Assembly: GCF_000735345.1 (NCBI RefSeq)
Contig: NZ_JMPJ01000053.1
Coordinates: 248,001 to 312,000 of the forward strand
Direction of reading: 5' to 3'
Length of the DNA: 64,000 bases
DNA from: Ewingella americana ATCC 33852
GTDB lineage: Bacteria; Pseudomonadota; Gammaproteobacteria; Enterobacterales; Enterobacteriaceae
Shown: piece after piece, positions 1 through 64,000 of the stretch
Layout of the letters: each line of letters opens with the position of its first letter
How positions within the stretch are numbered: position 1 is the first letter of the stretch
Program-made: the position numbers and the translations under genes
Notes under the pieces: model-generated
Seen by the model: the letters and a program-made list of their open reading frames with translations, nothing else
The model's database searches: none
What the model was told of the DNA's origin: nothing

Positions 1-975
1 CAGCTTATTGAGCACGAACGCCCTGATTTCATCGTGCCTGAGATTGAAGCTATCGCCACCAGCATGCTGGTTGAGCTTGAGAAACAGGGCCACAACGTGG
101 TGCCGACTGCCGAAGCCACGCGCCTGACCATGAACCGCGAAGGTATTCGCCGTCTGGCCGCAGAAACCCTGAAGCTGCCAACTTCTACCTATAAATTTGC
201 CGACGACGAAGCCGCTTTCCGCGCCGCCGTCGATGAAATTGGCTACCCGTGCATCATCAAGCCGGTGATGAGTTCTTCCGGCAAAGGCCAGAGCCTGATC
301 CGCAGCGAAGCCACGTTGCAGCAGGCGTGGGATTACGCCCAGCAAGGCGGGCGCGCCGGTGGCGGTCGCGTCATTGTTGAAGGTCTGGTGAAGTTTGATT
401 TCGAAATCACCCTGCTGACCATCAGCGCGGTGGACGGCATTCACTTCTGCGCGCCAATCGGCCATCGTCAGGAAGATGGCGACTACCGTGAATCCTGGCA
501 GCCGCAGCAAATGAGCGAGCTGGCGCTGCAACGCGCCAAAGATATCGCCGAAAGCGTAGTGAAAGCCTTGGGTGGCAAGGGCCTGTTTGGGGTTGAGCTG
601 TTTATCTGTGGCGATGAGGTGGTGTTCAGCGAAGTCTCTCCGCGCCCTCACGATACCGGCATGGTGACCCTGATTTCTCAGGACTTGTCAGAGTTCGCCC
701 TGCACGTGCGCGCCTTCCTCGGCCTGCCAATCAGCCAGATTCGTCAGTTCGGCCCGTCGGCTTCTGCGGTGATTTTGCCAGAGCTGACCAGCAACAACGT
801 GACCTTCAGCGGGCTGGAAAATGCCTTGGTTGGCTCGAATCAGGTTCGCTTGTTCGGTAAGCCAGAAATCAGCGGCAAACGCCGCCTGGGCGTGGCGCTG
901 TCGATTGGCGACAGCGTGGAAGAAGCCGTCGAGACCGCCAAGAAAGCCGCGGCGTCGGTAGTAGTTAAGGGCTAA
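1..975 (+). CDS. purT: Formate-dependent GAR transformylase PurT (5' end off window)
   Basis: PurT makes formylglycinamide ribonucleotide from GAR, formate and ATP in de novo purine synthesis, in the cytoplasm. The frame is open from base 1 and reads into the family without a start, so the gene begins before the window. About 324 residues are present of roughly 392 usual for the family, so about 68 N-terminal residues are missing. The visible part is the ATP-grasp domain ([12 protein letters not shown] is the nucleotide-binding loop) followed by the metal and substrate stretch [11 protein letters not shown] strong terminator follows 30 bases after the stop, so this is the last gene of its transcript. 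The GTG at 34 is an internal codon, not a start. Confidence 0.97.
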
Positions 976-1004
976 GCTTTTTTCTGCTGAAGGGGAATGC
1001 AAAA

Positions 1005-1036
1005 AAAACCGGGCCTGCGAAGGACCCGGTTTTTTT
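1005..1036. terminator. Bidirectional Rho-independent terminator between purT and yoaH
   Basis: ACCGGG pairs with CCCGGT around a short loop. The stem is flanked by eight A on the left and seven T on the right, so it can end purT transcripts on the plus strand and yoaH transcripts on the minus strand. Confidence 0.9.
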
Positions 1037-1071
1037 ATCTCTTGCGTCGAGCTTTTCAGCTCGGCTGGGCA

Positions 1072-1251
1072 TTATTCGTCTTCGTCATCAAAAATAACGG
1101 TAACGCGGTCGCCCTGATGCTTAGTGCGGATTTCATCCGCTACCGTGGCAATGGCTTCGCCGCTGCTCATGCCGTCGGCCATCAATTGGCGGATACGGTC
1201 GGCGGCCTGTTCCTGTTCGCTATGTGAAAGTGAAGGCATACCTGTCAGCAT
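1072..1251 (-). CDS. yoaH: YoaH family small protein (UPF0181)
   Basis: A 59-residue protein of unknown function, conserved next to pabB in enteric bacteria and of the same length as E. coli YoaH. The pattern [10 protein letters not shown], then GMSSGEAIA, then an acidic FDDEDE end matches the family from memory. I chose the ATG at 1251 because AGGA lies about 7 bases upstream and because the protein then starts MLTGMPSL, in line with E. coli. Longer starts up to 1308 are possible but lack homology. It is divergent from pabB and ends against the purT terminator. Confidence 0.9.
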
Positions 1252-1430
1252 GGGAGTGTCCTGTTTGTGGGTCATTAGGGAAATACGGTCAGCAATGTCG
1301 CCATTCAAGCGCCACTACAACGTGAAGGATCGCCAGTATACTCCTTCTTGCCGCATTGGCCTATGCAGCTTTCAGGGGCGGAAATCTATGTTAGGATCGA
1401 CACCCTGTTCCAGCCTACTCGTCAGAAATC

Positions 1431-2819
1431 GTGAAGCCATCCATGCAGCCTGCCCAGACTTACCGTTTACATACGCTCCCTTACCATCCTGACGCCCTGC
1501 TGGCGCGGTTCGCGCCGCTCTCTGCTCAGCCGTGGGCGATGCTGCTGCACTCCGGCTCGGCGGATCACGCCCATAATCGCTTTGATATCTTGGTCGCCGA
1601 TCCGTTGATTCGGCTGACCACCCGTGGCGACAGCACGGAGATTGCCAGCGCGACAGGCACTCAGGTGAGCGACGCGGATCCGTTTCTGCTGATTGACCAG
1701 CAGCTAGCCCTTTCGGGCCTGCGGGCCGAGTCACGCGAAGACTTGCCGTTTCTCGGCGGCGCGCTGGGGCTGTTCGGCTATGATTTGGGCCGTCGGGTAG
1801 AAAACCTGCCGAGCATTGCCGCGCAGGACATTCGGCTGCCCGACATGGCGGTAGGCATTTATGACTGGGCGCTGATTGCCGACCACCAGTTGCAGCGCCT
1901 GACGCTGGCGTGCCACGGCGACCTTGAGCAGCGTCTGGCGTGGCTTGAGGGACAGACCTCGACGGCGCAAAGCAGCAAGTTTAGGCTGCACGGCGGCTGG
2001 CAGGCCAACATGAACCGCGAGCAGTATGGCGAGAAGTTCCGCCAGATTCAGGAGTACCTGCACAGCGGCGACTGCTACCAAATCAATCTGGCGCAGCGTT
2101 TTTCTACCCGCTATTCCGGCGACGAGTGGCAAGCCTTCCTCATCCTGAACGCCGCCAACCGCGCCCCCTTCTCAGCCTTTATTCGCTTGCCAGAAAACGC
2201 CGTACTGAGCCTTTCACCAGAGCGTTTCCTGTGGCTGGAGAACCAGCACGTGCAGACGCGCCCAATCAAAGGCACCCTGCCGCGACTGGCCGATGCGCAG
2301 GCCGACGCCCAACAGGCTCTGCGCCTCGCGGCGTCGGAGAAGGACCGCGCTGAGAACCTGATGATTGTGGATCTGCTGCGTAACGACATTGGCCGCGTCG
2401 CCACGCCCGGCAGCGTGCGGGTGCCGGAGCTGTTCGTGGTCGAGCCATTCCCGGCGGTCCATCACTTGGTCAGCACCATCACCGCCGACCTCCCGGCAGA
2501 GTGCCACGGCAGCGACCTGCTGCGCGCCTGCTTCCCCGGCGGCTCAATCACCGGCGCGCCAAAAGTGCGGGCCATGCAGATCATTGAAGAGCTGGAGCCG
2601 CATCGCCGCAACGCCTATTGCGGCAGCATCGCCTATATTAGTTGTTGTGGCACGATGGACAGCAACATAACTATTCGCACGCTATTGACCGAGGGCGATC
2701 ACATTTATTGCTGGGCGGGCGGTGGTATTGTGGCGGACAGTGTAGAACAGGCGGAATATCAGGAGACCTTCGACAAAGTGGCCCGTATTCTGCCCCAACT
2801 GGGAGAACCTGAGCTTTGA
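1431..2819 (+). CDS. pabB: Aminodeoxychorismate synthase component I
   Basis: PabB pairs with PabA to convert chorismate and glutamine-derived ammonia to 4-amino-4-deoxychorismate, the precursor of p-aminobenzoate and folate. The protein has about 462 residues, the usual size. The catalytic PIKGTLPR stretch carrying the lysine that distinguishes PabB/TrpE activity is present, followed by the chorismate-binding core [18 protein letters not shown] and [10 protein letters not shown]. The start is uncertain: GTG at 1431 or ATG at 1443, neither with a strong ribosome binding site. The stop overlaps the nudL start in a TGATG junction, so the two genes are translationally coupled, as in E. coli pabB-yeaB. 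Confidence 0.96.
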
Positions 2820-3418
2820 TGAGCCTTGAAAAAGCGATCGAGATGCCGCGTTATTCACCTGCGGTAGAAGAGTTCGTGCGCCGTTTTCAACTACAACTTC
2901 CGGCCTCAGCGCCAGCCAAGGTGACGGGAAAACGTCAGGCGGCGGTGCTTATTCCGATCATCTGCCGCGAGCAGCCGACGCTGCTGCTCACCCGCCGCTC
3001 GGACCGCCTGCGCAAGCACGCCGGGCAGGTCGCCTTCCCCGGCGGCGCGGTAGACGCCTCTGACTCTTCTATTATCTTCACCGCGCTGCGTGAAGCGCAG
3101 GAAGAGGTGGCGATCCCCTACGGCGACGTCAACGTGCTCGGCACGCTGGCCCCGCTCGACAGCAGCACCGGTTTTCAGGTCACGCCAGTAGTCGGGTTAC
3201 TGCCGGTAGATGTGCCGCTGCACCCGTGCGAAGACGAAGTGGCCGAGCTGTTCGAGATGCCGCTGGAAGAGGCGTTTAACCTGTCGCGCTATCACCCGCT
3301 GGATATCCACCGCGCCGGTACTCACCATCGCGTTTATCTCTCTTGGTATCAGCAGCAGTTCGTTTGGGGGCTGACCGCCGCCATTATTCGCCGTCTGGCG
3401 GAGCAAATCCGCGCTTAA
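2819..3418 (+). CDS. nudL: CoA pyrophosphatase NudL (Nudix hydrolase)
   Basis: A 199-residue Nudix hydrolase matching E. coli YeaB/NudL, a putative coenzyme A diphosphatase. The Nudix region is seen as [10 protein letters not shown] followed by [10 protein letters not shown], with the metal-binding REaqEE core intact. The upstream conserved block [20 protein letters not shown] is typical of the CoA-hydrolysing subgroup. The ATG at 2819 overlaps the pabB stop by one base, and a TTG three bases earlier is the alternative. It is the second gene of the pabB operon; no terminator is evident before sdaA. Confidence 0.93.
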
Positions 3419-3548
3419 TCCCTTCTCTTGATGTGGCCATAATTTACACATTGGTCACATTTCGGCATCAAATTACTTTATTTCATGCGAAAAAAGCCAC
3501 TTTACATCACAGGGCCTTTTACACTGTGTGTTAAGTCCGGAATAAAAC

Positions 3549-3557
3549 TGCGATAAT
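3549..3557 (+). promoter_or_regulatory. Candidate extended -10 promoter of sdaA
   Basis: TGCGATAAT is an extended -10 element (TG, one base, then GATAAT) about 85 bases before the sdaA start. The -35 region, TGTTAA at 17-base spacing, is weak. This is a pattern call only. Confidence 0.35.
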
Positions 3558-3642
3558 CCACTGCTAAAGATTAATTAAACAGTAAATCTATCCGGGCATG
3601 ATGCACATGACAGTGCCATCGGCCAAAACAGGAGTATTCAAC

Positions 3643-5007
3643 GTGATTAGCGTTTTCGACATGTTCAAAGTCGGTATTGGTCCTTCCAGCTCCCACACGC
3701 TGGGGCCGATGAAAGCGGGTAAACAGTTTGTTGATGACCTGCTCGAAAAAGGCATGATGGCCGACGTCACTCGCGTTGCGGTAGATGTCTACGGTTCGCT
3801 GTCGCTGACGGGTAAAGGACACCATACGGATATCGCCATTATTCTCGGGTTGGCGGGCAACAAGCCTGACACCGTGGACATTGATGGCATTCCGCACTTC
3901 ATCCGCGATGTTGAGCAGCGACGCCGTCTGCCGCTGGGCGACACTCACCACGAAGTCGACTTCCCGCAGGACACCGGGATGGTGTTCCGCAACGAAAATC
4001 TGTCTAAACATGAAAACGGCATGCAGATCCACGCTTTTGCGGGCGACAAGCTGCTGTACAGCAAAACCTATTATTCGGTCGGCGGTGGTTTTATCGTCGA
4101 TGACGAACATTTCGGCCAGCCGGTACTGGACCAAGTCACCGTGCCTTACGCTTTCAACTCGGCAAGCGAAATGCTGGCCAAATGCAAGGAGACGGGCCTG
4201 TCGCTCTCCGCGCTGATGATGAAGAACGAGCTGGCGCAGCACAGTAAGCAGGATATTGAGCTGTATTTCGAAAATATCTGGCAGACCATGAAAGCCTGTA
4301 TCGATCGCGGGTTGAATACCGAAGGCGTGCTGCCGGGGCCGCTGCGCGTGCCGCGTCGTGCTCCTGCCCTGCGCAGGATGCTGGTGTCTAACGATAAGCT
4401 CTCCAATGACCCAATGAACGTCATTGATTGGGTGAATATGTTCGCGCTGGCGGTCAATGAAGAGAACGCCGCCGGTGGCCGCGTAGTGACGGCGCCTACC
4501 AACGGCGCCTGCGGTATCGTGCCTGCGGTTTTGGCCTATTATGACCAGTTCATTGAATCCGTTAGCCCAGACATCTATTTGCGCTACTTCCTCACCTCCG
4601 GCGCTATCGGCATTCTGTATAAGATGAATGCGTCGATTTCCGGTGCGGAAGTGGGCTGTCAGGGTGAAGTAGGCGTGGCCTGCTCGATGGCGGCGGCGGG
4701 CCTGGCTGAACTGCTCGGCGGCAGCCCGGAACAGGTGTGCGTAGCGGCTGAAATCGGCATGGAGCACAACCTCGGCCTGACCTGTGACCCAGTTGCTGGG
4801 CAAGTGCAGGTGCCCTGCATCGAGCGTAATGCCATTGCCTCAGTCAAAGCCATTAACTCGGCGCGTATGGCCCTGCGCCGTACCAGCGAGCCACGCGTTT
4901 CTCTGGATAAAGTGATCGAAACCATGTACGAAACGGGCAAAGACATGAATGCCAAATACCGCGAAACCTCTCGCGGCGGTTTGGCAATCAAAGTGCAGTG
5001 TGATTAA
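3643..5007 (+). CDS. sdaA: L-serine ammonia-lyase (deaminase) SdaA
   Basis: SdaA deaminates L-serine to pyruvate and ammonia with a 4Fe-4S cluster. From the GTG at 3643 the protein has 454 residues, exactly the E. coli SdaA length. AGGAG lies 8 bases before this GTG, and translation begins VISVFDMFKVGIGPSSSHT, the family N-terminus. The ATG at 3598 would add 15 residues that the family lacks. The serine-binding SSSHT, the TNGACG block and the cluster cysteines in GCQGEVGVACSMAA, LTCDPVAG and VPCIERNA are present. It stands alone between nudL and pdeD, as in E. coli. Confidence 0.97.
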   Translation: MISVFDMFKVGIGPSSSHTLGPMKAGKQFVDDLLEKGMMADVTRVAVDVYGSLSLTGKGHHTDIAIILGLAGNKPDTVDIDGIPHFIRDVEQRRRLPLGDTHHEVDFPQDTGMVFRNENLSKHENGMQIHAFAGDKLLYSKTYYSVGGGFIVDDEHFGQPVLDQVTVPYAFNSASEMLAKCKETGLSLSALMMKNELAQHSKQDIELYFENIWQTMKACIDRGLNTEGVLPGPLRVPRRAPALRRMLVSNDKLSNDPMNVIDWVNMFALAVNEENAAGGRVVTAPTNGACGIVPAVLAYYDQFIESVSPDIYLRYFLTSGAIGILYKMNASISGAEVGCQGEVGVACSMAAAGLAELLGGSPEQVCVAAEIGMEHNLGLTCDPVAGQVQVPCIERNAIASVKAINSARMALRRTSEPRVSLDKVIETMYETGKDMNAKYRETSRGGLAIKVQCD

Positions 5008-5349
5008 CCCGCCTCGACAGGTCTAGACCACCCGGCCGCCCTCGGTTTTATGCAGAAATACCGAGAAGCGGCCGCATGAAATCTGCCCTTCAGCAAACTC
5101 CGCAGCCAATTGTTCTCTATTAACAGAAACCCCCTGTAATATCAGGAAAAACTGATTTAGCCCTCTTGCTTTCCCCGCCGCTGCTACGGCATGCTGCGTT
5201 ATAACTGAAACACCTGTTACGTCAGCTATTCTGGTTCACTTACCCATAAAAACGAATAAACCGCCATCTCTGATGGTGGACATGATAAGGGCATTCACCC
5301 GTGACAACGTCACTTTGGCGCAATTTGTCGGAATTTAAGGATTCGTAGC
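5008..5349. other. Intergenic region with a long imperfect hairpin
   Basis: There is no gene here. After sdaA, CGGCCGC at 5033-5039 pairs with GCGGCCG at 5068-5074, and inside it CTCGGT at 5041-5046 pairs with ACCGAG at 5060-5065. No T-run follows, so this is structured 3' RNA rather than a classical terminator. A small dyad GTGAC-AAC-GTCAC lies at 5301-5313, just before pdeD. Confidence 0.6.
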
Positions 5350-6930
5350 ATGCCTTTTTCACCGATCGCGCTCGCAAAATATCGCTCCTACCGCGTGGCT
5401 TTCGCGGTTGCTATTGGACTTTTCGCCCTGATCATGACGCTCGGCATTCGCATTTGCGAACAGAGCCGGGCTATCAGCCAGAATCAACAGCGGCTGGCAA
5501 ACCACACCGTGGAAAAGCTGGAAAACCTCTTACAACCTGCAACGAAAGTTTCTTTTAGCGACTTCACTGCGACTGGGACAAGCTGTGCGCAGCAGCAAAT
5601 CGCCTTACAGCACGCGGTGGCGAGAATTCAAACCCTGCGCGCCATCGCCTTGGTGGTGAATGGCAAAATTGTCTGTTCGAGCCTCGCCGGGGCGCTGGAT
5701 TTAGACTTCGACCAGATGCTACCCGAGCTGGCCTTGGGCAACAAACACGTGCAGCTGCGCCACTCGATCATGACGCCAGAAAGCATCCCGACGCTGGTGC
5801 AGTGGCAGCCGGCGGATACTGACAATCGCAACGGCGTGCTGTTTGTCTATAACATCGGCATTCTGGCCAATTTCCTGCTCGAGCCGCAGCCGCCTTACGC
5901 CAACCGCGTGGTGCTCAACGTGCTCAATCAGAGCCTTGAGTATGATAAAAACCGCATCGTGCCGCGCAGCAAGCTCGGCAAAGATGAAGTGGTGCAGGCC
6001 TATTCCACCCACAATGAGTTTTCTATTTCGCTGTATGGTGACGACGCCGCGACCATTGCCTGGGGCGACTTGCCCGCCCACTTGCCCCTCTCCTTGCTGA
6101 TTAGCCTGCTGGTCGCCATCGCCACCTATTTGCTGTCGGCCAGTCGCATCAGTCTGGGTTATCCGATTAGCCACGCCATGTCTAATCGCGAGTTTCAGGT
6201 CTACTGCCAGCCGATCATTAACAGCTCCAATGGCAACTGCGTCGGGGTCGAAACCCTGATGCGCTGGAAGAATCGCCGCCAGGAGTGGGTCTCCCCCGAC
6301 CTGTTTATCCCGCTGGCCGAGCAGCATGGGTTAATCATTCCGCTGACGCGCTACCTGCTGCGACAGGTGAGTGAGAACCTGAGCATGTTCCCGGCGCGGC
6401 AAGACTTTTATATCAGCGTCAACGTCGCCGCCCAGCACTTCCACAATATGGAAATCATTGATGACGTCCGCGACCTCTGGCTGTCGGCCAAGCCTGAAGT
6501 CTCGCTGATGCTGGAGCTGACCGAGCGCACTCGCCTGCAAGAGCTGAGCGCGCAGCAAATCGCCAAGTTGAAAGCCATGGGCGTGATGCTGGCGATTGAC
6601 GATTTCGGCACCGGACACAGCTCGCTGAGCTACCTTAAGACGCTAAATCCTGACGTGTTGAAGATTGACCGCGCCTTTACCGCCTCGATTGGCACTGACG
6701 CCATCAACGCTACTGTGACCGACACCATTATTACGCTGGCCCACCGCCTTAAGCTGAAGCTGATTGCCGAAGGGGTGGAGACGCTGGAGCAGGCCAACTA
6801 CCTGCGCGAGCGTCAGGTGGATTCGCTGCAGGGCTTTTACTTCGCCCGCCCTATGCCCATCGACATCTTCCCGCAGTGGCTGGAACGCTATGAGCAGAAC
6901 AACCAACTGGCCCCGCCCTTCTCCTTCTAA
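5350..6930 (+). CDS. pdeD: Cyclic-di-GMP phosphodiesterase PdeD (CSS-motif, EAL)
   Basis: A 526-residue inner-membrane phosphodiesterase that degrades c-di-GMP, placed as E. coli PdeD (YoaD) between sdaA and yoaE. Membrane segments lie near residues 16-34 and 246-264 and enclose a periplasmic CSS domain with a Cys at 79 and the CSS triplet at 109-111. In E. coli paralogues these redox-active cysteines control activity. The EAL domain runs from about 277 to 510. The signature reads ETL at 301-303 instead of EAL but keeps the metal-binding Glu. Asn358, Glu389, the DDFG at 417-420, Lys438 and Glu474 are also kept, so the enzyme is probably active. RBS AAGGA precedes ATG 5350. Confidence 0.93.
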   Translation: MPFSPIALAKYRSYRVAFAVAIGLFALIMTLGIRICEQSRAISQNQQRLANHTVEKLENLLQPATKVSFSDFTATGTSCAQQQIALQHAVARIQTLRAIALVVNGKIVCSSLAGALDLDFDQMLPELALGNKHVQLRHSIMTPESIPTLVQWQPADTDNRNGVLFVYNIGILANFLLEPQPPYANRVVLNVLNQSLEYDKNRIVPRSKLGKDEVVQAYSTHNEFSISLYGDDAATIAWGDLPAHLPLSLLISLLVAIATYLLSASRISLGYPISHAMSNREFQVYCQPIINSSNGNCVGVETLMRWKNRRQEWVSPDLFIPLAEQHGLIIPLTRYLLRQVSENLSMFPARQDFYISVNVAAQHFHNMEIIDDVRDLWLSAKPEVSLMLELTERTRLQELSAQQIAKLKAMGVMLAIDDFGTGHSSLSYLKTLNPDVLKIDRAFTASIGTDAINATVTDTIITLAHRLKLKLIAEGVETLEQANYLRERQVDSLQGFYFARPMPIDIFPQWLERYEQNNQLAPPFSF

Positions 6931-6953
6931 TGGGTTTGCGCAGGCATAAATAG

Positions 6954-6980
6954 AAAACGGCGACCGAAGTCGCCGTTTTT
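6954..6980. terminator. Bidirectional terminator between pdeD and yoaE
   Basis: AAAACGGCGAC, a CGAA loop and GTCGCCGTTTTT form a near-perfect stem with A and T tracts. It sits between convergent genes and serves both. Confidence 0.92.
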
Positions 6981-7002
6981 AATGCTGAATCACCCGAAAA
7001 GG

Positions 7003-8562
7003 TTAATCCGCGTCGTGCCAATCATTGTCTGATTTCATCTTGGTTATCTTCACTCGCTCAATGCGGTACTCGGCAAGTTCGATAATTTCGAATTTCAGCG
7101 GCGGGATCTCAATGATCTCGCCCACTTCAGGCATCTGCCCAGACTGGGCTAACAGCAGACCGGCCAACGAGGCGTAGTCGTCAGTCGGGCTGACCAGCTC
7201 GTAGGTGTCGAGCGTTTGCTGCAACAGGTGCAAATCGGTGCCGCCCTTGGCAATCCAGCCGTCACCGTCAACCACCACGTCAGGAGTTTCGTCCTCGTCC
7301 GGGAATTCACCGGCAATGGCTTCCAGCACGTCGAGAGGCGTTACCAGCCCCTGCACCACGCCAAATTCATTGCTGACAATCACCAAACGGCCTTTCGCAC
7401 GGCGCAGAACCGACAGCAGGTTAATGACATCGATTGTCTCCGGCACCACGATTGGCGCGGTCTTCTCAGCGAAGGCAACAATGTTTTCGCCATTTTCCAG
7501 CGCCACCAGCAGGTCTTTAGCACGCACCACGCCAATCACGTCATCCAGCGAGTGGCGACAGATTGGGAACAGGCTGTGCGGCGTGTCCAGCAGCTGCATG
7601 CGGATTTCCGCCGGAGAGCGTTCGCAGTCGACCCAAGAGATGTCGGTGCGCGGCGTCATGATGCTGCGCAGTGAGCGCGACGCCAGCGTCAGCACGCCGC
7701 TGATCATATGGCGCTCTTCTTCGGCGAAGGTCTCTTTGCTTGGCAGCGTCGGGCCTTGATCGTCTTCTTCTTCATGACGGTGGCTTTTACCCCCCATCAG
7801 GCGGTGAATCGCCTCGGCCGTGCGTTCACGCATTGGGCGATTCGACTGGCTCTTGAGGAAGTTACGACGGGCGATTTGGTTGAACAATTCGATAAGAATC
7901 GAGAAACCAATAGCGGCGTACAGGTAACCTTTTGGAATATGGAAACCAAAGCCTTCTGCAATCAGGCTCAGACCAATCATCAGCAGGAAGCTCAGACAGA
8001 GCACCACCACCGTCGGGTGATTGTTCACAAAGCGCGTCAGCGACTTGGATGCCAATAGCATGACGCCCATGGCGATCACCACGGCGGTCATCATTACCGC
8101 GAGGTTATTGACCATACCGACGGCGGTAATTACCGCGTCGAGGGAGAATACCGCGTCGAGTACTACTATCTGCGCCACCACCGACCAGAAACTGGCGTAA
8201 CCGCGGTTATTACCGCCGTGGCTTTGCTGCCCTTCCAACCGCTCATGCAGTTCAGTCGTGGCTTTAAATAGCAGGAATATTCCCCCCAGCAGCAGGATCA
8301 AGTCGCGTCCGGAGAAACTGAATTGCGCGATGCTGAACAGCGGCGTGGTGAGTTTCACCATCCATGAGATCAATGACAGCAGGCCGAGGCGCATGATCAG
8401 CGCCAGCGACAGGCCGATGATACGGGCCTTATCACGCTGTTTAGGCGGCAGCTTGTCAGCCAGGATGGCGATGAAAACTAAGTTGTCGATGCCGAGAACG
8501 ATTTCCAGCACGACCAATGTCAGCAGACCGACCCAAATCGATGGGTCCATTAAAAATTCCAT
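7003..8562 (-). CDS. yoaE: TerC/CBS/CorC membrane protein YoaE
   Basis: A 519-residue inner-membrane protein of the UPF0053 family, matching E. coli YoaE in length and position. The N-terminal TerC-like domain has about seven membrane helices (residues about 1-240) and carries [11 protein letters not shown] and [18 protein letters not shown], where acidic residues sit in the membrane. A CBS pair follows (about 300-420, with the segment [20 protein letters not shown]), then a CorC/HlyC-type C-terminal domain. TerC relatives are linked to metal, notably manganese, export. For YoaE itself the substrate is unproven. The start [10 protein letters not shown] matches E. coli. Confidence 0.93.
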
Positions 8563-8885
8563 ATTAGGCCCCGTGATTCACAGAATGAGAAAAAAGACGC
8601 AAGACGTTCCCGCCAGAGCTGGTCCGGTGGTTGAGATCAGTGGTGATCTGAGTAAACGATTTCAATGCGGCATTTATCCGACCTAAATAGGCGAAGTTGC
8701 CGAAATGCTGAGAAAAGAAGGAAAAAGAGGATAAGTGACGTCGGTGACAGTCCATAGGGAGGGCTGAGGCCCGATACTCCTGTGCAATTATTGGGAAAGC
8801 AACTCTATCAGGAATCATTTATTGGGAAAAGAATGTTTTTGGCTCCACTCTCTTGGAGTTCCACTATGCTGTTTTTGTATGCAAT

Positions 8886-8909
8886 GACGTAACTCATTCA
8901 TGTTACGTC
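8886..8909. promoter_or_regulatory. Perfect 8-bp inverted repeat upstream of manX
   Basis: GACGTAAC and GTTACGTC are exact reverse complements separated by 8 bases. The geometry suits a dimeric repressor site; the protein that binds it is unknown. Confidence 0.5.
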
Positions 8910-8935
8910 GTTCAATAGCAGACAGTCGTCACATA

Positions 8936-8963
8936 ATTTATTTTTTCACACACTAAAATAAAT
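8936..8963. promoter_or_regulatory. Candidate Mlc operator of manXYZ
   Basis: ATTTATTTT and AAAATAAAT form a perfect 9-bp dyad with a 10-base centre. This resembles the AT-rich TTATTT/AAATAA half-sites of Mlc operators, and Mlc represses manXYZ and ptsG in E. coli. Assignment is by pattern and context. Confidence 0.55.
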
Positions 8964-9175
8964 CCGGTCGCACAACCTGATGAGGTTCTGCAATGCACGC
9001 TTCTTGTTGTTTATCAGAAATTAAAGACTGAAATGCACGGAGGTTCTGAGTCATCTCTCAAAGAACTGCGCGCAAGGACAGCAACATTCGCCACGGGTTA
9101 TAAAAAGTGTCGAATCTAATGAGCACCCACACTTATGTGCATAACCCTTAATGGGGTTAACAGAGGAGGTAGCGA

Positions 9176-10147
9176 GTGAGTATTGCTATTATCATCGGCA
9201 CGCATGGGTCAGCAGCCGAACAGCTGCTGAAAACGGCGGAAATGATTTTAGGCGAACAGGATAACGTGGCCTTTATTGATTTCGTTCCCGGCGAAAATGC
9301 TGAAACATTAATTGAGAAATACACGGCAAAACTGGGTGGACTTGATACCAGCAGCGGCGTGCTCTTCTTAGTAGATACCTGGGGTGGCAGTCCGTTTAAC
9401 GCCGCCAGCCGAATTGTCGTCGACAAAGAGAATTATGAAGTGGTCACTGGGGTGAATATCCCTATGCTGGCAGAAACCTTCATGGCGCGTGACGATAACC
9501 CTTCGTTTGCTGAACTGGTTGCCATTGCGGTGGAAACCGGGCGTGTTGGCGTGAAAGCGCTGAAAACGCCTGAACCAGAAGCAGAAACTGCCGCTGTTCA
9601 ACCCGTGGCTTCGGCACCAAAGGCCGCTGCACCAGCGCGTCCGGCAGGCCCGAATGATCACATGAAAATTGGCCTGGCTCGCATCGATGACCGTTTAATC
9701 CACGGTCAGGTGGCAACTCGCTGGACCAAAGAAACCAACGTTAACCGCATCATCGTCGTCAGTGACGAAGTGGCCGCCGACCATGTCCGTAAGACATTGT
9801 TGACTCAGGTTGCTCCTCCTGGCGTGACGGCGCACGTCGTCGATGTGGCTAAAGCCATTCGCGTTTACGACAACCCAAAATATGCTGGCGACCGCGTCAT
9901 GCTGTTATTTACCAACCCAACTGATGTTCTGCGCGTGGTGGAAGGTGGGGTAAATATCACGTCGGTAAATATTGGTGGTATGGCATTCCGTCAGGGTAAA
10001 ACTCAGGTTAATAACGCCGTTTCCGTCGATGAAAAAGATATTGATGCTTTCAAGCAATTGAACGCCAAAGGTATCGAGCTTGAGGTGCGTAAAGTCTCTT
10101 CTGACAGTCGCCTGAAGATGATGGATCTCATTAATAAAATGAATTAA
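9176..10147 (+). CDS. manX: Mannose PTS enzyme IIAB, ManX
   Basis: ManX carries the cytoplasmic IIA and IIB domains of the mannose phosphotransferase system and relays phosphate from HPr to the incoming sugar. It has 323 residues. The IIA domain (about 1-130) has the phosphorylated His10 in IIIGTHG. An Ala/Pro-rich linker spans about 132-160. The IIB domain starts near MKIGLARIDD and has its phosphorylated His176 in RLIHGQV. The GTG at 9176 has AGGAGG 6 bases upstream. It opens the manXYZ operon. Confidence 0.97.
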   Translation: MSIAIIIGTHGSAAEQLLKTAEMILGEQDNVAFIDFVPGENAETLIEKYTAKLGGLDTSSGVLFLVDTWGGSPFNAASRIVVDKENYEVVTGVNIPMLAETFMARDDNPSFAELVAIAVETGRVGVKALKTPEPEAETAAVQPVASAPKAAAPARPAGPNDHMKIGLARIDDRLIHGQVATRWTKETNVNRIIVVSDEVAADHVRKTLLTQVAPPGVTAHVVDVAKAIRVYDNPKYAGDRVMLLFTNPTDVLRVVEGGVNITSVNIGGMAFRQGKTQVNNAVSVDEKDIDAFKQLNAKGIELEVRKVSSDSRLKMMDLINKMN

Positions 10148-10242
10148 TAAACTCAGCGAATTAAAGCAGCAGGTTGTTAACAAATAATCTGTTTCTGATG
10201 AGCTTATTTTACTCAGAGTCCTTTTGTCATAGGAGAAGTGCA

Positions 10243-11043
10243 ATGGAGATCACCACACTACAGATTGTGCTGATATTTATTGTTGCATGTATTGCGGGGA
10301 TGGGTTCCATCCTTGATGAATTCCAATTCCACCGTCCTTTAGTGGCTTGTACCTTAATCGGTTTTGTTCTGGGTGATGTTAAAACCGGGATCATCATCGG
10401 TGGTACGTTGGAAATGATTGCCCTTGGCTGGATGAATATCGGTGCGGCAGTTGCACCCGATGCCGCCCTCGCCTCCATTATTTCAACCATTCTGGTTATT
10501 GCCGGTGGTCAGTCGGTGGGTGCAGGTATCGCGCTTGCTATCCCACTGGCAGCGGCAGGTCAGGTTCTTACCATCATCGTTCGTACCATCACCGTTGCCT
10601 TCCAGCACGCGGCTGACAGTGCGGCAGAACGCGGCAATCTGCGCGCCATCTCTTGGATCCACGTTTCGGCGTTGGTACTTCAAGCGATGCGTATCGCCAT
10701 CCCTGCCGTGATCGTTGCCGTCTCTGTAGGCACCGAAGTTGTACAGGAAATGCTGGCGTCTATCCCTGCTGTCGTGACTAACGGTCTGAACATTGCGGGC
10801 GGTATGATCGTGGTCGTAGGTTATGCGATGGTCATCAACATGATGCGTGCCGGTTACCTGATGCCGTTCTTCTACCTCGGTTTCGTCACCGCTGCTTTCA
10901 CCAACTTCAACCTGGTTGCGCTGGGTGTGATTGGTGTGGTTATGGCAGTGCTGTACATCCAGTTGAGCCCGAAATACAACAAGTCGGCGCAAGCGGCTGG
11001 GCCAGCACAGGGTGTTAACGATCTCGATAACGAATTGGATTAA
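10243..11043 (+). CDS. manY: Mannose PTS enzyme IIC, ManY
   Basis: ManY is one of the two membrane subunits that move mannose, glucose and related hexoses across the inner membrane. The ATG at 10243, with AGGAG 7 bases upstream, gives 266 residues, the same as E. coli ManY. An upstream in-frame start at 10174 adds 23 unlikely residues. The sequence is almost entirely hydrophobic with several helices, including TLEMIALGWMNIG and a Gly/Ala-rich core. It lies 95 bases after manX and 11 bases before manZ. Confidence 0.96.
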   Translation: MEITTLQIVLIFIVACIAGMGSILDEFQFHRPLVACTLIGFVLGDVKTGIIIGGTLEMIALGWMNIGAAVAPDAALASIISTILVIAGGQSVGAGIALAIPLAAAGQVLTIIVRTITVAFQHAADSAAERGNLRAISWIHVSALVLQAMRIAIPAVIVAVSVGTEVVQEMLASIPAVVTNGLNIAGGMIVVVGYAMVINMMRAGYLMPFFYLGFVTAAFTNFNLVALGVIGVVMAVLYIQLSPKYNKSAQAAGPAQGVNDLDNELD

Positions 11044-11054
11044 GGGTGAGAGAA

Positions 11055-11912
11055 ATGGTTGATCAAACTGTAGTTAGCCAAACTCCTGAAAAGAAACTGA
11101 CGCCAGGCGACATTCGCGGTGTGTTCATGCGTTCGAACCTGTTCCAAGGTTCATGGAACTTTGAACGTATGCAGGCACTGGGTTTCTGTTATTGCATGGT
11201 TCCGGCCATCCGTCGTCTCTACCCAGAGAACAACGATGATCGTAAAGCGGCGATCAAACGCCACTTAGAGTTCTTTAACACCCATCCATACGTTGCAGCG
11301 CCGGTTCTGGGCGTAACCTTGGCGATGGAAGAGCAGCGTGCCAACGGCGCACCTATCGACGACGCGGCCATCAACGGCCTGAAAGTCGGTCTGATGGGTC
11401 CACTGGCAGGCGTGGGTGACCCCATCTTCTGGGGTACTGTTCGCCCGGTATTCGCCGCCCTTGGCGCGGGTATCGCGATGAGCGGCAGCCTGTTGGGTCC
11501 GCTGCTGTTCTTCGTACTGTTTAACCTTGTACGCTTGCTGACTCGCTACTACGGCGTGGCATACGGCTACAAAAAAGGTGTCGATATCGTTAACGATATG
11601 GGCGGCGGCTTCCTGCAAAAACTGACCGAGGGGGCGTCAATTCTCGGCCTGTTTGTCATGGGGGCCTTGGTTAACAAGTGGACGCACGTCAACATACCGC
11701 TGGTGGTGTCGACCATTACCGACCAAACCGGTAAAACCACGGTCACCACCGTGCAAACCATTCTCGACCAGCTGATGCCGGGTCTGGTGCCACTGCTGCT
11801 GACCTTCGGCTGTATGTGGCTGTTGCGCCGTAAAGTTAACGCCTTGTGGATCATCATTGGCTTCTTCGCCATTGGTATCTTCGGTTACTGGATTGGCCTG
11901 TTAGGTCTCTAA
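11055..11912 (+). CDS. manZ: Mannose PTS enzyme IID, ManZ
   Basis: ManZ is the second membrane subunit of the mannose permease and forms the translocation complex with ManY. From ATG 11055 it has 285 residues, beginning MVDQT as in E. coli, with AAGGG about 8 bases upstream. A GTG at 11046 in the same frame is the alternative start. Family landmarks include DIRGVFMRSNLFQGSWNFER, the MGPLAGVGDPIFWGT loop and hydrophobic C-terminal helices. The operon ends at a strong terminator 10 bases downstream. Confidence 0.96.
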   Translation: MVDQTVVSQTPEKKLTPGDIRGVFMRSNLFQGSWNFERMQALGFCYCMVPAIRRLYPENNDDRKAAIKRHLEFFNTHPYVAAPVLGVTLAMEEQRANGAPIDDAAINGLKVGLMGPLAGVGDPIFWGTVRPVFAALGAGIAMSGSLLGPLLFFVLFNLVRLLTRYYGVAYGYKKGVDIVNDMGGGFLQKLTEGASILGLFVMGALVNKWTHVNIPLVVSTITDQTGKTTVTTVQTILDQLMPGLVPLLLTFGCMWLLRRKVNALWIIIGFFAIGIFGYWIGLLGL

Positions 11913-11922
11913 GTAATCACTA

Positions 11923-11952
11923 AGCCGGGGGAGCCTATCCCCCGGCTTTTTT
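11923..11952 (+). terminator. manXYZ terminator
   Basis: AGCCGGGGGA pairs with TCCCCCGGCT around a short loop and is followed by six T. Confidence 0.92.
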
Positions 11953-11977
11953 ATGCTTTCACGCTGGAGAAGTTTGC

Positions 11978-12436
11978 ATGTCCCTCACTGATATCGTCCT
12001 CGCTGTCTTCGCCCTTCTGCTTCTGGCCTACGCCATTTACGACGAATTCCTGATGGGATCCAACAAAGGGAAAACGCTGCTGCGCGTCAACCTGCGTCGC
12101 CGCAACAAGATTGATTGCATTATCTTTATCGGGCTGTTGGCTATCCTGCTTTATAACAATGTGAATGCTCAGGGCTCGCCAATCACCAACTACTTATTAA
12201 TTGGTCTGGCGCTGATTGCGTTCTATATCTCGTTTATCCGTTGGCCAAAAATGTTGTTTAAATCGACAGGCTTTTACTACGCCAATGCATTTATCACCTA
12301 TGATCGAATCAAATCCATGAATCTCTCAGAGGACGGCGTTTTAGTGATTGAACTGGAACAACGCAAGCTGTTAATAAGGGTTAACCAGTTAGACGACCTG
12401 CAAAACATCTATAATTTAATGGTTGAACATCAGTAA
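11978..12436 (+). CDS. yobD: YobD family membrane protein (DUF986)
   Basis: A 152-residue inner-membrane protein of unknown function, found downstream of manZ in enteric bacteria. Three hydrophobic helices are visible near residues 4-22, 45-63 and 68-86, followed by a soluble C-terminal part (about 95-152) rich in charged residues. ATG 11978 has GGAGA about 8 bases upstream. The manXYZ terminator separates it from manZ, so it needs read-through or its own promoter. Confidence 0.9.
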
Positions 12437-12571
12437 GTTACGTTAATTATGCTATTGGCTATATTTAATAGCATTATATTTAAATAACCCTAATTACCCG
12501 CAAGGTTGTTATTGATGTTTAATTCCACAATTTGTGAGTTTATTATCCAATCAATATGATGTGTGCGGGTA

Positions 12572-12590
12572 CTTAATGAAAATCATTATC
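12572..12590. promoter_or_regulatory. Fur-box-like site upstream of mntP
   Basis: This 19-base stretch matches the classical 19-base Fur box at 16 positions (mismatches at positions 1, 2 and 9). It lies upstream of the mntP promoter candidate and riboswitch, where iron control of manganese export would make sense. Confidence 0.55.
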
Positions 12591-12616
12591 TTTGGGAATG
12601 CTAAACCCTAAATTAT

Positions 12617-12644
12617 TTGTTGTTGTTATCAATTAAAATATTAT
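12617..12644 (+). promoter_or_regulatory. Candidate sigma-70 promoter of mntP
   Basis: TTGTTG (-35) and TATTAT (-10) are separated by 16 bases. A start near 12651 would place transcription just ahead of the riboswitch. Confidence 0.45.
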
Positions 12645-12659
12645 GTTAAGGTTGCGCCG

Positions 12660-12853
12660 TCATTTGGGGAGTAGCCGGTTTTTGCATCAATTGTCTCGCA
12701 CAATGGATGTGAAAACGCTCGTATCAACATACTCGTTTTGAAATAAAACGTGGTGCGAGCAGCCGTGAGGTTGGCGAGACCATAGACGCGTAGCTCCGTC
12801 GTAAGGTTGGGGGTGGGTTACGTGTATATGGAAACACCCGGCCGAGGTAACAC
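12660..12853 (+). promoter_or_regulatory. yybP-ykoY manganese riboswitch in the mntP leader
   Basis: The leader of mntP shows the conserved family landmarks in order: TTTGGGGAGTAGCC near 12663, GGCGAGACC near 12773, and GGCCGAGG near 12840, close to the start codon. This is the Mn(II)-sensing yybP-ykoY class known upstream of E. coli mntP. The GAGG inside the last conserved block is also the ribosome binding site, 8 bases before the GTG, so metal binding can directly control translation. Confidence 0.88.
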
Positions 12854-12855
12854 TC

Positions 12856-13428
12856 GTGAACTTATCTGCAACACTGATTCTGGCTTTCGGCATGTCGATG
12901 GACGCCTTTGCGGCCTCGATAGGCAAAGGCGCCAGCCTGCACCGCCCTCACTTTCGTGAAGCACTGCGCACCGGTTTAATCTTTGGCATCATCGAAGCTA
13001 TCACCCCGCTGATTGGTTGGGGCATTGGCTTGGTCGCCAGCAAATACATTATGGCGTGGGACCACTGGGTCGCCTTCACCCTGCTGTTCATTCTGGGTGC
13101 GCGCATGATCATGGAAGGTCTGAAGAATAAACCGCAGGAAGAAGCCACCACGCAGAGCCGCCACGGCTTTTGGATTTTAGCCGCCACCGCCATCGGCACC
13201 AGCCTTGATGCGATGGCTATCGGCGTCGGCTTGGCTTTCCTTCAGGTGAATATCATCCATACCGCGCTGGCCATCGGGCTGGCAACCACGATTATGGCCA
13301 CTATTGGCATTCTATTAGGACGCTTTATCGGCCCGCTGTTAGGGCGTTGGGCCGAAGTGCTGGGTGGCGTGGTGCTGATTGGTATTGGCTGTAATATCCT
13401 GCTGGAGCACTTGGGTTATCTTAGCTGA
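12856..13428 (+). CDS. mntP: Manganese efflux pump MntP
   Basis: MntP exports excess Mn(II) across the inner membrane. The protein has 190 residues with six hydrophobic helices arranged as two repeats. Acidic residues lie in the membrane near [15 protein letters not shown] (helix 1) and [12 protein letters not shown] (helix 4), which are the family metal-path motifs. The start is GTG 12856, whose ribosome binding site lies within the riboswitch. The 3' end lies 8 bases from the convergent rlmA end, with only the small hairpin GCCTG-CTA-CAGGC between them. Confidence 0.95.
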
Positions 13429-13436
13429 GAAGCCTG

Positions 13437-14252
13437 CTACAGGCGGCGATGCAGCCTAATGAGGAAGTCGGTTTCACAGGAGAACGACGTCTCAGCCAGC
13501 AGCGCCGCTTTAACTTCTTCGGTAGCCCGCCACGCAAAGGGCGTCATTTGCAGTAAATCAAAAGCTTCGCTGCCGTTTAGCATCATCGGATAGGCCAGCG
13601 TCTCCTGACTCACCCGCTCAAACCCTTCTAGCTGTTCATCCAACTCGGCGTGCAGCTGCACCTGCGAATAGATAAGCCCTTTCAACTGATATAAATGACG
13701 CGGCCCCGGCGCGACGGTCATCACCAGCCCGCCGGGCTTAACGGCGCGATACAGCTCTTCTGCCTTGCACGGGGCATAAATACGCAGCACGGCGTCAAGC
13801 GACTGGTCGGCAAACGGCAGGCGATGGCTGGAGGCCACGCAGAAATTCACCTCGCGATAGCGTTTAGCGGCGTTGCGGATAGCCACTTTGGCGACGTCCA
13901 AGCCATAGACTTCAATTGCGCGCAGCTGGCTTAGACGACGAGCCACCTCAGCGGTGTAATAGCCCTCGCCACAGCCTATGTCCAACAGCGTCGAGGCCTC
14001 TGCTGGCAGTGACTCATCCAGCTTCTGCGCCACAAGGTCACGCAATGGCTGGTAGTGACCCGCGTCGAGGAACCGGCGGCGCGACTCCATCATCTCCGGG
14101 CTGTCTCCCGGCTGCTTCGAACGCTTATGCTGTACGGGCATCAAATTGACATAGCCTTCTTTAGCATTATCAAACTGATGATTTTGCGGGCAGCGCCACT
14201 GGCGATCGTTAAGCGTAAGTGCCTGATGGCAAAGAGGACATTGATAACTCAT
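13437..14252 (-). CDS. rlmA: 23S rRNA (guanine-745-N1) methyltransferase RlmA
   Basis: RlmA methylates G745 in helix 35 of 23S rRNA using S-adenosylmethionine. From ATG 14252 it has 271 residues. The N-terminal zinc ribbon is formed by the cysteines of [10 protein letters not shown] and WRCPQNH. The SAM-binding core [16 protein letters not shown] follows. AGGA lies 6 bases before the ATG at 14252, and this start matches E. coli. An extension to 14315 is not supported. It is convergent with mntP. Confidence 0.95.
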
Positions 14253-14398
14253 GAAGATCCTAAGGGGAATTCGCGGTGCCCGCAGGCAGAATGCCGCCAA
14301 GTCTAAAGAACGCACCGGAGAGTTGCAACCGCTGGCGTGGAAAGGAAAAATCCAGCTACACTGAGCCTTCGACGTTTTACTTATTTGACGTGGTTTAT

Positions 14399-15103
14399 AT
14401 GACTGACATTTCGGCGTTAATCAGCCAGATAGCTGGGATCCGCCACGGCTTTGGCAGCAAGCGCGCCCTGATACCCGAGGTTTTGGCCGAGTTCGAACCG
14501 ACCCGGCCGCAGAAAAAACAGGTACACGGCACCCGCATCGTGGATATCAGCCACCCCGCCCAGCCCTGCGGCGAAGCTGACGGCTTCTATACTTCTCAAC
14601 CCGGCATTCTATTAACCGTGTTCAGCGCCGACTGCCTGCCGCTGATTTTTAGCCGTCAGGACGGTCGCCGCGTGGGCGTGGTTCATGCTGGCTGGCGTGG
14701 GCTGAAAGCGGGGATTATTGAGAAAATGGCCGAGCGTATTCATCAGGACGGCATCGTGGAGGATTGGCTGGTATCTATTGGCCCGGCGGCGCGCGCCTGC
14801 TGTTATGAAGTCAGCCAAGAGCTGGTGGATGAGTTCCTGCGCGACGTGGACCTGCCGCCCGCGCTTATCTCCCCTTCCCCGCGCCATCTTGACCTCGCGG
14901 CGATTGCTCAGGCCAAGCTCGAGCGTTTGGGCTTCGCCGCCATTGACCATGCTGGCGGCTGCACCATCTGCAGCACCGTGCAGGACGGCAGCTTTAAATA
15001 CACCAGCTTTCGCCGCAACAGCCACCAGCGCGCCAAAGACCCAACGCACCCGGGGATCAGCGGCCGCAATCAGCAATCGGGGATTATTATTTTGCCAGAG
15101 TGA
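14399..15103 (+). CDS. YfiH/polyphenol oxidase (laccase domain) family protein
   Basis: A 234-residue protein of the YfiH (DUF152, PgeF/FAMIN-like) family. The conserved residues His43 in QVHG, Cys79 in ADCLP and His96 in VHAGWRG are all present and form the family's metal or purine site. E. coli YfiH is encoded elsewhere (next to clpB) and is clearly different in sequence, so this is probably a second paralogue, which I infer from context only. Reported activities of the family include purine nucleoside cleavage and peptidoglycan precursor quality control. The ATG at 14399 has no good ribosome binding site. Confidence 0.85.
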
Positions 15104-15129
15104 TGCTGGCTAGCCTCAGATTTCAGATA

Positions 15130-15160
15130 CAAAAAAACCCGCACATGGCGGGTTTTTTTC
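15130..15160. terminator. Bidirectional terminator between the YfiH-like gene and cspC
   Basis: Seven A, ACCCGC, a short loop, GCGGGT and seven T form a strong symmetric terminator between convergent genes. Confidence 0.93.
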
Positions 15161-15174
15161 ACAGCTGACGCTGC

Positions 15175-15384
15175 TTAGATTGCATTCACGTTAACAGCAG
15201 ACGGGCCTTTCTGGCCGTCTTGGATTTCGAACTCAACGTTCTGGCCTTCAGCCAGAGTTTTGAAGCCGTTACCCTGAATGGCAGAGAAGTGTACGAATAC
15301 GTCTTTGCTGCCGTCAGCAGGAGTGATGAAACCGAAGCCTTTAGACTCGTTGAACCACTTAACCTGACCTTTAATCTTTGCCAT
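15175..15384 (-). CDS. cspC: Cold-shock family RNA chaperone CspC
   Basis: A 69-residue OB-fold nucleic-acid-binding protein, nearly identical to E. coli CspC from memory. The RNP motifs KGFGFITP and VFVHFSAI are intact. CspC is made constitutively and stabilises certain mRNAs, including stress genes. AAGGAA lies about 10 bases before the ATG at 15384. It lies 42 bases after yobF on the same strand and should be co-transcribed with it, as in E. coli. Confidence 0.97.
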
Positions 15385-15426
15385 CTTGAGTATTTCCTTT
15401 GGATTGTTTAAAGCCGCCTATTGGCG

Positions 15427-15543
15427 TTACATAGACAAACTAGAGTCGTTACTGCTTGAGGCACTAAGATATAAATCGGCAGAGAAGCAGTGTTCAACGA
15501 TAACGTTTTTACTCAGGTCTTCTTTACTGAAAATGCCACACAT
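15427..15543 (-). CDS. yobF: YobF small protein (38 residues)
   Basis: A very short gene directly upstream of cspC. Translation from ATG 15543 starts [18 protein letters not shown] and ends SSLSM, aligning with the E. coli YobF start [14 protein letters not shown] and the shared FSA segment, with a shorter C-terminus (38 against 47 residues). E. coli YobF is a small stress-responsive protein of unknown role. The ribosome binding site is poor (GAGG about 13 bases away). Identity rests on sequence plus the conserved yobF-cspC order. Confidence 0.85.
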
Positions 15544-15576
15544 ATACAGAACCGTACCTCGTTTTACCCATATGCG

Positions 15577-15604
15577 TTATCACATAAACTGATTTCGATG
15601 GCAA
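15577..15604 (-). promoter_or_regulatory. Candidate yobF-cspC promoter
   Basis: On the minus strand TTGCCA and TGATAA are separated by 16 bases and lie 34-61 bases before the yobF start. Confidence 0.4.
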
Positions 15605-15868
15605 GCCATTTTTAATCAGTGATGGACCTGTCGCACATATTTGAGTCGGTTAAAGCCGGTTGCCGTTAGGCTAAGCTGAAATATGTTGATAGACATGCTT
15701 TTTTCTGCTTAACAGTGAAGCCTGTCTTTGATTCAAAACAATAACGACTTGCCCCGATTATTGATCATTTAATGCCGAACGATAAGCGTAAAAGACAACT
15801 TTATTTGAATTTTTATCTTTTAAGATATGCCATGAAGTACTGAGAGGACTGCGCCGCAACGCTTGCCT

Positions 15869-15991
15869 ATGATTGGTTATGCATTCATCAAAATGGGCGT
15901 GCTGGCAGGCGTTGGTGCATTTCATTGTGTCGCCCGTTATCTATTGCACCGCAAGCGAGCAAACAATTCTATTCCAACTAATAACGCTTGA
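15869..15991 (+). CDS. Possible 40-residue small membrane protein
   Basis: ATG 15869 opens a 40-codon frame giving a hydrophobic stretch (MIGYAFIKMGVLAGVGAFHC) and then a basic, polar tail with RYLLHRKR. This looks like a single-pass small membrane protein with a positive-inside end. Its stop codon lies in the loop of a 10-bp inverted repeat that could end the transcript. Against it: GAGAGGA is about 20 bases upstream, too far for a normal ribosome binding site, and I recognise no relative. Confidence 0.3.
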   Translation: MIGYAFIKMGVLAGVGAFHCVARYLLHRKRANNSIPTNNA

Positions 15992-16003
15992 AAATTAGTT
16001 GGA
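15973..16003. repeat. Perfect 10-bp inverted repeat
   Basis: TCCAACTAAT and ATTAGTTGGA are exact reverse complements around an 11-base loop. The stem is AT-rich and no long T-run follows, so it may be a weak terminator or a protein-binding dyad. Confidence 0.6.
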
Positions 16004-16182
16004 TTAATTTCAGGGGCAAATAGCGGCAGGGTCAATATGGGAATAGTGCCTGTTTCGAGTATTTAACATTATGATGAAATAATGATGACCAGACGGTTAA
16101 ATTACTGTTGATTATATAACCACAATTAATTGAAGTATGTTTAAACCCGAAATCTGGTTTCTATTTTAATAAACCATTTACA

Positions 16183-16196
16183 GTGATCGACATCAC
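16183..16196. promoter_or_regulatory. CRP-like site
   Basis: GTGATCGACATCAC matches the symmetric CRP core GTGA-N6-TCAC exactly. The gene it controls is unclear. A possible -10 (TATTCT) lies 13 bases to its right, and TATAAT on the minus strand lies at 16111-16116. Confidence 0.5.
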
Positions 16197-16275
16197 GAAT
16201 TCATTTTCTATTCTAGTGGGAAACGAGAGCTAAGAGGCATTTTTCACCCTTCATCCGCGTTTAGCCCCTGCCCTT

Positions 16276-16375
16276 ACGGCGGCTTTCGCCGCGAGGTGTA
16301 GACGTGGCGGGTGACTTGGACAGATGCTTGCAAGGAAAATCAGCAGTGACGGGAGGAGGCCCTCCCGTCAATAAG
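16276..16375. other. GC-rich hairpin segment, possible small RNA
   Basis: GGCGGC-TTTC-GCCGC forms one hairpin near 16279-16294. TGACGGGAGG and CCTCCCGTCA form a perfect 10-bp stem with a 4-base loop near 16346-16369. Neither strand shows a T-run directly after the second stem. No known small RNA was recognised. Confidence 0.3.
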
Positions 16376-16395
16376 GCGCTAATACTGCACATATT

Positions 16396-17385
16396 TCACT
16401 CGGGCAGAATGCTCTGCCCAATTTTCAATGGATAAAAACGCGAGGCAATTTCAGCATTGTTTTGCGTAGCCTGTGCTAATTCCTGCAAAGGCTCATCCAA
16501 TGATTCATCGGCTAATTCAAACACGCCCCAATGAATTGGCACGGCTTTACGACATTTTATTTCTGAGAAAACCTCGACCGCCTGCTGCGGGTCCATATGC
16601 TGCGCACTCATGAACCATCGTGGTGCATACGCGCCAACCGGGATAGCCGCCAAATCGAAAGGCCCCAGCTTGTCGCCGATAACTTTGAATTGGTTGCTAT
16701 AACCACTGTCGCCGGAGAAGTAGAAACGCAGGTCGGCACTGGTCACCACCCAGCCACACCACAGCGAGCGATTTCGGTCCCACAGGGTTCGCATACTCCA
16801 GTGGCGAGCTGGCACCGCGTGGAAATTCAGCCCGCCGATGCTGTGCTCCTGCCACCAGTCCAGCTCGGTGACGTGGCGCGCGCCTTGGCGTATCAGCCAA
16901 CGCTTCATGCCCAGCGGCACAATAAACTCCAGCTCGGGGAAGCGACGCAGCAGCCTTTTTATGGTCGGCTTATCCAGATGATCGTAGTGATTGTGGGACA
17001 GCAGCACATAGTCAATGTGAGGCAAATCCGCGACGTCGGCGCTTACCGGCGTCTTGCGTTTCGGGCCGTAGAATTTCAGCGGCGAGGCGCGAGCAGAGAG
17101 CACCGGGTCCATCAGCACGGTTTTGCCTGCAATGCGCAGCAGCAGACAGGCGTGACCCAGGAACCATAGGCGATCCTCGCTGCCGCTGAACTCGGCCTTC
17201 TGCCACCACTGGGAAATAAAGTGCTCATAGCCACGGTGCGGCGGCTTGGGCAACTGCTGCTCTTTGCGCTCGCGCTGCCAGCGCTTGAGATCGCCGTCCT
17301 GTCGATTATGAGGTTCAGGATTGGTAAACCCTTCCGGCGTATGGTGCGGTTTAGACGCATCATAATAGGGATTTTTAATAGCCAT
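16396..17385 (-). CDS. Metallo-beta-lactamase fold hydrolase (NAPE-PLD/RomA-like)
   Basis: A 329-residue protein with the metal site of the metallo-beta-lactamase fold: HNHYDH at 131-136, a downstream His near 195, Asp226 in FSGDSGY, His263 in AQHMDP and His285 in PIHWG. This layout, with WFLGHACLLLRI before the metal motif, is typical of the UlaG/NAPE-PLD-like branch, which includes RomA-type proteins. The substrate is unknown. No signal peptide is seen, so it is probably cytoplasmic. It is not part of the E. coli cspC-yebO order and is an insertion here. Confidence 0.85.
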   Translation of the reverse strand: MAIKNPYYDASKPHHTPEGFTNPEPHNRQDGDLKRWQRERKEQQLPKPPHRGYEHFISQWWQKAEFSGSEDRLWFLGHACLLLRIAGKTVLMDPVLSARASPLKFYGPKRKTPVSADVADLPHIDYVLLSHNHYDHLDKPTIKRLLRRFPELEFIVPLGMKRWLIRQGARHVTELDWWQEHSIGGLNFHAVPARHWSMRTLWDRNRSLWCGWVVTSADLRFYFSGDSGYSNQFKVIGDKLGPFDLAAIPVGAYAPRWFMSAQHMDPQQAVEVFSEIKCRKAVPIHWGVFELADESLDEPLQELAQATQNNAEIASRFYPLKIGQSILPE

Positions 17386-17424
17386 AATGTTCCTTCAAAT
17401 TACGCAGACAGCTTACTTATGGGG

Positions 17425-17463
17425 AAGTAAAAACCGCGATGAAGGCTGGCCTCATCGCGGTTT
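17425..17463 (-). terminator. Terminator after the 17525-17761 gene
   Basis: AAACCGCGATGA and TCATCGCGGTTT form a perfect 12-bp stem. On the minus strand it is followed by a T-rich tract, so it ends leftward transcripts from the small gene upstream. Confidence 0.8.
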
Positions 17464-17524
17464 GGGTGTGAATAGACAGTAGTATGTACAAAGTTTTACT
17501 GCAACATTCGTGACAGGACTTTAC

Positions 17525-17761
17525 TCAAGCAGCGTCTGCACAAAGTTTGGTGAGATTTCTGGCTCCAATCATTAGGGTAGCAACGTAAGATTGCCGGCGG
17601 GTAACCACTTCTACCGCCACACGAGAGTCTTTGTATTTAATGAGATACGTTGAGGGCCAGCCTTGGCGTCGCGTGCCATAGGCTTTTTCGTGACTGTCGA
17701 TGGCTGCGTGGGCAACCACCAGATGGGAGAGATTTGTATCACCTTTAATGATGCGCTTCAT
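17525..17761 (-). CDS. Small protein, phage-type (DUF4060-like), uncertain
   Basis: A 78-residue protein starting MKRIIKGDTNLSHLVVAHAA from ATG 17761, with GGAG about 7 bases upstream. It contains a His-rich helix, KAYGTRRQGWPSTYLI and a beta-rich VAVEVVTRRQSYVATL part. The overall look is that of short proteins common in enteric prophages (I think of DUF4060, from memory and without a search). A 30-base extension to 17791 is less likely. It ends at its own terminator. Together with the next gene it looks like a phage remnant inserted between cspC and yebO. Confidence 0.65.
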   Translation of the reverse strand: MKRIIKGDTNLSHLVVAHAAIDSHEKAYGTRRQGWPSTYLIKYKDSRVAVEVVTRRQSYVATLMIGARNLTKLCADAA

Positions 17762-17894
17762 AATGGACTCCGCCTTAGACACAACTGTCAAAATGAGGAA
17801 ACATTAATCACTTGATACGCATCGCTTTGCGCGATGCTTATTCGAATCACTTCTTTGCAACTTTGTTACAGAATGAGTATCTCCGCGCTTTTTA

Positions 17895-18197
17895 TTACGC
17901 GCAAGTTTTACTTAACAAGAAACAGACCATTGCAGCATGCAGTGGCCGGTGACTATCGGCATGCCAATGTCCCTGCTCGCTTTGAATTTGCGCAGACCAA
18001 CGGGTATCCCCCGGCTGTTCAGTGACATTAAGGCTAATTTTGTTGGCGCAGATTATGGGCCAAGCATCGGAAGGGTTATTGCAATAGTCTTTACCTTTGA
18101 CGCCGCCGTAGGGATACCATTTGTCAGGCTCTTCGCCGGTCAGCAAGGCAATATTGTGGTTGAGTTCGCTGTCGTTCTCTTCAGACCATTTAATCAT
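17895..18197 (-). CDS. Phage NinX-like protein (DUF2591)
   Basis: A 100-residue protein resembling the DUF2591/NinX family found in the nin region of lambdoid phages. Landmarks are the N-terminal ELNHNIALLTG, the central NNPSDAWPIICANKISL and the C-terminal HRPLHAAMVCFLL. The function is unknown. The start is either 18203 or 18197; I favour 18197 because GGA lies 6 bases before it. There are no other phage genes near except possibly the small neighbour at 17525, so this is a relic or a domesticated gene. Confidence 0.75.
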   Translation of the reverse strand: MIKWSEENDSELNHNIALLTGEEPDKWYPYGGVKGKDYCNNPSDAWPIICANKISLNVTEQPGDTRWSAQIQSEQGHWHADSHRPLHAAMVCFLLSKTCA

Positions 18198-18281
18198 CGT
18201 CATTCCATCGGGTATCGTTGTTGCCCTGAGACTACGACAGAATTAAGACAGTTTTATGAAAGCCAAATCGGAAACAAAGAA

Positions 18282-18311
18282 AAGCCCGCGGGTAGTGATA
18301 CCGGCGGGCTT
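18282..18311 (-). terminator. Terminator after yebO
   Basis: AAGCCCGC and GCGGGCTT form the stem. On the minus strand it is followed by TTTTCTTT, 30 bases after the yebO stop. Confidence 0.8.
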
Positions 18312-18341
18312 AGGTTAGATCAAAAGCATCAATCCAAACGC

Positions 18342-18617
18342 TTATCTTTCGGGGATAAAGCCCCGCAGGCTGAGCACGGAATCCTCTTCCTCAGGCTCTG
18401 TCGGAGCTGTTGGCCCCTTAACCTGCGCAGCAAGAATTTTTAACAGCTCCGTTTGTTGGCGCTGCTGTTCAGCGATTTCCTGTAAAAGCTGAATTTGCTG
18501 ATTAGCTCTGACGCTGGCGCGGTTGACCACAAACCACAGCAGCAAAAATAGCAGAATAAACAAAACACACAGCACCAATGAGGCCAGGCTGGATTGGCCC
18601 ATTGCGAGATCGAACAT
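18342..18617 (-). CDS. yebO: YebO family small membrane protein
   Basis: A 91-residue protein matching E. coli YebO: one N-terminal membrane helix (about residues 13-33), then NRASVRANQQIQLLQEIAEQ, a coiled-coil-like helix, and a C-terminal acidic segment ending in ER. The function is unknown. ATG 18617 has AGGG 6-7 bases upstream, and a TTG two codons earlier is the alternative. Its place next to mgrB and near cspC is the conserved enteric order, interrupted here by inserted genes. Confidence 0.88.
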   Translation of the reverse strand: MFDLAMGQSSLASLVLCVLFILLFLLLWFVVNRASVRANQQIQLLQEIAEQQRQQTELLKILAAQVKGPTAPTEPEEEDSVLSLRGFIPER

Positions 18618-18727
18618 TGACAACCCTACAGCTAAATTTTAACGAGCACGTATCTTACCATTCCGCTGAATACTGGGAAGAGCCGATGCCAAAAACAAGC
18701 CACTTTTCGCGGCGGTTGGCGGGGAAA

Positions 18728-18934
18728 TTACCAGGGAATGAAAGATGTCACCGAGCAGACCCCGAGTTCAAAGTTTCCACCTTGATCGCAGTAGCTGTTC
18801 AATGCCAGAAGATAGAGCGCGATGCAGATAACCAGAAGCGCTAAAATCAGGCTAAGTCTCTTCAGGTTAAAGAAAGATCGTTTAGGTTTTATGGTCGGTT
18901 TCTTCCGTTTGGTATCGGGTTTATCAGAGCTCAA
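18728..18934 (-). CDS. mgrB: PhoQ inhibitor MgrB with extended N-terminus
   Basis: MgrB is a small inner-membrane peptide that binds PhoQ and damps PhoPQ signalling. The C-terminal part YCDQGGNFELGVCSVTSFIPW-like segment carries Cys49 and Cys60. With Cys37 in the helix, the spacing (12 and 11) equals that of E. coli Cys16, Cys28 and Cys39. The membrane helix spans about 27-45. The protein has 68 residues against 47, with a 21-residue Lys/Arg-rich cytoplasmic extension. The start codon is TTG 18934, with GGAAG 6 bases upstream, and there is no internal ATG. A PhoP-box-like promoter precedes it. Confidence 0.9.
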   Translation of the reverse strand: MSSDKPDTKRKKPTIKPKRSFFNLKRLSLILALLVICIALYLLALNSYCDQGGNFELGVCSVTSFIPW

Positions 18935-18968
18935 CGTCAGCTTCCAACGCTTAATGATTCATAGAGTT

Positions 18969-19003
18969 ATGCTACGCCATCGACCTTAAACAAAATATTA
19001 ACA
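18969..19003 (-). promoter_or_regulatory. PhoP-dependent mgrB promoter (PhoP box and -10)
   Basis: On the minus strand TGTTAA, five bases and TGTTTA (18987-19003) match the PhoP box (T)GTTTA-N5-(T)GTTTA with one swap. TAGCAT (18969-18974), 12 bases downstream, is placed as the -10 of PhoP-activated promoters. This is the layout known for mgrB in E. coli. Confidence 0.75.
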
Positions 19004-19167
19004 ACTTTGCCCTGTGGTCATAAGCAGCACATATTACTAAGTCAGAACCATTGATTCTAGGAATGCACTGGATTTTGCCGGCGTCCATAGCGACGAAATC
19101 CTTCTTACATCTATACTTATCAATACCCTGAGACTGCTCAGGGAGCACAAAAAAAGGAAGGCAGCAG

Positions 19168-19404
19168 ATGGGTGCTATTAAAGCCATTATTGTTTTGGTG
19201 ATTATTTATGCAATTTTCCTCTTCTCGGGTTATGGCGTCACCGTGGGAAGCAGCGAAAATGCGGCGGGACTGGGTCTGAAGTGTCAGTACTTAACGGCGC
19301 GAGGTATTGTTGATTCTCAGTATCTGCATACCGATAGCGGCATCGTTGGCGTGGCTAAGTGCCCGATATTCAAACAAATAGACGAAGTGGTCGACAAAAA
19401 ATAG
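19168..19404 (+). CDS. yobH: YobH family exported small protein
   Basis: A 78-residue protein matching E. coli YobH: an N-terminal membrane or signal helix (about 3-22), then SGYGVTVGSSENAAGLGLKC and YLTARG, with Cys39 and Cys65 that could form a disulfide outside the cytoplasm. The function is unknown. ATG 19168 has AAGGAAGG 5 bases upstream. It is divergent from mgrB, as in the conserved enteric order, and is followed by a strong terminator. Confidence 0.9.
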   Translation: MGAIKAIIVLVIIYAIFLFSGYGVTVGSSENAAGLGLKCQYLTARGIVDSQYLHTDSGIVGVAKCPIFKQIDEVVDKK

Positions 19405-19434
19405 TTCTGACTTCCACCTCAAATGCGTTAACAG

Positions 19435-19459
19435 AATGCCCACCAAGGTGGGCATTTTT
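19435..19459 (+). terminator. yobH terminator
   Basis: AATGCCCACC and GGTGGGCATT form a 10-bp stem with a 2-base centre, followed by T-rich sequence. Confidence 0.88.
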
Positions 19460-19490
19460 CTTGCCTGAGGCTCAGCCTTATGCAAGAAAA

Positions 19491-19736
19491 TTAGCTGTCG
19501 TGCTTGGTGAATTTTAGGTCAATCAGCGCGATGGCTTTTTCGATAGCGCGCTTGGTGACGGGATCAGCGCCCGCCGGATGGCGTGAAAAATCGATGCTTT
19601 TCAGCTGGTGTGACATCTTGTCGCGCACTTCGGTCGGCGCAATCACGTCGATCACATCCAAAATTTGCTTAATGACCAGCTGACAGGCCACTAAGTCAGA
19701 CGCGTACTCTTGTTCTTGGGTTAAAAGCTCGGACAT
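19491..19736 (-). CDS. Conserved hypothetical small soluble protein
   Basis: An 81-residue protein starting [20 protein letters not shown] from ATG 19736, with AGGA about 7 bases upstream. It is predicted to be all-helical and soluble, with no membrane segment. A middle part [17 protein letters not shown] and an end [16 protein letters not shown] are visible. The overall look recalls enteric small proteins such as YecF (DUF2594), but I cannot assign a family with confidence. It reads toward the yobH terminator and is monocistronic. Confidence 0.7.
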
Positions 19737-19951
19737 GGAAATTCCTCTTTGCATGCACGCAATTTAAGTACATTCGGCTAAAAAATTTGGCCGCCAGAAT
19801 AGCATGCCGGGCCGCTTATTTTACCCCGACGGTGGTTTATCTGCCTTGAGAATGAGCGAAATGTTTAAATTCTCGGCAATCAATTCAGTGCAACTGTGGT
19901 TATCGCCGCAGATCTTCTATGCTTTATTCAGCGGAGCAAAAAGGAGATGTT

Positions 19952-20143
19952 ATGTTCGCGCTTGTATTGACCATTTGCTATCTCGGTGGTGGCTGCGACG
20001 ACCTCGCTATCGATGCCTTTGATACCAAACAACAATGCATAGTAGCTATGCGCCAGGAAGGTTTGCGCCACGCCGGATGCTATCCGCTGGAAGATTTTAT
20101 TGACGGCTACTACCTGCCTGCCCGAGAGAATGCTGACTTTTAG
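19952..20143 (+). CDS. yebW: YebW family small protein (DUF1482)
   Basis: A 63-residue protein of the same length as E. coli YebW. Matching segments are MFALVLTICYLGGGCDD at the start, the Cys-containing TKQQCIVAM, the HAGCYPLEDFIDGYYLPA core and the final DF. The function is unknown; the conserved cysteines and N-terminal hydrophobic segment suggest an exported or membrane location. AAGGAGAT lies just before ATG 19952. The upstream in-frame start at 19919 is not supported. Confidence 0.9.
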   Translation: MFALVLTICYLGGGCDDLAIDAFDTKQQCIVAMRQEGLRHAGCYPLEDFIDGYYLPARENADF

Positions 20144-20205
20144 AGGGTGATCACACTATATTGTCCTGTTCTTGTAACAGCTCTAACATAAATCTGACAT
20201 ATGTA

Positions 20206-20234
20206 TTGCCAAACGTATCGACCAAAGGTATGAC
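20206..20234 (+). promoter_or_regulatory. Candidate promoter of the OppA-type gene
   Basis: TTGCCA and TATGAC are separated by exactly 17 bases, 52 bases before the likely start. Confidence 0.45.
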
Positions 20235-20236
20235 TA

Positions 20237-20273
20237 TCCTGTTACTTATTGATATTTAACTATATTAACAGGA
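20237..20273 (+). promoter_or_regulatory. Leader inverted repeat next to the ribosome binding site
   Basis: TCCTGTTA and TAACAGGA are exact reverse complements with a 21-base loop. The right arm abuts the AGGAG ribosome binding site, so folding could affect translation. A related CTGTT/AACAG pair occurs at 20166-20180. Confidence 0.5.
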
Positions 20274-20285
20274 CAGGAGATGGCA

Positions 20286-21929
20286 ATGATGCAGCAAAAA
20301 CGTAAAGCGATTTTCAAGCAGATCCCTCTGGCACTCTTAATTTCCAGTACCTTCCTTTCCTCAATTCCCGCCTTGGCCGCACAAGTGCCCGCTGGCGTGG
20401 AATTGGCCGCTAAACAAGAAATTGTGCGTAACAACGGCACTGAACCGGCTTCCCTTGATGCCCACAAAGTCTCCAGCGACATTGAATTCAACATCATCGC
20501 CGACCTGTTCGCCGGGCTGGTGAGCATTGATGATAAAGGTAATCCCCACCCCTCTCTGGCGGCTAGCTGGGACAATAAAGACAATACCGTGTGGACCTTC
20601 CATCTGCGTCCAGACCTGAAATGGTCCGACGGCTCGCCGATCACTGCCGAAGACGTGGTATTCAGCTGGCGACGTTTAGTGGACCCAACCATTGGTTCAC
20701 CGTATGCCACCTACCCGAGCAGCATGCATATTCTCAATGCCGCTGACATTACCGACGGTAAAAAGAAACCTGACACGCTGGGTGTGAAAGCCCTCGACGC
20801 ACACACCGTCGAAGTGACGCTGGACCAGCCTATCTCCTACTTCCTCGGTATGGCGGCGCACCCGACGTTGTTCCCACTGCCGGAAGCCGCCATCAAAAAA
20901 TTTGGCGACAAGTGGACCCAGCCGGGTAATTTAGTCAGCAGCGGGCCTTTCAAGTTGGATAGCTGGACCGTTAACGAGCGCGTCGTCTCCGTTCGCAACC
21001 CGAATTACTGGGATAACCAACACACCGTCATTAACAAAGTCACCTACCTGCCGATTGTTTCCGGCACCGCCGACGTCAACCGTTATAAGGCCGGTGAAAT
21101 CGATATCACCTCGACCGTGCCTGAAATCCAATTCGCCGCGCTGAAAAAACAGTTGGGCTCGCAGGTGCATGTCGGCCCTAAACTAGGCGTTTATTACTAT
21201 GCGCTGAATGTCACCAAGCCGCCGTTTGACGATGCGCGCGTGCGTTTAGCCCTCAACCTCGCCTTAGATAAAGACATTATTGCCGGTAAAGTTCTGGGTC
21301 AGGGGCAGAAGCCTGCGTGGAGCATTGTCCCGGATGAGACCGGCGGCTTTGACTTCAAGAAAAGCAAATACCAAGAGATGAGCCAAGAGCAGCGTGTTGC
21401 CGAAGCCAAAAAATTACTCAGCGAAGCGGGCTATGGTCCGTCTAAACCATTGAAATTCAATCTGCTGTATAACACATCAGAATCCCACCAGCGTATCGCC
21501 ATCGCCGCCAGCTCCATGTGGAAGAAAAATCTGGGCGTTGATGCCACGCTGCAAAACCAAGAGTGGAAAACCATGCTCGACACCAAACGCCAAGGTAACT
21601 TCGAGGCGGTACGCATGGCTTGGATCGCCGACTACAATGAGCCATCCACTTTCCTGAATACCCTGCGCACCGGCGACAGCGAGAACTCCTCGAAATTCAG
21701 CAACGCCGCCTATGACAAAGCGCTGGACGACGCCCTAACGGCGAAAGACAAAGCACAGGCCGGTGAGTTCTACCAGCAGGCTGAAGACGTGCTGTCTGAG
21801 CAGGTTCCGGTGATCCCGCTGTACCAATATGTCAGCGCCAAACTGGTGAAACCGTTCATTGGCGGTTACGACAACCAAAGCCCGCTGGGCTACATTTACA
21901 CCAAAGATTTGTACGTGATTAAGCACTAA
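20286..21929 (+). CDS. Orphan OppA-type peptide-binding protein
   Basis: A periplasmic solute-binding protein of the oligopeptide ABC transporter family (547 residues, close to OppA). A signal peptide (basic KRK, then a hydrophobic core, ending ALAAQV near residue 33) is followed by the SBP_bac_5 fold. Landmarks include NNGTEPASLDAHKVSS, the WTFHLRPDLKWSDGSPITAEDVVFSWRR region and LNLALDKDIIAGKVL. No permease or ATPase genes lie nearby, so it probably serves a permease encoded elsewhere, as MppA does, or is an OppA paralogue. The start is one of ATG 20280, 20286 or 20289; AGGAG spacing favours 20286. Confidence 0.9.
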   Translation: MMQQKRKAIFKQIPLALLISSTFLSSIPALAAQVPAGVELAAKQEIVRNNGTEPASLDAHKVSSDIEFNIIADLFAGLVSIDDKGNPHPSLAASWDNKDNTVWTFHLRPDLKWSDGSPITAEDVVFSWRRLVDPTIGSPYATYPSSMHILNAADITDGKKKPDTLGVKALDAHTVEVTLDQPISYFLGMAAHPTLFPLPEAAIKKFGDKWTQPGNLVSSGPFKLDSWTVNERVVSVRNPNYWDNQHTVINKVTYLPIVSGTADVNRYKAGEIDITSTVPEIQFAALKKQLGSQVHVGPKLGVYYYALNVTKPPFDDARVRLALNLALDKDIIAGKVLGQGQKPAWSIVPDETGGFDFKKSKYQEMSQEQRVAEAKKLLSEAGYGPSKPLKFNLLYNTSESHQRIAIAASSMWKKNLGVDATLQNQEWKTMLDTKRQGNFEAVRMAWIADYNEPSTFLNTLRTGDSENSSKFSNAAYDKALDDALTAKDKAQAGEFYQQAEDVLSEQVPVIPLYQYVSAKLVKPFIGGYDNQSPLGYIYTKDLYVIKH

Positions 21930-22105
21930 TTTTTCACCGCCGTTAACCGGCGTTGTGGTGGCCCAAAGCCTGCCGCGACGCCGGACTTCCCTTCCCTCTC
22001 TTGCTCATTCCTATCGCGAAAAGTTCATATTTCTCCACACATCGGGGCTTGCCTCATCGCGCCCAGATGTTAAATTGGAGAAAAATCACACAGTCGGGAG
22101 GAGAG

Positions 22106-22324
22106 ATGAAATTATCGGAAAGTGAAATCCAACCCCTCTGGGATGAGGTTTCACGCATCATTGGCGACGCGGTGATCCATTTGCATCATCGCGGAGAGTA
22201 TTTGAGCAATGACGCGCTGGTAGGTTATCTCGACGGCCAATTGGGCAGCACGCAAAATGTAAAAAGCCGCATCCTATTGGGCGCGGCTATTAATATGCTT
22301 AAAACCAATCGGGTGAGAAATTAA
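22106..22324 (+). CDS. Small hypothetical protein
   Basis: A 72-residue soluble protein with a very good ribosome binding site (GGGAGGAG, just upstream of ATG 22106). It begins MKLSESEIQPLWDEVSRI and is mostly helical, with a His-rich patch (HLHHRGEY) and a basic end. I do not recognise the family. It is convergent with the next gene, with one base between stops, and no terminator is obvious. The longer frame from 21953 has no support. Confidence 0.65.
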   Translation: MKLSESEIQPLWDEVSRIIGDAVIHLHHRGEYLSNDALVGYLDGQLGSTQNVKSRILLGAAINMLKTNRVRN

Positions 22325-22325
22325 C

Positions 22326-22724
22326 TCAGGCGGACAGCGCCACCTCTGGTGTCAGGGTGCGTAAGCACTTATCCAGCACCACGTAATTGCCTTTCTCGCC
22401 GTACAGATAGCCATTCATCACCATCCAATTCAGCGTCGCCTCGAAGTCGATAATCAGTTCGCGGCCGTCCAGCCCCGGCTCTTCCACCCTTTCGCCCTGC
22501 GCATCAAGAAAGAAATAGTCATAGTTCGGTACGGCGGCAAACATGCTGCTCGGCGGCTCTTCATTGGCTTCTTTATCTAGCGTCCAGCCGATCCTGCTTT
22601 CACCAAATTGGCCGTTGTGCAGCGCCAGATTTACTATTTCCAGAGAATCAAACTCAACCGATCTCGGCAAAGCGCTAATTTGCGCCGCCCTGATCAACTG
22701 ATAAAACAGAATAAAATTTTGCAT
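22326..22724 (-). CDS. Hypothetical protein, acidic
   Basis: A 132-residue protein with no recognised family. It looks soluble and mixed alpha/beta, with an acidic middle part (LDKEANEEPPSS, then DAQGERVEEPGLDGRELIIDF) and no signal peptide or membrane helix. GAGG lies 6 bases before ATG 22724. The C-terminal part from ELIIDFEATLNWMVMNGY onward resembles a small domain that could bind a partner, but this is a guess. Neighbours give no clue. Confidence 0.6.
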   Translation of the reverse strand: MQNFILFYQLIRAAQISALPRSVEFDSLEIVNLALHNGQFGESRIGWTLDKEANEEPPSSMFAAVPNYDYFFLDAQGERVEEPGLDGRELIIDFEATLNWMVMNGYLYGEKGNYVVLDKCLRTLTPEVALSA

Positions 22725-22817
22725 TTTTTGCCTCTACTCCACGGGCTTGATCCACACACTAAACGCCCGACCACGCACGTGGACAGGCACTTTAATGAGA
22801 ACATCAGTATTGAAGGA

Positions 22818-22873
22818 GCGCAGTTTATCTATTCCCTCTCCTTACGGCGAGAGAAGGAAGGAATAAACTGCGC
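22818..22873. repeat. Large imperfect hairpin repeat
   Basis: GCGCAGTTTAT (22818-22828) pairs perfectly with ATAAACTGCGC (22863-22873). Inside, CCCTCTC pairs with GAGAG. The pattern of CCTCTC and GAGAGG-like blocks resembles short palindromic repeats scattered in enteric genomes. Whether it recurs elsewhere cannot be seen here. Confidence 0.6.
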
Positions 22874-22892
22874 AATAACGTGGCATCCGGCC

Positions 22893-23180
22893 CTATTTAG
22901 ACTGTGCAGCACGTCCTTGCGCAAACAGGAATATCCGCTGAGTGATGTCATCAGTTCCCAATATATTGCCTTTCTGCTCCAGATTAGCGCGGGCATAGGC
23001 AATATCATGAGCCTGATCCACCATCATAATCACTCTGTCGCGGGTCTCTTTATCCAGATTTCCCAGCAAAGTGGTCAGGATGGCTTGATAGGCGTTGGAG
23101 GCATAGGTCAGCTGCTTTTCGCGCTGCTCGAGTGCCTCGATGCGGGCTACCAGAGACTGCAAAAGGTCATGTTCAGACAT
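22893..23180 (-). CDS. Small coiled-coil hypothetical protein
   Basis: A 95-residue, entirely helical soluble protein. The first half (LLQSLVARIEALEQREKQL) has a heptad-like pattern suited to a coiled coil. The second half carries NLDKETRDRVIMMVDQA. No membrane segment or catalytic motif is seen, and I do not recognise the family. ATG 23180 follows GAAGGATATCGCT, so GGA is about 7 bases upstream. It stands alone between the hairpin repeat and a 390-base gap. Confidence 0.6.
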   Translation of the reverse strand: MSEHDLLQSLVARIEALEQREKQLTYASNAYQAILTTLLGNLDKETRDRVIMMVDQAHDIAYARANLEQKGNILGTDDITQRIFLFAQGRAAQSK

Positions 23181-23571
23181 AGCGATATCCTTCTGTTCTG
23201 GTGAAGGCGACCCGGTGAAATATCTGACAAGCGCGTTATTGCACTGAGTCTACTGATAAGTTTAGCAGAGCGTGCAAAAGTGCTGATAAAACTGTTGAAA
23301 TCCTCGCGCTAGCCCGCCCGATGATTAAACCAATATTCAACCGTTTAGCATCTCATCGCGCGCCATCGCCTAGCTGTAACCAACTCCCTGCCCGGCTCAA
23401 CTCACCCAACGCTCAGGCGGTGCGGCTTGCAGACGTGTTGTGCTAATTGCGCCGCCAAACAGGTAACAAATGCAGCAACTGGTTACAGATACCCCCATAG
23501 AATATCCGGTCGCGGTATGACATTTTCAGCGCAGGTTTCGCATTCATTGTTTAGCGTGGTGGGATGAATTT
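23181..23571. other. Gap of 390 bases without a visible gene
   Basis: I see no convincing open frame, strong dyad or RNA motif here. It must hold the promoters of the two divergent small genes beside it. Confidence 0.5.
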
Positions 23572-23793
23572 ATGACAAGAAAAACGATTTACACTCTGGC
23601 CCTGACCATGATGTTGTCAGTCAGCACTTTGGCTCATGCCGATGGCTGCCTGAAAGGCGCTGCGGTGGGTGCGGCAGCCGGGCATCTCAAGCACCATGCC
23701 GTGTTGGGCGCCGTGGCGGGCTGTGCCGTCGGGCATCACTTAGCCGCCAAGGCGAAAGAAGAAAAGGCGCAGACCGCGGCCAACAAATCATAA
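23572..23793 (+). CDS. Small exported Gly/Ala/His-rich protein
   Basis: A 73-residue protein with a clear signal peptide: basic TRKT, a hydrophobic core and a likely cleavage at THAHAD-like LAHADG (after Ala23). The mature part alternates Gly and Ala with His (KGAAVGAAAGHLKHH, then GAVAGCAVGHHL), a glycine-zipper-like pattern that can insert into or coat membranes. It has two cysteines that could pair, and it ends in a Lys/Ala-rich tail. Function unknown; similar small proteins are widespread in Proteobacteria. It ends at a strong terminator. Confidence 0.7.
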   Translation: MTRKTIYTLALTMMLSVSTLAHADGCLKGAAVGAAAGHLKHHAVLGAVAGCAVGHHLAAKAKEEKAQTAANKS

Positions 23794-23797
23794 AAAC

Positions 23798-23825
23798 TCA
23801 GGGAGCCTCGGCTCCCTGATTATTT
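23798..23825. terminator. Bidirectional terminator between the 23572 gene and cho
   Basis: TCAGGGAGCC and GGCTCCCTGA form a 10-bp stem with a 2-base loop. There is a T-rich tract on the plus strand, and GTTTTTA follows on the minus strand. Confidence 0.88.
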
Positions 23826-23842
23826 TCAGCACTTATATTTGG

Positions 23843-24691
23843 CTACAGCTGAATAGTCTCGAAACGGCCATCCAGCAGCGGCTTGCAGAGGATCTTGTAG
23901 CCGTCGCTGTCAAAATAAGTGGAGACTTTTTGCAGGCTCTCCTCATCTTGCAGCGAATCCACGGTGCCGAGATAGAACCAGTCCTGAACAATATGGTACT
24001 GGGTGAAGCTCGACCCTTTCTCAACAATGGCAATTCGCCCCGGCCAGTTCCAACAGTGCAGTCGCAACGACGCCAATGAGGCTTCCAGCCGCTGTTGATG
24101 CTCCTCGAGAGACTCTGCGCCGCAGCAAGCTCCGGCGCAGCGTTTCAGGCTGTAGCGAAAACAGGCGCGATTTTTAGCCAGCTTCTCAATGCCCAAAACG
24201 CCATAACAGAGCTTTTGCTCATCCGCCAACTGGCGCAGCTTTTCCAGCGCCACGGTGCGATTGGCAAACAGCCCAAACAGCCCCGGCGTGCTGGAGAAGT
24301 CAATCTCCTTGGCGTAAGCCACCGCCACCTTGCCTTCCTGAATATGCAATGAGCAGAGCTGTTTGGAACGGCGCAGCCTTTTGTTAAACAGCGGCTGCTG
24401 CTCTTTGATCATCCGCGCTTCAGTCAGCAGCGCACCCAACTCCCCCGCCGTTTCGACAAAGGAGATATGGGTGGTCTGCCGCAGCATGCGGGCTTCGTCT
24501 TTGGCGCGAAAATGGGACATCACGCGAGTGCGGATATTGACGCTTTTGCCGATGTAGAGCGGCATCTGCTGGCTCACACCGTGGAAAATATATACGCCGG
24601 GAGAAGATGGCAGCTGCGCCAGACTGTCGCGCAGGTGCTCGGGATATTGGTAAATTTCAGCGGCAAACTCGCTGCGGGACAAATTCCTCAA
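23843..24691 (-). CDS. cho: Excinuclease Cho (UvrC homologue)
   Basis: Cho makes the 3' incision in nucleotide excision repair at lesions poorly handled by UvrC. The protein has 282 residues (E. coli 295). The GIY-YIG nuclease domain is seen at SSPGVYIFHG and PLYIGKSVNIRTRV, followed by the family-specific cysteines in CFRYSLKRCAGACCG. The C-terminus is slightly shorter than in E. coli. The start appears to be TTG 24691, directly after an in-frame stop. Only 27 bases separate it from the diguanylate cyclase gene upstream, so they may share a transcript. I did not find a good LexA box. Confidence 0.92.
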   Translation of the reverse strand: MRNLSRSEFAAEIYQYPEHLRDSLAQLPSSPGVYIFHGVSQQMPLYIGKSVNIRTRVMSHFRAKDEARMLRQTTHISFVETAGELGALLTEARMIKEQQPLFNKRLRRSKQLCSLHIQEGKVAVAYAKEIDFSSTPGLFGLFANRTVALEKLRQLADEQKLCYGVLGIEKLAKNRACFRYSLKRCAGACCGAESLEEHQQRLEASLASLRLHCWNWPGRIAIVEKGSSFTQYHIVQDWFYLGTVDSLQDEESLQKVSTYFDSDGYKILCKPLLDGRFETIQL

Positions 24692-24718
24692 ACGCTCTCA
24701 CTTATCTCTGTATTGCCA

Positions 24719-26296
24719 TTAGGACGACACAATCACGCGGTTTCGCCCTTCCTGCTTGGCAAGATACAGGGCTTCGTCGGCCTTTTTCAATACTTTCTCT
24801 GCGTGATTTTTGTTCGACGCCCCACCAGCGACCCCGAGAGAAATAGTTATCTTATCAATATCCACGATATCCATTTCGGCCACTAGGCCGCGTAAACGCT
24901 CGGCAATCTGCGCCGCCACGTCAAGCCCGGTGCCCGGCAGCACCATCAAAAACTCCTCGCCGCCGTTGCGACACAGAATATCGCTATCGCGCGAACTGGC
25001 GCGGATCTGCTGGGCAAGCTGCTTGATCACTTCATCGCCGACGTCGTGACCATAGGTGTCATTGACCTTTTTAAAGTGGTCGATATCCAGCGCGATCACC
25101 GAGAAACTCAGCTTCATCTGCTGAATATATTCCAGCGCCGTCGCCAGCCCGCGCCGGTTAAACAGCCCGGTCAGCGGGTCGGTTTGCACCTCAAACTTCA
25201 ACTTACCGATTTTCTTTTGCAGCAGGCTGATGCCCACCAGCAGCGCGCGTTTCAGCTGGGTGACTTCAAAATACCAGTCGGGGATCAGCCGAATATTGTT
25301 GGAAACGTCGGGCTTATCCATCTCATTGGCGCTGCGGGCCAGCTGGCGCAGAGGCCGGGCAATCAGCCGCGACAGCAGCCAGACGCAGAACAGTGTCACC
25401 AGCGCCAACGGCGTCAGATGGCGCAGCACTTTAAACATCAGACCTTGCAACGGCTTGAGGGTGGAGTCGGTTGGGCGCAGCGTCACTATCTCCCAGCCGG
25501 TCGAAGGGACCCGCGCGTAGCCCGCCAGCACGGCTTCACCCGCGTAATTCTCCATCACCAAACTGCCGTTTTCCGCTTTCTTCACCACGTCGGTGATCGG
25601 GCGCGGCGGCATGACTTTGCCGATATTGCCCATGTTTGGGTGATAGAGCACGCGGCGATCGCTGTCGACCACCGCAATGTAAGAACCATCGCGATAATAA
25701 TGCTCGCCCAGCAGTTCGTTAAGAATGCTCTTCTGCTTAAGGTAAATGGTGCCGCCAATATAGCCACGATAGCGGCCATCAGGGGTGACAATCGGCGTGG
25801 AGATATTGATAACCAGATTATTGGCCGCGGAAATATAGGGCTTGCTAACAAGCGGCCGCCTCTTCTTCAGCGCCTCGACCGAGCCCGGAGTGGCGATAGT
25901 GCGGCCCATCAGTTGCAAACTGTCTGGCGAGGTGGCGCGGATCAGCCCGTGGGCGTCAGTGATCACTACCGAGTTAAAGCTGTCACTTTGGTATTTAAGG
26001 CGGGCAGTTTCGGCCTGCAAAATCGCCGGCTCGTCAAAATGCTCGGCGGCAATACGGCTGCTATAAAACAGCTGCTTTTGCATGCTGCGGATTAAGAGTT
26101 CGGTACTCGACGCCAGCTTAGTGGCGTACACCCGATTAGCTTCCAGCGTGTTATCAATCAGCAATTGGCGCTGCACGCTATAGCTGGCGTAAAAACTGTT
26201 CGCCAGCGTCACGAAGGCACTTGTCACGGCCAAAATCAGGATCAGACGGCGAAGATCGAGACGGAAAAAGGCGCTGAAAAAGGTTGAGAGTGACAA
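24719..26296 (-). CDS. Membrane diguanylate cyclase (dCache-GGDEF)
   Basis: A 525-residue enzyme predicted to make c-di-GMP. A membrane helix (about 17-36) is followed by a periplasmic double-Cache sensor (about 45-290, with PIVTPDGRYRGYIGGTIYL), a second helix (about 300-318) and a HAMP-like linker. The GGDEF domain reads GGEEF at 445-449, an active variant. An RxxD inhibitory site lies at 436-439, exactly five residues before it, so product feedback inhibition is expected. It resembles E. coli DgcJ (YeaJ) in layout. The ligand sensed is unknown. Confidence 0.9.
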   Translation of the reverse strand: MSLSTFFSAFFRLDLRRLILILAVTSAFVTLANSFYASYSVQRQLLIDNTLEANRVYATKLASSTELLIRSMQKQLFYSSRIAAEHFDEPAILQAETARLKYQSDSFNSVVITDAHGLIRATSPDSLQLMGRTIATPGSVEALKKRRPLVSKPYISAANNLVINISTPIVTPDGRYRGYIGGTIYLKQKSILNELLGEHYYRDGSYIAVVDSDRRVLYHPNMGNIGKVMPPRPITDVVKKAENGSLVMENYAGEAVLAGYARVPSTGWEIVTLRPTDSTLKPLQGLMFKVLRHLTPLALVTLFCVWLLSRLIARPLRQLARSANEMDKPDVSNNIRLIPDWYFEVTQLKRALLVGISLLQKKIGKLKFEVQTDPLTGLFNRRGLATALEYIQQMKLSFSVIALDIDHFKKVNDTYGHDVGDEVIKQLAQQIRASSRDSDILCRNGGEEFLMVLPGTGLDVAAQIAERLRGLVAEMDIVDIDKITISLGVAGGASNKNHAEKVLKKADEALYLAKQEGRNRVIVSS

Positions 26297-26470
26297 GAAA
26301 ATAGCCCCGGGGAAAAAAGTGGCTCATGTTTACCATTGCCCGTTACGCTTCACAAGGAGCACGCTGGAAAAATCCTTAAAATCAGCAGATACGGGTAGGA
26401 AACAGACTTAATGCAGACATTTAAAAGCGCCCTCGCCCAGAGGGCCGTTATTGCCCGCTGGTGTGGAGTA

Positions 26471-26494
26471 AGAAGCCGCCCGAAGGCGGCTTCT
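26471..26494 (-). terminator. Terminator with UUCG loop after the small gene at 26540
   Basis: GAAGCCGCC-CGAA-GGCGGCTTC on the plus strand reads as GCCGCC-TTCG-GGCGGC on the minus strand, a stable UUCG tetraloop. It is followed by CTTACT, so the T-run is short. Confidence 0.6.
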
Positions 26495-26539
26495 ATTTAT
26501 ATTAAATGCTGTAAACGTCCCAGCCTAAATTTCAGCGTA

Positions 26540-26698
26540 TCAAATATGGATTGGCGGCAAACCAACAAGGCCTTGCACTGCTGAAAGCAAGGTACCTTGC
26601 TTAGTGCTTTCCTGTTGCAGTTTAACAGCTGTTTCTATTTCAACACCGAATGCTTCAGCTAATGCCGCCGCATCAAAACCACTAAAGATATTGTTCAT
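26540..26698 (-). CDS. 52-residue protein resembling a legumin (11S globulin) segment
   Basis: A small gene with GAGG 6-8 bases before ATG 26698. The protein starts MNNIFSGFDAAALAEAFGVE, continues with an ETA..LQ segment and ends GLVGLPPIHI. From memory, the pattern NN(I/V)FSGF...LA.A...V..ETA..LQ is the conserved helical stretch in plant 11S seed globulins such as almond prunin and legumin (cupin superfamily). The cupin barrels themselves are absent. There is no signal peptide. A hairpin terminator lies downstream. The function is unknown. Confidence 0.65.
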   Translation of the reverse strand: MNNIFSGFDAAALAEAFGVEIETAVKLQQESTKQGTLLSAVQGLVGLPPIHI

Positions 26699-26861
26699 TT
26701 TGAACCTCACAATTTGTTATGAACCAGATGATTTGCAAATGAATCTATAACTTGCAGGTACAAGTTAACCCTTTGAACAATGACTGGGTATTGATCCCCG
26801 CCGTGCTGGCTATGGCACAACGGAATTGAGGGGGCCGTGTTGTCGAGAAAACGCTAATCCA

Positions 26862-26885
26862 TAAAAAAGCCGCCCTGTGGCGGCT
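26862..26885 (-). terminator. Terminator after the 26917-27120 gene
   Basis: AGCCGCC and GGCGGCT form a 7-bp stem. On the minus strand it is followed by TTTTTT, about 30 bases after the stop. Confidence 0.85.
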
Positions 26886-26916
26886 AATTAAAAGACGAGT
26901 ATTTGTAGTGCTTTTA

Positions 26917-27120
26917 TTATTCGTCTTTTTTAATGACAACCTGTTGTGGCTTCATCTGCTGAATTGCACGGCAGATGCAATAAGGTATGACAGCCCACGC
27001 GAGACCCATGGCGGCTCCAGCTGCTTGCTGAGGTGCACTGTTTGCGCCGAATACGGCAATAATGCCTTGGAAGAAGCCAATTACGCCGCAAATTGCAGCA
27101 ATTACCCATAAAGCTTTCAT
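26917..27120 (-). CDS. Small two-helix membrane protein
   Basis: A 67-residue protein with two hydrophobic helices (about 3-24 and 33-52) joined by a short loop containing NSAPQQAAGAAMGLAWAVIP. A charged tail carrying the KKDE end follows. Proteins with this APQQAAGAAM pattern are common in Gammaproteobacteria, but their role is unknown. ATG 27120 has AGGAG about 11-13 bases upstream, a little far. It ends at a clear terminator and is monocistronic. Confidence 0.7.
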   Translation of the reverse strand: MKALWVIAAICGVIGFFQGIIAVFGANSAPQQAAGAAMGLAWAVIPYCICRAIQQMKPQQVVIKKDE

Positions 27121-27269
27121 TTAACAATAAACTCCTGTTTATAAAGAATATGAATTTTAATCATAGGAATATTCTTAACAAGGTGTTTTTATACATTTAT
27201 AGGCGGGCCCACGATAGTATTACTGAATAGCCTTTGATAACGCATGGCTGATTAAAATAGGGACAGAGA

Positions 27270-27590
27270 ATGAAAAAAATGACTTTTATGGCATTGCTAT
27301 TAACCAGCTTCTCAAGCATGGCGGCCTATGAAAATTGCACAATAGCTAACGGCCGAGTCACTTTCTGCGCAGGATGGGCTCAGTCAGACTCACAGCCCGT
27401 GAAACAATCTGATGGCGCTTATAGTGACTGTACTATCAGTAATGGACAGGTCACCAGTTGTCGAAGCTGGTCTCAAGGTTCGGCAGTTGTTCAACAAAGT
27501 GATGGCAGCTACTACAGCTGCACCATCGCCAACGGCCAAGTCACCAGCTGCGGGTCTTGGTATCAGGGCAGCGCCATTGTGGACCGGTAG
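27270..27590 (+). CDS. Secreted protein with three Cys-containing repeats
   Basis: A 106-residue protein with a signal peptide (MKKMTFMALLLTSFSSMAAY, likely cut after Ala18 or Ala19). The mature part is three tandem units of about 30 residues. Each has CTI(A/S)NG(Q/R)VT..C at 23-33, 54-64 and 84-94, followed by a W and, in units two and three, QGSA(V/I)V. Units one and two end QSDG. Each unit holds two Cys nine residues apart, so three disulfides are plausible in the periplasm or outside. No family recognised. AGGGA lies about 6 bases before ATG 27270. Confidence 0.75.
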   Translation: MKKMTFMALLLTSFSSMAAYENCTIANGRVTFCAGWAQSDSQPVKQSDGAYSDCTISNGQVTSCRSWSQGSAVVQQSDGSYYSCTIANGQVTSCGSWYQGSAIVDR

Positions 27591-27614
27591 AAAACTGCGG
27601 ATTTGGAACATTAA

Positions 27615-27638
27615 AAAAGGAGCCCTAAGGCTCCTTTT
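27615..27638. terminator. Bidirectional terminator between the repeat protein and icd
   Basis: AAAAGGAGCC-CTAA-GGCTCCTTTT is a perfect 10-bp stem with A and T tracts, between convergent genes. Confidence 0.92.
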
Positions 27639-27656
27639 CTCATTCATTCCAGCAAA

Positions 27657-28910
27657 TTACATGTTGGAAATGATGTCGTCGCCGAACTCGCTGCATTTAC
27701 GCAGTTTCGCGCCGTCCATCAGACGTTCGAAATCGTAAGTCACAGTTTTGTTCGCGATCGCGCCTTCCATACCTTTAACGATCAGGTCTGCGGCTTCGAA
27801 CCACTCCATGTGACGCAGCATCATTTCTGCGGACAGGATGATGGAACCTGGGTTCACTTTATCCTGACCTGCGTACTTAGGTGCAGTACCGTGGGTTGCT
27901 TCGAACAGTGCGCAATCGGAACCGATGTTTGCACCCGGTGCGATACCGATACCGCCAACCTGCGCCGCCAGGGCGTCGGAGATGTAGTCACCGTTAAGGT
28001 TCATACAGGCGATAACGTCGTATTCAGCCGGACGCAGCAGGATCTGTTGCAGGAATGCATCAGCGATTACGTCTTTAATGATGATGTCTTTGCCGTTGTT
28101 TGGGTTCTTGATTTTCACCCATGGGCCGCCGTCGATCAGCTCACCGCCGAATTCTTCACGTGCCAACTGGTAACCCCAGTCTTTGAACGCGCCTTCGGTG
28201 AACTTCATGATGTTGCCTTTGTGAACCAAAGTCAGGGAATCACGATCGTTGGTGATGGTGTATTCGATAGCCGCGCGAACCAGACGCTTGGTGCCTTCTT
28301 CAGAACAAGGCTTGATGCCGATACCGCAATCTTGTGGGAAGCGAATTTTCTTCACGCCCATTTCGTCTTGCAGGAACTTGATCACTTTGTCTGCTTCAGC
28401 AGAACCGGCTTTCCACTCGATACCCGCGTAGATGTCTTCGGAGTTCTCGCGGAAGATAACCATGTCGGTGTCTTCTGGGCGTTTAACCGGGCTTGGCGTG
28501 CCGGTGTAGTAACGAACCGGACGCAGGCAGATGTACAGGTCAAGCTGCTGGCGCAGGGCAACGTTCAGGGAGCGAATACCGCCGCCGACTGGGGTAGTCA
28601 GTGGGCCTTTGATAGCCACGCGGTAATCACGAATCAGGTCCAGAGTCTCTTCTGGCAGCCATACGTCTTTACCGTACAGGTCAACCGATTTCTCACCGGT
28701 GTAGATTTCCATCCAGGAAATTTTGCGTTCGCCGTTGTAGGCTTTTTTAACCGCCGCATCCACAACCTTGATCATGGCTGGGGTCACGTCAACGCCAATA
28801 CCGTCGCCTTCAATGAACGGGATAATAGGATTATTAGGAACGTTCAGTTTACCCTGGGCGTCAACTGTGATCTTCTTACCTTCAGCCGGAACAACTACTT
28901 TGCTTTCCAT
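27657..28910 (-). CDS. icd: NADP-dependent isocitrate dehydrogenase
   Basis: Icd oxidises isocitrate to 2-oxoglutarate in the TCA cycle. From ATG 28910 it has 417 residues (E. coli 416), with AGGAGAGG just upstream. The phosphorylatable serine lies in [20 protein letters not shown], the substrate region in [12 protein letters not shown], and the NADP-binding [11 protein letters not shown] near residue 340. The E. coli enzyme is switched off by AceK phosphorylation at that serine. It is divergent from rluE, as in E. coli. A start at 28931 would add seven unsupported residues. Confidence 0.98.
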
Positions 28911-29051
28911 TAACCTCTCCTTCGAGCGCATTTTTGTTAAAAATTTGTAAGATGCGGGTCGATATTACTTCAATAATCGCCCCGCGCCAATCCGAAACGG
29001 TTTTCACGTATAATGCGCCAATTATCTTTTATCTCAATGTCTGTGAGAACA

Positions 29052-29669
29052 ATGTCTGTTAAAAATCACCACGTTAAACGTTTCAGCAAGCGGCCTGACA
29101 GGGTTCGTCCCGAACAAAATGCGCCACGAAAAGTGCTATTGTTCAATAAACCTTACGATGTGCTGCCGCAGTTTACTGACGAAGCCGGACGCGCCACGCT
29201 AAAAGACTACATCTCATTAACAGGTGTCTACGCCGCAGGCAGGCTGGACCGGGATAGCGAAGGTTTATTGGTGCTGACCAACGACGGCAAACTGCAAGCC
29301 GCGTTAACTCAGCCGGGCAAACGCACCGGCAAGGTCTATTATGTGCAGGTGGAAGGTGAACCTGATGACGCGGCCATTAGCGCCCTGCGTTCAGGCGTCG
29401 AGCTTAAAGATGGCAAAACCCTGCCAGCGGGCGTGGAGTTGGTGGCCGAGCCTGAGTGGCTGTGGCCGCGCAACCCGCCGATTCGCGAACGCAAAGCGAT
29501 TCCAACCCGCTGGCTGAAAATCACCTTATTCGAAGGCCGCAACCGACAGGTGCGCCGCATGACGGCCCACGTCGGCTTTCCCACTTTACGTCTGATTCGT
29601 TTTAGCATGGGCGAGTACCAGCTTAGCGATTTACAGCCCGGCCAATGGAAGGAGATTTCTGATGTTTAA
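29052..29669 (+). CDS. rluE: 23S rRNA pseudouridine-2457 synthase RluE
   Basis: RluE isomerises U2457 of 23S rRNA. It belongs to the RsuA/RluB family: [15 protein letters not shown] is the N-terminal motif and [17 protein letters not shown] holds the catalytic Asp. The C-terminal [15 protein letters not shown] block is also typical. The start is uncertain. ATG 29052 gives 205 residues with a weak GAGA upstream. ATG 29037 and the first in-frame start at 29013 are alternatives. The stop overlaps nudJ by 8 bases, so the two are co-translated. Confidence 0.95.
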
Positions 29670-30108
29670 ACCCCACGTTACCGTGGCCTGCGTGGTGCAA
29701 TCGCAGGGGCAGTTTTTGATTGTCGAGGAGACGGTCAATGGCAAAGTGACCTGGAACCAGCCCGCCGGACACCTCGAGGCCGATGAAACGCTGTTCAGCG
29801 CAGCGAAACGCGAACTCTACGAAGAGACGGGTATTCACGCCGAGCCGCAATCCTTCTTGAAATTGCACCAGTGGCAAGCGCCCGACGGCACGCCGTTCCT
29901 GCGTTTTGCCTTTGTGATTGATTTAGACCAGCAGCCCGCCACCGCGCCGCAGGATAGCGATATTGACGGCTGCGTGTGGGCCAGCGCGGAGGAAATTCTC
30001 AGCTCTACGCAGCTGCGTTCGCCGCTGGTGGCCGAGAGCATCCGCTGTTACCAGCAGGGCGCGCGCTACCCTCTCGACCTGCTGGCCAATTTTAATCTGC
30101 CGAACTAG
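29662..30108 (+). CDS. nudJ: Nudix phosphatase NudJ
   Basis: NudJ hydrolyses nucleoside tri- and diphosphates and, in E. coli, hydroxymethylpyrimidine diphosphate linked to thiamine synthesis. It has 148 residues. The complete Nudix box runs from [17 protein letters not shown] to YEETGI, with all catalytic Glu residues. It overlaps rluE by 8 bases. In E. coli mnmA follows closely; here about 240 bases lie between. Confidence 0.95.
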
Positions 30109-30348
30109 CTTAATCCGCTCTCCAGAGCAGATGGCCTGAGGCACCAAACGACGGTGCAGCAGGCCGCCTGACGTGCTAAAATCCCGCGCTTAGTTTTTAG
30201 GTAGTACCCTCTGTCCGGTCCGGAGTGACTTTTTTTGTTGCGCGCGGCCTTCATCCTCGTGTGACTTTCTGGCAGTGAAATGTCAGTCAAAAGCGCCACC
30301 CGTCGGGCAATTTATTTATGCAATTCGGTAAAATCATTCGGAATGACA

Positions 30349-31455
30349 ATGTCTGAAGACAACAGCCAGAAAAAAGTGATCGTCGGGATGTCCGGCGGTG
30401 TCGACTCCTCCGTATCGGCCTATTTGCTGCAACAGCAAGGCTATCAGGTGGAGGGCCTCTTCATGAAAAATTGGGAAGAGGACGACAATGAAGAGTATTG
30501 CACCGCAGCCACTGACCTCGCCGATGCGCAGGCAGTCTGTGACAAGCTGGGTATCAAGCTGCACACCGTCAACTTTGCGGCGGAATATTGGGACAACGTG
30601 TTCGAATTATTCCTCGAAGAGTACAAAGCGGGACGCACGCCAAACCCGGATATCCTGTGCAACAAAGAGATTAAATTCAAAGCCTTCTTGGAATTCGCCG
30701 CCGAAGATTTAGGGGCGGATTTCATTGCTACCGGCCACTACGTGCGCCGTAAAGACTTTGACGGCATCAGCCACCTGCTGCGCGGCACCGACGGCAACAA
30801 AGATCAGAGCTATTTCCTCTACACCTTGGGCACTGACCAAATCGCCCAGAGCCTGTTCCCGGTGGGTGAGTTGGAAAAGCCAGAAGTGCGCCGCATTGCC
30901 GAAGAACTGGACCTGATCACCGCCAAGAAGAAGGATTCCACCGGGATCTGCTTCATCGGCGAGCGTAAGTTCAAGGACTTCCTCGGCCGCTACTTGCCTG
31001 CTCAACCCGGCCCAATCAAGAGTGTTGATGGTCAGGACATGGGCCAGCATCAGGGTCTGATGTACCACACCCTCGGCCAGCGTAAAGGTCTGGGCATTGG
31101 CGGCCAGAAAGACGGCGGCGAAGACCCGTGGTACGTGGTGGACAAAGACGTGGCGAACAATATTTTGTACGTCGCTCAGGGCGGCGAGCACCCGCGCCTG
31201 ATGTCCGTGGGCCTGATTGCTCAACAGCTTCACTGGGTGGATCGCAAAACCTTGACCGAGCCGCTGCGATGCGTGGTGAAAACCCGCTACCGCCAGCAGG
31301 ACATCCCCTGCACCGTCACGCCGCTGGGCGAAGATCGCATCGACGTGCGCTTCGACGCGCCGGTTGCGGCAGTGACGCCGGGGCAATCGGCGGTGTTCTA
31401 CATCGATGAGATCTGCCTCGGCGGCGGCATCATCGAGCAACGCCATCCGCTGTAA
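30349..31455 (+). CDS. mnmA: tRNA-specific 2-thiouridylase MnmA
   Basis: MnmA installs sulfur at position 2 of wobble uridine-34 in tRNA-Lys, -Glu and -Gln, taking it from the TusE relay. From ATG 30349 it has 368 residues, the same as E. coli, with GGA 6 bases upstream. The PP-loop [15 protein letters not shown] binds ATP. The catalytic cysteines lie in [12 protein letters not shown] and [13 protein letters not shown]. The longer frame from 30280 is not supported. It ends at its own terminator, which separates it from hflD. Confidence 0.97.
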
Positions 31456-31471
31456 CGCAGTAAACATCAAG

Positions 31472-31500
31472 TCGGGACGCCAATGCGTCCCGATTTTTTT
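31472..31500 (+). terminator. mnmA terminator
   Basis: TCGGGACGC-CAAT-GCGTCCCGA is a perfect 9-bp stem followed by seven T. Confidence 0.95.
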
Positions 31501-31647
31501 GACCAGAATATGTCCGTAAATCTGCACTGATTCCGAACTGGGTTTAAAAAGGATTTTATGGCATGATCTGCGGCTCAGATTTGGCCTGCCGGGTCTCGTC
31601 GATGACAGCAGCCGGGTAGTGTCCGAACAACGCTTACAGGAGTAGAC

Positions 31648-32274
31648 GTGGCTAAAAATTATTATGACATTACGTTGGCATTGGCCGGAATGTGCCAGTC
31701 AGCACGTCTGGTGCAGCAATTAGCCCATGAGGGGCATTGTGCACAGCATGAAATGTCAGTGTCGTTGCGCAGCCTGCTGGAGATGAATCCGGCCTCAACG
31801 CTCGCGGTCTACGGCAATAATGAAGCCAATTTGAAGATGGGTTTGGAAACGCTGCTGGGCGTGCTCAATGCCAATCGTCAGGGGCCGGGCGCGGAATTAA
31901 CCCGCTATGCTTTAAGCCTGATGGTATTGGAGCGCAAGCTGAATGCCAATAAAGCGGCGATGAACAAACTCGGCGAGCGCCTTGACCAACTTGACCGTCA
32001 GCTGGCCCATTTCGAACTTGAGTCTGACACCATTATCAGCTCACTGGCGGCGATTTATGTCGATATCGTCAGCCCGGTCGGCCCGCGCATTCAAGTCACG
32101 GGTTCGCCAACCATTTTGCAAAACCCTCAGGTTCAGGCCAAAGTCCGGGCCGTGCTGCTGGCGGGTATCCGCTCAGCCGTGCTGTGGCAGCAAGTAGGCG
32201 GTGGACGCCTGCAACTGATGTTTTCCCGTAATCGCTTGTTTGAACAGGCGAAAAATATTTTAGCTCATTGTTAA
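31648..32274 (+). CDS. hflD: Lysogenisation regulator HflD
   Basis: HflD is a peripheral inner-membrane protein that, in E. coli, binds and destabilises phage lambda CII and so lowers lysogeny. It has 208 residues, all helical. GTG 31648 has AGGAG 6-7 bases upstream. The N-terminus [20 protein letters not shown] and the segment [14 protein letters not shown] are family-like. It lies 18 bases before purB with no terminator, so the two are co-transcribed, as in E. coli. Confidence 0.94.
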
Positions 32275-33663
<1,389 letters not shown>

Positions 33664-33707
33664 CCTTTTGCCGTCAAATCGCGTAAATCGCGCAAATCAA
33701 TGATATC

Positions 33708-33732
33708 AGGCGACCTGCGGGTCGCCTTTTTT
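33708..33732 (+). terminator. purB terminator
   Basis: AGGCGACC-TGCG-GGTCGCCT is followed by six T. Confidence 0.92.
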
Positions 33733-33789
33733 GTTATAAAATAGAGAACAACAACTAGAACAATACTGGCTACAGGAAAATCGCCGTTT

Positions 33790-34551
33790 ATGAGCACGGA
33801 CACCAACCAGCGCCTACTCGATATTCTTAAACAAAACCTCGCCGCCGCCGGGACGCAGCCGCTCTATCTCTGTTTTAGCGACGTCGTCATGCAGGCGATG
33901 AAAGAAGGCGTTTTGGCCGAAGGGGATTTTCTGCCCAGCGAACGTCAGTTTACCGAAGAGCTGGGGATCTCGCGCATCACGGTGCGAAAAGCGCTGGCAC
34001 GGCTGGAAGAGGCAGGCAGCATCGGGCGTTCGCGCGGTTACGGCACCTTTGTTAAAAAGGCTGGCGAGCCCAAGCTCTCTTACTCACTGGCCGATGTGAA
34101 AGGCTTCTCGCGCGAAGTGATGTTGCAGGGCCGCAAGCCCGACACTCTGTGGATCAGCCGCGAAAAGGTGCCCGCCGACGCGCTGGTCGCCAGCAAACTC
34201 GCCATCACCGAGCGCACGCTGGTCTATCGCCTCAAGCGTATTCACTACATTGATACGCGCCCGATGTCCGTCGCCCTCTCCTACGTGGTGATGGACGCCA
34301 TTGCCGACGTGCAGGATATCGGCGTGTCGCTGTATGACTATTTCCACCGCAATAACATTGAGTTAGGCGCGCTGCAAAGCCGCGTCAGCGCGGCCATGTC
34401 TGACGACGAGCTGATGCAATCGCTGCAGTTGAAAACCCCGATGCCGGTCTTAATCATCCGCCAAACCCTGTTCGATGGGCAGAACCGCCCCATCGAATAC
34501 AGTGAAAGTTTCTGTCGCAGCGACATGTACGAATTTATCAGCGAGGATTAA
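33790..34551 (+). CDS. yegW: GntR/HutC-family regulator YegW
   Basis: A 253-residue transcription factor matching E. coli YegW. The N-terminal winged helix-turn-helix (about 20-90) has LPSERQFTEELGISRITVRKA-type GntR recognition, with RSRGYGTFV as the wing. The C-terminal UTRA domain (about 100-250), with the final CRSDMYEF, binds a small-molecule inducer. It should control the adjacent yegTUV genes, probably in response to a nucleoside-derived compound (inference). Unlike E. coli, where yegW is divergent from yegT, here it is convergent with yegV and overlaps its end by 4 bases. Confidence 0.92.
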   Translation: MSTDTNQRLLDILKQNLAAAGTQPLYLCFSDVVMQAMKEGVLAEGDFLPSERQFTEELGISRITVRKALARLEEAGSIGRSRGYGTFVKKAGEPKLSYSLADVKGFSREVMLQGRKPDTLWISREKVPADALVASKLAITERTLVYRLKRIHYIDTRPMSVALSYVVMDAIADVQDIGVSLYDYFHRNNIELGALQSRVSAAMSDDELMQSLQLKTPMPVLIIRQTLFDGQNRPIEYSESFCRSDMYEFISED

Positions 34552-34558
34552 TCCTCGC
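34541..34558. repeat. 18-bp perfect palindrome over two convergent stop codons
   Basis: GCGAGGATTAATCCTCGC is its own reverse complement and contains the stop codons of both yegW and yegV. Both proteins therefore end in Glu-Asp. It may help end both transcripts. Confidence 0.8.
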
Positions 34559-35519
34559 GGCTCATCTCATCGGCAAGCTGGGCCAGCGTCGGCGCACAGT
34601 CGCCACCCGGCTTAGACACCACGTAGGCCGCCACGCAGTTCGCCAGCATCATGCTCTGCCAGTGGCTTAATCCCAGCGATAACCCCGCCAGCAGCCCGGC
34701 GCAGTGGCTGTCGCCCGCGCCAATGCTGTCCACCACCGTCACTTGGCGCGGCGCGATCCAGCCGTGGTCGCTTTCGCCACCAAAGTAGTAACTCCCCTTC
34801 TCGCCGCAGCGCAGCACCACCAGCTCGTGAGTTTTAGCATGCAGCTGACGGCAGAAATGCTCTTCGTCATCGCGATAGCCGAGCAGGCCCGCTTCGCGCT
34901 GGTTAAGGGTCATGATCACCCCCGGACGCAGCAAACCGTCGATGAATTCTGGCGACATGGTGTCGAGGCGCGGGCCTAAATCCAGCACCACGCGCACCTC
35001 GGCGGGCAGCGCCTGCATCCACTCCACCAGCACCCCACCCTGCTTGGCGCCTAGCTGGTAGCCGGAGAGATAAACCAGCCCGCTGGTCGGCGTGCGGTTC
35101 TCCAGCCACGCGGTCTGCCACTGATTCTCAATGCCGTCGATGGAGATAAAGGTGCGTTCGCCGTCGGGTTCCACCAGCGCCAGACACCAGCCGTTATCCG
35201 CGCCGCCGACCTGCAAGTCAGACTGAATACCGCGCTGGGCCATTTCATCACGCAGGCGTGTTGCCCACATGCCCTCTCCCAGCGGCAGCAGGTTGTGGCT
35301 GTCGATCCCCAATTGTTTCAGGCCAAGCGCGATATTCAGCGCGCAGCCGCCGAGGTGAAATCCTGACACACTGGCGGCAGTGTCGCCACCGCGCTCGGGC
35401 AAGGCGTCGGCGTGTGCCACCATGTCCATCACCGCCGCGCCGACTACCGTTACCGGACACTGCTGATGCCAGTTCCCCTGCATCAGCGTGTGGAGCAGTT
35501 CGCCGTGCTGATTGCTCAT
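34548..35519 (-). CDS. yegV: PfkB-family sugar kinase YegV
   Basis: A 323-residue ribokinase-family kinase matching E. coli YegV. The first PfkB motif lies around GFHLGGCALNIALGLKQLG. The second, DSIGAGDSHCAGLLAG, contains the catalytic Asp and the anion hole. The substrate is presumably a sugar or nucleoside (context: nucleoside transporter and ADP-ribosyl-glycohydrolase in the same operon), not proven. The start overlaps the yegU stop in an ATGA junction, so the two are translationally coupled. Confidence 0.93.
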   Translation of the reverse strand: MSNQHGELLHTLMQGNWHQQCPVTVVGAAVMDMVAHADALPERGGDTAASVSGFHLGGCALNIALGLKQLGIDSHNLLPLGEGMWATRLRDEMAQRGIQSDLQVGGADNGWCLALVEPDGERTFISIDGIENQWQTAWLENRTPTSGLVYLSGYQLGAKQGGVLVEWMQALPAEVRVVLDLGPRLDTMSPEFIDGLLRPGVIMTLNQREAGLLGYRDDEEHFCRQLHAKTHELVVLRCGEKGSYYFGGESDHGWIAPRQVTVVDSIGAGDSHCAGLLAGLSLGLSHWQSMMLANCVAAYVVSKPGGDCAPTLAQLADEMSRED

Positions 35520-36535
35520 GACGCCTCCTCAGCGCGCAGGCGGAAGCGCAGGAAGGCGCTGCTGTAAGTGGTCATGTCCAGCGGGTTAACGCGTTTTAGC
35601 TCGGTAAGGTATTGCGCGTCGAAGGCGTCGATACCCTGCAAGGCCCCGCAGATAGCCGTCGCCATCGCGCCGATGGTGTCGGTGTCGCCGCCTAAGTTGG
35701 CGCACAGCACGGCGCAGCGGTTCGGGCAGCCTTCGGCCAGTTCCACCATGGCGATAGCCGCCGGAACCGACTCAATAGTGCTCACTCCCGCACCCACCAA
35801 TTGGTAAACCTGCTCGGAAGCCTGCTCGCTGCCGGTGGATTTCGCCACCACGTCGAGTGCCAGCTCAATGCGCGCGGCCAAAGAGGCGCTGAAGGTGGTG
35901 CTCTGGCGGGTCTGGGCGTATTTGGCAATGTCCGGCAACGCCAGTTTAATCTCCGCCCAGCTCGCCCCTTCAATCGCTTTGGACACCGCCCAAGCAATCA
36001 CCACGGCACCGGCCACGGCGATATCAGACTTATGCGTCGGGCTGGAAGCCAGCCACACCTGCTGGCAGAAGTGCTCGAGTGGCGCTGAAGGCAGCACGCA
36101 GCCCAGTGGCGACACGCGCATCGCCGCGCCGTTGGTCACGCCGTTGTTCTCCAGCTCACTGATTGCCACGCCCTTCTTCTGCTCGGCCAGGGCCAGCTTG
36201 GAGCTCGGTCCAAGGATGTTTTTATTGAAGGCGTCGAAGCCGTCCACCCAGCGAATGACGTTGCGGGCAATCAGCTCCGGCACCACGTCGCCGTCGGCCT
36301 CAATCAGGGCATCGGCCAAGGCCAGCGCCATCGAGGTGTCGTCAGTAAACTGCGCGGCGGTGAAGTAGCAGGCGGCATTGTTCTCAGCCGGGCCATCAAG
36401 GAAACGGTCAATCCAGCCAAAATGCTTTTTCACCCGTTCACGCGGCCAGAGTTCTGACGGCATACCCAAGGCGTCGCCCAGCATTTGCCCATAGAGCGCG
36501 CCAAGAATGCGGTTTTCGCGGGTTATCTGTTGCAT
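35516..36535 (-). CDS. yegU: ADP-ribosylglycohydrolase family protein YegU
   Basis: A 339-residue protein of the ADP-ribosyl-glycohydrolase (DraG/ARH) family, matching E. coli YegU. The two metal-binding motifs are present: FTDDTSMALALADAL near residue 64 and NLGGDTDTIGAMATAI near 284, which hold the binuclear Mg/Mn site. In this operon it may cleave a nucleoside-like N-glycosidic bond (inference). ATG 36535 follows GGAGATAACAG. It lies 61 bases after yegT and overlaps yegV by 4 bases. Confidence 0.93.
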   Translation of the reverse strand: MQQITRENRILGALYGQMLGDALGMPSELWPRERVKKHFGWIDRFLDGPAENNAACYFTAAQFTDDTSMALALADALIEADGDVVPELIARNVIRWVDGFDAFNKNILGPSSKLALAEQKKGVAISELENNGVTNGAAMRVSPLGCVLPSAPLEHFCQQVWLASSPTHKSDIAVAGAVVIAWAVSKAIEGASWAEIKLALPDIAKYAQTRQSTTFSASLAARIELALDVVAKSTGSEQASEQVYQLVGAGVSTIESVPAAIAMVELAEGCPNRCAVLCANLGGDTDTIGAMATAICGALQGIDAFDAQYLTELKRVNPLDMTTYSSAFLRFRLRAEEAS

Positions 36536-36596
36536 CTGTTATCTCCATAAATAGGCCTGCTGGCGGGCACCACGCCCGCCAGAGAAATCATTAAAA

Positions 36597-37847
36597 TCAA
36601 GAACGTGCCAGTTCTACCGGTTCAATCGTTTTGCTGCGCTCGCGGAAGAACAGCAGGAATAAGAGCATCACCGCGACCACCATCGCCGCGCCAACGCCCC
36701 ACACGGCGAACCAGTCGAAAGTCATGCCGTTGCGCGGGGTAGCCAGTGCGAAAGTGGTCATCGCGCGGCCTCCCAGCCAGTTGCCGATAAAGCTGCCCAA
36801 CCCTTGGCAAATCAGGGTGATCAGCCCCTGTGCCGCGGTGCGCATGTGCGCCGGGGCTTTTTTATCGACATAGATATAGCCGGTGACGAAATAGAAGTCG
36901 TAGCTCACGCCGTGCAGCAGGATGCCGAGGAACAGCATGCTGTAGCCCCACACGTCCTCAGTGCCGCCGTAAATAAAGAAGATGTAGCGGATGGCGGCAG
37001 TGACGAAGCCGAGCATCAGTACCTTCTTGATGCCAAAACGTTTGAGCAGCAGCGGCAAGGCCAGCAGCGCGAAAATCTCCGAAACCTGACCCAGCGTCAT
37101 CCAGCCAGTAGCTTCATTCAGCCCGACCTGCGTCAGATAGCCGTTGGCGAACTGGTAGTAAAACGCCAGCGGCATGCAGAACAGGAAGGAGCAGAGCGCG
37201 AAAATGGCGAAAGAGCGGTCTTTGAGCATCGCCAGCGCATTCAGGCCAAACAGCGCCTTAATATCCACCGGGCCGCTGCCCTTGGCCGGGGTATTTGGCA
37301 GCCAGAAGCTATAAAGACCCAGCGCGAAGGAGGCCGCGGCGGTCAGCCACAGTGGCAGGTTGGTGTCAGAGATGTTGCCCATGCCGAGCATTGGCGGCAG
37401 GACAAACCCGATGAACAGGCCGGAGGCGATCCAGCCCAGCGTGCCCAACACGCGAATGCGCGGGAAGTCTTTTTCAGGGTCGCCAATGTTGGCGAACGCG
37501 ATGCTGTTGGTCAGCGCCACGGTAGGCATGTAGGTGATGGCATAAACCACCAGCAGCGGGAAGAAGGAGGAGAATTGGGTCTGCACCGCGATGAAACACA
37601 TCAACACGCCGCCCCCCAATAAGAGCCAAGCGAGAACCTTTTGCGCGGCGAAGTAACGGTCAGCGATAACCCCTACCAAGACCGGCGAAAGAATTGCGGC
37701 GATGGCCGTGCTGCTATAAGACCAAGCGATTTCAGACGGGCTAAAGCCCAGTTTATTGAGGTATTGCCAGAGAGGCACGAACCACGCCCCCCAGATAAAC
37801 CATTCAATAAACATCATGACGGACAGCTTCAGATGGGTACGTTTCAT
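36597..37847 (-). CDS. yegT: Nucleoside transporter YegT (MFS, nucleoside:H+ symporter)
   Basis: A 416-residue major-facilitator protein of the nucleoside:H+ symporter family (NupG, XapB, YegT). It has about twelve hydrophobic helices. The N-terminus LKLSVMMFIEWFIWGAWFVP is characteristic of the family. ATG 37847, with AAGGAT 7 bases upstream, matches E. coli; the start at 37889 is not supported. It is the first gene of the yegTUV operon, divergent from phoP. Confidence 0.93.
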   Translation of the reverse strand: MKRTHLKLSVMMFIEWFIWGAWFVPLWQYLNKLGFSPSEIAWSYSSTAIAAILSPVLVGVIADRYFAAQKVLAWLLLGGGVLMCFIAVQTQFSSFFPLLVVYAITYMPTVALTNSIAFANIGDPEKDFPRIRVLGTLGWIASGLFIGFVLPPMLGMGNISDTNLPLWLTAAASFALGLYSFWLPNTPAKGSGPVDIKALFGLNALAMLKDRSFAIFALCSFLFCMPLAFYYQFANGYLTQVGLNEATGWMTLGQVSEIFALLALPLLLKRFGIKKVLMLGFVTAAIRYIFFIYGGTEDVWGYSMLFLGILLHGVSYDFYFVTGYIYVDKKAPAHMRTAAQGLITLICQGLGSFIGNWLGGRAMTTFALATPRNGMTFDWFAVWGVGAAMVVAVMLLFLLFFRERSKTIEPVELARS

Positions 37848-37924
37848 TATTATATCCTTGCTGAATGAGACACCTTTAGCACGAATCACAAGCTCGGCCG
37901 CAGGCAGATAAAGGCATCCATCAG

Positions 37925-37957
37925 ATACCTTTATAATACCTTAATAATACATTTAAA
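37925..37957. repeat. Three tandem 11-bp repeats upstream of yegT
   Basis: ATACCTTTATA, ATACCTTAATA and ATACATTTAAA follow one another with no gap. An 11-base period, close to one helical turn, is typical of tandem sites for OmpR/PhoB-type regulators. The binding protein is unknown, and YegW itself would be expected to prefer inverted repeats. Confidence 0.6.
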
Positions 37958-38004
37958 ATCTTACCGCGATCTTTCTCACATTTCCTGTCATCGCCCCTGA
38001 GCGA

Positions 38005-38032
38005 CGTTTATAATTGGTTTAGCTTTCATTTA
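38005..38032. promoter_or_regulatory. PhoP-box-like repeats upstream of phoP
   Basis: GTTTA at 38006, GTTTA at 38017 and ATTTA at 38028 are spaced exactly 11 bases apart. CGTTTA-N5-GGTTTA fits the PhoP box (T)GTTTA-N5-(T)GTTTA apart from the first base of each half. This suggests autoregulation. I could not find a convincing -10 at the usual 12-base distance. Confidence 0.6.
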
Positions 38033-38222
38033 AGTTGCCTTCCGTCGTGTTTATCTGGCGTTGAAGCAATTGTTTCTGAATAGGCTAGAGTTGTGTCACG
38101 ATTTATCCTCGATATTTCAGCCAAATGGGCGTAACGCCGCAGCTTACTCCCGCTGAAATCCTCGAGATCTCCATGCAAAAATTGGCCGGGGTTCGTTACG
38201 CCCTGCATTAAAAGGAGTTGTT

Positions 38223-38897
38223 ATGCGAATTCTGGTTGTCGAAGACAATGCGCTGCTGCGCCATCACCTCTCGGTTCAAATGCGTGAAATGGGGCATCAG
38301 GTCGATGCTGCCGAAGACGCCAAAGAAGCCGACTACTTTTTGCAGGAACACGCGCCGGACATCGCCATCGTTGACCTCGGCCTGCCGGGCGAAGATGGCC
38401 TGAGCTTGATCCAACGCTGGCGTAGCCATCAGGCAAAATTGCCGATTCTGGTGCTGACCGCCCGCGAAAGCTGGCAGGACAAAGTGGCGGTGCTGGAAGC
38501 CGGTGCCGACGACTACGTCACCAAACCTTTCCATCTGGAAGAGGTGATCGCCCGCATGCAGGCCCTGATGCGCCGTAATAGCGGGCTGGCATCGCAGGTT
38601 ATCACCCTCGCGCCCTTCCAGATTGACCTGTCGCGCCGCGAACTCACCGTCAGCGACCAGCCGGTGAAGCTCACCGCCTTTGAATACACCATCATTGAAA
38701 CCCTGATCCGCAACGCCGGTAAAGTGGTCAGCAAAGATTCCTTGATGCTGCAATTGTACCCTGATGCCGAGCTGCGCGAGAGCCACACCGTTGACGTATT
38801 GATGGGCCGTTTACGCAAAAAGCTTCAGGCTGAATACCCAACCGACGTGATAACCACCGTGCGCGGTCAGGGTTATCGTTTCGACATTCGTCCATAA
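38223..38897 (+). CDS. phoP: Response regulator PhoP
   Basis: PhoP is the transcription factor of the PhoPQ system that answers low Mg(II), acid pH and cationic peptides. It has 224 residues (E. coli 223). The receiver domain (1-120) has the acidic pair in VVEDN, the phosphorylated Asp51 in IVDLGLPG and Lys102 in TKPFHLEE. The OmpR-type winged helix (about 128-222) carries [17 protein letters not shown] as recognition helix. AAAAGGAG lies 6 bases before ATG 38223. phoQ follows after 19 bases. Confidence 0.98.
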
Positions 38898-38916
38898 CGT
38901 CTTCGAGCACCTATTT

Positions 38917-40371
38917 ATGAGATTTCGCAAAGGAAAGCCCTTCTCACTGCGCTCGCGTTTTATGGTCGCCACGGCTGGCGTGGTGTTGGCGCTGTCACTG
39001 GCTTACGGGCTGGTGGCGGTGGTCGGCTACATGGTCAGCTTCGACAAAACGGCTTACCGCCTGCTGCGCGGTGAAAGCAATCTGTTCTTCAGCCTCGCCC
39101 AGTGGCGCGATAACCAGCTGACGATCAATGTGCCGCCAGATTTAGATCTCAACTCGCCAACTCTGGTCTTTATTTATGACGACAAAGGCCATCTGCTGTG
39201 GGCCCAGCGCCGCGTGCCTGAGCTGGAGTCGCACATCGACAAAGAGTGGATGAACAAGCCGGGCTTTTATGAAATCGACACTGACACCCAAGTCAGTAGT
39301 GAGGTGATCGGTGATAATCAGCAAGCTAAAGATAAGCTGAAAAATTATGACGATACCGACGCCAGCGCCCTGACCCACTCCATCGCGGTGAACACCTACT
39401 CGGCCACCTCGCGGCTGCCCGCGCTGAATATCGTGGTGGTGGATACCATTCCGCAAGAGCTGCAGCGTTCCGACTTGGTGTGGGAGTGGTTCAGCTATGT
39501 GCTGATCGCCAACTTGCTGCTGGTTATCCCGCTGCTGTGGCTGGCGGCCTACTGGAGCCTGCGGCCGATTAAGGCTTTGATAAGACAAGTGGCCGAGCTG
39601 GAAACCCACGAGCGCGAAGCCTTGGACGAAAACCCGCCGAGCGAGCTGAAAGGCTTGGTGCGTAATCTCAACACCCTGCTGCACGGCGAGCGCGAACGCT
39701 ATGACCGTTATCGCACCACGCTGGCGGATTTGACTCACAGCCTGAAGACGCCGCTGGCTGTGTTGCAGTCCACCCTGCGCTCGCTGCGCAACGGCAAGCA
39801 GATGACCATCGAACAGGCAGAACCCGTGATGTTGGAGCAAATTAGCCGCATTTCGCAGCAAATTGGCTACTACTTGCATCGCGCCACTTTGCGCTCAGAA
39901 CATAATATTTTGGTGCGTGAAGTGCATTCGGTGCCCGGCCTGCTCGACAGCTTGTGCTCCGCGCTGAACAAGGTGTATCAGCGCAAAGGCGTGGTGCTGA
40001 CGCTGGATATCTCGCCAGAAATCACCTTTATTGGTGAAAAGAATGACTTTATCGAAGTAATGGGCAATGTCATCGATAACGCCTGTAAATACTGTCTGGA
40101 GTTTGTCGAGATCAGCGCGGTGTATGCCGAGAAGCAGCTGGTGATCCTGATTGAAGATGACGGCCCCGGCATTCCCGAAAGCAAACGCGAAGTGATTTTC
40201 CAGCGCGGCCAGCGTGCCGACACCCTGCGCCCCGGCCAAGGTTTAGGCTTATCCCTCGCCAGTGAAATCATCGAGCAGTATGACGGCCAAATCATTATTG
40301 ACGACAGTCCGCTCGGCGGTGCCAGCATGCGGGTTTGCTTCGGCCAGCAGCACGACGTGGACATCGATTAA
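38917..40371 (+). CDS. phoQ: Sensor kinase PhoQ
   Basis: PhoQ is the inner-membrane sensor that phosphorylates PhoP. It has 484 residues (E. coli 486). Membrane helices lie at about 17-38 and 194-214 and enclose the periplasmic sensor. HAMP follows, then His274 in [13 protein letters not shown] and the ATPase boxes [17 protein letters not shown] and [10 protein letters not shown]. The metal-sensing acidic patch reads YDDTDAS at 144-150, less acidic than E. coli EDDDDAE, so its divalent-cation response may differ (inference). MgrB, its inhibitor, is encoded about 20 kb away. Confidence 0.97.
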
Positions 40372-40499
40372 GCTTTCCCCGGCAATTCGTCCGAGTTGCC
40401 GGCTATTAATGAAATTTGCAGGCGATTGCCCAATGCAGCCGCCTCGCCTTCCGTTATAATCCTTCTCAGTGACTCTCATTTACGCCATGGAAAATATTT

Positions 40500-41621
40500 A
40501 TGGATTATCAACTCGACTTGGACTGGAATGACTTTTTGCAGCGTTATTGGCAAAAACGTCCGGTTGTTCTTAAACGTGGCTTCAAAAACTTCATCGACCC
40601 TATCTCCCCGGACGAACTGGCCGGGCTGGCGATGGAGAACGAAGTCGACAGCCGTCTGGTCAGTCATGAAGACGGTCGCTGGCAGGTCAGCCACGGTCCC
40701 TTCGAAAGCTATGATCACCTGGGTGAAAATAACTGGTCGATTCTGGTTCAGGCGGTTGATCACTGGCATGAGCCCTCTTCCCACCTGATGCGTCCTTTCC
40801 GCCATATTCCTGATTGGCGCATGGATGACCTAATGATCTCCTACTCTGTGCCGGGCGGCGGCGTTGGCCCGCATCTGGACCAGTATGACGTGTTTATCAT
40901 TCAGGGTACCGGCCGCCGTCGCTGGCGCGTTGGGGAAAAAATCCCCATGAAACAGCACTGCCCGCACCCGGACTTGCTTCAGGTTGAGCCGTTCGAAGCC
41001 ATTATTGATGAAGAGCTGGAGCCGGGCGATATCGTCTATATTCCGCCGGGCTTCCCGCACGAAGGCTACTCGCTGGAACACGCGCTGAACTACTCAGTCG
41101 GTTTCCGCGCGCCGAACGCCCGCGAGATGCTGAGCGGCTTTGCCGACTATGTGCTCTCCCGCGAGCTAGGCAGCAAGCGTTATGGCGATCCTGAGCTGGT
41201 TGAGCGCGAGCACCCGGCGCAAATCCTGCCAAACGAGCTGGACGGCCTGCGTAACATGATGCTGGAGCTGGCGGGTGACCCCGAGCACTTCAACAGTTGG
41301 TTCGGTGAGTTTATCTCCCAGTCGCGCCACGAGTTGGATTTGGCACCGCCGGAGCCGCCTTATCAGGCCGGTGAGATCTATGAACTGCTGGAATCTGGCG
41401 AAACCTTGCAGCGCCTCGGCGGCCTGCGCGTGCTGCGCATCGGCGATGTGTGCTACGTCAACGGTGAAGCCATCACCACCGAGCAGGTTGAGGCCGTGGA
41501 CGCCCTGACGCGCCACCTGACGGTCACCCGCGAGATGCTGGGCGACGCGCTGGATGACCCGTCATTCCTCGCGCTTATCTCCGCGCTGGTGAACAGCGGC
41601 TACTGGTACTTCAATGATTAA
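40500..41621 (+). CDS. roxA: Ribosomal protein L16 arginine hydroxylase RoxA
   Basis: RoxA (YcfD) is a JmjC-type Fe(II)/2-oxoglutarate oxygenase that hydroxylates Arg81 of ribosomal protein L16. It has 373 residues, the usual size. The iron ligands are His125 and Asp127 in GPHLDQYD and His187 in GFPHEGY. ATG 40500 follows GGAAAATATTT. It lies downstream of phoQ, as in E. coli, 128 bases away. It ends at a bidirectional terminator facing pepT. Confidence 0.96.
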   Translation: MDYQLDLDWNDFLQRYWQKRPVVLKRGFKNFIDPISPDELAGLAMENEVDSRLVSHEDGRWQVSHGPFESYDHLGENNWSILVQAVDHWHEPSSHLMRPFRHIPDWRMDDLMISYSVPGGGVGPHLDQYDVFIIQGTGRRRWRVGEKIPMKQHCPHPDLLQVEPFEAIIDEELEPGDIVYIPPGFPHEGYSLEHALNYSVGFRAPNAREMLSGFADYVLSRELGSKRYGDPELVEREHPAQILPNELDGLRNMMLELAGDPEHFNSWFGEFISQSRHELDLAPPEPPYQAGEIYELLESGETLQRLGGLRVLRIGDVCYVNGEAITTEQVEAVDALTRHLTVTREMLGDALDDPSFLALISALVNSGYWYFND

Positions 41622-41641
41622 TCGCTGAAATAAGCGGCATA

Positions 41642-41677
41642 AAAAAGGGTGCGTATCCTCAGGATCGCACCCTTTTT
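41642..41677. terminator. Bidirectional terminator between roxA and pepT
   Basis: AAAAAGGGTGCG and CGCACCCTTTTT pair, with an inner ATCC-TCA-GGAT stem. It is strong in both directions between convergent genes. Confidence 0.94.
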
Positions 41678-41702
41678 GTTTTCACTTCGCTAAACAGCAG
41701 AG

Positions 41703-42935
41703 TTATTTTTTGGCGTTGCTGGCCGTCAGTTCGGCAATGCGCATCACCACGCTAACCGCCTTCTCCATCCCCTCCAGCGTCACAAACTCATGCTTGCCGT
41801 GGAAGTTGTAGCCGCCGGTGAAAATGTTCGGGCAAGGCAGGCCGCGGAAAGAGAGCTGCGCGCCGTCGGTGCCGCCGCGAATGGGCTTCATCAGCGGCTC
41901 GATTTCGCAATCAATCATCGCCTGTTTGGCAATTTCAATGATGTGCGGATGCTGCGCCACTTTGTCGCGCATATTGTAGTAATGGTCATCAAGGGTCACT
42001 TCGATATAGCAGTCGCGGTGCAGCCCTTCGCCCACCAGATGCGCGATATCGATGATTTTCTGTTTGCGCGCTTCAAAGTTCGCCTGATCGAAATCGCGAA
42101 TAATGTAGTGCATCTCGGCGCGTTCGACCGAGCCTTTCATCGACGTCAGGTGGTAGAAACCTTCATAACCTTCGGTTTTTTCAGGCGTTTCATCGGCGGG
42201 TAACTCGGCATGAATTCTCACCGCCAGCGACAGCGCGTTGACCATCACTCCCTTGGCGCTGCCGGGATGGACATTGTTACCGACAATTTTAATGGTCGCT
42301 GAAGCCGCGTTGAAATTCTCAAACTCCAGCTCCCCGACGCCACCACCGTCCACGGTGTAAGCCCACTCGGCGGCAAAAGCCGGCACGTCGAAGGACTGCG
42401 CGCCTTTGCCAATCTCTTCGTCTGGAGTGAAAGCAATACGCAGCGGGCCGTGCGGGATTTCGCTATTTTTCAGCCGCGCCATTGCGGTGACGATGGTGGC
42501 GATGCCCGCTTTGTCATCCGAGCCGAGCAGCGTTTTGCCGTCGGTGGTGATCAGCGTCTGCCCCAGCAGCTGGTGCAGCACCGGGAACATCACCGGCGAC
42601 AGCACTTCGTCGCCGTTGCCCAGCGCGATATCTCCGCCGCGATAATTTTCAACAATTTGAGGATTGACGTGCTTCGCCGTGAAGTCCGGCGCCGTGTCTA
42701 AATGAGAGATGAAACCAATGGTCGGCACCGGCCAGTCAACATTGGCGGGCAAGGTTGCCATCACGCAGCCTTTGTCACTGAGCGTGACCTGATCCAGGCC
42801 GAGTGCAATCAATTCTTTCTGAAGTTCACGAGCCAGCTTCAGCTGCCCTTCCGTGCTCGGCGTGTGTCGGACGTTGACCTTCGATTGGGTATCAAACGAA
42901 ACGTAGTGTAAGAAACGATCAAGCAACTTATCCAT
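41703..42935 (-). CDS. pepT: Peptidase T
   Basis: PepT is a cytoplasmic zinc aminopeptidase that removes the N-terminal residue of tripeptides; in E. coli it is induced under anaerobiosis by FNR. It has 410 residues (E. coli 408). Zinc and catalytic residues lie in [22 protein letters not shown] and [10 protein letters not shown], and later in [11 protein letters not shown] and NFHGKHEFV. The potABCD genes found upstream of pepT in E. coli are missing here. Start ATG 42935. Confidence 0.97.
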
Positions 42936-43073
42936 ATTAGGTATCCTCTAGCGACCGAGTTTTATTATGCGCAGCATGAATACCTCGGATATTGCGTCAG
43001 GTCAGTTTTCACCGAGTTTAGCCAATGAAGTGTTCTGCTCAGACGCAATTTTAGCAAAATGGAATGACGGCTG

Positions 43074-43098
43074 AAAAAAAGCCCGGCTAGCGCCAGGC
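43074..43098 (-). terminator. cobB terminator overlapping its stop codon
   Basis: On the minus strand GCCTGGC-GCTA-GCCGGGC is followed by seven T. The cobB stop TAG overlaps the loop, so the last codons form part of the terminator stem. Confidence 0.85.
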
Positions 43099-43917
43099 GT
43101 TTTCTTGTTTGGTCAGGAAAGCGTGAATAAATTCCGGCACCACCTGACTGGCAAGGCCATACTTGCGTTCATCAAACTGGCTCTCCACCTGACTCGGCTC
43201 GAGATTCAGCTCAATGGTGTAAGCCCCGCCCATCTTGGCTTCGTGGACAAATCCCGCCGCCGGATAGACATGGCCCGAAGTGCCAATCGCGATAAAGAAA
43301 TCCGCTTTCGCCAGCGCTTGATAAATCTCATCCATGCCAATGGGCATTTCGCCGAACCACACCACGTGCGGGCGCAGCGGCGCGGGGAACTGGCAACAGT
43401 GGCATTTGTCATCCACCGACAGGTCGCCCGGCCAGTCGAACACTTGCCCGGACTGGGTGCAGCGCACTTTGAGTAATTCACCGTGCATATGCATTACGCG
43501 CTTGTTACCGGCCCGCTCGTGCAGGTTATCGATATTCTGCGTTACCAGCATAAAGTTATCGCCCAGCGCGTCTTCGAGGGTGGCTAAAGCGTGGTGCGCC
43601 GCATTGGGTTCAATCTCAGCGTTTTGCAGCTGCTGGCGGCGAGCGTTGTAGAACGCCTGCACCAGCTGAGGGTCATTGCGATAGCCTTCCGGCGTCGCCA
43701 CGTCCTCGACCTTGTGCTCTTCCCACAGGCCGTCGGCGGCGCGAAAAGTACGGATGCCAGACTCAGCGGAGATGCCCGCCCCGGTCAGCACCACAACAAA
43801 AGGCCGCTTCAGCGATGCAGCGGCCATATTGTCTCGATGGAAAATATTTGAGCGAAAACGTTGGTGCCGTATGCGCTTGTTTTTGCGAAATCGACACAGA
43901 CGATGGCGTGTGCGCAT
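43087..43917 (-). CDS. cobB: NAD-dependent protein deacylase CobB (sirtuin)
   Basis: CobB removes acetyl and succinyl groups from lysines, for example activating acetyl-CoA synthetase, at the expense of NAD. From ATG 43917, with AGGAG 6 bases upstream, it has 276 residues. This is the long form, with a basic N-terminal extension ([19 protein letters not shown]) like E. coli CobB. Sirtuin motifs [26 protein letters not shown] and the catalytic His in HMHGELL are present. The gene follows lolE directly; the nagK gene found between them in E. coli is absent. Confidence 0.96.
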
Positions 43918-44071
43918 ATGTGCTCCTGCTCTTGGAAACCTTTTTAACACCCATAATAGGCGTTATTGTCGCAGTCAGTTTGGACATGGACAGCGCGGAA
44001 AAACCGCAGCGTACGTCTGGTACGTGAGGATTTTGAGCACTGCCCTCGTTCAAACTGGCAAGTAAAATAGC

Positions 44072-45322
44072 CTATTGTCCGCCGCTGAGTACACGGGCGG
44101 GATCTATGCGGCTTGCACGTCTCGCTGGATACCAACTGGCCAGCAGGCTCAGTACCAGTGCGGTAAACAGTACGCCCGCTACATCAATCCAGTGTAGCTC
44201 CGACGGTAAAAAGTCGATGAAGTAGATATCGCCCGACAGGAACTTATGCCCGGTGAAGCTCTGCAACGCGTTAATAATGTTGGTCAGTTGGTATGAGGCA
44301 ATTACCCCGACCACCACGCCAACAATGCTGCCCACTAGCCCGGAAAGTAAACCGTACCAGATGAACACCGCGCGAATAAGCCCGTCTTTGGCACCCAGTG
44401 TGCGCAAAATCGCAATATCGCTACTTTTATCTTTTACCGCCATCACCAGCGTAGACACGATATTGAAACATGCCACGCCGATGACTAAAACCATCGCCAT
44501 ATACATAATGGCGCGAACCATCTGAATATCGCGATACATGTAGCCGTAAGTGCCGATCCAACTGCTGATGTAGACATAAGCGTGGGTCACTTCGCCCGCA
44601 TCTCGCACCAGCTTTTGCGCGGCAAATACATCATTTACCTTGATATCAATCCCGGTAACGCTGCTGCCCATCTCCTGATACTGCTGGGCATCCGCTAGCG
44701 GCACCATGGCAAAGCTGTGGTCCAGCTGGCCGCTGAGTTGCAGGATACCAGTGACGTGCAGACGAATGCGTTTTGGCTGCAACAGCTTCATCTCAGGGTC
44801 GCTGTTCGGCACCATCACGGTCACCCAGTCATCCTGTTTGACGCCAATGGCATCCGCCACGCCTTTACCCAAGATCAACTGCTGCTCACCGGCTTTGAAG
44901 TTTTTCCAGGCATCGCCCTGCACGAAGTTTGGCGCGGCGCTGACGCGCGATTCTTGCTGCGGATCCACACCTTTCAGCTTGATAGCGCGCAGCTTGGCGC
45001 CGTGCTCGATCAGGCCGTTAAATTCAATATAAGGAGCGGCGGCGGCAATACCGGGCACTTTTTCAACGCGTTCCAGTACGCCTTCCCAGCCGTTAAACGG
45101 CTGATTGACCGGGCGAATTTCACCATGAGGCACCACGGCCAGCACGCGCTCTTTCAATTCGCGCTCAAAGCCGTTCATCGCGCTTAAGCCGACGATCAGC
45201 ACCGCCACGCCAAGGGCAATACCCAGCGTGGAGATAACCGAAATCAGCGACACCATGCCGCTGCGGCGACGCCCGCGACTAAAACGCAGGCCGATTAATA
45301 GAGAAAAGGGAATGGCTGACAT
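44072..45322 (-). CDS. lolE: Lipoprotein-releasing permease LolE
   Basis: LolE forms the LolCDE ABC transporter with LolC and LolD. The complex extracts outer-membrane lipoproteins from the inner membrane and hands them to LolA. It has 416 residues: an N-terminal helix (about 25-47), a large periplasmic domain and three C-terminal FtsX-like helices. The start [20 protein letters not shown] is family-like. It overlaps lolD by one base (TAATG), so the operon is translationally coupled. Confidence 0.96.
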
Positions 45323-46044
45323 TACTTCGCTCCCAGCAGGGTCGAGTCCTGTTGCAGCTTGCCGTCACGCATCTCCAGCTGTCGGTTCATTCGTTTCGCC
45401 AGTTGCAGGTCGTGGGTGACCACCAGAAACGCCGTGCCCTGACGGACATTCAGCTCGCCGAGCAGGTCGAAGATGCTGTCAGCATTTTTCTGGTCGAGGT
45501 TACCGGTTGGCTCATCGGCCAGTACCAGCGACGGGCTGTTAACCAGTGCGCGGGCAATGGCGACGCGCTGGCGCTCACCGCCGGACAGCTCGGACGGGCG
45601 GTGCTTGCTGCGGTGCTGCAAGCCCACGGCCGCCAGCATCGCCATGGCTTTCTCTTCCACTTCGGCCTTCTTGCCTTTGCCAATCAGCAGCGGCATCGCC
45701 ACATTTTCCAGCGCGGTGAAGTCCGGCAGCAGATGGTGGAATTGATAGATAAAGCCCAGCTCGCGGTTACGCAATTCGGCCTTGGCGGCAGAAGACATGG
45801 TGTTAAGAGAGGTGTTTTTGAATACCACGTCGCCCGAGGTTGGCGAGTCCAGCCCGCCTAGCAGGTGCAGCAAGGTACTTTTACCCGAACCCGAGCTGCC
45901 GACAATCGCCATCATTTCGCCCTGTTGGATAGCGAAAGAGACATCGCGCAGCACGTCGGTGTGCATTTTGCCTTCCTGATAGGTCTTACAGAGGTTTTCG
46001 CACTGCAATAAGATTCCGCCCTGCGACGATAAAATGTTACTCAT
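45322..46044 (-). CDS. lolD: Lipoprotein-releasing ATPase LolD
   Basis: LolD powers the LolCDE transporter. The 240-residue ABC ATPase has Walker [10 protein letters not shown], the signature [15 protein letters not shown], Walker [13 protein letters not shown] and the switch His in VVTHDL. The N-terminus is a few residues longer than in E. coli. Its start overlaps the lolC stop by 8 bases, and its stop overlaps the lolE start by one. Confidence 0.97.
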
Positions 46045-47239
46045 AACGTAAAGCCTCTGCGGGTTGGGCGGCAGCTGCGCGCCACGAAGGGTAAAGCGTA
46101 GACAGTAGAGCGATGACCATGGCGACCAGCGCGATGACCACGACTTGCATAGGTTCGATGTCGACCGGCAGTGAGCCGCCGTCCAGCATCAGGCCAAGCG
46201 CTGGCATGATGGTGTTGAGCTGGGTGGCCAACACCACGCCGAGCACGGCACCGAGCAGCGCGCCGATGATCCCGGCACTCGCGCCCTGCACCATAAACAG
46301 CGCCATAATCTGGCGGCGGGTCAGGCCTTGAGTTTTCAAGATAGCCACCTCGCCCTGTTTCTCCATCACCAACAGGCCGAGAGAAGTAATAATGTTAAAT
46401 GCGGCGACCGCCACAATCAGGCTCAACAGCAGGCCCATCATGTTCTTTTCCATGCGCACGGCTTGGAACAGCTCGCCGCGACGTTCGCGCCAATCTTTCC
46501 ACTCGGTGCCCTGCGGCAGGGTTTGGGTGCTCAGATTATCCACATCCAACGGCTGATTGAGGTACAGACGCCAGCCGGTGACGTTGCCTTTCGGATAGAG
46601 CATCAGGCGCGAGGCGTCCTGCTGGTTAACCAACATCTGGTAGCCATCCACTTCACTGTTAGCAGCAAAGGTGCCCGCCACGGTAAACAGGCGCTGGCTT
46701 GGAATGCGGCCCATCGGCGTGAACTGGCTGACGCTGGTGACCATCAGGCGCAGCTGGTCGCCGCGTTTAACTTTCAATTGTTGTGCCAGTTGGTCGCCAA
46801 GAATGATGTTGTACTGGCCGGGTTGCAGCACCTGCTGATTGACCGCCACCATGTAGTTCGACAGCGGATCTTTCTCATCAGGATTAACCCCGAGCATCAC
46901 GCCAACGGCGACGCTACCCGGGCTTTGCAGCACCACGTCACCGGTGGTGAACGGCACGGCGCGGTTGACGCCTTTGAGTCCGGCGACGGCGTCATGGTTG
47001 ATTTTCTGCGGATCCAGCGAACCCTGCGCTGTGGTGACCAACGCCTGAGGCATCAGACCCAGAATGTTATTTTCCAGATCCTTCTCAAAACCGTTCATGA
47101 CCGACAAGACAGTTACCAGCGCCATCACCCCGAGGGTGATACCAATAGTAGAAAGCCAGGAGACAAACCGCCCAAAGCGGTCTGAAGCACGTCCGCGCAT
47201 ATAGCGCAGACCTATGAATAACGCGACAGGTTGATACAT
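46037..47239 (-). CDS. lolC: Lipoprotein-releasing permease LolC
   Basis: LolC binds LolA and completes the LolCDE lipoprotein exporter. It has 400 residues, four membrane helices and a periplasmic domain that includes the LolA-binding loop region. The start [24 protein letters not shown] matches the family. It is the first gene of lolCDE and divergent from mfd, with about 180-215 bases between. Confidence 0.96.
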
Positions 47240-47454
47240 GACATCCGTATTAAGTGCGTGGCGAAGACAAAAGTTGTCAAGGATAATAAAGGCTCGCTTG
47301 GCTTTATGGAACCATAATACCTAAAGTAATCGGTTAATCCTTTAAGCTTTCTACCCAAAATATTTCGGGTTGACCCCGATTAGGAGCACGTCGCAAGATA
47401 CGCTCTGTAAATCAGGTCCCTATGGCCGCCGACAACGAGATAACAACACTGCCT

Positions 47455-50400
47455 ATGCCTCAAGATCATCGTTATTCTTTGCCTGAACGCGCTGGTGACA
47501 CCCGAGTTCTGGGCCAGCTGACTGGCTCCGCCTGCGCGCTGGAATGTGCCGACATCAGCGAGCGCCATGCAGGTCCGGTGATGCTTATCGCCCCCGACAT
47601 GCAAAATGCCCTGCGCCTGCGCGATGAAATCCAGCAGTTCACCGACCTGAAAGTGATCAATATTTCCGACTGGGAAACGCTGCCGTATGACAGCTTCTCG
47701 CCGCATCAGGAGATTATCTCCTCGCGCCTTTCCAGTCTGTATCAGCTGCCAACCCTCGAGCGCGGCATCATTATCTTGCCGGTCAACACGCTGATGCAGC
47801 GGGTTTGCCCGCACGAGTTCTTGCACGGCCACGCGCTGGTGATGAAAAAAGGCCAGCAGCTCTCCCGCGACAAACTGCGCGCCCAGCTCGAACAGGCGGG
47901 TTATCGCAGCGTTGATCAGGTGATGGAGCACGGCGAGTTCGCCACCCGCGGTGCCCTGCTCGACCTCTACCCAATGGGCAGCGACGAGCCTTATCGCATC
48001 GACTTCTTTGATGATGAAATCGACAGCCTGCGCGTGTTCGACGTCGACACCCAGCGCACGCTGAGCGAAGTGGAGCAGATCAACCTGCTGCCTGCGCACG
48101 AATTCCCGACCGACAAAAACGCCATCGAGCTGTTCCGCAGCCAGTGGCGTGAGAAGTTCGAAGTGCGCCGCGACGCCGAGCACGTCTATCAGCAAGTCAG
48201 CAAAGGCACCTTCCCGGCGGGGATCGAATACTGGCAGCCGCTGTTCTTCAGCCAGCCTTTGACCACCCTGTTCAGCTATCTGCCGAAAAACACCCTGCTG
48301 CTCAATACTGGCGATTTAGAAGGCGCTGCCGAGCGCTTCTGGCTCGATGCCAACCAGCGTTACGAGAGCCGCCGCGTTGACCCAATGCGCCCGCTGCTCG
48401 AGCCTGAGGCCCTGTGGCTGCGGGTGGATTCACTGTTTAGCGAGCTGAAAGAGTGGCCGCGCATTCAGTTAAAAACTGAAGAATTGCCGAAGAAAGCCGC
48501 CAACACCAACCTGAGCTATCAGGCCCTGCCGGACCTGTCGGTTCAGCCGCAGAACAAAGCGCCGCTGGACAATTTGCGCCGCTTTAATGAGTCGTTCAGC
48601 GGCAGTCTGGTGTTCTCGGTTGAAAGTGAAGGTCGCCGCGAAACGCTGCAAGACCTGCTGGCGCGCATCAAGCTTAACCCGACGCTGATAACGCGCATTG
48701 AGCAGGCCGCCACGGCGGGCCGCTACATTATGATTGGCGCCTGCGAGCGCGGTTTCCTCGACAGCGATAAGCAGCTGGCGCTGATTTGCGAAAGCGACCA
48801 ACTGGGCGAACGCGTTGCCCGCCGCCGTCAGGACAGCCGCCGCGCCATCAACACCGACACCCTGATCCGCAACCTCGCCGAGCTGCGCCCCGGCCAGCCG
48901 GTGGTGCATATGGAGCACGGCGTCGGGCGCTATCAGGGCCTGACCACGCTGGAAACTGGCGGATTTACTGCCGAATACCTGATCCTGACCTACGCGGGCG
49001 AAGACAAGCTGTACGTGCCGGTTTCCTCCCTGCACATGATCAGCCGCTACGCCGGTGGCGCGGACGAAAGCGCCCCGCTGCACAAACTGGGTGGCGAAGC
49101 TTGGTCGAAAGCGCGGCAAAAAGCCGCCGAGAAAGTGCGCGACGTCGCCGCCGAGCTGCTGGATATCTACGCCCAGCGCGAAGCCAAAAGCGGTTTTGCC
49201 TTCAAGCATGACAAAGAGCAGTACCAGCTTTTCTGTCAGAGCTTCCCGTTCGAAACCACGCCAGATCAGGCGCAGGCTATCAACGCCGTGCTCACCGACA
49301 TGACCCAGCCGCTGGCGATGGACCGTCTGGTGTGTGGTGACGTCGGCTTTGGCAAGACCGAAGTGGCGATGCGCGCCGCGTTTCTGGCGGTATCAAATAA
49401 CAAGCAGGTGGCGGTGCTGGTGCCGACCACCCTGCTGGCGCAGCAGCACTTCGACAACTTCCGCGACCGTTTCGCCAACTGGCCAATTCGTATCGAGATG
49501 ATGTCGCGCTTCCGCAGTGCCAAAGAGCAGAACGCGGTGCTGGAGCAGGCGGTGGACGGCAAGGTGGATATCATCATCGGCACCCACAAGCTGTTGCAGA
49601 GCAATTTGCACTGGAAAGACCTCGGCCTGCTGATTGTCGACGAAGAGCACCGTTTCGGCGTGCGCCATAAAGAGCGCATTAAGGCGATGCGCGCCGATGT
49701 GGACATCCTGACGCTGACCGCCACCCCTATCCCGCGCACGCTGAATATGGCGATGAGCGGTATGCGCGACTTGTCGATTATCGCCACACCACCGGCTCGC
49801 CGTTTGGCGGTGAAAACCTTCGTACGCGAGTACGACAGTCTGGTGGTTCGCGAGGCAATTCTGCGCGAAGTGCTGCGCGGCGGGCAGGTTTACTACCTGT
49901 ATAACGATGTCGAAAACATCGAAAAAGCCGCCGAACGTCTGGCAGAACTGGTGCCGGAAGCGCGAATTGCCATTGGTCACGGCCAGATGCGCGAACGCGA
50001 CCTCGAGCGGGTGATGAACGACTTCCACCATCAGCGTTTTAACGTGCTGGTCTGTACCACCATCATCGAAACCGGCATCGACATCCCGAGTGCCAACACC
50101 ATTATCATCGAGCGCGCCGACCATCTCGGCTTGGCGCAGTTGCACCAGCTGCGCGGTCGCGTAGGCCGTTCGCACCATCAGGCCTATGCCTACCTGCTGA
50201 CGCCGCCGCCAAAAGCTATGTCTACCGATGCTCACAAGCGTCTGGAGGCCATCGCCTCGCTGGAAGATCTTGGCGCAGGCTTCGCACTGGCGACCCACGA
50301 CTTAGAAATCCGTGGTGCCGGTGAGCTGCTGGGCGAAGGGCAAAGCGGCCAGATGACCAGCATCGGCTTCACGCTATATATGGAGCTGCTGGAGAACGCC

Positions 50401-50898
50401 GTCGAGGCGCTGAAAGAGGGTCGTGAGCCGTCGCTGGAAGATTTAACCACCAGCCAAACCGATGTCGAAATGCGCATGCCGGCCCTGCTGCCGGAAGACT
50501 TCATCCCTGACGTCAATACGCGCCTGTCACTGTACAAACGCATCGCCAGCGCCCGTAACGAAGGGGAAGTGGATGAACTGCGTGTTGAGCTGATTGACCG
50601 ATTTGGCACCTTGCCGGACGGCGCGCGCAACCTTCTGCACATCGCCGTGCTGCGCCTGAAGGCCAAAGAGCTGGGCATCAAGCGTATTGAAGGCAACGAG
50701 CGCGGCGGATTTGTCGAGTTCAGCGAGAAGAACCGCGTCGATCCGGGCTATCTGATTGGTCTGTTGCAGAAACAGCCGCAGGTGTATCGCCTCGACGGCC
50801 CGACCAAGCTGAAGTTTATGATTGATCTGACGGACCGACCAAAACGCCTGAAGTTTGTCGATGACCTGCTGGAAGCCTTTAGCAGCCATCTGGTTTAA
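47455..50898 (+). CDS. mfd: Transcription-repair coupling factor Mfd
   Basis: Mfd releases RNA polymerase stalled at DNA damage and recruits UvrA. From ATG 47455 it has about 1147 residues, equal to E. coli (1148), beginning MPQDHRYSLPERAG. An earlier ATG at 47422 has a better ribosome binding site (AGG, 5 bases) and is possible. The UvrB-like N-terminus (PYDSFSPHQEIISSRLS), the polymerase-interaction domain, the motor with GDVGFGKTEVAMRAAF and VDEEHRFGVRHKE, and the C-terminal autoinhibitory domain are all present. A terminator follows. Confidence 0.97.
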   Translation: MPQDHRYSLPERAGDTRVLGQLTGSACALECADISERHAGPVMLIAPDMQNALRLRDEIQQFTDLKVINISDWETLPYDSFSPHQEIISSRLSSLYQLPTLERGIIILPVNTLMQRVCPHEFLHGHALVMKKGQQLSRDKLRAQLEQAGYRSVDQVMEHGEFATRGALLDLYPMGSDEPYRIDFFDDEIDSLRVFDVDTQRTLSEVEQINLLPAHEFPTDKNAIELFRSQWREKFEVRRDAEHVYQQVSKGTFPAGIEYWQPLFFSQPLTTLFSYLPKNTLLLNTGDLEGAAERFWLDANQRYESRRVDPMRPLLEPEALWLRVDSLFSELKEWPRIQLKTEELPKKAANTNLSYQALPDLSVQPQNKAPLDNLRRFNESFSGSLVFSVESEGRRETLQDLLARIKLNPTLITRIEQAATAGRYIMIGACERGFLDSDKQLALICESDQLGERVARRRQDSRRAINTDTLIRNLAELRPGQPVVHMEHGVGRYQGLTTLETGGFTAEYLILTYAGEDKLYVPVSSLHMISRYAGGADESAPLHKLGGEAWSKARQKAAEKVRDVAAELLDIYAQREAKSGFAFKHDKEQYQLFCQSFPFETTPDQAQAINAVLTDMTQPLAMDRLVCGDVGFGKTEVAMRAAFLAVSNNKQVAVLVPTTLLAQQHFDNFRDRFANWPIRIEMMSRFRSAKEQNAVLEQAVDGKVDIIIGTHKLLQSNLHWKDLGLLIVDEEHRFGVRHKERIKAMRADVDILTLTATPIPRTLNMAMSGMRDLSIIATPPARRLAVKTFVREYDSLVVREAILREVLRGGQVYYLYNDVENIEKAAERLAELVPEARIAIGHGQMRERDLERVMNDFHHQRFNVLVCTTIIETGIDIPSANTIIIERADHLGLAQLHQLRGRVGRSHHQAYAYLLTPPPKAMSTDAHKRLEAIASLEDLGAGFALATHDLEIRGAGELLGEGQSGQMTSIGFTLYMELLENAVEALKEGREPSLEDLTTSQTDVEMRMPALLPEDFIPDVNTRLSLYKRIASARNEGEVDELRVELIDRFGTLPDGARNLLHIAVLRLKAKELGIKRIEGNERGGFVEFSEKNRVDPGYLIGLLQKQPQVYRLDGPTKLKFMIDLTDRPKRLKFVDDLLEAFSSHLV

Positions 50899-50917
50899 AG
50901 GTTAAAACCTCCACCCG

Positions 50918-50953
50918 AAGCCTGTGTCAGCCCAGCCTGCCACAGGCTTTTTT
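50918..50953 (+). terminator. mfd terminator
   Basis: AAGCCTGTG and CACAGGCTT form a 9-bp stem with a 14-base loop, followed by T. Confidence 0.85.
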
Positions 50954-51059
50954 ATGCCTTTCTCGGTGAACAACATCATCGGTCAAAACCCTTTTTTAAG
51001 AATTCATTTACACTAACGGCGTATGTCAGATTCCAGCCAGCAAACCAAGGGATTCAGTA

Positions 51060-51632
51060 GTGATAGGGATAATTTTACTGGCTGCCGGTAGCGCCAGCCG
51101 CTTCCGCGCCGCCGGAGGCCAAGGCAATAAGCTCAACGCCAGCCTGCCGGGCAACGCTTCAAGTATCTTCGCCATGACCTTACAGCAGGCGCTAAACAGC
51201 GGCCTGCCGGTGCATGTCGTCACTCGCCCAGACAACCCACAGGTGCAAGCCGAATGCGCCGAAGCGGGCGTGACCACCACCCTGATCGACAGCGCCGGAA
51301 GCGGCGATTCTATTGCCGCCGGAGTAAAGGCCACCCAGCACTGGTCCGGCTGGCTGGTGCATCTCGCCGACATGCCTTTCGTCCCCGCAGCCCTCTTCAT
51401 GCGCGTCTCTCAGGCGTTGCAAAAGACCTGCACCGCCCGCCCTTACTGGCAAGAGCAACCGGGGCATCCGGTTGGCTTTAGCAGCATGCTGCGCGACGAG
51501 CTGATGGCCCTGCGCGGCGACGCGGGCGCGCGTGAACTGCTGGAGAGATATCCCGCGCTGGCCATCGCCGCCGACGGCCCTGCGACCTTCGTCGATATCG
51601 ACCTTCCCACCCAGCTTGGCGGCGCGCTCTAA
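51060..51632 (+). CDS. MocA-like nucleotidyltransferase (NTP_transf_3)
   Basis: A 190-residue protein of the MobA/MocA nucleotidyltransferase fold. The N-terminal IGIILLAAGSASRFRAAGGQ is the nucleotide-binding loop, and LVHLADMPFVP holds the metal-binding Asp. GHPVGFSSML is the MocA-type substrate motif. MocA in E. coli joins CTP to molybdopterin for xanthine-oxidase-family enzymes. GTG 51060 has AGGGA about 7 bases upstream. It lies 12 bases before the XdhC-family gene with no terminator. No molybdoenzyme is encoded nearby. Confidence 0.85.
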   Translation: MIGIILLAAGSASRFRAAGGQGNKLNASLPGNASSIFAMTLQQALNSGLPVHVVTRPDNPQVQAECAEAGVTTTLIDSAGSGDSIAAGVKATQHWSGWLVHLADMPFVPAALFMRVSQALQKTCTARPYWQEQPGHPVGFSSMLRDELMALRGDAGARELLERYPALAIAADGPATFVDIDLPTQLGGAL

Positions 51633-51644
51633 ACAGGAATTCTC

Positions 51645-52610
51645 ATGCAACACCTTGATATTCAGGTTATTGAACGGGCAGGATTTTGGCTCCAGCAGCA
51701 GCCGGTGTGGCTGTGCACCGTGCTCACCACCTATGGATCTTCCCCGCGTGCGCCGGGCGCGCTGATGGCAGCGACCCGCGACGGCTCATACTGCGGCTCG
51801 CTCTCCGGTGGCTGCGTGGAAGATGATTTCTTACAGCGCATTGCCGAGGGCGAGTATTTGGCGGCCAGTCAGGTGATTCGCTATGGCGAAGGGGGCATGA
51901 CGCCCAACGTCGCCCTGCCCTGCGGCGGCTCGCTCGACGTGCTGGTAGAGTATCTTCTCGCCTCAGATTCAAGCCGAGAGTACTTGTCGCGCATGGCGCA
52001 GGCCCTGAGCGGGCATTACGCGCTGAATAAAACCCTCACGCTACCGCAGGCGTGCGACCATCTCGCGCTGACTGGCTACCACAGCCACACCAAGGTCAGC
52101 CGACGCGGCAATGAGATCCAGCTGCATATCGCCGCCGCGCCGCGCCTGCTGATCGCCGGACTGTCCAGCGTGGCGCTGTACTGCGCCGATTTCGCCTGCG
52201 CCTTGGGGTTTGAAGTGGTGGTGTGCGAATGCCGTGAAGAGGTGCTGGAGAACTTCGCCTCAATGCTGAAAGCCGATGTGAAGTTAGAACACAGCTTCCC
52301 GGCGAAATACCTTGAGGAACAGGGTTGCCACGCCAATACCGCCATCGTGGCACTAACCCACGACCCGCGAATGGATGATTTAACGCTGATGGAGGCGGTG
52401 AATACGCCAGCGTTTTATATTGGCGCCATGGGATCACAGCTTAACAGCGCCCGCCGTCGAGAAAGGCTGCGAGATATCGCGCAATTCGCGCCGGAGGATT
52501 TCGAGCGACTGCACGCCCCGGTAGGGTTAAACATCGGCAGTAAAACCCCGGCGGAGATAGCGCTGGCGGTAATGGCCGACATCGTGAAACACAAAAACGG
52601 CAATGCCTGA
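51645..52610 (+). CDS. XdhC/CoxI-family molybdenum enzyme maturation factor
   Basis: XdhC proteins bind molybdenum cofactor, help insert sulfur and pass the cofactor to xanthine-dehydrogenase-type enzymes. The protein has 321 residues. The N-terminal XdhC_CoxI domain has TYGSSPRAPGALM and YCGSLSGGCVEDDF, with a conserved Cys. The C-terminal Rossmann domain has LLIAGLSSVALYCADFA, then VALTHDPRMDD and YIGAMGS. It pairs with the MocA-like gene just upstream as a cofactor-maturation module whose client enzyme lies outside the window. Confidence 0.87.
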   Translation: MQHLDIQVIERAGFWLQQQPVWLCTVLTTYGSSPRAPGALMAATRDGSYCGSLSGGCVEDDFLQRIAEGEYLAASQVIRYGEGGMTPNVALPCGGSLDVLVEYLLASDSSREYLSRMAQALSGHYALNKTLTLPQACDHLALTGYHSHTKVSRRGNEIQLHIAAAPRLLIAGLSSVALYCADFACALGFEVVVCECREEVLENFASMLKADVKLEHSFPAKYLEEQGCHANTAIVALTHDPRMDDLTLMEAVNTPAFYIGAMGSQLNSARRRERLRDIAQFAPEDFERLHAPVGLNIGSKTPAEIALAVMADIVKHKNGNA

Positions 52611-52616
52611 AAACAG

Positions 52617-52646
52617 AAAAGCCTGAAGCATCTGCCTCAGGCTTTT
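52617..52646. terminator. Bidirectional terminator between the XdhC-family gene and ycfJ
   Basis: AAAAGCCTGA and TCAGGCTTTT form a 10-bp stem with a 10-base loop. T follows on the plus strand, and the position between convergent genes suits both. Confidence 0.88.
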
Positions 52647-52668
52647 TTCTGCGCCGAACTGCGGGTAA

Positions 52669-53205
52669 TTAGCTGCGAGTAAGCTGCAACTGACCGCTTT
52701 TATCCAACGGGATTTGCGTGCCTGGATCATGGTCCATACGCACTTTGCCTTGCTGGTTGCCAATTTTATAGGTCACGTCATAACCCAGCATTTTTTCTGA
52801 CTTGTCGTAAACGGTGTTACAACGCTGCTGCTGAGTGGTGTAAGTGTCACCTTCTTGCATGCTGCTTTGAACTCGGTTACCGGCGTATCCGCCGCCCAAT
52901 GCGCCCGCGATGGTCGCAACATCACGACCACGACCGCCACCAAACTGGTGACCCAGTACGCCACCGGCGACCGCACCCAGTACGGAACCGGCAATCTGAT
53001 GCTCATCCTGCACAGGGCGTCTGTGGGTAACAGTCACGTTACGGCACTCCTGGCGTGGAGTTTTCAACGTTTCTTTAATCGGCGTCGCGCTGAGCACTTG
53101 TGCATACTCTGGGCCAGATGAAAAAACATTCATACTTGCGACAGCTGCAATACCGAGCGCAGCCGCTACACCGATACCTACGCCAGCTAACATTGACTTG
53201 TTCAC
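52669..53205 (-). CDS. ycfJ: YcfJ glycine-zipper outer-envelope protein
   Basis: A 178-residue protein matching E. coli YcfJ (179). It has an N-terminal membrane or signal helix (about 4-24), then TPRQECRNVTVTHRRPVQDE and a glycine-zipper 2TM segment (VLGAVAGGVLGHQFGGGRG and ALGGGYAGNRVQ) that likely inserts in the outer membrane. GTG 53205, with AGGAGG 8 bases upstream, is the start; the frame upstream to 53235 is not supported. The function is not settled. Confidence 0.93.
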   Translation of the reverse strand: MNKSMLAGVGIGVAAALGIAAVASMNVFSSGPEYAQVLSATPIKETLKTPRQECRNVTVTHRRPVQDEHQIAGSVLGAVAGGVLGHQFGGGRGRDVATIAGALGGGYAGNRVQSSMQEGDTYTTQQQRCNTVYDKSEKMLGYDVTYKIGNQQGKVRMDHDPGTQIPLDKSGQLQLTRS

Positions 53206-53571
53206 AGGACATCCTCCTGAAATGTTACCACGCATTTTGTCTCCCGCTGCCGTTGTGGCTGACGCTGTACGCCAGCGTCAAGAGACAGAACCTCAAAGGG
53301 CTGAGCCACTGTATTGAGGGATCGGCGTGCGTGAATCGCCGTCTGTAAACAATGTAAAGTCTGCACAATGTTTGCGATTCCGACAATAAGACTCAGGGAT
53401 GAAAAGCGCGGGTTTATAGGGCAGAACTGCGGGTTTCGGAGAATTCTTAGCTGGCGAAGGGATTTGTATAACATCTTATGCTGAAGTGAAGCGGCTGGCT
53501 GGCGAAAAGAAAAAAGCCTGTTAATACAGGCTTTTTCAGTTAGGCCGCTTTAAGAGCTGTGCTCTAGACCA
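53206..53571. other. Intergenic region between ycfJ and ndh
   Basis: No gene is seen in these 366 bases. In E. coli the order is ndh, ycfJ, bhsA. The only clear element is the ndh terminator at its right end. Confidence 0.5.
53511..53536 (-). terminator. ndh terminator
   Basis: AAAAAGCCTGT-TAAT-ACAGGCTTTTT is a perfect stem 36 bases after the ndh stop, with a T tract on the minus strand. Confidence 0.92.
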
Positions 53572-54879
53572 TTAATGCAGCTTGAGGCGCGGGCGAATCA
53601 CTTTGTTAATGCCGCCCACCAGCATCATCAGGCCGGTTTTGGTGTAGCCGTGCAGTGCAATCTGGTGCATACGGTAGAGAGAAACATACACGATACGCGC
53701 CAGACGCCCTTCGACCATCATCGAGCCTTTCATCAGGTTACCCATTAGGCTGCCGACGGTGCTGAAGCGCGACAGGGAAACCAGCGAGCCGTGGTCTTTG
53801 TAGACATAGTCTTTCAGGCTATGGCCATTGCGCTGCGCCATGATGTTGTCGAAGCAGCGCGACGCCATCTGGTGCGCGGACTGGGCGCGAGGAGGCACAA
53901 ATCCGCCGCTCTTTTGCGGGCAAGAGGCGCAGTCACCGATGGCGAAGATGTTCGGGTCGCGGGTGGTTTGCAGCGTCGGCTCAACCACCAGCTGGTTGAT
54001 ACGGTTGGTTTCCAGCCCGGCGATATCTTTCATAAAGTCCGGCGCTTTAATCCCCGCCGCCCATACCATCAGGTCAGCTTCGATGAACTCACCGTCTTTG
54101 GTGTTCAGGCCATTGGCATCGGCGCTGGTGACCATGGTCTTAGTCAGCACGCGCACGCCAATCTTAGTAAGCTCAAGGTGGGCCGCCGCAGAAATACGCG
54201 GAGGCAGCGCAGGCAGAATGCGCTCGCCCGCTTCCACCAGCGTGACGTTGAGTGCCTGATTGTCCAGACCTTCAAAGCCATAGCTGTGCAGCTGTTTCAC
54301 CGCGTTATGCAGCTCGGCGGACAGCTCAACGCCGGTCGCCCCTCCACCCACAATGGCGATATTCACCTTCTTCTGCTTGTCTGGGTTAGCAGAGAACTTG
54401 AGGAACAGGTTGAGCATTTCGTTATGGAAACGGTGCGCCTGATGCGGGTTATCCAAGAAGATGCAGTTCTCTTTGACGCCCGGCGTGCCGAAGTCGTTGG
54501 AGGTACTGCCCAGCGCCATGACCAAGGTGTCATAGGCGATTTCACGGGCAGGCACCAGCACTTCGCCATTCTTCTCGTCGCGGATCTCAGCCAGTTGTAA
54601 AGTCTGAGTGTCGCGGTCGATATTGGTCAGAGAACCAATTTGGAAGTTAAAACCGTGGTTACGCGCATGGGCCAGATAGCTCAGGGCATCAACGCCGTCA
54701 TCCAGACTGCCGGTTGCCACTTCATGCAGCAAAGGTTTCCATAAATGGCTGTGGTTGCGATCCACTAAGATGATTTCGGCTTTCTTCTTACGGCCCAGTT
54801 TATGGCCCAGGCTGGTCGCCAGTTCCAATCCACCCGCGCCGCCGCCAATAATGACAATTTTCTTCATAGTAGCAGTCAA
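53572..54879 (-). CDS. ndh: NADH:quinone oxidoreductase type II
   Basis: Ndh oxidises NADH and reduces ubiquinone without pumping protons; it is attached to the inner face of the membrane. It has 435 residues, one more than E. coli. The FAD-binding [18 protein letters not shown] and the NADH-binding [18 protein letters not shown] are typical double Rossmann motifs. The membrane-binding C-terminus is intact. The start is TTG 54879, with GAGGGGG 5 bases upstream; the E. coli gene also uses TTG. An FNR-like site lies upstream. Confidence 0.97.
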
Positions 54880-55011
54880 ATGACCCCCTCAAATGTGAAC
54901 CAATTGTTATCTAAGAGTAAAATTAATATCCTTAGATTACATAGGGTTGGCTTAAGTTAATTCGGTATCTTTCCCGAGAATAACACGCGTGGTGATTTGG
55001 TCATACCAAAA

Positions 55012-55025
55012 TTGACCTACATCAA
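55012..55025. promoter_or_regulatory. FNR-like site upstream of ndh
   Basis: TTGACCTACATCAA matches the FNR dyad TTGAT-N4-ATCAA at nine of ten fixed positions. FNR represses ndh under anaerobiosis in E. coli. Confidence 0.6.
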
Positions 55026-55165
55026 TTTAAATTCATTTGGCTAATTTTAGTTACGAAAATGGCACGGCTTTTGACCGTTTTTAATCAGGGAGTTAGCGCG
55101 GAGAAATGGCAGAAAAAAGTCATGCCGCCGGGGCAAGTTTAGGCATGATTGGCGAGGCTGAAAGT

Positions 55166-55205
55166 AAAAAAACGGCCGCAAAGGTGATTCGCGGGCCGTT
55201 TTTTT
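55166..55205. terminator. ycfP terminator
   Basis: AAAAACGGCC and GGCCGTTTTT pair, with an inner GC/GC extension. On the minus strand it ends ycfP, 17 bases after the stop, with seven T following. Confidence 0.88.
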
Positions 55206-55221
55206 GTTACTCGTCGCAAAC

Positions 55222-55764
55222 TCAGGCGAGGTTTTTGAAAGCTTTGATGCGCTGCAGGTGTGGCGAGATATCTTTGAACTTGTGGCTCTGCTTATCGTCC
55301 CAGATAATTTCATAGTAATGATGCAGCGCGCTGGCGCTGTCATTGCTGTCGAGCACGCCGTCTTCACGGGATAAAATCACCAGACAGCGATCGCGGTTTT
55401 TCTCGCGGAAATCGCTAACGCACTTGGTGGCGATGTCCAGATACTCTTCCGGGCGGTCGATTTTGCCGGTCATATTATCCTGCGGCGCAAGGTTCGGGTT
55501 GAACATCACCTGACGAATGCCGCACAGGAAGCCGATACGCTCGGCCCAGAAACCGCCCAGTCCCACGCCGCAAATCAGCGCCCGCTGGTCGCCGGATTGC
55601 TGAATGGCTTTATCCACTTCTTTTAACAAATGCTGCATGTCGTGACGCGGATGCAGCGTGCTGTAGCTGATGAAGCGAACGTCCGGGTCGATAAACTGGA
55701 GTTGCAGCACCTTTTCATGGTTGCCGGGGCTGGTTGAGTCAAAGCCATGCAAATAAATGATCAT
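55222..55764 (-). CDS. ycfP: YcfP esterase-like protein (UPF0227)
   Basis: A 180-residue alpha/beta-hydrolase-like protein, the same length as E. coli YcfP. It starts [18 protein letters not shown], the oxyanion-loop region. A nucleophile-elbow-like [10 protein letters not shown] has Leu instead of Ser in the usual GxSxG, so classical esterase activity is doubtful. The function is not established. ATG 55764 follows GAGGAAAACG. It lies between nagZ and ndh, 33 bases after nagZ, as in E. coli. Confidence 0.93.
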
Positions 55765-55797
55765 CGTTTTCCTCGTCCTGACTGTGCGTTGATTAGA

Positions 55798-56838
55798 TTA
55801 GCGAGCCGACTGTTTATGCTCCTGCCAGCGGGCGTCCAGCGCGGTGAGTTCACGGTTGGACTGCTGCCAGCGGCTGGAATTTAACAAATCGCGGCGCGCA
55901 TCTTTCCCACTGTACTTGCCCCGATGGTACAGGCCAGCGACCTTCTCTGCTTTGACCGGAGACAGGTTATCTAACACGCTCACGGCTCCCTGACGGTTGT
56001 TGCAAACCAGAATCATGTCGCATCCGGCGTCGAGCGATGCCTGCCCGCGCTCGGCATAGCTGCCCATGATCGCTGCCCCTTCCATCGACAGATCGTCGGA
56101 GAAGATAACGCCGTTGAAGCCCAGCTCTTGGCGCAAAATCTGCTGCAACCAGTAAGGGGAACCACTCGCCGGACGCGGGTCAGCTTGAGTATAGATAACG
56201 TGAGCGGGCATCACCGCATCGAGCAGCTTTTTCTCGTTGAGCTGGCGGAAAATCGCCATGTCGTGTTCGCGGATAACCGACAGTGGGCGGTCGTCGCGCG
56301 GCGTCTCTTTGTGCGAGTCGGCACTGACCGCACCGTGGCCGGGGAAGTGTTTGCCGGTGACTTTCATCCCCGCGCTGTGCATGCCGAGAATGAACTGTTC
56401 AGCCATCTCCAACGCTTTTTGCGGTTCGGCGTGGAATGAGCGCTCGCCGATTGCGGCGCTGATGTGGCCAATATCCAGTACAGGCGCGAAGCTGATATCA
56501 ATGTCCATGGCAATCATCTCCGACGCCATCAGCCAGCCCGCTTCCTGCGCCAGACGTTTGCCTTCGTGCAGCTCATTGATTTCGGCAAAAGACTGCGCGG
56601 CCGGAATGCGGGTAAAGCCTTCGCGGAAACGCTGTACTCGACCACCCTCTTGGTCGACCGCCAGCACCAAGCGCTCTCTCGACGCCTCGCGAATCTGGCG
56701 AATCAGCTCGTGCAGCTGCTCCACGTCATGGTAGTTACGGGTGAACAGAATTAAGCCGCCGACCAGCGGGTGTTGCAAGATCTCGCGCTCTTCAGCATCC
56801 AGCTCATAGCCGGCAACGTCTAACATTACTGGGCCCAC
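55798..56838 (-). CDS. nagZ: Beta-N-acetylglucosaminidase NagZ
   Basis: NagZ removes GlcNAc from anhydromuropeptides during peptidoglycan recycling in the cytoplasm. Its products can influence AmpC induction. It has 346 residues (E. coli 341). The family 3 motif [18 protein letters not shown] holds the catalytic His/Asp pair, and the nucleophile Asp lies in [13 protein letters not shown] 56838 has AAGGAG 8 bases upstream, and this start is conserved in E. coli. It is flanked by thiK (12 bases) and ycfP. Confidence 0.97.
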
Positions 56839-56850
56839 GTCGTTTCTCCT

Positions 56851-57744
56851 TTATTTATTATGCTTTCTACCGGGCATGGCTCTGGTGAATAGGCTCTCAC
56901 GCAGCGGCTGCGCCCAGTCGGTAAATTGGCGATCGCCGGTCTGTTGCCAGCGAACTTCAAACCACATCAACATTAGGTACTCAACCCACGGGGTCCAGCG
57001 GCGAATTTGCTGCTGTAAACGCCGGGTTTGTTTATGACCGCCATAGCCGCCAGCGGCAGCATAGGTTTGCAGAAAGTATTGCTGCTGCTCATCACTCCAG
57101 CCATTGCCACGAAACAGCGCCGCAAGCTCTAAAGCGATATCGCCGTCGGCGGCGTACTCCCAGTCAATCAGCCGCAGGCCCTGCTCGCCGTCCACCAGAT
57201 TGCCGGGGTGGATGTCCATATGCATCACCGCCAGCTTTAACGGCTGTGGCATGGATTGGTGCATAAAGTGCTGGTGTAGGCGCAGCCAATCGGCAGTCAG
57301 GCGCGAACGGTCGATCTGTTGCCAATAGCGGGAGAATTGCTGGTGAAGCTGGAGCCGATAGCCACTGGGCGGCAGCCGCTGTAGCTCGACCACGCGCTGA
57401 CTCAGCCTGTCCAGATTATGCCGGTGAGAGAAGAAGTCTGGTTCGCAGGGTTGGCCGCTGAGCCATGTCACAACCAGCCACGGCGGAGAAATTAGCCGAG
57501 TTTGCGGCGCAATATTCAGTGCCGCAACATGGCGCAACAGAGCCTGCTCTCGGCGGCGATTGACGCCCAACGCGGCTTTATCAGCCGACTGCATGCGCGC
57601 CAACAGAGTTTGCCCCGGCGCCTCGATTTTCCAGCTTTCACCCGTCAACCCGACCACAGGGCTTAAATGACAACCGGCGGAAAAGACCGCCGGAAGTTGT
57701 TGTGCTAAGCGCTGCTCGAGTGACGCCTTAATGCTGGACGGCAC
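56851..57744 (-). CDS. thiK: Thiamine kinase ThiK
   Basis: ThiK phosphorylates thiamine to thiamine monophosphate in salvage. The APH-like kinase has the catalytic loop HMDIHPGNLVDG and the metal-binding LIDWEYAADGD. The start is uncertain. GTG 57744 gives 297 residues and a small overlap with lpoB; GTG 57771 gives 306. The N-terminus is less conserved than in E. coli (274 residues), so I rate the exact start low. It lies between lpoB and nagZ, and its last codons are 12 bases from nagZ. Confidence 0.88.
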   Translation of the reverse strand: MPSSIKASLEQRLAQQLPAVFSAGCHLSPVVGLTGESWKIEAPGQTLLARMQSADKAALGVNRRREQALLRHVAALNIAPQTRLISPPWLVVTWLSGQPCEPDFFSHRHNLDRLSQRVVELQRLPPSGYRLQLHQQFSRYWQQIDRSRLTADWLRLHQHFMHQSMPQPLKLAVMHMDIHPGNLVDGEQGLRLIDWEYAADGDIALELAALFRGNGWSDEQQQYFLQTYAAAGGYGGHKQTRRLQQQIRRWTPWVEYLMLMWFEVRWQQTGDRQFTDWAQPLRESLFTRAMPGRKHNK

Positions 57745-58319
57745 CGTTACCCGACCACACAATTTCGCCACTCGGCACGGTCATCATCTGCATTTTCAGC
57801 GTCGGTGACTTCACGTCGCCCGTCACCGTGCTGTAGAGCACGTACTGGGCGTTAACGTAGCGCGCCAGACCAATCGCCTTGCTGCGCGAACCCAGACTGT
57901 CGTCAACTGACAGACCTAACGCCTGCTTGGCGCTGGCTAACTGGGTATCAGGAACCACTTGGAATTTGTTATTGGTGGCCAGCGCGTCGTGCAGAGCCGC
58001 CGTGGCGTTACCCACTGGCAGTGAGCCGTTGGTGCTGTTTTTCACGCTGTCGAGCAGCAACACGCTGCCCGCCTGAACGCCGTCAGCTTGCAGCATTTTT
58101 CGCTACCATTGGCTGAACGCTGGCTTTCCAGTTAATGGTCTGCTCTTTCGGCGGCTGCGGCACGGTTTCTGGCGGCGGCGGCACTTCAGTTTGTGGTTTC
58201 TCAGGCTCAACCGGGGTCACAGGCGCGGTTGGCTGCTCAGGCTGCTGCTGTTGGTTTGGCAAGGTACAACCGCCAAGGATCAGGGCGGCAAAGGCCACCA
58301 TGAGGAAATACTTTTTCAT
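57728..58319 (-). pseudogene. lpoB: lpoB with a one-base frameshift (PBP1B activator lipoprotein)
   Basis: LpoB is an outer-membrane lipoprotein that activates the peptidoglycan synthase PBP1B. The reading frame is broken. The N-terminal part (signal peptide, lipobox ILGGC, Pro/Gln-rich linker, NWKASVQPMVAKN) stops at TGA 58083. The rest (LQADGVQAGSVLLLDSVKN to WSGNGAVQH) continues in the next frame. A run of five A (58096-58100) should be four; removing one restores QPMVAKMLQADGV, as in E. coli QPMVSKMLGADGV. The restored protein has 196 residues (E. coli 213). It could be an assembly error, a recent mutation or a slippage site. Confidence 0.87.
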
Positions 58320-58340
58320 CAACCTACTCCGTAGAGGACA

Positions 58341-58709
58341 TTAAAGGTAGAGGTAAACACGCACCCTGTACGCATCCAGATTGCCGTTCAGGGAGGAGAT
58401 AGTCAGCTCGCTGTTGGCCGGAACGGTAATGGTTCTGGCTTCGGCAATCGGCAGTAAATCCAGCCCCTGTTTGTCATACCAATAGAAACGATAGTGCAAG
58501 GTCACGGCGTGGGGCTGGCTGTTACTCAGCACGCTGCTGGCTTGTTTACGCCCACCGACTTCAGAAATAGACGGCGAGCTTGGGATGATTCCCGCCGTCA
58601 ACACCGGCGATTCCATGATGACGGTCTGCTGATTGTTTAGTGCAATATGCGGGTCACTGCTACAGCCCATCAGTAATACAACGGGTAACAACGCCATCAA
58701 AAAACGCAT
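58341..58709 (-). CDS. ycfL: YcfL lipoprotein
   Basis: A 122-residue predicted lipoprotein matching E. coli YcfL (125). The signal peptide ends at VLLMGCSSDP, a lipobox. The shared HYRFYWYDKQGLDLLP segment and the ending RVRVYLYL are distinctive. AAGGAAG lies 5 bases before ATG 58709. The function is unknown. It stands between lpoB and hinT, as in E. coli, 21 bases before lpoB, so they are likely co-transcribed. Confidence 0.93.
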   Translation of the reverse strand: MRFLMALLPVVLLMGCSSDPHIALNNQQTVIMESPVLTAGIIPSSPSISEVGGRKQASSVLSNSQPHAVTLHYRFYWYDKQGLDLLPIAEARTITVPANSELTISSLNGNLDAYRVRVYLYL

Positions 58710-58749
58710 GGTACTTCCTTTTAACAAAGAGCTTTATGAAGACAAAGCC

Positions 58750-59103
58750 TTATGGACGCGCCAGCATCGGGCCTAACTTACGGCCACCCACCAGATGCAT
58801 GTGAATGTGATAAACCTCCTGACCGCCATCGCGATTGCAGTTCACAATCAGGCGATAACCGTTTTCAGCAATACCTTCCTGCTCGGCGATTTTAGCCGCG
58901 ACGGTCATCATGCGGCCCAGCGCAGCTTCGTGCTCGGTCGTCACATCATTCATGGTCGGGATTAACACGTTAGGAATGATCAGGATATGGTTGGGTGCCT
59001 GAGGAGCTATGTCGCGAAACGCCGTGACTAACTCATCTTGATAAACCACGTCCGCAGGGATCTCACGGCGGATAATTTTGCTGAAAATTGTCTCTTCGGC
59101 CAT
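58750..59103 (-). CDS. hinT: Purine nucleoside phosphoramidase HinT
   Basis: HinT hydrolyses AMP-lysine-type phosphoramidates. It has 117 residues. The histidine triad HIHMHLVGG near residue 100 is complete. AAGGA lies about 8 bases before ATG 59103; the frame extends to 59154 but the start [20 protein letters not shown] is conserved. It begins the hinT-ycfL-lpoB-thiK-nagZ-ycfP series. In E. coli fhuE separates it from ptsG; here fhuE is absent. Confidence 0.96.
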
Positions 59104-59253
59104 CTTGCCAGTCCTTATCTTAGTCAAAAGCAATGCCACCAGTATGAGTGACAATTTCTATTCCTTTCAACCTGATTACGCTTTTTAAACCTTAATTGGC
59201 GTAGAAAGCGCCATCCCGCGCCCGAAATGCCGTTTTGCCGGATAGCAGACATG

Positions 59254-59280
59254 AAAAAAGGAGGCCGAAGCCTCCTTTTT
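59254..59280 (-). terminator. ptsG terminator
   Basis: On the minus strand GGAGGC-TTCG-GCCTCC is followed by six T: a UUCG tetraloop terminator 27 bases after the ptsG stop. Confidence 0.93.
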
Positions 59281-59306
59281 GCTACTGCTCAACGCTAATC
59301 CGAGGA

Positions 59307-60740
59307 TTAGTGGTTGCGCATGTATTCGTCCATATCCGTTTTCAGGTTATCAGACTTAGTACCGAAAATTGCCTGAACGCCTGAACCCGCGACCACCACA
59401 CCTGCTGCACCCAGTTTCTTCAGGCCAGCCTGATCCACTTTGGAGACATCAGCCACGCTAACGCGCAGACGAGTGATGCAAGCATCAAGGTTAGTGATGT
59501 TTTCTTTACCACCGAACGCCTGAACCAGAGAAGCTGACATTTCTGAGCCACCCTGAGCAGATTGCTCGCTGCTGCTCTCTTCGCGACCTGGCGTTTTCAG
59601 GTTCAGTTTCACAATCAGGAAACGGAAGATGCTGTAGTAAACGATGGCATAGATGATACCAACCACTGGGAACAGCCAGATACGGCTGCTGTTGCCGCTC
59701 AGCACGATGAAGTCAATCAGACCGTGTGAGAAGCTGGTACCGTCACGCATACCCAACAGGATACAGATTGGGAAGGCCAGACCTGCCAGAATCGCGTGGA
59801 TTGCGTACAGGATTGGTGCCACGAACATGAAGGAGAATTCGATTGGCTCGGTGATACCGGTCAAGAATGAAGTCAGCGCAGCGGAGATCATGATGCCGCC
59901 AACTTTCGCACGGTTTTCAGGTTTCGCTGAGTGCCAGATAGCGATTGCAGCCGCTGGTAGACCGTACATTTTGAACAGGAAGCCACCAGACAGTTTGCCC
60001 GCAGTTGGGTCACCCGCCATGTAGCGAGGGATGTCACCGTGGAACACCTGACCGGCTGAGTTCACGTACTCACCGATTTGCATCTGGAATGGAACGTTCC
60101 AGATATGGTGCAGACCGAATGGAACCAGCGAACGCTCAACCACGCCGTAGATGCCGAAAGCAACCACTGGGTTCTGATAAGCAGCCCACTGAGAGAAGGT
60201 CTGAATAGCCGTACCAATAGGTGGCCAGATGAAGGACAGCACCACGCCCAGGAAGATAGCAGCCAAGCCGGAGATGATTGGGACAAAGCGTTTGCCCGCG
60301 AAGAAGCCCAGATACTCAGGCAGCTTGATGCGGTAGAAACGGTTGAACATGTAGGCTGCAATTGCACCTGCGATGATACCGCCGAGAACGCCGGTGTCTG
60401 CTAAGTGTTTAGCTGCAATTTCTTCAGCCGGTAAGTGCAGTACCAATGGCGCAACCACGGCCATGGTTTTCACCATGATGCCGTAGGCAACCACCGCCGC
60501 CAGTGCAGAAACACCGTCGTTGTTAGTAAAGCCGAGGGCAACACCGATGGCGAAAATCAGCGGCATGTTAGCGAAGACTGAACCACCAGCCTCGGCCATA
60601 ACGTGGGAAACGATCATTGGCAGCCAGCTGAAGTTTGCCGACCCGACGCCAAGCAGGATACCTGCGATTGGCAGTACGGAGACTGGCAACATCAGCGATT
60701 TACCCACCTTTTGAAGGTTTGCAAACGCGTTCTTAAACAT
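59307..60740 (-). CDS. ptsG: Glucose PTS enzyme IICB, PtsG
   Basis: PtsG is the main glucose transporter: the membrane IIC domain (about 1-390) brings in glucose and the IIB domain (about 400-477) phosphorylates it on the conserved Cys in [10 protein letters not shown]. From ATG 60740 it has 477 residues, the same as E. coli. The leader CTCAGGAGCACACTC, just before the start, keeps the region where the small RNA SgrS pairs in E. coli. Mlc-like operators and a CRP-like site lie upstream. The frame up to 60824 is not supported. Confidence 0.97.
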
Positions 60741-60870
60741 AATTGAGTGTGCTCCTGAGTAATGATGCTTTAGATACTTCTCACGGCGTCCGCTTATGTG
60801 GATCTGCAAACTGCCGCGTTGCAAGGTTATGAAAACCCTTGGCGTTCAGGGTGTCTAAGCACCCCTTTTG

Positions 60871-60896
60871 AATTTTTACGAAGGGTAAAATAATTC
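60871..60896. promoter_or_regulatory. Mlc-like operator O1 of ptsG
   Basis: AATTTTTACGAAGGGTAAAA and the following TAATT form a near-palindrome resembling Mlc sites (minus strand TTATTTTAC). It covers the expected ptsG -10 and start. Confidence 0.6.
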
Positions 60897-60908
60897 CCTT
60901 TTTTAATG

Positions 60909-60924
60909 TTTGATGGCAGTCACG
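60909..60924. promoter_or_regulatory. CRP-like site of ptsG
   Basis: On the minus strand CGTGA-CTGCCA-TCAAA resembles TGTGA-N6-TCACA. It lies about 40 bases before the likely start of transcription, a class II activation position. Confidence 0.55.
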
Positions 60925-61040
60925 TTTTATTGAAAAAAGACGGCAAGCGCGCTTAAAAATGAGACTTTCGTTAAAGAAAATCTGAAATTTGCCGCTTCTG
61001 ACAGCCTAAAACGGGTGTGCACATTACCCGTTCAGGCCAT

Positions 61041-61063
61041 TAATTACGAGCCGTAAAATAATT
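61041..61063. promoter_or_regulatory. Mlc-like operator O2 of ptsG
   Basis: TTACGA-N2-CGTAAAATAATTCC repeats the core of O1. The two sites are about 169 bases apart, as reported for the two Mlc sites of E. coli ptsG. Confidence 0.55.
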
Positions 61064-61089
61064 CCAGTGAATATGACTGCTTTTTAAGG

Positions 61090-61884
61090 CTAGCTCAGGG
61101 AGGAAGTGTTGAGGTGAAACAGGCGTGAAAAGTTGGCCGTTGTGGCTTCGGCGAGGGCTTCAAGGCTAACCCCTTTCAACACGGCCATGTACTCGGCCAC
61201 GTCGCGAACATAGGCAGGCTGGTTCTCTTTACCACGGTGCGGGACCGGGGCTAAGTAAGGCGAGTCAGTTTCAATCAGCAGGCGATCCAGCGGCACATAG
61301 CGCGCCACGTCGCGCAACTGCTCGGCATTGCGGAAGGTAACAATCCCCGAGAAGGAGATGTAAAAGCCCAGATCCAGTAAGAACTCCGCCGTCGGCAGGT
61401 CTTCCGTGAAGCAGTGCAGCACGCCGCCGCACTCTCCGGCTTTCTCATCGCGCAGGATGTCCAGCGTATCCTGTCGCGCATCACGCGTATGGACAATCAC
61501 CGGCTTGTTCAGCTCGCGGCCGACGCGGATGTGATGGCGGAAAGAGTCCTGCTGCAAGGCAATCTGCTGCTCTTCTTTCTGGTAGAAGTAATCGAGGCCG
61601 GTCTCGCCCATGGCAACCACTTTAGGGTCTGCCGCTAGCTGGCGCAGCTCGTCGAAATCATAACCCCCGTCAATGTTCAGTGGGTGGACGCCACAGGAAA
61701 ACGCCACATCCGGGCGGTCGCCAATCAGCTGGGTCATGGCACGGTAGCCCGGCAAGGTCGTGGCAACCGCGAGCATGAACTTCACGTCGCGCTCGCGGGC
61801 TTTTTCTAATACTGCATCCACACCGCTGTGCAGCTCGTTGTAATCCAGACTGTCGAGATGACAATGGGAGTCGACTAAAAACAT
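61090..61884 (-). CDS. ycfH: TatD-family deoxyribonuclease YcfH
   Basis: A 264-residue metal-dependent hydrolase of the TatD family, equal to E. coli YcfH. The metal site is formed by DSHCHLDSLDY at the start, the Glu in MGETGLDYF, the His in IVHTRDA and HCFTED, and the Asp in IETDSPYLAP. Family members have 3'-5' exonuclease and deacylase reports; the cellular role of YcfH is not settled. It lies between holB (81 bases) and ptsG, as in E. coli. Confidence 0.95.
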   Translation of the reverse strand: MFLVDSHCHLDSLDYNELHSGVDAVLEKARERDVKFMLAVATTLPGYRAMTQLIGDRPDVAFSCGVHPLNIDGGYDFDELRQLAADPKVVAMGETGLDYFYQKEEQQIALQQDSFRHHIRVGRELNKPVIVHTRDARQDTLDILRDEKAGECGGVLHCFTEDLPTAEFLLDLGFYISFSGIVTFRNAEQLRDVARYVPLDRLLIETDSPYLAPVPHRGKENQPAYVRDVAEYMAVLKGVSLEALAEATTANFSRLFHLNTSSLS

Positions 61885-61965
61885 AATATTTAACTCTTTA
61901 CGATGGTTTTGGCAGGTCAGCGCACCGATGAAATGACGCGCTGCTGAATAATCATTTTGGTCTCA

Positions 61966-62943
61966 TTAGCCCAGCAACTGTTCCCATTCGAGCAACTGCT
62001 CGGTAAGGATCAGCTCCCGATTGACGCCAGTAATGGTCAGAAGCTGCTGGCGGCAGTGCATCCAGCCCTGCACGCTTTTCTGCAACGCGTCGTTGGTTTG
62101 CAGGTGAGCAATCTGGCTAATGAGGTTCTGTTGGTCGTGATTGATGATGAACTGCCCGGCGTTTTGCTGCCATTTAATGGCGTCGAGCAGCAAAGAGCAG
62201 AGCCACTGCACGCGCTCGCCGACGTCATCATGATTAAGCTGCGGCAGCAAAGAAAGCATGTCCCGCTGCTGGCAGCTTGTGGCCAACTGCTGGCACAGCG
62301 CCACTCGCTGCTTCCAGCGCTCAGGCTGCAGCAGCGCCTGCGCCGATAGCGGCGTGCCATTGCCGAGCCTGAGAGCCGTTTTGATAGCCAGCGGATCGGC
62401 GCTCAGTTGACGGCTGAGCCACTGCGCCGCGAGATTCTCTTCCGGCGTCGCCAGATGCCAATACAGGCAGCGGCTGCGCAAGGTCGCCAGCAGGCTGGCA
62501 GGCTCGGTGCAACCAATCAGGAAATAGGTTTTTACCGGCGGCTCTTCCAGCGTTTTCAACAATGCGTTGGCGGCGGCTTCGGTCAGCAATTCGGCCTCGG
62601 GCAGCCAAACCACCTTGGCCCCGCCCTGCTGAGAATAGTTGTAGAGCGTTTCAATCAGTTGACGAACAGGGTCGATGCCGAGCGAATTCTTGCCTTTCTC
62701 TGGCGTCAAAACGTGCCAGTCAGGGTGGTTGCCAGCAATCATCAGTTGGCAGCTACGACAGGTGCCGCAGCTTTTCTCGCCGTCTTGATGCTGGCACAGC
62801 AACCAGCGGCTTAGCCCGTAAACCAGCGCCTCCTCGCCCATACCGCGCGCAGCGTGCATCAGCAAGGCATGGTGACCGCGGCCAGATTGGTACTGGCTCA
62901 CCAGTTGACGATAAGGGGCGCTCAGCCACGGATACCACGTCAT
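61966..62943 (-). CDS. holB: DNA polymerase III delta-prime subunit HolB
   Basis: HolB is part of the clamp loader that places the beta clamp on primed DNA. It has 325 residues (E. coli 334). The N-terminal AAA+ fold lacks a normal Walker A (the loop reads [14 protein letters not shown]), as expected for delta-prime. The zinc module [10 protein letters not shown] is present. ATG 62943 overlaps the tmk stop in an ATGA junction, so the two are co-translated. Confidence 0.95.
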
Positions 62944-63584
62944 TGCGCTTGGCCCTGCTGCTCGGCAAACCAATGACTCAGCGTCTGTTGGATTGAAGCC
63001 GTGACCTGCGCCAGCGGCTGGGAAGCATCGATGGTTTTGATCCGCGAGTCTTCCGCCACCAAGCTCAGGTAACGCGCACGAGTGCGTTCAAAGAACGGCA
63101 GCGCCTCTTTCTCAATGCGATCCAGCTCGCCGCGCGCGCTGGCGCGTTGCAAACCAATTTCAGGCGGCAGGTCGAGGTAGAGCGTCAGGTCAGGGCGGAA
63201 ATCCCCCAGAGAGATATCACGCAGAGAGCGCATCAGTTCCGGGTCAATGCCACGGCCGCCGCCCTGATAAGCTTGCGAAGAGAGGTCATGGCGATCGCCA
63301 ACCACCCAAGCTCCGCGCGCCAAGGCAGGCAGGATAACGGTTTCAACCAACTGCACGCGGGCGGCGTAGAGCATCAGCACTTCGGCTTTCACCGTCGGCT
63401 TGTCGTGGTCAACGCCGCGTTTAAACAGGTCGCGCAGCTTTTCAGCCAACGGCGTTCCGCCCGGCTCGCGGGTAAAGACAATCTCTTCCACGCCCAGTTC
63501 GCGCAGTTGGTTTACCACAACGTCGCGCGCCGTGGTTTTACCGGCCCCTTCCAGACCTTCAATAACAATAAACTTACTTTTCAT
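62940..63584 (-). CDS. tmk: Thymidylate kinase Tmk
   Basis: Tmk phosphorylates dTMP to dTDP. It has 214 residues (E. coli 213). The P-loop is [11 protein letters not shown], followed by the DRH region [19 protein letters not shown] and the LID segment [18 protein letters not shown]. It overlaps mltG by 11 bases and holB by 4, forming the mltG-tmk-holB-ycfH operon known from E. coli. Confidence 0.97.
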
Positions 63585-64000
63585 TCTTATTTTTCAATGC
63601 CTCGCGATACACACGCACCGCTTTGTTGTGATTTTCGAGGTTAGTCGTAAAGGTGTGGCCGCCTTTGCCGTCAGCCACAAAATAGAGGTAATTGGTGGTC
63701 GCCGGATGCGCCGCAGCTTCAATCGAGGCTTCGCTTGGCATGGCAATTGGCGATGGCGGCAAACCAGAAATCACATAAGTGTTGTAAGGCGTCGGCGTCT
63801 CGAGATCCTTACGGCTGATGTTGCCTTTGTAGTTCTCACCCATGCCGTAAATCACCGTCGGGTCAGTCTGCAAGCGCATGCCGATGCGCAGACGGTTGAT
63901 GAACACCGAAGCCACTTCGGCGCGCTCCTCTTTGACCGCCGTCTCTTTTTCAATAATAGACGCCATGGTCAGCATGTCGGTTGGCGTTTTGTAAGGCAGC
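63574..64000 (-). CDS. mltG: Endolytic murein transglycosylase MltG (start off window)
   Basis: MltG cleaves nascent glycan strands in the inner-membrane periplasmic face and ends their growth. Only the C-terminal part (about 141 codons) is visible. The frame stays open to base 64000 with [20 protein letters not shown], which contains the catalytic Glu of the YceG domain. The motif [12 protein letters not shown] follows. The N-terminal membrane helix and LysM-like part lie beyond the window end. The stop overlaps tmk by 11 bases. Confidence 0.95.

Follow-up and report, generated by a model that had tools for sequence, protein, structure and literature searches.

Genetic context of the P0001 gene

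The window, i.e., the whole 64,000-nucleotide stretch of Ewingella americana DNA that was analyzed, carries on its minus strand a 52-codon gene, P0001, at positions 26540–26698 (ATG at 26698–26696, stop codon at 26542–26540), whose translation, MNNIFSGFDAAALAEAFGVEIETAVKLQQESTKQGTLLSAVQGLVGLPPIHI, together with its PDB and profile matches described below, marks it as a free-standing helical arm of the 11S seed globulin type. The initial annotation had reported the frame without its strand and had credited it with a good ribosome-binding site and a downstream UUCG hairpin, and all three elements were found. A GAGG motif (26705–26708, minus strand) lies 7–10 nt upstream of the start codon, and a 10-bp hairpin with a C-UUCG-G loop in the minus-strand reading (26471–26494) begins 45 nt past the stop. 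The T-rich tail of this hairpin is present on the plus strand only; thus, on the strand of P0001 itself, the hairpin has no clear U-run. In a second copy of the gene, located on the metagenomic contig L011 (see below), the gene is followed by a hairpin with a T-run. Both copies share the start-site context GTGAGG.TCAA.ATG. No sigma-70-like site adjoining the P0001 gene was detected by a simple scan. Further upstream, a dyad, TTAACTTGTACCTGCAAGTTA (26748–26768, minus strand), is partly common to L011 and is a candidate operator or promoter element; its pattern, TTAACTT..A..TGCAAGTTA, is kept about 50–70 nt 5' of the gene in both copies and is matched once in the host genome when up to one mismatch is allowed.

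We found that the gene resides in an insertion of about 1.2 kb (26417–27611) between a GGDEF gene and icd, the isocitrate dehydrogenase gene (27657–28931, minus strand). The G+C content of the insertion is 0.451, as compared to 0.546 for the window. In the genome of the nearest relative, G169, bases 26417–27611 are missing and the flanks join at the same place, with an identity of 98.8% on the right, icd side and 90% on the left. The insertion is also missing from G024, where the alignment stops at 26335 and resumes at 27655, the interval being taken up by about 130 bases peculiar to G024, while G377 has a different sequence at this site (the stretch compared ends short of icd). A DNA query of the locus gave no match in the remaining two genomes of the genus. 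The frame is missing from all five other genomes of the genus, which reflects a lineage-specific insertion that also carries phage-family genes. The initial annotation regarded absence from close relatives as a point against the proposal; the absence itself is real, yet a conserved homolog exists in L011. Between the insertion and the end of icd there are 45 bases, and the 3' end of this gene is a known integration site of E. coli phages and of the e14 element.

Two other genes of the insertion belong to phage protein families. The first (26917–27120, minus strand) encodes a small hydrophobic protein of 67 aa matching phrog_12304 (PHROG E-value 5.6e-38); viral contigs contain 50 relatives of it, and further matches come from phages SfI and Edno5 (4 records). 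In phage SfI this protein is unannotated, and in most of the five loci viewed out of the 50, its relatives have terminase-like neighbors, as judged by eye. The second (27270–27590, plus strand) encodes a 106-aa cysteine-containing repeat protein matching phrog_13161 (E-value 6.7e-14); it looks secreted, has three repeats of CTI.NG.VT.C, and showed no relatives in viral contigs in a pattern scan. The P0001 locus is therefore phage-type DNA absent from related genomes; neither this context nor the second copy figured in the initial annotation. Elsewhere in the window, Rfam matches were obtained for the Mn2+ riboswitch yybP-ykoY (12653–12845, plus strand) and for the cspA thermoregulator (15129–15560, minus strand).

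Similarity to the helical arm of 11S globulins

The likeness to plant 11S globulins, proposed in the initial annotation, is borne out by a phmmer search of P0001 against 177,635 distinct PDB sequences (matches listed to E ≤ 10). The 11S globulins account for 10 of the 19 matches, including the top nine, the best of which has an E-value of 8e-6, and these nine are the only ones below 0.1. The tenth-ranked match (E-value 0.26) is a non-globulin, and XRE regulators appear at 0.3–1.5, both with P0001 as a query and with a profile of the two bacterial copies. The PDB matches of P0001 fall on the helical arm between the two barrels, e.g., on residues 216–253 of 8uai_A. As a control, two orphan neighbor genes were searched against the same database, and one of them gave no match and the other a best E-value of 0.5. 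Taken by itself, the E-value of 8e-6 obtained with P0001 does not settle the matter, since a genome scan of many windows and frames yields matches at about 1e-5; the case for the resemblance is carried instead by the second copy, by the profile scores, and by the separate signal in the NNIFSGFD stretch and in the helices.

The second protein, P0002, matches the same globulins more strongly (3qac at 4.7e-8 and 8uai_A at 1.3e-7), but also a non-globulin coiled-coil protein, 8qai, at 0.0028. With the two-copy profile the E-values reach 5.8e-10 for 8uai_A and 1.6e-9 for 3qac; the coiled-coil (sc-CC) proteins 8qah (6e-5) and 8qai (8e-5) are matched as well, none of their stretches passing the limit individually.

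In turn, a profile built from plant segments only (A3; five segments, those nearest P0001) recovers P0001 at 49.4 bits (E-value 2.5e-12, with 295 genomes of the order searched), whereas the best match in the 294 other genomes of the order is 19.6 bits. The profile match is therefore both significant and specific. P0002 scores 55.4–56.1 bits. The two bacterial proteins were shuffled to give 100,000 sequences, and among the 81,224 that received a score the best reached 17.3 bits against 50.6 and 56.1 for the real sequences, a contrast that, like the profile result as such, is mildly circular because the five plant segments were chosen as the nearest to P0001. Set against this circularity are the scores of the 11S globulins themselves with the same profile: glycinin G4 (50.2 bits) and 1od5 (49.1 bits) score at the level of P0001, and 2e9q (45.6 bits), 3ksc (LegA; 40.1 bits), and 3c3v (arachin; 32.1 bits) all score below it. 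Alignment of the bacterial with the plant profile (hhalign) gave a probability of 99.0% over 46 ungapped columns. Identity between the bacterial and plant segments is 39–50%, which overlaps the plant–plant range of 35–80% (six plant segments, 40–44 aligned residues).

The match starts at the NN-FSGF turn and extends across two helices' worth of sequence. The sequence typical of the arm in the N-terminal half of the globulins, N[IV]FSGF...LA.AF.V....A..LQ, is present in P0001, and the signal comes from two separate sub-segments, namely NNIFSGFD (24.5 bits) and residues 10–28 (about 31 bits), while the later residues fit less well (7–11 bits). Altogether, the resemblance of P0001 to the 11S arm is far beyond chance and is at the level of homology. 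Of the two plant proteins named in the initial annotation, pea legumin, which we take 3ksc (LegA) to be, is matched only weakly: it is absent from the PDB list of P0001 and is found at 0.079 with P0002 and at 0.014 with the two-copy profile. In almond Pru du 6.02, the octapeptide NNIFSGFD is found unchanged, as tabulated in PMC4889876.

That the bacterial gene holds this segment only, as had also been proposed, agrees with its length of 52 aa and with the lack of a Cupin_1 match in Pfam (E ≤ 10). P0001 begins with MNNIFSGFD, has no signal peptide as judged by eye, and contains no NG dipeptide. Its single Pfam match is a sub-threshold one to Lipoprotein_6 (E-value 0.074), and PHROG gave none at E ≤ 10. 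For P0002, Pfam gave nothing at E ≤ 10.

A second bacterial copy under purifying selection

The second copy was the one relative found by a scan of viral contigs, and later scans led back to this contig. The P0002 gene (L011:5001–5159) likewise encodes 52 aa and is located on a 52.8-kb metagenomic contig. The two proteins are 78% identical over residues 1–50 and 75% over all 52. The genes differ in 32 codons, 13 of which are nonsynonymous and 19 synonymous (18 sense codons and the stop). We determined dN and dS values of 0.25 and 2.0 (NG86) or 0.26 and 1.4 (LWL85), giving a dN/dS ratio of about 0.13–0.18, with dS near saturation. As the codon differences lean toward synonymous ones, the gene is under purifying selection. 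Change is concentrated in the last 14 residues (dN 0.72, as compared to 0.15 in the first 38); the arm part is conserved and the C-terminus is variable. A variable C-terminus led us to consider a RiPP precursor, and this idea was rejected, no modification gene being recognizable by eye in the 1.2-kb insertion.

These data also bear on whether P0001 is a gene at all. The frame is missing from the five other genomes of the genus, as a chance non-coding frame or an assembly contaminant might be. Yet, a chance frame is at odds with a second copy that is equally long, differs mostly by synonymous changes, and shares the start-site context, and contamination with the embedding of the gene in a 370-kb bacterial contig; we rejected both and consider either to be highly improbable.

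In L011, the P0002 gene is preceded by the end of a P22-like prophage and by an integrase-like stretch, so that phage-type sequence lies beside both copies, though the settings differ. The integrase-like stretch (L011:4308–4691) is about 67–75% identical to site-specific integrases of the plasmid collection, and its frame is apparently broken. It adjoins a sequence resembling a tRNA 3' end, where a search gave no tRNA gene, and is perhaps a degraded second element next to the P22-like prophage.

Distribution in bacteria and possible relation to regulators

P0001 is rare in all the collections searched. It was matched in one of 392 genomes of the family, which is its own. Outside of it, profile matches reached about 15–23 bits only and were found in 4 of 398 genomes of the phylum, 19 of 295 of the order (E ≤ 0.1), 3 of 369 of the class, 3 of 296 of relatives, and 1 of 226 of the relatives of G146, these sets for phylum, order, class, and relatives being overlapping. 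The four matches of the phylum set and the three of the class set were read letter by letter; by eye, two of these seven look like GntR-type regulators, and the others like antisense frames or proteins without a relation to P0001. The match in G827 covers 16–18 residues of a 210-aa frame, at up to 21.8 bits. Scans of genome_contigs (84,980 species) with exact short peptide patterns, which may pass over the genome of the window or those near it, revealed no relative of the gene; neither did a DNA search of E. coli genomes nor a search of phage records. Among plasmids there was no match to P0001 at E ≤ 1, and P0002 obtained 11 weak ones (E-value 2 or worse), five of which are annotated as hutC or helix-turn-helix (HTH) proteins (E-values 6–7). 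None of the collections searched yielded a third bacterial copy.

The weak matches to regulators point to the main rival explanation, convergence, in which P0001 would be a native phage or bacterial HTH mini-protein whose resemblance to the 11S arm is accidental, packed helices with LAxAFxV...TA..LQ being present in both. Regulators recognized by eye as GntR-type score about 19–23 bits on these helices (one genome of the same order has LAERFNVSRMTARRALQELTEQGLL), the pattern LAE.F.VSR.TA..L being common to the helices and to GntR/HutC winged HTH proteins; the hutC/HTH matches of P0002 on plasmids and the XRE matches in PDB point the same way. There are just two known bacterial copies, and the number of windows scanned leaves room for a look-elsewhere effect. 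However, NNIFSGFD, which stands ahead of the helix pattern, bears 24.5 bits of its own and is not shared with GntR/HutC regulators, for whose effector domain P0001 is far too short. Neither bacterial copy has an HTH match in Pfam at E ≤ 10, the 294 other genomes of the order remain at or below 19.6 bits against 49.4, and nothing comparable came from the two orphan phage-family neighbors when searched against PDB. We regard convergence as rather unlikely, though it is the alternative that we take most seriously.

The pattern in the helices, together with the dyad upstream, keeps alive a related reading, compatible with either origin, in which P0001 would be a tiny DNA-binding autoregulator whose putative HTH binds the dyad upstream of its own gene. 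The position of the dyad in both copies and its single occurrence in the host genome are consistent with an operator, the GVSRETA segment of P0002 is HTH-like, and one of the two weak PHROG matches of P0002 (E-values 0.26 and 0.28) is to a DNA-binding family, the former. Yet, the conserved upstream stretch could be an ordinary promoter, residues 20–21 differ between the copies (EI versus SR) just where the presumed recognition helix would begin, and NCBIfam, like Pfam, gave no HTH match to P0001. An autoregulatory role thus appears improbable to us, somewhat more so than convergence.

Possible origin and direction of transfer

The initial annotation left open whether the segment came from plants, passed to them, or arose by convergence. 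To our knowledge, 11S globulins are considered to be proteins of plants, and gene transfer from plants to bacteria is rarely documented. The arm is present in each half of the seed globulins, and we compared the bacterial segment with both. The two-copy profile scores 36.9 (8uai_A) and 27.5 bits (8uai_C) on the arm of the N-terminal half, but 1.8 and 6.2 bits, respectively, around residue 450 of these chains, a stretch which by its position we take to be the arm of the C-terminal half. The contrast is repeated with P0002 as a query (28.3 and 24.5 bits versus 2.0 and 4.9 bits). A bacterial segment that resembles one of the two duplicates more closely would be younger than the internal duplication of the globulin, and a segment post-dating the duplication favors the direction from plant to bacterium. 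Two copies with 40–46 aligned residues are too few for a reliable tree, and so the direction is argued from the N-arm/C-arm contrast and from the rarity in bacteria. These suggest, from 40-odd residues, a transfer out of plants that is favored, not proved; a faster evolution of the C-half arm may be another cause of the contrast.

The reverse, i.e., a bacterial mini-protein as the source of the seed globulin arm, draws on the fact that a segment of about 44 residues cannot show direction. It is nevertheless hard to reconcile with an arm in both halves of the globulin when the bacterial segment resembles mainly that of the N-half, and with the near-absence of the gene from bacteria in the pattern scans of genome_contigs, and we consider it very unlikely. 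An origin from the bacterium's own bicupin was rejected, as the arm of this 389-aa oxalate-decarboxylase-like protein (L083) differs by eye.

We therefore favor, with a probability of roughly 0.6, the reading that P0001 is a selected accessory gene of prophage- or island-type DNA of Enterobacterales, with its product most likely a copy of the 11S arm captured from an angiosperm and kept as an independent protein. The capture from an angiosperm 11S gene would have occurred long ago, directly or through an intermediate, and the captured arm would since have been retained as a small protein of its own. For the fuller scenario, in which an angiosperm 11S fragment entered enterobacteria, was reduced to the oligomerization arm, spread on prophage-derived DNA, and is functional and selected there, we put the chances at about even.

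Putative function and relation to known proteins

In 11S trimers the arm packs against the neighboring subunit. The initial annotation had suggested a free-standing oligomerization motif. The bacterial protein, presumably expressed by itself under the control of its own upstream region, would fold into two or three helices, and a free arm without barrels probably either associates with itself or attaches to a partner supplied by host or phage. We infer that P0001 may be a small helical prophage cargo protein, a putative binding module acting in the manner of phage morons, either self-associating or partner-docking. Similar to morons, the gene has phage-family neighbors in the window and a P22-like prophage with an integrase-like stretch in L011; in contrast, no known moron with the sequence of P0001 came up.

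As for the 11S globulins (legumins), e.g., 8uai, 3qac, and the prunin 3ehk, P0001 shares with them the N-half arm from the NN-FSGF turn onward. Yet, the 11S chains among the listed matches are 424–563 aa long, and 11S globulins have two cupin barrels, with a secretory signal peptide and an Asn-Gly processing site; the 52-aa P0001, having no cupin barrels, does not belong to the 11S family. Among the open-license literature matches listed, no title reports a bacterial 11S-arm protein. A self-standing bacterial arm under selection, if confirmed, would offer a minimal system for an assembly element of seed globulins. It would also mean that phage-type DNA can carry plant-derived sequence and that a transfer from plant to bacterium yielded a free-standing protein-assembly module, with a bacterial protein holding the same eight residues as a tree-nut allergen epitope.

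This epitope is part of HS#2, an IgE epitope hotspot of tree-nut and legume 11S globulins, whose tabulated Pru du 6.02 sequence is identical to the bacterial NNIFSGFD (PMC4889876); the bacterial frame differs from the HS#2 allergens by having no signal peptide recognizable by eye. The octapeptide corresponds to residues 2–9 of P0001 (positions 26672–26695 of the window), and it lies within the almond IgE epitope hotspot and has similar counterparts in other nuts (PMC4889876).
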